Origin: Prevotellaceae bacterium
Lineage (GTDB): Bacteria; Bacteroidota; Bacteroidia; Bacteroidales; UBA932
Length of the DNA stretch: 36,410 nt
NCBI GenBank assembly: GCA_031277925.1
Contig: JAITLJ010000200.1
Location: forward strand, 1-36,410
Reading direction: 5' to 3'
Shown: positions 1-36,410 of the stretch, one piece after another
Layout of the letters: every line of letters begins with the position of its first letter
Position numbering within the stretch: position 1 is the stretch's first letter
Translations under genes and position numbers: made by a program
The notes under the pieces: generated by a model
What the model was told of the DNA's origin: nothing
Databases searched by the model: none
What the model saw: the letters and a program-made list of their open reading frames with translations, nothing else

Positions 1-300
1 AAAACGACATATCTCCGTGCATTACGTGCGGGTTTATCACAAATGACTTGAAAAACCGCCGCTGCTCCGCACGTAAACTTTTCTGCTGCAAAATTTCTAC
101 TAATATTCAGTCCCTGACGGGACAGGCTGCGCAATTTAATGATTTAAAATTTAAGAAGTTAGGATTTAAAGAACAATGGCAAAAACGACATATCTCCGTG
201 CATTACGTGCGGGTTTATCAAAAATGATTTGAAAAATCGCCGGCGCTCCGCACGTAACCGTTGTTTGCTGCAAAATTTCTACTAATATTCAGTCCATAGC
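1..300 (+). repeat. Tandem copies (about 181-bp period) of an intergenic repeat with TTACGTGCGG...CCGCACGTAA inverted arms and a GTCCCTGACGGGAC palindrome
   Basis: Bases 1-120 recur at 182-300 with few changes. Arms at 22-31/67-76 and 203-212/248-257; palindrome at 110-123. A related inverted copy lies near 17019-17117. Confidence 0.85.
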
Positions 301-319
301 GGGATACATATTTATAGAA

Positions 320-434
320 TATATTTTGCCGAATTTTTGCCTGTATCTATATAAAAATCAATATTTTTATTCGATAATTTACACCTGCTAAATATTAATA
401 ATAAACAGTTGCAATATTTATTAAGAAGCGATTA
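320..434 (+). repeat. Partial copy of the TAGTCGCTCCTTA-bounded interspersed repeat (right half)
   Basis: 'ttttgccgaatttttgcctgtatctatataaaa...attaagaagcgatta' matches the copies near 16.7, 26.2 and 31.7 kb. Confidence 0.7.
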
Positions 435-573
435 ACTAATAACTGTTCAGGAACTTAAAACTTTTGATACGGAATACTTTAATATCGAAAACCTTAGAAT
501 TGCTATTCTGTTTTTCACGATGATTTATAACTGCTTCCACACAATTCCCGATAAAGTCGAAAATTTAAAAACA

Positions 574-600
574 AAATAAAGGGCTGTGTACCCTTTATTT
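574..600 (+). terminator. Rho-independent terminator
   Basis: AAATAAAGGG-ctgtgta-CCCTTTATTT perfect stem followed by T-run. Confidence 0.75.
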
Positions 601-895
601 TTTCAATGACATTTGCACAAAGTATCTATTTTGGGTAATAGGCTTTTGTGCAAAATTGTCATAACAACATCACCTATGTAAAACCGCTGCAAAGATAATT
701 ACTTTTTTTCATTTGTCAATAGCTTTATGTAAAAAAATTTCAAAAAAAATGTTAAATATATAGCATTTTACGAGTTTATTTCATTTTAATCATAAATTGA
801 TAAAAAAATACAGGTGAAAAATAACATATTTCAATTAAAATTTAAATTGTTGCCGTCAAACCCTTGTAAACATTAGAAAAAATTGTAAGCAAAAA

Positions 896-1591
896 TCACA
901 AAATGTCTTTCAGTTCAATAAGCGAATTTATCAAAAACGTAGGTTTTTCGGGAGGTTCGGGCGCATCTTTCGGTTTGAAATAAATTTGATCTATTCCTGT
1001 TCTTTTTGCGCCCGAAATATCACTCACAAAATCGTCTCCTACTATTATTGCATCTTTTTTTGGCGACTGTAAAGCGCTTATAACATGCTGAAAAAATTTG
1101 ACATGCGGTTTGTTGTAGCCTATATTTTCGCAGGTAAATATTTTTGTAAAATATTTTTTTATGTCTGTCGATTCCATTTTTTTGAACTGTATTTCGTTGA
1201 AACCGTTTGTTACAACATGTAACTGATATTTTTTATTCAGCAAATACGCAAGAACTTCGTGCGCATTAGGAAAAAGCGTTGTTCGTCTGGGGCTTTGTTC
1301 AATAAATTGCTCGCCGAATTTTATTCCTAAATTTTCGTCATCAATTCCAAAATCTTTGAACGTTAAATAAAATCTGGCGCTGCGCAGTGCGGCTTTTGTG
1401 ATTTTCCCCAATGCATAATCTTCCCACAAACGAATATTGTGCCTTTTGTAGGCGCTGTACCATTCTTCAAAATCGCTTATTTGCCTGTCGAGTTTGCTGT
1501 TGTAAAAAATTTCCTGCATGGTATCGTGAGTATCGGCGTCAAAATCCCAAAGCGTGCGGTCTAAATCAAAAAGAATATGTTTATATTTCAT
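896..1591 (-). CDS. HAD superfamily hydrolase, YjjG/YfnB-like noncanonical pyrimidine nucleotidase
   Basis: N-terminal HILFDLDRTLWDF (motif I DxDxT), VVTNGF (motif II), GYNKPHVKFF (motif III Lys), IIVGDDFVSDISGAKRTGI (motif IV). Confidence 0.85.
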   Translation of the reverse strand: MKYKHILFDLDRTLWDFDADTHDTMQEIFYNSKLDRQISDFEEWYSAYKRHNIRLWEDYALGKITKAALRSARFYLTFKDFGIDDENLGIKFGEQFIEQSPRRTTLFPNAHEVLAYLLNKKYQLHVVTNGFNEIQFKKMESTDIKKYFTKIFTCENIGYNKPHVKFFQHVISALQSPKKDAIIVGDDFVSDISGAKRTGIDQIYFKPKDAPEPPEKPTFLINSLIELKDIL

Positions 1592-1780
1592 AATAAAAAT
1601 AATTTCTAATGTTTTTAAATAAATTCAGGCTAAATTTTGTGTAAAGATAATTATTTTCTTTGACACCTTAGCTTTGCCGTCAAATAATAATTTTGAATTT
1701 ATTATAAAATTTAAAAATACATTATGGGTTACAAATTTGTTATACAACAAATTACAATATTATTTTAAATCTTTGGCTTA

Positions 1781-2908
1781 TTAACGCGTAAACCGCAATG
1801 TGATTTCAACGATTTCCGACTGGCTTCCTGTTCTCAATTTCGGTCCCCAGCCGCCTGCGCCGGAGGTTATGTAATAATGCGTGTCGTTTTTTCTCAAATA
1901 TCCGTGCTGTTTTTCGTACACTAATTTTGTGATAAGCGTAAATGGAAATATTTGTCCTCCGTGCGTATGTCCCGAAATCTGTAAATCTATTCCGTTTTCC
2001 TGTGCCTGATTCAGGTTATACGGTTGATGGTCGAGTAAAATTATGGTTTTTTGTTTGTCAATATTTTGCAAAAGTTCGTCAAGGTTTTTGCGATTTTTGA
2101 CAGTTTTGTCGTTGCGACCTGTAATATAAATATCGCTGTCAATCAAAACAGAACTGTCCTGCAACATTATTATTCCTGCCGACTTCAAATAATCGACCGT
2201 ATTTTTCATATCGCCGTAACATTCATGATTTCCTGTAACTCCATAAACACCAAGCGGCGCCTGTAATTGCAAAAATTCCTCTTTCATGTTTTGTTCTACA
2301 AGCGGTTGAGAATGAGCATCGGCAATGTCGCCAACAAGCAAAATCATATCCGGTTTTCGCGAATTTATCAAATCCACAATTTTTTTCAAATACTGTTTGT
2401 CAATTGAATATCCCAAATGCAGGTCGCTTGCGGCAACTATTTTCAGTGTTTCTGTTTTCGCACTTTTATTGATGCTTATATCAAGTTTTTCGATTTTTAT
2501 ATTATTAAAATTATATCGTCCCCAAATCAGTATCAACACAACCAGTGCAAGCGTCGAAAATATAATTATCCGTTTTATTTCTATTTGATAAGGATTGAAC
2601 GGCAAAAAATTAAAATATTTATTCATAATATTTATCAAACTTATAAACAGCATTATAAGCATGAAATAAATACAGGCGACTATCCATGTTACCGAATAAT
2701 TGCTTATGATAACATTTATTTGTAAAGGCAAATATTCTCTGAAAAAAACGCCCGCTGAAACCGCTGCAACGATTAGCAAAAAAAACAGATTATATGTCAG
2801 TTTTACCCAAAAAATATCGGGTAAAATATTTTTTATTTTGAAATAAATATAAGAACTTGCAAGAACAAATATTATTATAATAATCAGTCTGAACATAATA
2901 TTTTTCAT
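1781..2908 (-). CDS. Membrane-anchored metallophosphoesterase (YkuE/YaeI-like)
   Basis: Several N-terminal TM segments, then AASDLHLGY, LLVGDIAD, GVTGNHECYG, ISGHTHGGQIFP metallophosphoesterase motifs. Confidence 0.9.
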   Translation of the reverse strand: MKNIMFRLIIIIIFVLASSYIYFKIKNILPDIFWVKLTYNLFFLLIVAAVSAGVFFREYLPLQINVIISNYSVTWIVACIYFMLIMLFISLINIMNKYFNFLPFNPYQIEIKRIIIFSTLALVVLILIWGRYNFNNIKIEKLDISINKSAKTETLKIVAASDLHLGYSIDKQYLKKIVDLINSRKPDMILLVGDIADAHSQPLVEQNMKEEFLQLQAPLGVYGVTGNHECYGDMKNTVDYLKSAGIIMLQDSSVLIDSDIYITGRNDKTVKNRKNLDELLQNIDKQKTIILLDHQPYNLNQAQENGIDLQISGHTHGGQIFPFTLITKLVYEKQHGYLRKNDTHYYITSGAGGWGPKLRTGSQSEIVEITLRFTR

Positions 2909-3052
2909 TTTTAATGTTAACTTTGATTTTATTTATATTTTAAAAGACATTCGGTATGAAAAAATATTTTAAAATCAATTGCTTTTCATGCAGGCAAAAT
3001 TAATAAATTAAGTGTTAATTCATTACCACGTTTGATTTTTTAACATTTCTTT

Positions 3053-3211
3053 TGTCTAATAATTTATATTATAGGCGATGGTAAAATATTGTATAATAAT
3101 GAATTATAAATTATTTTTTAAGCATTTAAAAAAACATAAAATTTGGAATTATCAAATAATTACATATCTTTGCGAAAATTAATTTTGTCCTATAATATAA
3201 ATTATTGGACA
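3053..3211 (+). repeat. 159-bp segment bounded by 23-bp inverted repeats; candidate invertible promoter segment (copy 1)
   Basis: Left TGTCTAATAATTTATATTATAGG (3053-3075); right CCTATAATATAAATTATTGGACA (3189-3211) is its reverse complement with 1 mismatch. Same-length homologue at 17393-17551. Confidence 0.85.
3142..3172 (+). promoter_or_regulatory. Bacteroidetes-type promoter reading toward SusC 1
   Basis: TTTG (3142-3145) - N19 - TATCTTTG (3165-3172), matching the TTTG / TAnnTTTG primary-sigma consensus of Bacteroidetes. Confidence 0.75.
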
Positions 3212-3443
3212 AGAAAAAATACATGTAAACTATTGATATACAAATATTTAAACAAACGAAACAAATAGAGGTTAAACTTCTTAAACAAAAAAGGGCTATG
3301 ACTATGACATGACAAAAAGAAACAAAAACACCTGCTTTAATTTAAAAGTATAAGGCATTTTTTAAATTTAATTTAATTAAAAACAAAAAAAACAACAATC
3401 AGTTATTAAAAAATTAACTAAAACTAAAATTTCAAAAACTTCA

Positions 3444-6400
3444 ATGATGAAAAATTTAATTTTATCTTCAGAAACACTGAAAAAAAGATTTTTATTAATG
3501 CTTCTTTTTATTGGTTTTTCTGTGTTAACATTTGCACAAACAAGAACAATCACGGGAACTGTGATTGACGAGAATGATGAAGCTCTAATTGCAGTTTCAG
3601 TATTTGTGCAGGGAACAAAAATCGGTACTTTTACCGATGCGAATGGAAAATACACATTGAATAATGTTCCCGAAAAAGCGACTCTTGTTTTTTCGAGTAT
3701 CGGTTATACAGCGCAGTCAATTGCTGTTGGCGACCGCAGCATTATTAATGTTACGTTAGTAGAAGAAGCCTCGCGACTTGAAGAGGCTGTAGTTACGGCA
3801 GAATTTGGCTTGAAACGCGTGGCACGGTCTATTGGTTCAAGCGTACAAAATGTAAAAGCCGAAGAAATTGTAGAATCAGGTCGTGATAATTTTATCACAG
3901 CCCTGCAAAGTCGCATTGCAGGTATTTCCGTTACATCTTCGGGAGGAACGCCCGGGTCATCTACAAATATTGTATTAAGGAGTGTTACTTCTATTTCGGG
4001 CAGTAATCAACCTTTGTATGTAATTGACGGCGTGCCGATGAACAATTCAACTTTCGACCCTCTCGGATTTGCGGGTCCTGAATTATTTTCAGCACGTTCT
4101 TTGGATTTTGCAACAATGGGTAATGACATTAATCCAGAAGATATTGAAAGCATGAGCGTACTGAAAGGAGCAGCGGCGGCGGCTCTTTACGGTTCGGACG
4201 CTTCAAATGGCGCTATTGTTATTACTACTAAAAAAGGTTCGTCTGGACGAAGTAAGGTACAATATGCAACAAGTATGCGCTTTGATAACGCTTACGGTTA
4301 TCCTGAAATACAAACCAAATATGCAAACGGTCGATATGGAACAACCAATTATTATTTCACATCACGCTATGGCGATTTGTATCCTGAAGGAACGGTACTT
4401 TACGATAATTTTAAGGCATTACTACAAACGGGTAAGACCTCTACGAACAGTTTTTCTGTTGATGGAGGAAATGATAAATTTACGCTTCGCGCTTCAGGAA
4501 AATATCTCGACCAAACAGGAGTTGTAAAAGGTACTGATTATTCACGTTTGAATTTAGGTATTTCTGGTAAAGCCGAAGTAACAAAATGGCTACAAATAGA
4601 TGGCTCGATGAGTTATGCCGAAACAACCAATACCAAAGTTGAAAAAGGTAATTACGGGCCTATGCCAAAAACATTTAACTGGCCATCTGTTGACGACATG
4701 TCAGTTTATTTAGATGAGGATGGCAAACACATGCGGTCGCCGGATTATTACACAGATGGAGACCTTATAAATCCATTGTTTGCAATAAATAAAAATAAAC
4801 TTTACGATGAAAATCAAAGTTTCACCGCATCATACACTTTAACTTTAAAACCGCTTGCAAATTGGTATGTAATTGCCAAAGCCGGTATTAATGCCAATTT
4901 CTATTCATACGAAGCAGGAGTACATCCTTACAGCGCTTCATATAATGATGGAAAAGGATCTTATAGTGTAGTGAACGGCAAAACGCTTTATCCATCATTA
5001 ACATTGTTGACAGGTTATAATCTGTCAATAAAAGATTTTGAATTTGGAGCTCAATTCGGCTATACGCAGTTAGAACGTACAACGCATAATCTCTCTTCCT
5101 ATGGAACAAATTTTATGGTTATTGATTTTATGGGACTTAACAATTGTGACGCAGAATCTATGCAAACATTAACAAGAAATACAACAAAACGCACACAAGG
5201 ACTATTCGGGCAGTTTGAGGCATCTTATAAAAATATGGCATTCCTTACATTACGCGGACGTAATGACTGGTCGTCAACTTTGCCAAAAGCAAATAGAAGT
5301 TATTTTTATCCTGCCTTAGAATTGTCATTTATAGCGTCGGAACTTTCTTTTTTGAAAAATCATCGTGTAATAAATTATCTCAAATTGCGCGCATCTGTTG
5401 CTCAAGTGGGTAAAGATCCTGATCCTTTGGCTATTTATCCCGCTTTACAGGCTACTGCCACAGCAGACGTGAACAGTGGAAGTTTTGGAGGAGGTTACCG
5501 TTACGGATATACAGGTCCTAATACAGCGCTAAAACCAGAAATGACAACAGAATATGAAGGCGGCTTTGAGGCGCGTTTATTAAAGAACAGGCTTAATCTG
5601 GATTTTTCCGTTTATACCCGTACTTGCGAAGATCAATATGTAAAAGGTTTTCGTTTAAGCTACGCAACAGGTTTTGTATTAAACAATATGAATGTAGGTA
5701 CTTTTGATACTTGGGGATGGGATTTTCATGCTGATGGAGATATTATAAAATCAAAGAATTTTACATGGAATTTTGGATTAAATATGAGTAAGGCAAAATC
5801 AAAAGTTACTTATTTACCCGAAAACGTTTCTGAATATTATGACGCATATACTTATGGAAACGTATCTGGTACACGTAACGGGATTAAAGTAGGATATTCG
5901 ATAACTACAATTACAGGAACTGCCAAGTTGCGCAATAAAAATGGAGATATTATTATTAATCCTTCAACAGGTCTTCCTATGGTTTCTGACCAATATACGG
6001 TTATAGGCGACAGAGAACCAAAATTAAGATATAATTTTACAACTTCGCTGAGCTATAAAGATTTTCGGCTAACGGCGGCATTTGCCGGACGATGGAAAAC
6101 CACGGTATTAAACGGAACAAAAAGAAGCATGCTATCAAATGGTTTAAGCTGGGAATCTGTTGAAATTCGTGAAATGAAACCTTACGTTTTCAAAGGCGTT
6201 TTAAATGATGATTTTGTAAATTCTGACAATCCTACCGTTAATACTATTGCTCACACTTATGGTATGGGAACAAGCGGAACCATATACGTAGGAACGCCCG
6301 AAGACTGGGTTGAAGAAGGAGTAAATTATCTGCGCCTTGAAGAAATCAGACTGTCGTATAATGTACCGAGACAGTGGTTGCAAAAAACATTCAGAGGAGT

Positions 6401-6584
6401 AGTGTCACAAGTAACTGTTTATGTTGCAGGTAACGACTTGATTACATTTACAAACTATTCAGGCATAGATGCCGTTGGAAATACAGCATCTGCCGCATTA
6501 GGCGGAACCGGTGGCGTTGGCATTGATACATATTCTATTCCAAGCCCGCGAGCTATTACTTTTGGTTTAAGTTTAACTTTGTAA
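3444..6584 (+). CDS. SusC/RagA family TonB-linked outer membrane protein (locus 1)
   Basis: Signal peptide ending TFAQ, carboxypeptidase-like repeat (ITGTVIDENDEALIAVSVFVQGT...), plug (LQSRIAGISVTSS...PLYVIDGVPM, SVLKGAAAAALYGSDASNGAIVITTKKG), barrel ending ITFGLSLTL. Confidence 0.95.
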   Translation: MMKNLILSSETLKKRFLLMLLFIGFSVLTFAQTRTITGTVIDENDEALIAVSVFVQGTKIGTFTDANGKYTLNNVPEKATLVFSSIGYTAQSIAVGDRSIINVTLVEEASRLEEAVVTAEFGLKRVARSIGSSVQNVKAEEIVESGRDNFITALQSRIAGISVTSSGGTPGSSTNIVLRSVTSISGSNQPLYVIDGVPMNNSTFDPLGFAGPELFSARSLDFATMGNDINPEDIESMSVLKGAAAAALYGSDASNGAIVITTKKGSSGRSKVQYATSMRFDNAYGYPEIQTKYANGRYGTTNYYFTSRYGDLYPEGTVLYDNFKALLQTGKTSTNSFSVDGGNDKFTLRASGKYLDQTGVVKGTDYSRLNLGISGKAEVTKWLQIDGSMSYAETTNTKVEKGNYGPMPKTFNWPSVDDMSVYLDEDGKHMRSPDYYTDGDLINPLFAINKNKLYDENQSFTASYTLTLKPLANWYVIAKAGINANFYSYEAGVHPYSASYNDGKGSYSVVNGKTLYPSLTLLTGYNLSIKDFEFGAQFGYTQLERTTHNLSSYGTNFMVIDFMGLNNCDAESMQTLTRNTTKRTQGLFGQFEASYKNMAFLTLRGRNDWSSTLPKANRSYFYPALELSFIASELSFLKNHRVINYLKLRASVAQVGKDPDPLAIYPALQATATADVNSGSFGGGYRYGYTGPNTALKPEMTTEYEGGFEARLLKNRLNLDFSVYTRTCEDQYVKGFRLSYATGFVLNNMNVGTFDTWGWDFHADGDIIKSKNFTWNFGLNMSKAKSKVTYLPENVSEYYDAYTYGNVSGTRNGIKVGYSITTITGTAKLRNKNGDIIINPSTGLPMVSDQYTVIGDREPKLRYNFTTSLSYKDFRLTAAFAGRWKTTVLNGTKRSMLSNGLSWESVEIREMKPYVFKGVLNDDFVNSDNPTVNTIAHTYGMGTSGTIYVGTPEDWVEEGVNYLRLEEIRLSYNVPRQWLQKTFRGVVSQVTVYVAGNDLITFTNYSGIDAVGNTASAALGGTGGVGIDTYSIPSPRAITFGLSLTL

Positions 6585-6595
6585 AATTATATAAA

Positions 6596-8554
6596 ATGAA
6601 AAAAATATTAATAATATTACTATCAAGTGTTCTTGTATTTTCAAATACAGGTTGTGATGCTTATTTGGATGTAAACAAAAATGTTGATGCTCCCGACTAT
6701 GTTGATGATTTTCTATATCTTGCAGGGATTCAACAATCATATCAAGATTATTATTATGATATAAGAGCAGTAGGCCCATTAACGCAAATGATGGGGACAA
6801 CAGATTATACTTCTTTTGCAAATCATTATTATTCAAAAGCGAGCGATGCAGCAGGTCAAATGTGGCGATTGTTGTGGCTGCAGGGAATTAACCTTGAAAA
6901 TATGATAACTCAGGCGACAGCAAGCGAACGCTGGACATTGGCCGGTATGGGCTATGCAATGAAAGCCTACACTTGGGACATGCTTACAAAATATCATGGA
7001 GAGATGCCTTGCAAACAAGCATACGAATCGGGATTATTGGCTCACGAATATGACTATCAGTATGATATTTATCCCATTGTTAGAGGATGGGCTTACAAGG
7101 CTATTGAATATCTGTCGAAAACAGATAAAACGATTTATGGAACGCAACTTTCTGATAATGACTACATTTATGGAGGAGATGCGGAAAAATGGAAAAAATT
7201 TGCATACGCAGTATTAGCCCGTAATTATATTTCACTGTCTAATAAAACTGATTTTGTAAGCAGCGGATTTGCTGACTCTGTAATATATTGTGTTAATAAT
7301 TCTTTTGCATCATCATCTGATGATGCAACAATCAGAGTTAGCACAGATGATGAAATAGATACTAAATTTATGAATTTTTGGGGCGTATCGCGTGCAAATT
7401 TATCAAGAATATATTTTCAGCATGAATACGCTGTACAAATTATGACAGGAACAGTGCCTCAATATGATAAAAATACAGGAAATAAAGTTCCTAATTCAAG
7501 CAATCAGAATATTCTTGGCGTTTATCCTTATGAACTCAATCCTGTTCAAATTCTTGCTGATACTGTTTCATCCGTTTCTGGACATTTTGACCCGCGTACC
7601 ACTTTATTATTTGGATGGACATCGCCTAAATATTCTTCTTTCACACTTGAAGATACTGTAACGATAATCAATGATTTAGGATTGCCAAATTTACTCGATA
7701 CTGTAAGATTGCCTTACATAGAAGTATTTACTACCGAGGTGGATTATATTCGTAGATATGTAAGCAAAAGGTTTTACGGAGGTTCATTTACCACTGAAGT
7801 AGGTCCAATCGGGTCGGCGCCAAGTTTTTACGGAAGAAACGCAAGTGGTTCAACCACTTCCGATGGAGTTGGACGCTGGTTGTATAGAAACGGAGCGCCT
7901 TATATATTAACAACTTTTGCCGAAATGAAAATGTGCGCAGCCGAAGCATACTGGAAAAAGGATGATAAGGCAAGCGCTTTACAAGCATTGCAGGATGGCA
8001 TTGCAGGTCACATGGATTTTTGCCAAAAATACATTTACTTAACAACTATAGGTGGTGATAAAATTACTCCAGCTACATTTAGATTATTGGCAAATGAATA
8101 TCTTGCAGGTCCTTATGTTGGCGGTTTAACGGTAAACGATTTGACTCTCAGCCACATTATGATGCAAAAATGGGTATGCTTATATCCGTGGGGCGCTCAT
8201 GAAGCCTGGGTTGATTTGCGTAAATATCATTATGATATAGATTATACAGGAGATTATCCGAAAACAGGTAACGGTTGGGAACGAAATGAAGTGTATATGA
8301 AATGGGACGATAATGAAGACAAGGTTTATAAAGGTTTTTACTTGCGTCCTGCAAATGTGGAGCATCGCAAAACCGCGTACAATATTGATAATGATGGCTC
8401 TCCGTGTTACCGTATTCGTCCTCGCTATAATTCCGAATATATGTGGAATTTGCCAAGTTTGAAGAAATTATTGCCCATACCTGGAGATGCCTTAAATTAT
8501 CACTGCTCTATTCCATGGTTTGCTTATCATGGAGAAATGCCAACAAATTTATAA
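6596..8554 (+). CDS. SusD/RagB family (SusD-like) nutrient-binding lipoprotein (locus 1)
   Basis: Immediately downstream of SusC; lipobox-like VFSNTGCDAYLDVN; SusD-type helical sequence and C-terminal MWNLPSLKKLLPIPGDALN. Confidence 0.88.
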   Translation: MKKILIILLSSVLVFSNTGCDAYLDVNKNVDAPDYVDDFLYLAGIQQSYQDYYYDIRAVGPLTQMMGTTDYTSFANHYYSKASDAAGQMWRLLWLQGINLENMITQATASERWTLAGMGYAMKAYTWDMLTKYHGEMPCKQAYESGLLAHEYDYQYDIYPIVRGWAYKAIEYLSKTDKTIYGTQLSDNDYIYGGDAEKWKKFAYAVLARNYISLSNKTDFVSSGFADSVIYCVNNSFASSSDDATIRVSTDDEIDTKFMNFWGVSRANLSRIYFQHEYAVQIMTGTVPQYDKNTGNKVPNSSNQNILGVYPYELNPVQILADTVSSVSGHFDPRTTLLFGWTSPKYSSFTLEDTVTIINDLGLPNLLDTVRLPYIEVFTTEVDYIRRYVSKRFYGGSFTTEVGPIGSAPSFYGRNASGSTTSDGVGRWLYRNGAPYILTTFAEMKMCAAEAYWKKDDKASALQALQDGIAGHMDFCQKYIYLTTIGGDKITPATFRLLANEYLAGPYVGGLTVNDLTLSHIMMQKWVCLYPWGAHEAWVDLRKYHYDIDYTGDYPKTGNGWERNEVYMKWDDNEDKVYKGFYLRPANVEHRKTAYNIDNDGSPCYRIRPRYNSEYMWNLPSLKKLLPIPGDALNYHCSIPWFAYHGEMPTNL

Positions 8555-8573
8555 ACATTTAAAATATAATATC

Positions 8574-9485
8574 ATGAAAATATTAAAATATTACATCAGT
8601 ACAGTTTTTATTGCAATTCTTATTTTATCATCATGCGAAAAGCATAAACTTATATATGATGCAGAATCAGTTGACGAGAGTAAAGTTATGTTGCAAATAC
8701 ATTTTTTTGTGCCTATAGCAACCGGAGCTACAAATGCAATAAATCAAGTTAGAATTAACGATATTCCTGTTACCTTTAACAATCTGCTTCCATATAATGG
8801 AATACCCGATGGAGCTACAGGCAAATTTTTTACTGCAAATGCAGGTAGTGTAAAAATTCAATTTTTCAAAGGTTCGGCAGCCAATGGCTACACGGAAATT
8901 TACAACAAGTCTGTTAATCTTGAAGGTGGCAAAGCATATAATTTAGTTATACATGATTTTAATGAACTTCCTTCGATTATTGACAATGGTTTTCCCTATC
9001 AAAGAAATTATGATGGATATGTTACAGACAGTATATGCTATGTGCGATTCTATAATTTCTATTACGATAGCGACACTACACCGTTATGTAAAAATGGAGA
9101 TAAATTACAATTACAATTTGTTTACTATAAAACAACATCGGCAGAAGCTAGTTGGACACCTCCATATCCTCTTACAGATACATTTACTATAGGTAAACCT
9201 GTTGGTTTTGGAGAAGCAACAGAATGGACTCCAGTGCGTCTAAGAAAAACATACTATAATTCCTCTGGGTACATGCCTGTTAGATGGTTTATTCGTTTGA
9301 TAAAAGCAGATGGAACGAAAAAGTGGATTCCTTATATGAGTAGTACAACAAGTGGGCAAATAACGTGGACTTACGCAGAAACTCAATATATTGGTCGTAG
9401 AACTCATAAAATATTAGGCGGTAAATCAGGTGGTGGAGTTTACGCAAATCAGATATGGGCATTTCAGACATGGACCGCTATCTGA
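8574..9485 (+). CDS. SusD-associated lipoprotein of unknown function
   Basis: Start set at ATG 8574 (MKILKYYISTVFIAILILSSCEKHK lipoprotein signal) rather than the 8520 track start, which overlaps SusD. Third gene of the operon; terminator follows. Confidence 0.75.
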   Translation: MKILKYYISTVFIAILILSSCEKHKLIYDAESVDESKVMLQIHFFVPIATGATNAINQVRINDIPVTFNNLLPYNGIPDGATGKFFTANAGSVKIQFFKGSAANGYTEIYNKSVNLEGGKAYNLVIHDFNELPSIIDNGFPYQRNYDGYVTDSICYVRFYNFYYDSDTTPLCKNGDKLQLQFVYYKTTSAEASWTPPYPLTDTFTIGKPVGFGEATEWTPVRLRKTYYNSSGYMPVRWFIRLIKADGTKKWIPYMSSTTSGQITWTYAETQYIGRRTHKILGGKSGGGVYANQIWAFQTWTAI

Positions 9486-9504
9486 TTTTTTACATTAAGT
9501 TGAT

Positions 9505-9533
9505 AAAAGAGGAGATTGGGAATCTCCTCTTTT
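9505..9533 (+). terminator. Rho-independent terminator after SusCD locus 1
   Basis: AAAAGAGGAGATT-GGG-AATCTCCTCTTTT perfect 13-bp stem followed by T-rich tract. Confidence 0.9.
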
Positions 9534-9589
9534 ATCTTTTTTTAAAATAATATTACATATTATCTATAAATAAATTAAATATAAACAAG

Positions 9590-10693
9590 ATGAAAAAATA
9601 TACAATTATCTTTATTTTAGTATTCGTCAGTGTTTTACACAGTAATGCTCAAAACAACTATCAGCGAGGTTATATTATAACTAATGAACAAGATACTATA
9701 AACGGTTGGGTTGATTTTCGTACAGATAAAATGAATGGAGAAATATGTCGGTTTAAGTTAGAATTGTCTGATAATGAACAAATTTTCCTGCCAAAACAAA
9801 TCTTTGGGTATCGTTTTTTGCAATCAGGTAAATTTTATATCAGTAAAACTGTTTTAATTGAAAACAACCCTAAAACGGCGTTTTTGGAATATTTGATACA
9901 TGGTATTATGAACCTTTATTTTTATGTAAGTAACGATTCTGATATACTAGGTTATTATATTTTTGAAGACGAAAACAATAATATATTTACCATATCTAAA
10001 AGTGTTGACAAATTTATTACAAAATCAGATGGCACTACCGTATTGCGAAAAGATAATAAATATACTACTGACCTTAATTTTGTATTTGGAGATATTAAAG
10101 AAATTTCAAGAAAATTACCAACGGCAAAATTTACTCACAATACAATGATAGATTTTGTTAAAGAATATCATGATCAATTATGCACAACGGGAGAAGAATG
10201 TATTGAATTTGAAACGGACATTGATAAAAAACCATTTGAATTTAAATTTTCCATTTATACCGGCAATGAACGCGGTAGTTATACAAATGACTATTCAGGA
10301 GAAAAACATACTGCAAGTGCATTAATAATAGGAGGAAGAGTTGAAGTTATTATTCCGCGTTGGTACAAATCTATAAGCGCTTTGTTTGACTTTTCTTATA
10401 CAAAAAACGAAGGAATTTATAACAATAATTTTTCTGTCTCTAAATTTGAAATTGATTTTGGTGGCAAATATACTTCTCACAAAGGCATATTACGACCAAC
10501 TATTGAAGCAGGAATTGCTTTAGCAATAGAAAAATATCCGAGTCATTTCGCTTATGTTTGAGGAGAATTTGCAGGCGCAGGTATAAACTTGAAAACATCA
10601 AAAGAAAATTACATTTTACTGCCATTAAATTATTTAAATACAAATAATTTCAAAACCGATATATGGAGAATAAAAATAGGCTATAAATTTTAG
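9590..10693 (+). pseudogene. Putative secreted/outer-membrane protein interrupted by in-frame TGA at 10559-10561
   Basis: ORF 9590-10561 has a signal peptide (MKKYTIIFILVFVSVLHSNAQ). Past the TGA the same frame continues 43 codons (GEFAGAGINLKTSKENYILLPLNYLNTNNFKTDIWRIKIGYKF) to TAG at 10691-10693, ending like a terminal beta-strand. Confidence 0.6.
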
Positions 10694-10721
10694 TTTAATT
10701 GCTGATAACAGAAAATTTTCA

Positions 10722-13451
10722 ATGCATTATCAAATATCAAAAAAATACATATTTACAGTTTTTGTAATATCGTTTGCTTGTTGCAGTTTCGCCCAACAAA
10801 ATGTTTTCAACATTGATTCTATAAACAGCCGGTTTTTAAATCAACTTACAATATTGCAACAGGAAAAAATTCATATACATACCGACCGCTCGCTGTATAT
10901 AAAGGGCGAACAGATTTGGTTCAGAATCTATCTTGTGGATGCTGTTTTGCATCGCAGCGTGTTTAACAGCCGTTATGTATATGTTGAACTTGTAAATCAG
11001 CAGAAAAATGTTGTTGTGCGCGTAAAAATTCGTCCTGTTGACAATTCTTATTTCGGTCATATCAATTTATCACCCAATTTGGCTGAAGGAGAATATACTT
11101 TAAGAGCCTACACTCAATATATGCAAAATTCAGGCGAAGATTATTTTTTCATGAAAAATATAAAAATCATAAATCCGGTATCGATACGAACAAAAATTAA
11201 TGTAGATTTTGAATATAATGAGAAAAATGAAAAGATAACCGCCAAACTGACATGTATTGATAAAGGATTGGAAATGAAGCCGAATAAAGATATTTTAAAA
11301 ATAAAATTTGATGACAAACCCGAAAATGTTTATTATACGGTAAGCAACAATACCGTACGTTTTTCATTCAACAAAGACAAAGTAAAAATAATACATGCAA
11401 GTTGGAATATTGATGGAATTTCGTTTGTTCGCGACATTCAAGTTCCAAAATATCCTGTTGATTTTGACGTTTCATTTTTCCCCGAAGGCGGATATTTACT
11501 CGAAGGCGCAAATTGCTGTATCGCATACAAGGCGCTGAATGCAGATGGAACTTCCGAAGATATAACAGGAGAAATTACAGATTCGGATGGAAATGTTTTG
11601 ACAACAATAAAATCATTGCATCTCGGAATGGGAAAATTTTATTTAGTTGCCGAAAAAAACAAACAATATTTTGCCTTGTGCAAAAACAGTCGGGGAACAG
11701 AGAAACGATTTGAACTTCCTCGACCAAAAACAAATACATATTCGCTAAAAACAATCTGGGTGAACAACAACCTGTATATTACCGTTCAGAAAGCCGATAA
11801 CATGCAGAAAAACAAAGATTTGTACATTCTTGTACATACGCGTGGAATTACTCAGTATGCAGCAAAATGGGATTTTTCGGACAAGGCAATATTACTCAAC
11901 AAAAATGATTTTCCATCAGGCGTGTTGCAAATACTTTTATTTGACTCACAACTTAATCCGATTTCGGAACGTCTGGCTTTTAACGTAAATGACAAAGATC
12001 TGGTAAAAGTAGAATTTTCTACAAACAAGCAAAATTATGCGGCTCGTGAAAAAATAAATGCAGCAGTAAAAATTACAGATGCCAAAAATCTTCCGTTAAA
12101 AGGCAATTTTTCAATCTCAGTTACCGACAACAGCGATATTCCGATTGACACATCGATGTCGATTTTTTCAACATTATTGCTGACATCCGACATAAAAGGA
12201 TATGTGGAAAAACCTGATTTTTATTTTCAAAACCACAAAACAGCCAGAGAAGCTCTGGATATTTTAATGCAAACACAGGGCTGGCGCCGTTACGATGTTA
12301 GCGAAATAATAAAAGGTAATTATGAAAAACCGAAAATTGATTTTGAAAAAGGACAAAAAATTTCCGGACATGTACAAAAATACAGCGGCAGCAACAAAAC
12401 ACTTGGAAGTTCGGTAATGATTTACTCAAAAAATCCGCCGGCGATAGAATATGTGCAAGTTGACAGCGCAGGCAAATTTGCTCTCGAAAACATTGAATTT
12501 CCCGACAGTGTCACTTTCACCGTTCAGGCATTCAACCAAAAAGGCAAACCTTTTGTCGAACTGTTTGTTGATATCGACACCTTTCCGTCAATAAGCAATA
12601 TTGCTAAAAACACTTTAATAAAACAAACAGCAGAACAGACACAGGAAGAAGTATTTGCTTATGAAAAAGGAACTAAAATATATTTGTTGAACGAAGCAAC
12701 AGTTACGGCAAACAGACGAAAAACCAAAAACCGTCCATGGTATTCAAACTCGACAAATACCGCTTTCACATCGGAACAAATATCTGAAATGAATGCAACG
12801 CATATAACCGACATTTTGCGCCGTATTCCGCAACTGCACATTGTTGGTAATCAAATAATAAATTCATCAACAAGTCTTTTCAATAATTCAAATTTTGGCG
12901 AGTCTTACGAAGGAATGTTAAATGTTGAAACGGCAAGTCGTGCAAGCGGTAATGCCGACCGAGCCGGTCGCATAATAGTTTATTTCGACGAATTAATTAT
13001 GGAAGAAGATAGCGGAAGCGGATATGATTTTGATATAATAGATGTAAATTCCATTGAACGTATTGATGTGTTAAAAGGATTCCAATCTCAAATTCTGGGA
13101 GGTAATTCAAGCGATATTATCATCATGATAAAATCAAAGCATGGTCGGGGAATTTTATCGCTGTATGACAAAATGCAATTTAATCTTAAAAAAATATCGC
13201 CATTAGGATTTCAGATGCCTGCAGAATTTTATTCGCCAAAATATCACAGACCTGCACAGAAAAACAATAAAGAACCCGATTTGCGAACAACCGTTTTCTG
13301 GAATCCGAATATAATAACAGATAAGGAGGGCGCAACAGCATTTGATTTTTATTCGTCAGATTACAGTACAACTTATTCGGTGATAATTGAAGGCATAACA
13401 GAAGATGGAAAAATTATTCGCAACATAAGTAAAATACAAAGAACTGAATAA
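10722..13451 (+). CDS. Large periplasmic/outer-membrane protein with MG2-like and TonB-plug-like regions
   Basis: Signal peptide ending SFAQQ; EKIHIHTDRSLYIKGEQIWFRIYLVDA macroglobulin-like N-terminus; C-terminal plug-like ITDILRRIPQLHIVGNQI...IERIDVLKGFQSQILGG. Confidence 0.75.
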   Translation: MHYQISKKYIFTVFVISFACCSFAQQNVFNIDSINSRFLNQLTILQQEKIHIHTDRSLYIKGEQIWFRIYLVDAVLHRSVFNSRYVYVELVNQQKNVVVRVKIRPVDNSYFGHINLSPNLAEGEYTLRAYTQYMQNSGEDYFFMKNIKIINPVSIRTKINVDFEYNEKNEKITAKLTCIDKGLEMKPNKDILKIKFDDKPENVYYTVSNNTVRFSFNKDKVKIIHASWNIDGISFVRDIQVPKYPVDFDVSFFPEGGYLLEGANCCIAYKALNADGTSEDITGEITDSDGNVLTTIKSLHLGMGKFYLVAEKNKQYFALCKNSRGTEKRFELPRPKTNTYSLKTIWVNNNLYITVQKADNMQKNKDLYILVHTRGITQYAAKWDFSDKAILLNKNDFPSGVLQILLFDSQLNPISERLAFNVNDKDLVKVEFSTNKQNYAAREKINAAVKITDAKNLPLKGNFSISVTDNSDIPIDTSMSIFSTLLLTSDIKGYVEKPDFYFQNHKTAREALDILMQTQGWRRYDVSEIIKGNYEKPKIDFEKGQKISGHVQKYSGSNKTLGSSVMIYSKNPPAIEYVQVDSAGKFALENIEFPDSVTFTVQAFNQKGKPFVELFVDIDTFPSISNIAKNTLIKQTAEQTQEEVFAYEKGTKIYLLNEATVTANRRKTKNRPWYSNSTNTAFTSEQISEMNATHITDILRRIPQLHIVGNQIINSSTSLFNNSNFGESYEGMLNVETASRASGNADRAGRIIVYFDELIMEEDSGSGYDFDIIDVNSIERIDVLKGFQSQILGGNSSDIIIMIKSKHGRGILSLYDKMQFNLKKISPLGFQMPAEFYSPKYHRPAQKNNKEPDLRTTVFWNPNIITDKEGATAFDFYSSDYSTTYSVIIEGITEDGKIIRNISKIQRTE

Positions 13452-13585
13452 AAGCCTTATGCAGCAAACTTTTCGGCGTGCACAAAATCAAAAACAAAAA
13501 ATATTTTTCATATTTTTAGCGTTGTATTTATTTTTTTACTATCTTTGCAGCCCAAATTTGTGAAAATTCTTAAAATTACAATAAA

Positions 13586-13846
13586 ATGAAAAAAGAAATT
13601 CATCCATCGAGTTATCGCGTAGTGGCATTTAAAGACATGTCAAACGAACATGTTTTTTTAACACGCTCATCGGTTCATACAAAAGAAACAATCATTGTTG
13701 ATGGCGTTGAATATCCTTTGTATAAACTTGAAATTTCAAACACATCTCATCCCTTTTACACAGGAAAGATGAAACTTGTAGATACGGCAGGTCGCGTTGA
13801 TAAGTTTATAAACAGATACAAAAACTACGCAAACAAAAGCAAATAA
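13586..13846 (+). CDS. rpmE2: 50S ribosomal protein L31 type B
   Basis: [20 protein letters not shown]...[51 protein letters not shown]; no zinc-binding Cys cluster. Confidence 0.95.
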
Positions 13847-13868
13847 TTTGCAGTATAAAATAAAATTA

Positions 13869-13899
13869 CCTCGACCTTTGCCTGTCGGGGTTTTTTTTT
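13869..13899 (+). terminator. Rho-independent terminator after L31
   Basis: CCTCGAC-ctttgcct-GTCGGGG stem (one wobble pair) followed by T9. Confidence 0.8.
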
Positions 13900-14101
13900 G
13901 AAAACAATCAAAACTTTGGCATAAAGTATGTATCTATTACAAAATAGTTTTTATATTTGATAAATATTAATGCAGACTGTTTATATATTAATCATTGATA
14001 TTTAGATTTTTAATTAACAATAAAATAAATAATAACAATCAAAGTAAAATACTTTGTTCGATAAAAGACGAGGTTTTGCTGACAAATTGACTTATATAAT
14101 C

Positions 14102-16555
14102 ATGGCAAATGACATAAAATTACGACAAATTTTCCTCGAAGGAGATGAAATTGAAAATATAAATTACATTCCACTTTCGTTTGATGAGGACTTAAAAAAA
14201 ATAAATACAAAAGAATTACCCGAAGCATTACCCTTACTGGTTTTACGCAATTCGGTGCTTTTTCCCGAAATACTTGTTCCCATAACAGTAGGACGTGAAA
14301 AATCAATAAACCTCGTGCATGAAGTTTTTTCCAAATCAAAAATTTTGGGAACCGTTGCTCAATATGATTCCAAAATCGAAAATCCAACAAAAAACGATTT
14401 GAATAAAGTTGGCACAATTGCGCGTATTATAAAAATTCTGGAAATGCCCAATGGCACAATAACAGCCATATTGCAGGGAATTGCCCGTTTTGAAATAAAA
14501 AGTATAATTAACGAAAACCCTTATTTTATTGCAGATGTAAAATATCTTAACGAAGAAAAACCTAAACTGCCTAACGAAAATTATGATGCAATAATAAGTT
14601 CGATAAAAGATATTACCCTGCAAATCATCAGCCAGTCGCCAATATTACAGGAAATTACATTTGCGGTCAAAAATGTTGAAAACCGAAGTTTTTTGATAAA
14701 CTATATAGGTTCAAATCCTGACATTACGCACAATGTAACCGACCAGCAATCGCTGCTCGAAATAGGCAATTTGAAGGAAAGAGCATTGAAACTGCTCGAA
14801 ATATTACAGAAAGAATTGCGACAGGTTGAAATAAAAAACGACATACAGCGCAAAGTTCGCCACGAAATAGACCAGCAGCAGCGTGAATATTTTTTGCACC
14901 AGCAAATGAAAACAATTCAGGACGAATTAGGCGGAAATCCTGCCAGTCAAGAAATTGAAGAATTGCGCAAACGTGCAAAAACAAAAAAATGGAATACCGA
15001 AACCGCCGAATTTTTTGAAAAAGAAACCACAAAACTCGAACACATGAATCCGGGCGTAGGCGAATTTTCCGTGCAACTGAATTATCTGCAATTGCTGCTG
15101 GATTTGCCATGGAACGAATATACCGAAGACCGAATAGATATAAAAAAGGCAAAAAAAATACTTGACGAAGACCATTACGGACTCGATCAGGTAAAAGACA
15201 GAATCCTTGAATACCTTGCCGTAATAAAACTGAAAAACGACTTGAAATCTCCTATACTTTGCCTTTACGGACCTCCGGGCACAGGAAAAACTTCGCTCGG
15301 AAAATCTGTTGCGCGCTCAATCGGACGACAGTTTGGCAGAATCTCGCTTGGAGGATTGCACGACGAAGCCGAAATTCGTGGACATCGCAAAACATATATA
15401 GGAGCAATGCCCGGAAGAATTATTCAAACAATAAAACGTTGCAAATCGGCAAATCCAGTGATAATTCTTGATGAAATTGATAAAATAGGCAATGATTTTC
15501 GCGGCGACCCTGCTTCAGCTTTGCTCGAAGTGCTTGACCCCGAACAAAATTCAACCTTCCACGATAATTATCTCGACCTTAATTTTGATTTGTCGAAAAC
15601 AATGTTTATCACAACAGCAAACAATATAAGCACAATAAATTCGGCATTGCGCGACCGCATGGAAATGATTCCAGTGAGCGGCTATCTGGTTGAAGAAAAG
15701 GTTGAAATAGCAAAACGACATCTTATCCCAAAACAGTTGGAAACACACGGAATACATGCAGGCGCAATAAAATTTACTAACGATATTATCGAAATCATTA
15801 TAGAATCATACACAAAAGAATCGGGCGTGCGCGCTCTCGATAAACAAATTGCAAAAATTGCACGTTATTACGCAAAACAAATTGCTCTTTCGGAAAAAAT
15901 AACGCCTAAAATTTCAAAACAAAAAATAGCGGAAATTCTTGGCGTACCAAAATTTACAAAAGACGAATATCAGGGAAACGATTTTGCCGGCGTTGTTACA
16001 GGCTTGGCATGGACAGAACTTGGCGGCGAAATTCTTTTTGTTGAAACAAGTTTGAGCAAAGGCAAAGGCAAACTTACAATTACAGGAAACCTTGGCGAAG
16101 TAATGAAAGAATCGGCTTTGATTGCTATGGAATACATAAAATCACATGCAGCGCAACTCGAAATAAACAGCGACGTTTTTGAAAAATGGGATGTACATAT
16201 TCATGTCCCCGAAGGTGCAATTCCCAAAGATGGACCTTCCGCCGGAATAACAATGACAACAGCGCTTGCATCAATTTTTACGCAACGCAAAGTACGCAAA
16301 GGCATTGCCATGACAGGCGAAATTACCTTGCGCGGAAAAGTCCTTCCTGTTGGCGGAATTAAAGAAAAAATACTTGCTGCAAAACGAGCAGGAATAAACG
16401 AAATAGTATTGTCGCAGGATAACGAAAAAGACATATCGGAAATAAAACCTGTTTATATCAAAGGATTGAAATTTCACTATGTTAATACCGTTACGGATGT
16501 TATTGATTTTGCCCTGTTAAAGGAAAAAGTGAAAAATGCAATAAAAATCGAATAA
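14102..16555 (+). CDS. lon: ATP-dependent endopeptidase La (Lon)
   Basis: Walker [27 protein letters not shown], catalytic [15 protein letters not shown] and [12 protein letters not shown]. Start chosen at ATG 14102 ([11 protein letters not shown]) over the TTG at 14054. Confidence 0.95.
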
Positions 16556-16559
16556 AAAC

Positions 16560-16590
16560 AAAGGCTGCCGATAAAGGTAGCCTTTAATTT
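16560..16590 (+). terminator. Putative lon terminator
   Basis: AAAGGCTGCC-gataaa-GGTAGCCTTT followed by AATTTT. Confidence 0.7.
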
Positions 16591-16613
16591 TACAGACTGT
16601 AAAATTAAAGGCT
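16579..16613. repeat. 35-bp perfect palindrome (17-bp arms, 1-nt centre)
   Basis: AGCCTTTAATTTTACAG-A-CTGTAAAATTAAAGGCT, overlapping the second arm of the lon terminator. Confidence 0.85.
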
Positions 16614-16642
16614 GTTACTCTACACAGTCGCTCCTTAATAAA

Positions 16643-16852
16643 TAGTCGCTCCTTACGAATAAAAAAGGACAAAGCTAAAACATTAAAAATTTCGGACAAT
16701 TATTTCTTTCTGTTAATTTGTCTTGACACAAAAAGAAGATAAAGAAAAAGTTCATATTTTGCCGAATTTTTGCCCGTATATATAAAACTCGGTATTTTGA
16801 TTCAATAATTTATTAATTATTAACCGTTTCGACCCTCTTTAAGGAGCGACTA
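16643..16852 (+). mobile_element. MITE-like non-coding element, 210 bp, perfect 13-bp terminal inverted repeats
   Basis: TAGTCGCTCCTTA (16643-16655) and TAAGGAGCGACTA (16840-16852). Internal sequence shared with copies near 26.2, 31.7 and 36.1 kb. Confidence 0.65.
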
Positions 16853-16934
16853 AATACCGAAACTGTTTATTATTAATATGAAACCTTTGCAAGGCAAAAG
16901 TGTTGATAACATGTTAACATTTAGGTGATTATAA

Positions 16935-16966
16935 TTTGTTTATGTGAAATATTTCATGTATCTTTG
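16935..16966 (+). promoter_or_regulatory. Orphan Bacteroidetes-type promoter
   Basis: TTTG (16935-16938) - N20 - TATCTTTG (16959-16966); no substantial ORF follows before the terminator at 17180. Confidence 0.55.
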
Positions 16967-17018
16967 TGTCATGTTTAATAAAAAAAGACAACAAATGGGT
17001 AAGTCATTTGCGGTCATT

Positions 17019-17117
17019 CCGCACGTAATGTACAAAGATATGTCGTTTTTGCCATAATTGCTCTTTAAATCCTTGAATTTTAAATCTTTAAATTGCGAAT
17101 TTTGTCCCTAACGGGAC
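17019..17117 (-). repeat. Truncated inverted copy of the repeat at 1-300
   Basis: Reverse complement reads GTCCCGTTAGGGACAAAATTCGCAATTTAAAGATTTAAAATTCAAGGATTTAAAGAGCAATTATGGCAAAAACGACATATCTTTGTACATTACGTGCGG, matching 110-212. Confidence 0.8.
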
Positions 17118-17179
17118 AAAATGTTGGCAGAAAATTTCATGCAAAACACTGTCTATCAGGCAATAACAGAATTAAAACA

Positions 17180-17214
17180 AAAGCAGGCAGATTTAGTATC
17201 TGCCTGCTTTTATT
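17180..17214 (+). terminator. Rho-independent terminator
   Basis: AAAGCAGGCAGAT-ttagt-ATCTGCCTGCTTT perfect 13-bp stem followed by T-rich tract. Confidence 0.8.
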
Positions 17215-17392
17215 CATTTTTATACCAATATTTTGTTTCTGCGGACGTTTTTACTTATAACTTTTTTAAAAAAAATCTTTAAATTTTAAATTGTTTCTAT
17301 ATCACTTCATTTCGTTTGTAACGATACTAATTTACAGACAGAAAACAATAAATTGCCAAACTGTTTTATGTTAAAACTCCAATAAGATTTTG

Positions 17393-17551
17393 TGTCTTAT
17401 AATTTATATTATAGGCGATGGTAAAATATTGTATAATAATGAATTATAAATTATTTTTTAAATATTTTAAAAAATCTGGTATTTGCAATTATCAAATCAT
17501 TATATATCTTTGTAAAAATTAACTTTGTCCTATAATATAAATTATAAGACA
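17393..17551 (+). repeat. 159-bp segment bounded by perfect 23-bp inverted repeats; candidate invertible promoter segment (copy 2)
   Basis: TGTCTTATAATTTATATTATAGG (17393-17415) and its exact reverse complement CCTATAATATAAATTATAAGACA (17529-17551). Confidence 0.88.
17482..17512 (+). promoter_or_regulatory. Bacteroidetes-type promoter reading toward SusC 2
   Basis: TTTG (17482-17485) - N19 - TATCTTTG (17505-17512), at the same offset inside the segment as in copy 1. Confidence 0.75.
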
Positions 17552-17589
17552 TACTAAAATTTAGGTATTTATTGTAAACAAAATTATTT

Positions 17590-20500
17590 ATGAAGAAATT
17601 TTTATTAGTATTAATTATTTTAATTATTGGGATTTGCCCTGCCTATTCGCAAGAAAAAATTACAGGAACTGTGATTGATGATGCAACAGGCGAAGCATTA
17701 TCCTTTGTATCGGTTATTGTAAAAGGAACTATTACTGCTGTAACTACAAGCGATAACGGTTCATTTTCCATAACTGCTCCCGCTACGGGAATATTGGTAT
17801 TTTCGTTTATTGGCTACGAAACAGTAGAAGTAGCAATAGACGGAAAAAGAGAAATAAATGTAAGGCTTAAATCTTCCACAACAATATTGGAAGAAGCCGT
17901 TGTAACAGGTATGACGAAAATTGACAAACGTTTGTTTACCGGAGCATCCGACCATATTTCGGCTGAAACGGCTAAATTAAACGGTATTGCTGATGTAAGC
18001 CGCGCTTTGGAAGGTCGTTCGGCAGGAGTTTCCGTTCAAAACGTATCGGGCACTTTTGGAACAGCGCCAAAAATAAGAGTGCGCGGAGCAACTTCAATTT
18101 ATGGAAGTTCAAAACCTTTATGGGTTGTTGATGGAATTGTAATGGAAGATGTAGTTGAAGTTGATTCTGACGGATTGTCATCGGGCGATGCCGAAACGCT
18201 TATCAGTTCAGCAATAGCAGGACTTAATGCCGATGACATCGAAAGTTTTCAAATATTGAAAGACGGTTCGGCGACTTCTATTTACGGAGCGCGCGCAATG
18301 GCAGGAGTTATTGTTGTAACGACAAAGAAAGGTAAGGCTGGCGTAAGCAGTATCAATTACAACGGAGAATATACAGTGCGTCTGGTGCCGCGTTATGCCG
18401 ATTTTAATATTATGAATTCTCAGGAACAAATGGGAGTTTATCAGGAAATGCAGCAAAAAGGCTGGCTAAACCTTTCGGGTACAGTGAGAGACAGAGAAAG
18501 CGGAGTTTACGGCAAAATGTATCAGTTGATAAATTCTTACGACCCGATAACAAAAACATTTAAACTGATAAATACGGAAGAGGCAAAAAACGCTTACCTG
18601 CGTCTGGCTGAAATGAGAAATACAGACTGGTTCAACGAACTGTTTAAACCGAGTATAATGCAATCTCATTCGGTAAGCATGTCGGGCGGCACGGATAAAA
18701 CTACATATTATGCTTCGTTAAGCGCATTGCTTGATCCGGGCTGGTCAAAGGCAAGTTCTGTTAATCGTTACACGGCAAATACAAATGTTAATTACAGCAT
18801 ATACAAAAATTTGTCGTTGAATCTTATTTCAAATGCTTCGTATCGTAAGCAGAAAGCGCCCGGAACATTAAGTCAGGACGTAGATGTAGTATCGGGAGAA
18901 GTAAAACGCGATTTTGACATTAACCCTTACAGTTATGCGCTGAACACATCACGAACAATGAGTCCTAACGAATATTATACGCGTAATTATGCGCCATTTA
19001 ATATTATATCCGAATTAGACAATAATTACATGGATATAAACGTAACCGATTTGAAGTTTCAGGGCGAGTTAAAATGGAAGCCTCTGAAAAGTTTGGAACT
19101 GGCTTTACTTGGCGCCATTAAATATTCGGCGTCTACAATAGAACATAATATCAGAGATAACTCGAATCAGGCTCTGGCCTATCGAGCCATGCCCGATGCA
19201 ACAATACGCGACAGCAATCCTTTTCTTTATACCGACCCTGATATTCCTTATGCTTTACCTATTACGGTATTGCCCAATGGCGGTATATACAATCGCACTG
19301 ACAATAAAATGCTTGGATACGACTTACGCACAACTGCAACATGGAATCAAACATTCAACGATATTCATATTGTCAATTTTTTCGGAGGAATAGAATTAAA
19401 TTCAATTAACCGCGAAAGATCGTGGTTCAGAGGCTGGGGACGCCAGTATACCTTAGGCGATGTTCCTAATTACGCTTATCAGGTGTTTAAACAGGGAATG
19501 GAAGAAAATACCGACTATTTTACAACAGGAATGTCGCGATCGCGCGATGTCGCATTTTTTGCTTTAGGAACATATTCGTACAAGACAAAATATACTGTTA
19601 ACGGAACACTGCGCTACGAAGGTTCGAATAAACTGGGAAAATCACGTTCGTCGCGATGGCTGCCCACATGGAATATTGCAGGTTTATGGAACATTTACAG
19701 AGAAGCGTTTTTCAGCAAATTTGAATCCGTATTGTCTCATGCAGCACTGAAAGCATCGTACAGTTTGACAGCCGACAGAGGTCCTGGCTTTGTAACAAAT
19801 TCGCAAGTTATTATCCACAGCGTAAGACCGTGGCGACCTACCGAAAGTTCAAAAGAAACCGTTTTGGAAATATCCGATCTGGAAAACAGCGAACTTACAT
19901 ACGAAAAAAAGCATGAACTGAACACAGGTATTGATTTGGGATTTTTGAACAATAGAATAAATTTGACTGCCGATTTGTACTGGCGCAGTAATTTCGACCT
20001 TATAGGACCTGTTGCAACAACAGGAGTAGGCGGAAATGTGGACAAATATGCAAACGTCGCAACAATGAAATCGCAGGGAGTCGAATTTTCGCTTACAACA
20101 AAAAACATCAATACGAAAGATCTGGAATGGACTACAAGTTTTATTTTTTCGTACAGCAAAAATGAAATAACAGAACTGCTTGCAAAGAAAAGAGTTATTG
20201 ACCTTATCAGCGGAACAGGTTTCGGCATGGCAGGATATTCGTACAGAGGATTATTCTCCATTCCTTTCAAAGGATTAAACGAAGATGGATTACCTGTTTT
20301 CATTAACGAAAAAGGCGAACTTACAACTACCAGTATCAATTTTCAGGAAATAGAAAAAATAGGCTTCTTGAAATATGAAGGACCAACAGAGCCTACGCAT
20401 TTCGGCAGTCTGGGAAATATATTCAGATATAAAAACTTCAGGTTGAACGTATTTATTACCTATTCATTCGGCAACAAAGTTAGGCTTGACCCTGTATTTA

Positions 20501-20907
20501 AAGCTGGATATTCGGATGTGCGTTCTATGCCTAAAGAATTTAAAAACCGCTGGATATTGCCGGGAGACGAAGCATATACCAACATTCCCGTCATTCCAAG
20601 TTATCGCCAATATTATGATATAAGTTATTTAAATTATGCTTATAATGCCTATAATTATTCGGATGCCCGAATAGCAGATGGCGGTTTTATACGGCTCAAA
20701 GAAATATCTCTGTCATACGATTTTCCGTCGAACTGGATTTCGCCACTGGGATTTAAAACTCTTAGCGCAAAAATTCAGGCTACAAACCTGTTTTTGCTCT
20801 ATGCCGATTCAAAATTAAACGGACAGGACCCTGAATATTTCCGCTCGGGTGGAGTTTCTTTACCTGTACCAAAACAAATTACAATGACATTAAAATTAGG
20901 TTTATAA
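17590..20907 (+). CDS. SusC/RagA family TonB-linked outer membrane protein (locus 2)
   Basis: Signal peptide ending AYSQ; [24 protein letters not shown]; plug [58 protein letters not shown]; C-terminal [12 protein letters not shown]. Confidence 0.95.
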   Translation: [1105 protein letters not shown]

Positions 20908-20919
20908 AATAATATGAAT

Positions 20920-22473
20920 ATGAAAAAATATCTTATATCAATAACGTCTGTTATATTAATGATGTTAAACATTTCGTGCAACGAATATCTCGACGAAGTA
21001 CCCGATAACAGACTTGAAATAGACAACGATGAAAAAATTACCAGACTTTTGGGAAGCGGATACGCCGACCATTTGTTTGTATTCACTACCGAAATGATGG
21101 CTGACAATGTTGACAACATAGGCGACAGACTGACATCATATTCTCGTCTTCAGGATGAAATGTACGCATGGTCGGATATTCAGGAAATAGGTAACGAATC
21201 GCCAAAACTCGTATGGCAAACCTATTATCATGCTATAGCAACAGCCAATCAGGCGCTTGATGCTATAGAAAAAGCGGGAAATCCTTCACGCTTGAACCCG
21301 CAGCGAGGCGAAGCTCTTATGATTAGAGCATTCCACCATTTTTATCTCGTAAATGTATTTGCAAAACACTATTCTACAGCCAGCGGCGACACCGACCTCG
21401 GTATTGTGTATATGGAAAAATCGGAAACAACGGTAAGCCCTCAATACAACCGCGAACCTGTTGCTGAAATTTATAGAAAAATTGAACGCGATATTGAAGC
21501 AGCGCTTCCTTTGATTGATGACAATATTTACGAAATACCTAAATATCATTTCAACCGCAAAGCTGCTTATGCCTTTGCGGCACGCTTTTATCTGTTCTAC
21601 AGAAAATACGATAAGGTTATAACCTGCGCTAATGAAGTGCTTGGTGAAAATCCTGCCAGAGTACTGCGCGATCTTACCCGCATTTCAAGCCTTGTGCAGG
21701 AGTACGGACCTATTGCCGAAGATTATGTAAAACCCGAACAGAATGCAAATTTACTGCTGATTGCAGGATATTCTCAATTAGGTCGGATATTCGGAAATTA
21801 TTCAACAGGAAAAAAGTACATGCATTCCCGATATTTGGCTGGTACAGAAACAACTCAATGTAACGGACCTTGGGGTATTTATGTCAGTGGAATGTTTCGT
21901 CTTCCATCTTTTTCATATTCGGCAGGATACATAGCAGTGCCTAAAATACCAAACCTGTTTGAATATACCGACCCTGTAGCAGGAATAGGATATCGCAGAA
22001 CTGTTTTTCCTGCTCTGCATGCCGACGAAACATTACTCTGCAGAGCCGAAGCATATATTATGCAGGAAAACTATGATGCAGCTACGGAAGATTTGGCTTT
22101 ATGGATGTCGCAACATACAATTTCAACGGTAACTCTTTCGCGAGACATTATAAACAACTTTTATTCTACTCAACAGTATTACAACCCAGATGATCCTACG
22201 CCGAAAAAAAAGTTGAACCCCGAAGTTCCCATTGTTTCCGAAGAACAGGAAAACTTTTTACAATGTCTGGTGCAATTCCGCCGTATCGAAACAATATTCG
22301 AAGGCTTGCGCTGGTTTGATATTAAACGCTTCGGCATTGTAATATATCGCCGTTACGTTGATGTAAACAACTCGGTTACTGTTACCGATGAACTGAAATT
22401 AGACGACCCGCGCAGGGCGATTCAACTGCCGGCATCTGTTATAAGCGCAGGGCTTGAACCTAATCCAAGATAA
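20920..22473 (+). CDS. SusD/RagB family nutrient-binding lipoprotein (locus 2)
   Basis: Lipobox MMLNISCNEYLDEVPDNR; EALMIRAFHHFYLVNVFAKHY (SusD TPR-like); ETIFEGLRWFDIKRFG C-terminal motif. Start at 20914 or 20920. Confidence 0.92.
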   Translation: MKKYLISITSVILMMLNISCNEYLDEVPDNRLEIDNDEKITRLLGSGYADHLFVFTTEMMADNVDNIGDRLTSYSRLQDEMYAWSDIQEIGNESPKLVWQTYYHAIATANQALDAIEKAGNPSRLNPQRGEALMIRAFHHFYLVNVFAKHYSTASGDTDLGIVYMEKSETTVSPQYNREPVAEIYRKIERDIEAALPLIDDNIYEIPKYHFNRKAAYAFAARFYLFYRKYDKVITCANEVLGENPARVLRDLTRISSLVQEYGPIAEDYVKPEQNANLLLIAGYSQLGRIFGNYSTGKKYMHSRYLAGTETTQCNGPWGIYVSGMFRLPSFSYSAGYIAVPKIPNLFEYTDPVAGIGYRRTVFPALHADETLLCRAEAYIMQENYDAATEDLALWMSQHTISTVTLSRDIINNFYSTQQYYNPDDPTPKKKLNPEVPIVSEEQENFLQCLVQFRRIETIFEGLRWFDIKRFGIVIYRRYVDVNNSVTVTDELKLDDPRRAIQLPASVISAGLEPNPR

Positions 22474-22514
22474 TAAGATTATTAAACATTTAAAATTAAT
22501 AAAATATATAAATT

Positions 22515-23399
22515 ATGGAAAAAATAAAAATATTTTTAGTAACAATAATAATAGCAACTGTCGCATGGTCGTGTTCTGAAGAAAAATTGAACAGCGAAAG
22601 CATATTCAAAGACCCTGATCCTGCTTTGCAAACCGAATTCGACAAATGGCTTTTGGAAAATTATACCTATCCGTACAATATCAGTTTCAAATACAAAATG
22701 GAAGATATCGAAACCAATATGACTTACGATGTGGTACCGGCTACAACTAAAAACTCCATAGCAATAGCAAAAATAGTAAAACATTTGTGGCTTGAAGTAT
22801 ATGACGACGTAGCAGGCGTTGACTTTACCAAAACCTACATTCCCCGAGTTATTCATCTTGTAGGCTCGGGCGCTTACAATACCAACAATACCTTTTTGTT
22901 AGGAACTGCCGAAGGTGGTCTTAAAGTTACGCTTTTTCGAATAAATGATATAGATATAAACAATATAAATGCAGATTTGCTTTCAGAATGGTATCTGCAA
23001 ACAATGCATCATGAATTTGCCCATATATTGCATCAAACAAAAAACTATCCTGTAGAATTTAAATCGATTTCAAATAATAACTATATAGGCGACGACTGGT
23101 CTGCAAACAGCGAAACCTTAGCAATTGCCAATCAATTAGGTTTTGTAAGTCGTTATGCGCGCTCGGAAGCTAACGAAGATTTTGTTGAAATGATAGCAAT
23201 ATACGTAACAAAGGGACAGGCAAAATGGAATGCTATTCTTGCACAGGCAGGAACCTCAGGAGCCGCCATCATAAACCAAAAGCTGGAAATTATAAAAGCG
23301 TACCTGCGAAATTCATGGAATATAGAACTGGATGAACTTCGCCGTGTGTTTGATTTTAGAGCATTAACGCTCAATCTATTGGATTTCTCTAATCTTTAA
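22515..23399 (+). CDS. Substrate-import-associated zinc metallohydrolase lipoprotein (HExxH, SusCD-linked)
   Basis: Lipoprotein signal ATVAWSCSEE; catalytic-type motif MHHEFAHILHQ; directly downstream of SusD. Confidence 0.85.
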   Translation: MEKIKIFLVTIIIATVAWSCSEEKLNSESIFKDPDPALQTEFDKWLLENYTYPYNISFKYKMEDIETNMTYDVVPATTKNSIAIAKIVKHLWLEVYDDVAGVDFTKTYIPRVIHLVGSGAYNTNNTFLLGTAEGGLKVTLFRINDIDINNINADLLSEWYLQTMHHEFAHILHQTKNYPVEFKSISNNNYIGDDWSANSETLAIANQLGFVSRYARSEANEDFVEMIAIYVTKGQAKWNAILAQAGTSGAAIINQKLEIIKAYLRNSWNIELDELRRVFDFRALTLNLLDFSNL

Positions 23400-23411
23400 A
23401 AATATCAAGTT

Positions 23412-24764
23412 ATGAAATTAATAAAAAATATAATTTATTTATCTGTCGCCTCGTTATTTCTATTACAATCGTGCGTAAAAGACGAAGAAAACATATTTGA
23501 TGACAGCGCCGCCATTCGAGGACAAAAGGCAGTTTCAGAATACATGCAATTGCTTGTAAGCGCTGAAAACGGCTGGTATGTTGACTATTATCCCGAACTC
23601 AATCACAAAGTAGGCGGATATGCAATGTATCTGAAATTTAGCGCCAATGGAATGGTAGATGTAAGTTGCGAAATTGCAACAAATCTGCCTCCATACCAGA
23701 TGGAAACTTCACAGTTTGAAGTATTTATGGAACAGGGACCTATACTTTCGTTTAGCACTTACAATAAAGTAATGCACTATTTCAGCGAACCTTATTCTAC
23801 CGACGTAAACGGACGCGAAGGCGATTATGAATTTATAATTATGAACGCCAAAACAGACGAAATTTTGATAAAAGGCAAAAAAGGCGGAAACAAAATGACC
23901 CTTCGCCGCAATACTGACAATCTTAATCCAGATACACATCTTGCCGAAATTGCAAATTTGGCTGATTTAATGTCAGGATATTCAATGTTTGAATTGATTG
24001 TTGAAAACCTTTCGGTTGGAATTGCTGCTGTAACAGACAGAACTTTCGACATGGAATATTCAGGCGATATTGCAAATGAAAAAATAAGCTATGCATTTAC
24101 CATCGATGGTATAAGACTTTATGAACCTTACACCATAAACGGAGTTACCATGGCAAACTTTGTATGGGACAATACAACAGAACGGTACGTTTGTTCTGAT
24201 CCGGGCGTTAACGCTTATCTTAAAATGTACTTTCCGGCAGATTTTCAAATAAAATATGAAGATTTTTTAGGTAAATGGAAATTGGATTATCAGGCAAGAA
24301 CAAGCGCCGGATGGTCGACAACTACTATGGATACTGTTGAAATTATAGAAGTAAAACGAAATGCATCATTTATGCTGACCAGCGACAAACTGTTTAATTT
24401 TGCAGGTATAACATTAACTTTTGACCCGCGTAAAGGTATTGTATCTATTTACTGCATCAACACCGATGTACATTCAAGCGGACATTTTGTACGTCAGTGT
24501 CCTTATGATACGCAGGCAGGATATATATATACTTCGGTATATAATCCGCCAAGCTATCTTGGTGGATTAGTCGGTGTTTGGAATAACGATGAAAACAGCG
24601 AACGTAAAATTACATTTGAAGACAACAAGGTTTGGAGTACTTACAAAGCCAATGGAATACTTTTCAGATTATATGATTTAAGTAATGTAAGCCAGGGCAA
24701 TTATACAGGCAATACAGATGGAAAATATGCTTTTAGAAATTTACTTTTAACAAAAATTGATTAA
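23412..24764 (+). CDS. DUF4302-like lipoprotein
   Basis: Lipobox LLQSCVKDEENIFDDSAAIR; EYMQLLVSAENGWYVDYYPE N-terminus; position after the HExxH lipoprotein gene is typical of this family. Confidence 0.7.
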   Translation: MKLIKNIIYLSVASLFLLQSCVKDEENIFDDSAAIRGQKAVSEYMQLLVSAENGWYVDYYPELNHKVGGYAMYLKFSANGMVDVSCEIATNLPPYQMETSQFEVFMEQGPILSFSTYNKVMHYFSEPYSTDVNGREGDYEFIIMNAKTDEILIKGKKGGNKMTLRRNTDNLNPDTHLAEIANLADLMSGYSMFELIVENLSVGIAAVTDRTFDMEYSGDIANEKISYAFTIDGIRLYEPYTINGVTMANFVWDNTTERYVCSDPGVNAYLKMYFPADFQIKYEDFLGKWKLDYQARTSAGWSTTTMDTVEIIEVKRNASFMLTSDKLFNFAGITLTFDPRKGIVSIYCINTDVHSSGHFVRQCPYDTQAGYIYTSVYNPPSYLGGLVGVWNNDENSERKITFEDNKVWSTYKANGILFRLYDLSNVSQGNYTGNTDGKYAFRNLLLTKID

Positions 24765-24774
24765 AAATTAAAAT

Positions 24775-25872
24775 ATGAAAAAGATTTATATAATACAGAC
24801 ATTGCTGCTGTCAATATTTTTGGCAGGATGCAATTCTACAGAATACTATGAGTTTGAAAATACTCAGGTAAAAATTGAAAGCGCCGAGATTCATTTTACG
24901 GCAACAGGCGGTACAGGAGAAATTATTGTGGCTGAATCGGGAAATTTTACTGCCACATCCGACCAAAACTGGTGCAGCCTTTCGATAAACGGCAAAGTTA
25001 TCACGATAACCGCAACTCCCAATATGTCCATATCGGGGCGCAGCGCACGGATAACTGTTAAATCGGGAAACAAAGTAAATTATGTTTCGGTAACGCAAAC
25101 TTCCGTAACTTTCAATATAGATGCTACTAATATCAGTATTGATGGCAAAAGAGGCGAAGCGCATATTACATACCAGACAGAAGCATCTGTGGCTATTGAT
25201 ACTGTTACAAATTCGTGGTTAACCGTTTCGATAGATGGAAATGAAATAGTGTTGCAGGCAGCAGCCAATCCTGATTTGGAAAATACGCGATCTGCAACCG
25301 TTACATTGGTAATACGGAATGAAAATACAAATTTATTTAAATATAATTTAAATGTTACGCAGGAAAAAAATTATCTTAACTACGAAGATTATCTCGGAAC
25401 ATATACCATGGATTATTCCATAGCGTATGCAAATCCAACTCCTACCCGTTCGCTTACTGTAACATTATCAGTGAAATCAGAAACGGATAAAACATACTAT
25501 CTTGAAGGCATATTGACTGATGCATTGGCTCAATATGGGAATATAACTGCTAAATATAATGCAGATGGAACACTTTCTATTTTAGGTCAAATAATGTTTC
25601 CTTATCCTAACAATACCGCCTATGATACTTGGCTTTTGCCATATTCCGAAGACGCTTATGTTAGCAGGAGTACAACGTATGGTATGATTTCTGCCGATAC
25701 TGATCTTTCAAACGGAGGGCTTAAATTCAAAATGGTTGACAATGGAGTATGGGGAACTCGCAAAACCGCAGGATTTTTGCTTAGAGTTTATAATGGTTCT
25801 ACCAGCATAGGGAACCTAGCCGGTCAAGATGGACAACCATACTATTTTTATCCATCATTTGAAAAGCAATAA
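24775..25872 (+). CDS. BACON-domain lipoprotein
   Basis: Lipobox IFLAGCNSTEYY; Ig-like repeats IHFTATGGTGEIIVAESGNFTATSDQNWCSLSINGKVITITATPN...RSARITVKSGNKVNYVSVTQ and a second copy. Confidence 0.75.
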   Translation: MKKIYIIQTLLLSIFLAGCNSTEYYEFENTQVKIESAEIHFTATGGTGEIIVAESGNFTATSDQNWCSLSINGKVITITATPNMSISGRSARITVKSGNKVNYVSVTQTSVTFNIDATNISIDGKRGEAHITYQTEASVAIDTVTNSWLTVSIDGNEIVLQAAANPDLENTRSATVTLVIRNENTNLFKYNLNVTQEKNYLNYEDYLGTYTMDYSIAYANPTPTRSLTVTLSVKSETDKTYYLEGILTDALAQYGNITAKYNADGTLSILGQIMFPYPNNTAYDTWLLPYSEDAYVSRSTTYGMISADTDLSNGGLKFKMVDNGVWGTRKTAGFLLRVYNGSTSIGNLAGQDGQPYYFYPSFEKQ

Positions 25873-25899
25873 ATAAAATATCAGATTGTTAATTATTAG

Positions 25900-25938
25900 A
25901 AAGCGAGGGTATCCATAAAAAGGATGCCCTTGTTTTTT
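25900..25938 (+). terminator. Rho-independent terminator after locus 2
   Basis: GAGGGTATCC-ataaaaa-GGATGCCCTTG followed by TTTTTTATT. Confidence 0.75.
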
Positions 25939-26124
25939 ATTCAAAGCCGCCGTCGGGCGTAGCGTTTTTTTTCTTAAAAATAACAGTTTTTTATAAAAAA
26001 CCGCAAAGCCTTCTTTCGATGCGGCAAGCAATAGCATTTAAAAACAACAGCAGGCAGATACTAATTCTGCCCGCCATTTTCATTATTAATCAGTTACAAA
26101 AACGCCATCAAACTGTAATTTATA

Positions 26125-26362
26125 TAGTCGCTCCTTAATAAATATTGAAACTGTTAATTATTAATATTTACAGACATAAATTATCGAATAAAAATACCGA
26201 GTTTTATATAGATGCAGACAGAAATTCGGCAAAATACGAACAATTGTTTTTTTCTATAAATATGTGTCCCGTTAGGGACAGTTTTTTCGTCATTGCATTA
26301 AATTATCTGACAGAAAATTTTAATGTCTTATTATTATCTTTTTTATTCGTAAAAAGCAACGA
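26125..26362 (-). mobile_element. Copy of the TAGTCGCTCCTTA-bounded MITE-like element carrying a GTCCCGTTAGGGAC module
   Basis: TAGTCGCTCCTTA at 26125-26137, degenerate right end near 26350-26362; internal ATCGAATAAAAATACCGAGTTTTATATAGATGCAGAC...ATTCGGCAAAATA shared with other copies. Confidence 0.6.
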
Positions 26363-26391
26363 AATAGCCTTTCGAACAACGATTTAAATCA

Positions 26392-27201
26392 TTACCATGT
26401 TATAATTTTATCAACTATTTCCCTCTGTTCGTTTATCGTTCGTCGCAAATAAATTCTTGTTGTTTCAATGCATTTGTGTCCCATTAAATCGGCTAAGAGC
26501 GCAATATCATTGCACTTTTTCAGAAAATTTTTAGCAAATCGATGACGAAAGGAATGAGGATAAATTACTTTGGGATTTAATCCATATTTTCGTGCAAAAA
26601 TTTTCAGATATCGCGAAATTGTTCTTGCACAAAGTCGTCCGCCATATTGGGTTTGAAAAATATAACCTAACGAAATCTTTTCTTTATTCAACCATACCAT
26701 TGCTTGCAGGCGTAAATTTTTTGGGATATATAATCGCCTGATATTTCCGCCTTTGGTATATATATCCAAATGTCCCGCTTCTACATGTTCGACTTTTATC
26801 TGTATCAGTTCGCTGATTCGGGCTCCTGTTGCCGTCAAAAACCAAACAATAAAATACCATTTAATAAGTTTGTCATGTTTGAGTTGATTTTTAAAAAATT
26901 TATAGTCGGCTTCGCTAATCACATTCTCAAGGAAGTTTTTTTGCTGTATTCTTACAAATTTTATTTTTAAACGATCTTTTTCTTGAAATTCAAGAAATTT
27001 GTTTAAGGCCTGTAACCGTGCATTTACGGTTTCGGGTTTGAAATTTTCAATCAGCCATACTTTATAGGCTAAAAGATTCTCTTTATTAACATTTTCGTAA
27101 AGAAGAAAATAAGTGTTAACAGCGCTAGTATAAGCTGTAATTGTGTTTTTTGCAAGTTCATTTTTTTCAAGAAATTTTTGAAATTTTGTTATCATATTCA
27201 T
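26392..27201 (-). CDS. Tyrosine recombinase / phage-integrase family protein
   Basis: SAM-like N-terminal core-binding region (FLEKNELAKNTITAYTSAVNTY); catalytic ATGARISELIQIK, HSFRHRFAKNFLKK, LMGHKCIETTRIYLR. Confidence 0.93.
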   Translation of the reverse strand: MNMITKFQKFLEKNELAKNTITAYTSAVNTYFLLYENVNKENLLAYKVWLIENFKPETVNARLQALNKFLEFQEKDRLKIKFVRIQQKNFLENVISEADYKFFKNQLKHDKLIKWYFIVWFLTATGARISELIQIKVEHVEAGHLDIYTKGGNIRRLYIPKNLRLQAMVWLNKEKISLGYIFQTQYGGRLCARTISRYLKIFARKYGLNPKVIYPHSFRHRFAKNFLKKCNDIALLADLMGHKCIETTRIYLRRTINEQREIVDKIITW

Positions 27202-27474
27202 TAAAATTAAAAATTTAAGACAGCAACATACAATAATAAATTGAAAAAATTAAGATTTTTTTTGATTTTTATAAAATTTGTTCAGTTCTGATTAACACTT
27301 AACCAATCAACAATTAATTAGTAATTTGCCTCTTACGACTGTAATTTATTATAAAATCAGCCGATAATTATTTTTATATGAAATATAAGCCGGTTGTTAA
27401 AAAATATCAATTATACATAACAATTAATAATCTTTTGCTATATTTGTTGAATTTTAATTAAAAAGCAATCACTA

Positions 27475-28587
27475 ATGAAAGTAACAGCATTCACAAATTA
27501 TCACATACAACTCGGCGCAAAAATGGCTGAGTTCGCAGGCTATAACATGCCTGTCGAATATTCGGGAATTAACCGCGAACATCTGACAGTACGCGAAAAA
27601 TTAGGCGTTTTTGACGTAAGCCACATGGGCGAAATTTGGGTAAAAGGAGCAAATGCTCTCAATTTTATTCAATACCTTACATCAAATGATGCATCGATTT
27701 TATATCCCGGCAAAATTCAATATTCCTGTTTTCCTAACGGAAAGGGCGGAATTGTTGATGATTTGCTCGTATATTGCATCAACAACGAAACCTATCTGCT
27801 GGTAGTAAATGCAGCGAATATCGAAAAAGACTGGAAGTTTCTTTGTTCACATGCCGCTAAGTTCAATATTACTCCTGGAAAAGAATTATATAATGCTTCG
27901 GACGAAATATGTCAACTTGCCATACAAGGACCTTTAGCGCTAAAAGCCATGCAAAAACTGACTTCCGAAAACATTATTGACATGGAATATTACACATTCC
28001 GCAAAATTGATTTTGCAGGAATACACAATTTGATTTTTTCAATAACCGGCTACACCGGCGCAGGCGGATGCGAAATTTATTGCGCCAACGAAGATGCACA
28101 CAAACTCTGGAAAGCCGTATTTGACGCAGGTGCCGAATTTGGAATCGAACCTGCCGGACTTGGCGCCCGCGACACCTTGCGCCTCGAAATGGGATTTTGC
28201 CTTTATGGACACGAACTCGACGACACAACATCGCCAATTGAAGCCGGATTGGGCTGGATTACAAAATTTACAGATACAAAAGATTTTATCGACAAAGATC
28301 TTTTATTGAAACAGAAAGCCGGAAACATATCGCGAAAACTCGCCGGATTTGTAATGAACGACCGCGGAATACCGCGCCAACATTACGAAGTTTGCGATGC
28401 GCAGGGAAATAAAATTGGTTCGGTATGTTCGGGAACAATGTCGCCATGTTTGAAAACAGGAATAGGAACAGCATACCTGAAACCCGAATTTGCAAAAAAT
28501 GACACGGAAATTTATATAAAAATACGCGAAAAACTTTTGAAAGCAAAAATATCAAAATTTCCATTTATTAAAAACAAAATTAATTAA
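27475..28587 (+). CDS. gcvT: Glycine cleavage system aminomethyltransferase T
   Basis: [77 protein letters not shown]. Confidence 0.95.
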
Positions 28588-28607
28588 CCTTATAATTGTT
28601 GTAAAAT

Positions 28608-29468
28608 ATGAAAAAAATTATTGTAATGATTGCACTTGGATTAATATCTGCAGGTTATGCAACTTCTCAAACATCCGTTTGGAAAATAACCAGGGGAAAT
28701 AAAGAAATCTATTTGGGCGGCAGCGTACATTTGCTTCGTCCTGCCGACTTTCCTCTTCCCAAAGAATTTGATGTGGCTTTTGCAAAAGCAAGCACACTGG
28801 TGTTAGAAGCAGATTTGAAAACCCCCGAATTTTTAAGTAAAATTCAATCGGAGAGCATGTTACCCGAAGGACAAACGCTGAAATCGGTTTTAACCCCAAA
28901 ACAGTATCAGGCAATTTACGATGCAACGGTCGATGCAGGACTACCTTTTGCATTAATAGAAAAAATGAAACCGGGAATGGCTATTATGACATTGACTTCA
29001 AAAAAAATTAATAAACTGGATTTAACAGCAGCCGGCGTTGATATGTATTATTACGATATGGCTGCACATAAAAACAAACAAGTTGAATTTCTGGAAGATA
29101 TGGATTTCCAAATAGACCTGATTTATAATTTGCCCTTCGGCGTCGATGAATTTTTGGCATATTCGCTCAACGATTTGGATAAAATGGAATACGAAGAAGA
29201 ATTTTCAAAACTGATTAACGACTGGCGACAGGGAAAAGCAACCGCAGAAACAGAACTGAAAGAAATGAAACAAAAATATCCAAAAATTTACAAGGCAATG
29301 TTTACAGATAGAAATTATAAATGGTTGCCAAAAATAAAAAAATACATCGAAGACGATAATACGGCATTTATAATTGTCGGTTCGGCGCATCTCTGGGGCG
29401 ACGACGGCTTGCTCAAGTTACTGAAAAAAGCAGGTTACAAAATAGGACGGATAAGAGTAAAAAATTGA
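28608..29468 (+). CDS. TraB/GumN family protein
   Basis: SVWKITRGNKEIYLGGSVHLLRPADFPLP and C-terminal TAFIIVGSAHLWGDDGLLKLLKKAGYKI. Confidence 0.88.
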   Translation: MKKIIVMIALGLISAGYATSQTSVWKITRGNKEIYLGGSVHLLRPADFPLPKEFDVAFAKASTLVLEADLKTPEFLSKIQSESMLPEGQTLKSVLTPKQYQAIYDATVDAGLPFALIEKMKPGMAIMTLTSKKINKLDLTAAGVDMYYYDMAAHKNKQVEFLEDMDFQIDLIYNLPFGVDEFLAYSLNDLDKMEYEEEFSKLINDWRQGKATAETELKEMKQKYPKIYKAMFTDRNYKWLPKIKKYIEDDNTAFIIVGSAHLWGDDGLLKLLKKAGYKIGRIRVKN

Positions 29469-29788
29469 AAAAAATGCCTGTTTATTATCTTTTTATTTTC
29501 AATATCCTGCAAAAACATAAATTCGCTTATAATATAATTTTGGCACAAATATCAAGTTTATAAGGAATTATTTAACAAAGTAAAATTTATAATTATTATC
29601 AATAAAACATGCGAATTTTGTAATGCCATATTAGAGTTTGAGCATTTTGAAATTTAAATATTAACTATTAATTATTTTTCATTGCTGTTTATATTTAAAA
29701 TAATTTTATAATTTTGTAACGTTTTTTACAATAAGGCAAATTACAGACATAATACAATTATATAAAAGTGACAAAAGCCTGTGTAAAA

Positions 29789-29866
29789 ATGAAGTCAGAT
29801 ATTTTATTCATGGCAGTTGTTGCGGTTGTAGCATTATATTTTTGTAAAAAAATATTAAATAAATGA
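29789..29866 (+). CDS. Possible 25-aa single-TM small protein
   Basis: MKSDILFMAVVAVVALYFCKKILNK*; hydrophobic core with a charged tail; intergenic, not in the ORF track. Confidence 0.25.
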   Translation: MKSDILFMAVVAVVALYFCKKILNK

Positions 29867-29947
29867 TAAAAATAGAAAATGCACCAACCTGTAATAATAA
29901 TTTTTCATAAGTAAATTAAATTATAAATATTATATAAAATTAAAATT

Positions 29948-31471
29948 ATGACAAAAAAATTATCACTGATTGCAGTTATTGCACTGCTTATTATTTCATG
30001 TACAGATGATATTGTTTCCATTGTTATTGACAAAATAACATTTGATCAAAATGAGTTAAAACTCACGGTAGGAGAAAAGAAAACCCTGACGGCAACAATA
30101 CTTCCTGAAGATGCAACCAATAAAACGCTGACATGGAGCAGCAACGACAAATCTGTTGCCGACGTTAACGATTCTGGCGTAGTAACCGGCACAGGAGCAG
30201 GTACAACAACCATCTTTGTAACTTCTGCCAATAAAGTACAGGCAAGTTGCATAGTAATTGTAGAACCGATCGCCGTTGATGTCCTTGCTACAGGAATAAC
30301 TCTCAACAAACCTTCGCTTACGCTCTCAATAGGCGAAACGGAAACCCTGACAGCAACAATAATTCCTGACAATACAACAAATAATACGCTGACATGGAGC
30401 AGCGATAACGAAAATGTTGCCGATGTCAATAATGCAGGAGTAGTAACAGCAATAGCCACAGGCACGGCAACTGTTACGGTAACAACTGTAAATAACATCA
30501 AAGCAACCTGTCTGATAATTGTAGGAGAAGAACAGAATGTATATGTTGCAGGATATGCATGGAACGCAGACAATAAAACTATTGCAAAAGTATGGAAAAA
30601 CGGAGAAGACTTATACTCCCTTACCACCGGCTCAAATTCAGCAGAAGCACATTCTGTTTATTTTGCAAACGACAATGTATATGTAGCCGGATTTGAAGGA
30701 AATGTAGCTAAATTATGGATAAACACCGTAGCACAATCGCTTAGCGACGGCACAAAATTGGCTGAAGCAAAATCGGTTTTTGTATCAGACGCGGATGTTT
30801 ATGTAGCAGGATATGAAAGAAACGAAAACTTGAAAACTGTAGCCAAAGTATGGAAAAACGGTAATCCAATACCTATTACAGATGGAACAAAAGATGCTCA
30901 GGCAAATTCTGTTTTCGTCTTAGGATCAGATGTATATGTTGCAGGATATGAAGCAAATGAAAGCGGAATCATTATGGCTAAATATTGGAAAAACGGCGTG
31001 TCTTATTCACTCGGCGGCAATTTCGATGTTACTAATGCTACTTCCATTTACGTATCAGGTTCAGATGTACATGTAGCAGGATACAAAATAAGCAACAATA
31101 AACATACGGCAATATTATGGACAAACGGTACGGCAAAAAATCTTACAAACGGCAGTAGAAATGCAAGCGCATATTCGGTTTACGTAGCCAAAAACAACGA
31201 TGTATATGTTGCAGGAAATGAAGCAAATTCCAATGGATATTACACTATTGCCAAAATTTGGAAAAACGGCGCTTTATTGGAAGAACTTACCGATGGAACA
31301 CAATGGGCTTATGCAAATTCTATTGTTGTAACAGAAAATAATATATACGTAGCAGGACAGGAAACTAACACAAATAATAAATCTGTAGCTAAAATATGGA
31401 AAGACGGCGAAGAACAAACGCTTACAGATGGAACAAAAGATGCTCGGGCAATGTCAATATTTGTAAAGTAG
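29948..31471 (+). CDS. Lipoprotein with two BIG2 Ig-like domains and seven 'VYVAGY...AKVWKNG...LTDGT' repeats (predicted beta-propeller)
   Basis: Lipobox ALLIISCTDD; LKLTVGEKKTLTATILPEDATNKTLTWSSNDKSVADVNDSGVVTG and a second copy; then seven repeats of about 40-47 aa to the C-terminus. Confidence 0.8.
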   Translation: MTKKLSLIAVIALLIISCTDDIVSIVIDKITFDQNELKLTVGEKKTLTATILPEDATNKTLTWSSNDKSVADVNDSGVVTGTGAGTTTIFVTSANKVQASCIVIVEPIAVDVLATGITLNKPSLTLSIGETETLTATIIPDNTTNNTLTWSSDNENVADVNNAGVVTAIATGTATVTVTTVNNIKATCLIIVGEEQNVYVAGYAWNADNKTIAKVWKNGEDLYSLTTGSNSAEAHSVYFANDNVYVAGFEGNVAKLWINTVAQSLSDGTKLAEAKSVFVSDADVYVAGYERNENLKTVAKVWKNGNPIPITDGTKDAQANSVFVLGSDVYVAGYEANESGIIMAKYWKNGVSYSLGGNFDVTNATSIYVSGSDVHVAGYKISNNKHTAILWTNGTAKNLTNGSRNASAYSVYVAKNNDVYVAGNEANSNGYYTIAKIWKNGALLEELTDGTQWAYANSIVVTENNIYVAGQETNTNNKSVAKIWKDGEEQTLTDGTKDARAMSIFVK

Positions 31472-31626
31472 AAAAATAATTAAAACACCGTTTAATGTGG
31501 CAATTTACAGTCGCAATATAATTTTTTATTGTGTTCCTGTTGCGGGTCATGCTCCTTAAAAAGTAAAATTTTCATCTGAAAATTTGATAATCGTGCATTT
31601 ATAAGGCATTAAAAACCTTTTTAAAC

Positions 31627-31854
31627 GGTCGCCTCTTAATAAATACTGAAACCATTTATGATTAATAAATTGCGGGCGGAAATTATCGAATAAAAATACC
31701 GAGTTTTATACAGATACAGGCAAAAATTCGGCAAAATATGAACATTTTTTTCTTTATCTTCGTTTTGTGTCAAGCCAAATTAACAGAAAGAAATAATTGT
31801 CCGATTTTTTTAATGTTCTAGCTTTGTCCTTTTTTTATTCGTAAGGAGCAACTA
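31627..31854 (-). mobile_element. Copy of the TAGTCGCTCCTTA-bounded MITE-like element
   Basis: GGTCGCCTCTTA...TAAGGAGCAACTA ends; internal sequence is the reverse complement of the 16643-16852 element with minor differences. Confidence 0.6.
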
Positions 31855-31979
31855 TTTCACAGTTTATAAGGAGCGACTAATTAGACAGTTTGTAAGGAAT
31901 GACTATATAAATTTAATATCTGCAAAATACCATTATATTTGAGTCTGTTTTGATACCGTTTTAGTATAAGTAACGACTA
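31842..31979 (+). repeat. Tandem/spaced TAAGGAGCGACTA iterons
   Basis: TAAGGAGCAACTA 31842, TAAGGAGCGACTA 31867, TAAGGAATGACTA 31893, TAAGTAACGACTA 31967. Confidence 0.65.
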
Positions 31980-32075
31980 ATTCTTGGTATATATGCCAAA
32001 AATATATTTGCACGACAGTTTGTTATCAGCAAACAATTCTACTTTTTTGTCATTGAAGTGAAATTCGTTTTTCTC

Positions 32076-33491
32076 TTATTTTTTAGCGACAAGATTCAGT
32101 TCTTCCGCTTTTTTTTGCATAAAACCGTATGCTTCGTTATAATCATTTTTTATAATTCCATCCAATATTGCATCCTTTATTGCATTTTTAATAATTCCTA
32201 CTTCGCGGCAAGGGTGCAATCCGTAAACATTCATAATGAGTTCGCCGGATATGGGCGGTTGAAAATTTCTGATTTTATCTTTTTCTTCAATTTCTTTAAG
32301 TTTTGTACGTACAAGTTGAAAATTAGCAAGATGCCGTTTTTGCGTTTGTTCGTTTTTCGACGTTATGTCGGCTTCGCAAAGCAGCATTAAATCGTCAATA
32401 TCATTTCCGGCATCGAAAAGCAGGCGGCGAACGGCCGAGTCGGTAACTTCGTCGAGCGACAAAGCGATTGGACGCAAATGCAGTAAAACAAGTTTTTGCA
32501 CATATTTCATTTTTTCATTCATCGGCAATCGAAGTCTCGAAAAAACGGAAGGAATCATTTTGCTTCCGATATATTCGTGTCCGTGAAAAGTCCAACCTGT
32601 TTCGGCATCATAGCGTTTTGTTATGTATTTTGCAATATCGTGCAGCAATGCAGCCCATCGCAGCCAAATATTGTTTGAGACTTTGGCAATGTTATCAACA
32701 ACTTCGAGCGTATGCAAAAAATTATCTTTATGATGTTTGCCTTCGATAGAAGCAACTCCTTTTAAATCTGCAAGTTGAGGCAAAATCATACTGAGTATTC
32801 CTGCCTGATCGAGCAATTTAAATCCTGTTGATGGTTTAGGTGATTTCAATATTTTACTCATTTCGGCACTTATTCGTTCCATTGATACAATTTTCAGTCG
32901 CTGTCTGTTATTACGTATTGCTTCGAAAACCTTATCATCAATTTTAAATTGCAGTTGCGTGGCAAATCTTATTGCGCGTATCATTCGCAGCGGATCGTCT
33001 GAAAACGTAGTATCGGGATCAAGAGGTGTACGTATAATTTTGTCGTGCAAATCCTGTATTCCTCCAAACGGGTCGATAAGCATACCGAAATCTTCTTCGT
33101 TCAAACTGAAAGCCAAAGCATTGATTGTAAAATCGCGCCGCTTCTGGTCGTCTTCAAGCGTTCCGTTTTCAACAATCGGTTTGCGCGAATTACGGTCATA
33201 AGATTCTTTTCGGGCGCCAACAAATTCAAGATCAATTTCTTTGTAATGCAGCATTGCCGTACCGAAATTTTTAAAAACAGAAACTTTTTTAATTCCTGTT
33301 TTTTTCGCAAGTTTTTTAGCAATATTGATACCGCTTCCTTCAACAACAATATCAATATCATTAGATGGCCGCTGCAAGAAATAATCACGAACAAATCCGC
33401 CAATAACAAAAATGCGCTGCTGTTCGTCTTTCGCAACTTCGCCAAGTAGCCTGAATACTTCTCTATCCAACGGATTTTTACGCTCGACCAT
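32076..33491 (-). CDS. CCA tRNA nucleotidyltransferase / poly(A) polymerase family protein with HD domain
   Basis: FVIGGFVRDYFLQRPSNDIDIVVEGSG, RRDFTINALAFSL, DPLRMIRAIRFATQL, HTLEVVDN...RWAALLHDIAKYITK. Confidence 0.92.
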   Translation of the reverse strand: MVERKNPLDREVFRLLGEVAKDEQQRIFVIGGFVRDYFLQRPSNDIDIVVEGSGINIAKKLAKKTGIKKVSVFKNFGTAMLHYKEIDLEFVGARKESYDRNSRKPIVENGTLEDDQKRRDFTINALAFSLNEEDFGMLIDPFGGIQDLHDKIIRTPLDPDTTFSDDPLRMIRAIRFATQLQFKIDDKVFEAIRNNRQRLKIVSMERISAEMSKILKSPKPSTGFKLLDQAGILSMILPQLADLKGVASIEGKHHKDNFLHTLEVVDNIAKVSNNIWLRWAALLHDIAKYITKRYDAETGWTFHGHEYIGSKMIPSVFSRLRLPMNEKMKYVQKLVLLHLRPIALSLDEVTDSAVRRLLFDAGNDIDDLMLLCEADITSKNEQTQKRHLANFQLVRTKLKEIEEKDKIRNFQPPISGELIMNVYGLHPCREVGIIKNAIKDAILDGIIKNDYNEAYGFMQKKAEELNLVAKK

Positions 33492-33587
33492 AATTATTTA
33501 TTTCGTAAATCTGTAAAAAAATAAAATTTTTAATAATAATTTCGTACAAAAGTAGTAATTTTGTTCAAAAATAAAATTTTTACAGTT

Positions 33588-34703
33588 ATGAAAATTAAAA
33601 AAACAGGCGTGGCTCTTCCTGCAATTCACGAAATGGGAAGGAAAATACAGCAGTTATGCATAGAAACAGGACAGGAATATTTATTTTTACAGCGCGGAAT
33701 AAATTCGGTTGTAAATATTGATTTAAGCGAAGTTGTAAAAACTATAGACTTCAACAGCAAAGACATACAAACCTATCCGCCAAGTCAAGGTCGCAGCGAA
33801 TTGCGCGAGGCAATAAACAGCGAATATTTTGGCGGAAAAACAGATGCTTCATGCATTTCGATTTGCGGCGGCGGAATGCCCGGCATCGACAATGCTTTTC
33901 AAATTGTGGATGTGCGAAAAATTTATCTTCCGGTCTTTCATTGGGGAAATTATCACAACGCAATGAAAATCCGCAATATCGAATATGCCGAATACGATTC
34001 GTTTGATAATTTGAACAGAATAATTTCCGAACTCAAAGACTGCGCCGTACTCTTAGGCGATCCGGGAAATCCTTTCGGAAATAAATATGATGATAATGAA
34101 ATATTTGCGATGATTAAAAAACTTGGCGATAACGGAACAGTTGTTTTTTACGACAGCCCTTATCGACGAGTTTTTTACGACAAAAGCGATGATTTTTATA
34201 TCCGCCTTTTGGAAATCGATAACCTTATAATTCTCGACAGTTTCAGCAAATCGCTGGGACTTAGCGGACAGCGATTGGGTTTTGTTCACAGCCTAAATGC
34301 AGAATTTAATCACGAAATGGCTGTACGGCTTGCTTTTGCTACAAACGGAACAAATGCCTTTGCTCAAATTCTTGTCGAAAAATTACTTACTACGGAAGCA
34401 GGCAAAAAAGCTGTAAGCGATTTTAAAACAACAACAGTAAACGAAATAACAAAAAACATAAAATATCTCAAAGAAGCAGGACTTATTGCCGATGAATTTT
34501 ATAAAGAATCTGTTCCCACAGGCATTTTTGCAATTGTAAAAATCAGCGAAGACGAACTGCTTGCAAACAGAATCGGAAGCGTAGCGCTCTCAAAATTCAC
34601 ATTATCGCAAAAACAGGAAGCTGCAAAATATTCACGCGTTTGCGTTTCGGTTAGCCATGAAAAATTTGTGGATTTTTTTGACAAAATGAAAGCAAAAATG
34701 TAA
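33588..34703 (+). CDS. Class I/II PLP-dependent aminotransferase
   Basis: YPPSQGRSELREAI, VLLGDPGNPFGNKYDDNEI, ILDSFSKSLGLSGQRLGFVHS (PLP Lys). Start moved from 33561 (TTG) to ATG 33588. Confidence 0.88.
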   Translation: MKIKKTGVALPAIHEMGRKIQQLCIETGQEYLFLQRGINSVVNIDLSEVVKTIDFNSKDIQTYPPSQGRSELREAINSEYFGGKTDASCISICGGGMPGIDNAFQIVDVRKIYLPVFHWGNYHNAMKIRNIEYAEYDSFDNLNRIISELKDCAVLLGDPGNPFGNKYDDNEIFAMIKKLGDNGTVVFYDSPYRRVFYDKSDDFYIRLLEIDNLIILDSFSKSLGLSGQRLGFVHSLNAEFNHEMAVRLAFATNGTNAFAQILVEKLLTTEAGKKAVSDFKTTTVNEITKNIKYLKEAGLIADEFYKESVPTGIFAIVKISEDELLANRIGSVALSKFTLSQKQEAAKYSRVCVSVSHEKFVDFFDKMKAKM

Positions 34704-34805
34704 AACAATTTGAATTTTACTTAATTGAATAACTGACACTTAAAAATTTGTGTTATTACGTATTACTTAAAAAATATTATTATGAACCATTAAAATAAAT
34801 TTAAA

Positions 34806-35381
34806 ATGCTGTCGCGAATAGAAGAAGACCAAAAATTGGTAAGGCAAGTTTTAAATGGCAATACAAAAGCCTATGCAAAATTATTTACAAGATATAAGGA
34901 TGCCATATATTTTTTGACAATGAAAATTGTTATAAATAAAAGCGATGCAGAAGATTTGGCATACGAAACTTTTGACAAGGCGCTTAGAAATATCGAACAG
35001 TACAATTTCAAATTTGCGTTCAGTACATGGCTGTTTCGCATAGCCGAAAATACATGTATTGATTTTTTACGCAAGCGCAAAAACAATCATGTTACCATCG
35101 AAAACAACAACGATGATAATGTAGAATTTGCAATCGGCGAAGATTCAATTCAATCAACTGTTTTGAATCCCGAAGAAGTTATGATTCGCGAACAGCAAAT
35201 CATGCTGATGCAAAGATTGCTTGAACAACTTAAACCAAAATACAAAAATCTTATAGAACTGCGTTATTTCAAAGATTATTCCTACGAAGAAATTGCCGCC
35301 GAATTGAAAATGCCTATCGGAACAGTAAAAACATTATTATTTCGAGCAAAAACGGCGCTTGTAAAATTAATTGCACAATAA
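34806..35381 (+). CDS. RNA polymerase sigma-70 family (ECF-type) sigma factor
   Basis: Region 2 DAEDLAYETFDKALRNIEQYNFKFAFSTWLFRIAENTCIDFLRKRK; region 4 LIELRYFKDYSYEEIAAELKMPIGTVKTLLFRAKTAL. Confidence 0.93.
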   Translation: MLSRIEEDQKLVRQVLNGNTKAYAKLFTRYKDAIYFLTMKIVINKSDAEDLAYETFDKALRNIEQYNFKFAFSTWLFRIAENTCIDFLRKRKNNHVTIENNNDDNVEFAIGEDSIQSTVLNPEEVMIREQQIMLMQRLLEQLKPKYKNLIELRYFKDYSYEEIAAELKMPIGTVKTLLFRAKTALVKLIAQ

Positions 35382-35392
35382 AATAAAAAACA

Positions 35393-36022
35393 ATGAACGA
35401 AATTCTGAAATATTTTCCTAAATTGACCGAAAACAAAAAAACACAATTGTCACAACTTGGCGATTTGTACAAATTTTGGAATGTACAGATAAATGTTGTA
35501 TCGCGAAAAGACATAGAAAATATTTATAATCACCACATTTTACATTCGCTTGCTATTGCAAAAATCATTTCATTTGAAGCAAATACAAAAATCCTTGACG
35601 TAGGCACAGGCGGCGGTTTTCCGGGCATTCCGCTTGCAATAATGTTTCCCGACACGCAATTTACTTTGATTGATTCGATAAATAAAAAAATAAAAGTTGT
35701 GAACGCAATTGTCGAAAGTCTTGAGTTGAAAAATGTTTGTACGATGCCAGTTCGCGTCGAAAAACTAAACCAAAAATTTGATTTTGTCGTAAGCAGAGCC
35801 GTTACCGATTTGCCTTCTTTTGTTTCGTGGGTTTGGAACAAAATAACTCCCGACGGCAACAATGCTTTGCCTAACGGCATTATTTATCTCAAAGGCGGCG
35901 ATTTGCACAACGAACTGAAAGCCACAAAAATATCAAAACGTCAAATTGCCGTTTATGCAATAAAAAACTTTTTCGACGATATTTTTTTTGAAACAAAGCA
36001 AATAATTTATATTCAAAGATAA
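35393..36022 (+). CDS. rsmG: 16S rRNA (guanine527-N7)-methyltransferase
   Basis: ILDVGTGGGFPGIPLAIMFPDTQFTLIDSINKKIKVV SAM motif; N-terminal FWNVQINVVSRKDIENIYNHHILHSLAI; FVVSRAVTDLPSF. Confidence 0.94.
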   Translation: MNEILKYFPKLTENKKTQLSQLGDLYKFWNVQINVVSRKDIENIYNHHILHSLAIAKIISFEANTKILDVGTGGGFPGIPLAIMFPDTQFTLIDSINKKIKVVNAIVESLELKNVCTMPVRVEKLNQKFDFVVSRAVTDLPSFVSWVWNKITPDGNNALPNGIIYLKGGDLHNELKATKISKRQIAVYAIKNFFDDIFFETKQIIYIQR

Positions 36023-36077
36023 AACAGCCGAACAATACACAAAAATCATAAATAAACGTAAATACAGGCATTTTAAT

Positions 36078-36170
36078 TAGTCGCTCCTTCCTAATAAAAA
36101 AAGGACAATGCTAAAACATTAAAAAATTCGGACAATTATTTCTTTCTGTTAATTTGCCTTGACACAAAAA
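36078..36170 (+). repeat. Left part of another TAGTCGCTCCTTA-family element
   Basis: TAGTCGCTCCTTCCTAATAAAAAAAGGACAATGCTAAAACATTAAAAAATTCGGACAATTATTTCTTTCTGTTAATTTGCCTTGACACAAAAAG matches 16643-16730. Confidence 0.75.
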
Positions 36171-36410
36171 GTAACCAACCGAAGCGTAGCGGAGTTCGCG
36201 AACACCGATAAAAAATAAAAACAGCGTGAGCAAAAAGTCAAGAGCAGCCGACGCTATACGGTAACTCCGATTTAGGCTTATGACCTGAGGAAACGCCGCC
36301 TGCTCTACGCTCTAATAAGTTTTCTGCATGTTGATTATTAGAAAAGTACAGCCAAATTCAATCCAAAAGATGAATAGCAATAAAGATCGGCATAGACTTC
36401 GCAGGCGGGG

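Follow-up and report, generated by a model that had tools for sequence, protein, structure and literature searches.

Putative phase-variable promoter switches bounded by dif-like sites upstream of SusC genes in a genus of Prevotellaceae bacteria

The window analysed here is a stretch of 36,410 nucleotides from a Prevotellaceae bacterium. A short promoter-bearing segment upstream of its first SusC gene (SusC1) is best explained as a phase-variable invertible promoter; the genome contains about 14 such elements. We hold this reading with high confidence on the basis of sequence comparison; the confidence applies to inversion and not to the enzyme responsible. Two observations carry it. The segment has the opposite orientation at the orthologous locus of a related species (G007), between homologous flanks, and other copies occur in both orientations relative to a sequence box outside the element and to the gene start. 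Comparison also provides the repeats, the promoter sequence, the multi-copy family, the identity of the cores, the dif-like sites and the restriction to one genus. From the same comparisons, surface variation through promoter flipping is very probable in these bacteria, at sites that look like copies of dif, the site of chromosome-dimer resolution.

In the mechanism that we propose, a tyrosine recombinase would bind one site in each arm of the element (ATAA-N6-TTAT with dif-related half-sites), and strand exchange inside a 6-bp core would flip the 113-bp segment between the arms. In the assembled orientation the promoter would face SusC1 and the switch would be ON; when flipped, the promoter would face away and the switch would be OFF. 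One enzyme would probably flip the element of the second SusC gene (SusC2) and the other copies as well, leaving each cell with its own combination of surface receptors. Inversion in living cells, switching of transcription and the identity of the recombinase are inferred. What was one candidate switch becomes a testable regulon, with about 14 elements in the genome, 151 in the genus and a named candidate enzyme.

Promoter elements in the window and in the genus

The SusC1 element was originally predicted from 23-bp inverted repeats at 3053-3075 and 3189-3211. These do match at 22 of 23 positions, and the match extends to 27 of 30 between a left arm at 3046-3075 (plus strand) and a right arm at 3189-3218 (minus strand), which lie 113 bp apart. 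Across 150 Markov simulations of the intergenic region, ungapped 30-nt inverted repeats reached 25/30 at best, with a mean of 21.5; the arm match is therefore above chance. Within the left arm, the predicted recombination site reads GTCTAATAA-TTTATA-TTATAGGCG, with the core at 3063-3068; the right arm has the core TATAAA at 3196-3201. The segment between the arms (3076-3188, plus strand) is ON in the assembly; the promoter-bearing stretch as a whole measures 157 bp, or 159 bp when counted from 3053 to 3211. A promoter predicted from sequence and conserved in the copies lies inside it at 3142-3172 on the plus strand. As had been described, it consists of TTTG (3142-3145), N19 and TATCTTTG (3165-3172), and points rightward at SusC1. 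The element thus has two features of an invertible promoter of the Bacteroidales type, namely inverted repeats (27/30, 113 bp between them) and a Bacteroidales promoter (TTTG ... TAnnTTTG) inside them that faces the gene. Outside the element, on its gene-distal side, a TTAACA box at 3040-3045 (plus strand, inside TTTAACATTTC) serves as a landmark. No Rfam match was found in the interval 2900-3500, and a comparison with viral contigs gave no match.

The putative target of this switch, SusC1 (3444-6584, plus strand), encodes a TonB-dependent receptor with Pfam Plug and CarbopepD_reg_2 domains, and its partner SusD1 (Pfam SusD-like_2) lies at 6596-8554 on the plus strand. The ATG at 3444 is 233 bp beyond 3211, the distance first given. 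The sequence between the right arm and the ATG (3219-3443, plus strand) is a conserved leader (5' UTR) with a small ORF starting MTKRNKN, as seen in an alignment of the genome of the window (G000) with G001 and G007. At about 225 nt beyond the arm, it is longer than the leaders at other SusC loci. Conservation of the leader is strong in the three species, and by eye there is a possible hairpin (TGCYTTA ... TAAGGCA) after the small ORF. The original prediction also had the inverted promoter turn towards a metallophosphoesterase gene ending at 2908. That gene is indeed on the minus strand, but 2908 is the start-codon end of the ORF (1781-2908) and not its 3' end. As an alternative target the gene was rejected: no homologue above 45% identity was found in the related loci fetched.

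The window contains a second predicted invertible promoter element, at 17393-17551 on the plus strand (17390-17551 in the genome search), which is 89% identical to the first and ON toward SusC2. Its arms are at 17394-17415 and 17529-17550, with TTTG at 17482-17485 and TATCTTTG at 17505-17512. SusC2 (17590-20907, plus strand), also a TonB-dependent receptor and the putative target of this switch, starts 40 bp beyond the arm; its partner SusD2 (Pfam SusD-like_3) is at 20914-22473 on the plus strand. Both the second element and a tyrosine recombinase gene at 26392-27201 were absent from the original prediction. The intergenic stretches 16600-17160 and 26100-26330, which flank the SusC2 operon on its two sides, look alike by eye (AGTCGCTCCTTAA, GTCCCTAACGGGAC).

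Both switches belong to the family of about 14 elements in G000, whose copies elsewhere in the genome were found by genome search at 72-90% identity. The promoter is retained in the aligned copies, and in several places a difference in one arm is repeated in the other. Related genomes of the same genus have element families of their own. Using a pattern of two ATAAT-N4-ATTAT sites spaced 105-135 bp apart, we counted 12 paired-site elements in G000; all 11 genomes of the genus have such elements, 151 in total and 5-23 pairs per genome; such shared sites are what a regulon of one master invertase calls for. No paired-site element was found in 50 genomes of other genera, and the reversed control of the pattern matched in one genome only. 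Five of the 14 G000 copies lie within 400 bp of a contig end, compared with about 8% expected, an excess that repeats alone can cause. Some copies are cut by contig ends or lie close to them.

Sites in the arms and the candidate recombinase

Each arm contains ATAA-N6-TTAT, the layout of sites for tyrosine recombinases of the Xer kind. The 6-bp core is the same in both arms of 62 of 64 elements, whereas shuffling within genomes 20,000 times gave 44.8 such elements on average and 56 at most. The outer 5 nt match between arms in just 26 of the 64. A high match in the core together with a low match outside it is what strand exchange inside the core would be expected to leave.

A serine invertase was rejected, as no protein of the G000 genome matches the Resolvase domain. 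Five tyrosine recombinases are present. We read two of them as XerC-like and XerD-like and two as integrases of mobile elements, from their sequence, their length and the genes around them; the fifth is a solo enzyme. This last one, a Xer-like protein of 269 aa (PF00589) encoded at 26392-27201 on the minus strand of the window, is our candidate invertase. Its catalytic residues R128, K150, H216, R219, H242 and Y251 are invariant with the XerC-like and XerD-like proteins, and its best match in the PDB is the XerC-like recombinase 4a8e. TALE proteins also matched in the PDB search; no single stretch passed, and we set these matches aside as likely repeat artefacts. Within the genus, 8 of 11 genomes carry an orthologue of the solo enzyme, versus 2 of 50 outside it (Fisher P = 2e-6). 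The two outside the genus (G026 L171 and G027 L172) lie among inverted hsdS genes. One repeated hsdS stretch in G027, GATAACGGACATTAT, also has the ATAA-N6-TTAT layout.

From this phyletic pattern and the family context alone, we lean towards the solo Xer-like enzyme as the one most likely to flip the elements. Two observations count against it: the gene is not beside an element, and it was not found in G004, G006 and G009, which carry elements, although their assemblies, 69, 77 and 83% complete, belong to the less complete ones. In several species the gene stands alone near leuS or ruvA. An invertase encoded next to its own switch was considered and rejected, there being no convincing arm-like site by the gene in the loci scanned.

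A possible but less likely agent is the host XerC/XerD pair, which would flip sites derived from dif while the solo enzyme has another role. XerC-like and XerD-like proteins are present, and G004, G006 and G009 have elements and no detected solo invertase. Of 296 genomes of the order, 96 have a GTCNTATAATNNNNATTATGTTAA site, 94 of them in single copy, and its reversed control gave no hit. In G231 the GC skew switches sign around this site at 60-180 kb, although it hardly deviates from zero over the 20 kb next to it; three further genomes gave no clear-cut skew result. We infer that the site is dif, which in G000 reads TTTGTCCCATAA-TCTATA-TTATGTTAAG. Judged by their letters, the arms resemble dif and are tyrosine-recombinase sites. 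The resemblance is closest in G003, G004, G008, G009 and G010, here called type-2 species, where both half-sites of the arms (GTCCNATAA, TTATGTTAA) are those of the genus dif, which would suit XerC/XerD, and the core differs, mostly reading TTTACA.

The same comparison weakens the case for XerC/XerD in G000 and the other five species. There, the outer half is related to the XerC half of dif, but just 11 of 116 outer half-sites are identical to it. The inner half is not the XerD half; in G000 it is mostly of a TTATAGG type and not TTATGTTAA, which does not qualify as a XerC/XerD-dif site. The scarcity of exact XerC halves favours a dedicated enzyme. Moreover, Xer matches are spread across the order whereas the elements are restricted to the genus. 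The cores point both ways. The arm core is unlike the dif core in G000, G002, G007, G008, G009 and G010, which could insulate dif and suggests a way for the genome to avoid recombination between terminus and switch; in G001, the dif core equals the usual arm core. The specific proposal that XerC/XerD flip many promoters through dif-derived sites, with altered cores excluding the true dif, remains tentative and, on present sequence data, rather doubtful. If it were true, surface phase variation and chromosome segregation would share machinery. The likeness raises the question whether phase variation grew from copies of the dimer-resolution site and still uses XerC/XerD. We prefer the solo invertase over XerC/XerD, without proof, and the acting enzyme is unresolved.

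Orientation and present state of the elements

At the orthologous SusC1 locus, G000 and G001 have the interior of the element ON whereas G007 has it OFF, and the leader and outside flanks are conserved. The same arrangement is seen between paralogous SusC loci within G001: L076 is ON, L069 is OFF and their flanks are near-identical. The two interiors are 75% identical after one is inverted in silico and 53% identical as they stand. Both orientations between conserved flanks, as an invertible promoter should display, are thus found between species and between paralogues. At many loci SusC starts 29-65 bp beyond an arm, whether the element is ON or OFF. For some elements of G005 and G010, orientation was taken from alignments in place of the simple promoter pattern. 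All ON and OFF calls are states of the assembly consensus and do not report switching within a population.

The TTAACA box provides a fixed landmark for orientation. In 49 of the 64 elements it lies within 60 nt outside one arm; the background is 3.5% per scanned window. With the box as reference, 21 elements have the promoter ON and 26 have it OFF; 2 have a box on both sides and 15 have none. Where a nearby SusC start allowed the gene side to be judged, the box is on the opposite side. Its distance from the arm clusters near 8, 18, 27 and 39 nt, a spacing that suggests helical phasing. Counted by eye, TTAACA is also present at 13 nt from four dif sites of the genus. In two copies, L012 2693-2849 (C45 of G000) and L158 3026-3178 (C22 of G008), the inverted repeat continues far past the arms and TTAACA occurs on both sides; an assembly artefact is not excluded. 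L013, L057 and L068 encode a 181-aa protein that is 87-93% identical among the three species and whose start lies 40-43 bp from an arm; by promoter orientation it is OFF in each of them.

The two orientations could be the traces of past inversion in elements that are now mostly locked. Decayed arms in C164 and C44 would fit this, as would the lack of direct evidence for current switching, and both points count against the inversion reading as well. We nevertheless consider such fossil switches unlikely, as the cores agree in 62 of 64 pairs and neither ON nor OFF is rare over the elements that we examined. The decayed copies are L018 450-622 (C164 of G000) and L020 1648-1820 (C44 of G000). The right arm of the C164 copy lacks its outer half, and its promoter may be locked ON toward SusC.

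The weakest alternative, which we regard as highly improbable, is a MITE-like mobile repeat with an outward promoter and no inversion in place: the elements are short and multi-copy, have terminal inverted repeats and in some copies lack a gene start directly downstream of the promoter, but flanks are homologous on both sides of an inverted interior at orthologous and paralogous loci, the spacing between gene start and arm is short in both states, and the two arms of each element share a core that varies between elements. By its own terms, the original prediction would have been refuted by numerous copies that bear target-site duplications and are unlinked to SusC genes. Many copies exist, yet the short distances from arm to SusC start speak against that scenario, and the shared 6-bp core fits site-specific inversion and not a MITE. 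No target-site duplication was seen in the alignments examined; the survey was not systematic and the orthologous loci compared were all occupied. An invertible promoter remains the reading that we prefer.

Comparison with known inversion systems

A limited literature search turned up no account of invertible promoters flanked by dif-like sites. Sites of this kind are used by integrating microviruses of Bacteroidetes (PMC3091885), and these and XerC/XerD-dif share with the genus the ATAA-N6-TTAT sites and, in type-2 species, half-sites that match dif. The genus sites differ from XerC/XerD-dif in being paired, inverted and about 150 bp apart around a promoter, with 5-23 pairs per genome. An Xer-family recombinase that inverts DNA for phase variation is described at the mba locus of Ureaplasma parvum, where inversion is XerC-mediated and XerC binds the inverted repeats while CodV binds a putative dif (PMC3599477). 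The abstract of that account concerns two loci and no large promoter family.

The setting of the solo enzyme's relatives recalls another class. Loci of hsdS genes are where shufflon invertases are found, for example PsrA of Streptococcus pneumoniae (PMC7096588), and the relatives in G026 and G027 likewise lie among inverted hsdS genes. The candidate gene itself differs from the PsrA type in being solo, near leuS or ruvA in several species, and its proposed targets are promoters.

By analogy, the genus system would work like the master invertases of B. fragilis, which are the closest precedent. According to one report, Mpi acts on 13 regions, Tsr0667 on three SusC/SusD clusters and nine other regions, and Tsr19 on two promoters (PMC4747536). 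Tsr0667 carries out shufflon-type inversions at its three clusters and nine regions, whereas single promoters would be flipped in the genus system. Tsr19 serves two loci and is encoded beside one of them, whereas G000 has about 14 loci, none of them next to the candidate gene. The likeness to Tsr19 lies in the proposed action itself: a tyrosine recombinase that inverts a TAnnTTTG promoter, both nearby and at a distance, and thereby controls surface genes.

What the first reader, a model, noticed from the sequence alone, without database searches (positions are those of the whole stretch)
17393..17551. Second copy of the same 159-bp inverted-repeat promoter segment upstream of SusC 2
The segment has exactly the same length and a perfect 23-bp inverted repeat. 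Hand alignment to copy 1 gives roughly 17 substitutions and no indels, including a 63-bp identical run (17399-17461 = 3059-3121). The promoter boxes sit at the same offsets. Flanking sequences outside the repeats do not align, so the conserved unit is exactly the inverted-repeat-bounded block. Two independent SusCD loci sharing this cassette suggest a genome-wide regulon switched by one recombinase, or a mobile promoter element that spreads by supplying promoters.
Basis: partly seen in the sequence, partly recalled or inferred. Interest (0 to 1): 0.85.

Follow-up and report, generated by a model that had tools for sequence, protein, structure and literature searches.

The report
Invertible promoter cassettes at dif-like sites
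The segment is one of at least 15 copies in this bacterium of a 159-bp promoter cassette that can apparently be flipped to turn outer-membrane uptake genes on or off, and its ends look like the site the cell uses to separate its chromosomes, which suggests a housekeeping-type recombinase runs a genome-wide switchboard.

Summary
Observation confirmed: 17393-17551 and 3053-3211 are 159-bp inverted-repeat blocks with 17 substitutions, no indels, a 63-bp identical run and unalignable flanks. They are two of at least 15 homologous cassettes in the 84%-complete genome; three further loci share only the repeats. All ten congeners held carry the sites. None was found outside the genus at the stringency used. 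Each cassette carries one outward Bacteroidota promoter. Across the genus the gene start lies mostly 27-50 bp outside one end. A motif (TTTAACAYTTC), fixed outside the gene-distal end, gives polarity: 19 cassettes point to the gene (ON), 19 away (OFF). Homologous susC loci occur in both states. So these are invertible, phase-variable promoters; both window copies are ON. New: each repeat is an ATAA-N6-TTAT Xer-type site. In five congeners its arms equal those of the genus's solitary, syntenic dif candidate, differing in the spacer. Cassette bodies resemble others in the same genome more than those at orthologous loci, implying cassette exchange. The recombinase is XerCD or an orphan hsdS-shufflon-family recombinase at 26392-27201; which one is unproven. 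Inversion within one locus was not seen directly, as no reads were available. New variant of a known kind.

The parts
17393..17551 (+). invertible promoter cassette, copy 2 (promoter points right = ON towards susC2)
17393..17419 (+). left Xer-type site: outer arm TGTCTTATAA (17393-17402), 6-bp spacer TTTATA (17403-17408), inner arm TTATAGGCGAT (17409-17419)
   Evidence: read from sequence; geometry compared with dif candidate
17524..17551 (-). right Xer-type site: inner arm TTTGTCCTATAA (17524-17535, identical to the XerC-side arm of the dif candidate of G001 and G002), spacer TATAAA (17536-17541), outer arm TTATAAGACA (17542-17551)
17482..17512 (+). Bacteroidota-type promoter: -33 TTTG 17482-17485, 19 bp, -7 TATCTTTG 17505-17512
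   Evidence: TAnnTTTG -7 consensus cited in PMC4747536
17590..20907 (+). SusC-like TonB-dependent receptor (1105 aa), start codon 38 bp from the cassette
20914..22473 (+). SusD-like lipoprotein (519 aa)
3053..3211 (+). invertible promoter cassette, copy 1 (promoter points right = ON)
3142..3172 (+). promoter of copy 1: -33 TTTG 3142-3145, -7 TATCTTTG 3165-3172
3039..3049 (+). gene-distal flank motif TTTAACATTTC, 3 bp outside the cassette (not found at copy 2)
3444..6584 (+). SusC-like TonB-dependent receptor (1046 aa), 232 bp from the cassette; its homologue in G001 also has a cassette, 236 bp away
6596..8554 (+). SusD-like lipoprotein (652 aa)
26392..27201 (-). candidate invertase: 269-aa XerA-like tyrosine recombinase with conserved R-K-H-R-H-Y residues, orphan member of the hsdS-shufflon recombinase family

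Best explanation
The segment is a phase-variable promoter switch. Two inverted Xer-type sites (about 11-bp arm, 6-bp spacer, 11-bp arm, core ATAA-N6-TTAT) bound a short segment with one outward promoter. A tyrosine recombinase of the Xer family inverts the segment, so the promoter faces the susCD (or other envelope) gene starting mostly 27-50 bp outside one end (ON) or faces away (OFF). At least 15 such cassettes form one regulon in this genome, and the same kind occurs in all ten congeners. Because the sites of a genome mostly share arms and spacer, recombination at both sites of two cassettes could also swap bodies between loci, which would explain why bodies resemble one another within a genome rather than at orthologous loci. 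Shown: cassettes, promoter motifs, both orientations at homologous loci, site geometry, identity of arms with the dif candidate in five congeners, within-genome similarity of bodies. Inferred: that inversion occurs now, that promoter orientation controls expression, and the recombinase. Estimated share: XerCD about 0.5, the orphan recombinase at 26392-27201 about 0.35, both or another 0.15.
For: Copies: 15 homologous places plus repeat-only copies in G000; about 22 loci in G001 and about 12 in G006; sites in all 10 congeners. Promoter: a TAnnTTTG box near one end in all site pairs of G000, G001 and G006. Orientation: a flank motif lies on exactly one side of 40 of 72 cassettes (0 on both; background 0.01 per cassette) and always opposite a near gene start (20 of 20); with it as polarity mark, 19 are ON and 19 OFF. 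Homologous susC loci differ in state: G001 C6 and C104 ON, C214 OFF, G000 C3 OFF, with matching 5' leaders; G001 C156 ON, C85 OFF; one TonB receptor OFF in G000 C25 and ON in G001 C96. dif-like: a solitary site next to a conserved Lys-rich gene in 8 of 11 genomes (glutathione peroxidase on the other side in 6) is TTTGTCCYATAA-NNNATA-TTATGTTAAGTT; cassette sites in G003, G004, G008, G009 and G010 are TTTGTCCYATAA-TTTACA-TTATGTTAAGTTT. XerD and XerC-like genes are present; no serine recombinase in G000. Exchange: every body with a close relative has its nearest one in its own genome; at 8 of 8 locus pairs the cross-species identity (0.55-0.78) is below the same-genome value (0.60-0.89).
Against: No single locus was seen in both orientations in one population, as no reads were available. 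In G000 and several other congeners the inner arm is XerC-like (TTATAGGACA) instead of the XerD-like TTATGTTAAG, so the match to the host dif is only half there. The solitary site is called dif from uniqueness and synteny, not from position relative to the replication terminus. Some cassettes lie next to housekeeping genes (thrS, valS), where a strict on/off switch would be odd, although those genes start 286-410 bp away and may have promoters of their own. Regulated genes of about half the loci could not be assigned.
Confidence: 0.8

Rival explanations
1. The cassettes are inverted not by XerCD but by the orphan 269-aa recombinase encoded in this window (26392-27201), a member of the hsdS-shufflon invertase family that has lost its hsdS genes and now acts in trans on promoter cassettes.
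For: Orthologues in 8 of 11 genus members and only 9 of 139 other family genomes; 3 missing MAGs are expected from incompleteness (P = 0.21). 65 of 76 relatives outside the genus lie within 4 kb of hsdS, 0 of 10 in the genus. hsdS shufflons of this family also use ATAA-N6-TTAT inverted sites. The palindromic (two-alike-arm) sites of G000, G001 and G007 fit a single recombinase. The only other non-Xer tyrosine recombinases in G000 sit on short contigs with phage-like neighbours.
Against: Not found in G004 and G009, which have many cassettes whose sites equal the dif arms. No cassette or site lies next to the gene. It does not explain why cassette arms equal the dif candidate's arms.
Confidence: 0.35
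2. The cassettes are MITE-like mobile promoter elements spread by a transposase; orientation differences are just insertion orientations.
For: Dispersed copies with varied neighbours; inverted terminal repeats; constant length; several copies at contig ends.
Against: No target-site duplication at the copies inspected (read). The outermost bases vary between loci while the internal ATAA-N6-TTAT core is nearly invariant, the opposite of transposon ends. Positions and leader lengths are orthologous between species. A fixed flank motif lies on the gene-distal side only, mostly 11-15 bp out. Copies with the same sites but an unrelated body exist (C25, C202).
Confidence: 0.07
3. A fixed promoter flanked by a palindromic regulator-binding site; the repeats are operators and nothing inverts.
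For: Each site is itself a near-palindrome and could bind a dimeric regulator.
Against: 19 of 38 scorable promoters point away from the gene, which a fixed promoter cannot explain; whole segments, not only operators, are reversed relative to matching leaders.
Confidence: 0.05
4. Assembly artefact: short repeats joined in wrong orientation by the assembler.
For: Fragmented MAGs; several copies end contigs; the C45 copy sits in a perfect 68-bp palindrome.
Against: The same architecture, motif polarity and leader spacing recur in 11 separate genomes with different bodies.
Confidence: 0.03

Closest known systems
Multi-locus invertible promoters of Bacteroides fragilis (Mpi, Tsr19, Tsr0667 regulons)
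   Same: Short promoter segments between inverted repeats, unlinked loci, surface polysaccharide and SusC/SusD targets, TAnnTTTG promoters (PMC4747536; PMC12632263).
   Different: Those use dedicated serine or tyrosine invertases, with at least Tsr19 encoded next to a target. Here the sites have Xer/dif geometry, the nearest candidate recombinase is unlinked to any cassette, and cassette bodies behave as exchangeable units.
pdif modules of Acinetobacter plasmids
   Same: Segments bounded by inversely oriented XerC-spacer-XerD sites; modules invert and are exchanged between sites with matching 6-bp spacers (PMC13141974).
   Different: Here modules are about 150-172 bp promoter-only cassettes on chromosomal contigs upstream of envelope genes; about half the congeners have XerC-like inner arms.
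Chromosomal dif site and XerC/XerD
   Same: ATAA-N6-TTAT core; arms TTTGTCCYATAA and TTATGTTAAGTT shared with the genus's solitary dif candidate in five congeners.
   Different: Paired, inverted, many copies per genome, spacer TTTACA instead of NNNATA in those congeners.
Type I restriction hsdS shufflons (inverting loci with a recombinase)
   Same: The window's recombinase belongs to the same protein family, and those shufflons use ATAA-N6-TTAT inverted sites (PMC7394358).
   Different: No hsdS near the gene anywhere in this genus; the putative targets are promoters elsewhere in the genome.

Membership tests
Bacteroidales invertible promoter (inverton) | promoter between inverted repeats, upstream of a gene | tested here: met
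Bacteroidales invertible promoter (inverton) | both orientations occur | tested here: met
   19 ON and 19 OFF across loci; homologous susC loci in opposite states. Between loci and species, not within one locus
Bacteroidales invertible promoter (inverton) | inversion at one locus within a population | not testable with these tools
   no reads held
Bacteroidales invertible promoter (inverton) | dedicated invertase linked to at least one target | tested here: inconclusive
   no site within 1.5 kb of the recombinase genes examined; candidate 9 kb from copy 2 in the window
Xer/dif-type recombination site | two arms around a 6-bp asymmetric spacer, core ATAA-N6-TTAT | tested here: met
Xer/dif-type recombination site | arms match the host's own dif | tested here: inconclusive
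   met for both arms in G003, G004, G008, G009 and (against the genus-wide dif candidate) G010; only the XerC-side arm matches in G000 and other congeners
Xer/dif-type recombination site | XerC and XerD present in the genome | tested here: met
   XerD above cut-off (338 vs 329.6 bits); XerC-like best match but below cut-off (299.9 vs 335.2)
Xer/dif-type recombination site | recombination depends on XerC/XerD | not testable with these tools
   needs a reporter assay
pdif module | bounded by inversely oriented sites with matching spacers | tested here: met
pdif module | distinct XerC and XerD arms at every site | tested here: not met
   inner arm is XerC-like in G000, G001, G002, G006, G007, so it is filed as 'works like', not as a member
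hsdS shufflon | recombinase of that family | tested here: met
hsdS shufflon | hsdS genes next to the recombinase | tested here: not met
   0 of 10 genus loci within 4 kb or the DNA held
MITE | target-site duplication | tested here: not met
   flanks of the G000 copies inspected by eye, no direct repeat at the edges
MITE | ends shared with a transposase-bearing element | not tested
   no IS family search made

The most novel reading that the evidence does not exclude
The housekeeping chromosome-dimer-resolution recombinases XerC/XerD act on dozens of dif-derived sites as the master switch of a genome-wide phase-variable promoter regulon and also shuffle promoter cassettes between loci; recombination with the true dif is avoided by a changed spacer or a changed inner arm. 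If FtsK-dependent, switching would be tied to cell division.
Probability: 0.4. Interest if true: 0.9.

Novelty: new variant of a known kind. Interest (0 to 1): 0.72.

Why it matters
Phase-variable promoters in Bacteroidales are normally credited to dedicated invertases. A regulon whose sites carry the arms of the host's own dif would mean that the chromosome-segregation recombinases, or an orphaned restriction-system invertase, were recruited to randomise nutrient-uptake and surface genes across a genus. It also offers a case in which promoter cassettes are exchanged between loci, giving concerted evolution of regulatory DNA. Both points are directly testable with a two-site plasmid reporter and with existing metagenome reads.

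Tried and rejected
MITE or transposon reading: flanks inspected for target duplications, none seen; conservation pattern is wrong for transposon ends. Duplicate-locus reading: flanks 35-46% identical. Serine invertase of the Mpi type: no PF00239 match in G000, G002, G006, G008, G009. Cassette next to its recombinase: none within the roughly 1.5-kb flanks examined of 30 tyrosine and 10 serine recombinase loci. Phage recombinases at C109 and C132: set aside because their contigs carry phage- or mobile-element-like genes. Cassettes in viral contigs: none by the paired pattern. Cassettes in other genera: 0 in the non-genus members of 149 relatives, 0 outside the genus in 150 family genomes by a single-site pattern, 0 of 395 order genomes; these are stringent patterns, so diverged relatives would be missed. 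C22/C134 shared flank as proof of inter-locus recombination: dropped, because that flank is a repeat with copies in C105 and C28.

Full report
Observation. The two window segments are as described: 159 bp each, 17 substitutions, no indels, a 63-bp identical run at 17399-17461, and flanks at background identity. Copy 2 has a perfect 23-bp inverted repeat; copy 1 has one mismatched position. Both carry a Bacteroidota-type promoter (TTTG, 19 bp, TATCTTTG) pointing right, towards susC genes at 3444 and 17590.

Copies in the genome. The window is contig C66 of a 2.15-Mb, 217-contig, 84%-complete genome (G000). A search with copy 2 finds 15 homologous places, down to partial copies. Three further loci share the repeats but not the body: C25, C202 and a contig-end copy on C108. 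Neighbouring genes are mainly SusC-like receptors and outer-membrane or lipoprotein genes, but some cassettes lie between housekeeping genes.

Copies in relatives. A stringent paired pattern finds 16 places per strand in congener G001 and 7 in G006, with none in genomes of other genera among 149 relatives. A looser single-site pattern finds sites in all ten congeners. Among 150 family members, only six genomes, all of the window's own genus, match a near-palindromic form. None of 395 order members matches the dif-type paired form. Contig lengths identify four congeners with public 'Prevotellaceae bacterium' MAGs: G007 with JAISOH010000195, G005 with JAISDB010000224, G002 with JAIRZQ010000160 and G010 with JAIRRX010000043.

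One promoter per cassette, both orientations. In all site pairs found in G000, G001 and G006, TAnnTTTG lies near one end. Oriented by that promoter, the nearest gene start is often 27-50 bp outside the cassette, on the promoter side at some loci and on the other side at others. Homologous loci show both states. The susC beginning MKKILSIAF has near-identical leaders at G001 C6 and C104 (promoter towards the gene) and at G001 C214 and G000 C3 (promoter away). The susC beginning MKKxLLFF is ON at G000 C134 and C164 and G001 C156, but OFF at G001 C85. A TonB receptor of 899 aa is OFF at G000 C25 and ON at G001 C96.

A fixed polarity mark. TTTAACAYTTC (at most one mismatch) occurs within 60 bp of exactly one end of 40 of 72 cassettes and never of both; 0.01 per cassette is expected from DNA 200-1000 bp away. 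It sits mostly 11-15 bp out and was opposite the near gene in all 20 cases where both could be scored. Using it alone as polarity mark, 19 promoters point away from it (ON) and 19 towards it (OFF), with 2 undetermined. The motif was found by inspection, so its definition is post hoc, but the one-sidedness and the opposition to genes were not built in. Its role is unknown; an accessory site for the recombinase is a guess.

The sites are Xer-type. Each repeat has the form arm-ATAA-N6-TTAT-arm with an asymmetric spacer (TTTATA, TTTACA and others) in inverted orientation at the two ends. In G003, G004, G008, G009 and G010 the site is TTTGTCCYATAA-TTTACA-TTATGTTAAGTTT. A search for TTATGTTAA-type sites also returned one solitary site in each of eight congeners (G000 included), next to the same Lys-rich gene in all eight and with glutathione peroxidase on the other side in six: TTTGTCCYATAA-(TTTATA, TCTATA or TATATA)-TTATGTTAAGTT. 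Uniqueness, 28-bp geometry and synteny make it the dif candidate; its position relative to the terminus could not be checked. Where cassette and dif arms are the same, the spacer differs (TTTACA against NNNATA). Where the spacer is the same (G001), the inner arm differs (TTATAGG). This would keep cassettes from recombining with dif, an inference that rests on the spacer-identity rule reported for pdif modules (PMC13141974).

Concerted evolution. Outside a few divergent bodies, every cassette body has its closest relative in its own genome. At eight tested pairs of orthologous or homologous loci, cross-species body identity (0.55-0.78) is below the mean of the five best same-genome matches (0.60-0.89). 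Flanks and leaders remain locus-specific, so bodies have been replaced between the sites. Site-specific cassette exchange or gene conversion limited to the cassette could both do this. A related hint: a flank present only twice (98% identical over 106 bp) is joined to two different cassettes on contigs C22 and C43, but both are contig ends.

Recombinase. G000 has no serine recombinase and five tyrosine recombinases: XerD, an XerC-like protein, two on short contigs with phage-like genes, and the 269-aa protein at 26392-27201 in this window. The last belongs to a widespread family; 65 of 76 relatives from other genera lie within 4 kb of hsdS genes, as in inverting Type I restriction loci, but none of ten genus members does. 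It is found in 8 of 11 genus genomes, and three absences are within what incompleteness predicts (P = 0.21). hsdS shufflons of this family also carry ATAA-N6-TTAT inverted sites. XerCD is favoured by the identity of cassette and dif arms; the orphan enzyme is favoured by its genus-wide retention without hsdS and by the two-alike-arm sites in G000. I put XerCD at about 0.5 and the orphan at about 0.35.

Literature. Multi-locus invertible promoters, including SusC/SusD targets, are known in Bacteroides fragilis with dedicated invertases (PMC4747536; PMC12632263). Xer-exploiting elements at dif-like sites are known as Microviridae proviruses in Bacteroidetes (PMC3091885) and pdif modules (PMC13141974). 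Searches for papers joining promoter inversion with Xer/dif listed none whose title or abstract describes it, within the held library.

Verdict. An invertible-promoter regulon of a known general kind, with an unusual site type, an unusual candidate enzyme set and signs of cassette exchange between loci. Inversion itself remains to be seen in reads.

Noticed in passing
L057 (G000 C45) about 9147-9395: One cassette sits inside a perfect palindrome: the 23-bp repeat continues for 45 more identical bases on each side (68-bp arms).
   Followed up: partly
L060 16613-16773 and L056 3782-3887 (G000 C22, C43): A flank present only twice in the genome (98% over 106 bp) is joined to two different cassettes with different far flanks; may reflect recombination between loci or a contig-end artefact.
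   Followed up: partly
L056, L061, L071, L060 flanks of cassettes (G000 C43, C215, C108, C22): A dispersed intergenic repeat of about 110 bp (containing a GTGTTAAA stretch, the reverse of the gene-distal motif) lies directly outside several cassettes.
   Followed up: partly
L315, L311, L310, L330, L313, L344, L345, L346: Solitary dif candidate with conserved neighbours (Lys-rich protein gene, glutathione peroxidase) in eight genomes of the genus.
   Followed up: yes
L348-L356 (IMG/VR contigs): Nine viral contigs carry an exact TGTCCYATAATTTAYATTATGTTAA site, possibly phages that integrate at dif in related hosts.
   Followed up: no
L069 7072-7231 and L070 4397-4567 (G000 C25, C202): Cassettes with matching or dif-like sites but an unrelated body; C202 resembles the dif-identical type of other congeners.
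   Followed up: partly
window 26392-27201 and L227-L306: The recombinase family is 58-77% identical across Bacteroidota, Bacillota and Spirochaetota records, mostly beside hsdS, which suggests wide horizontal transfer.
   Followed up: partly
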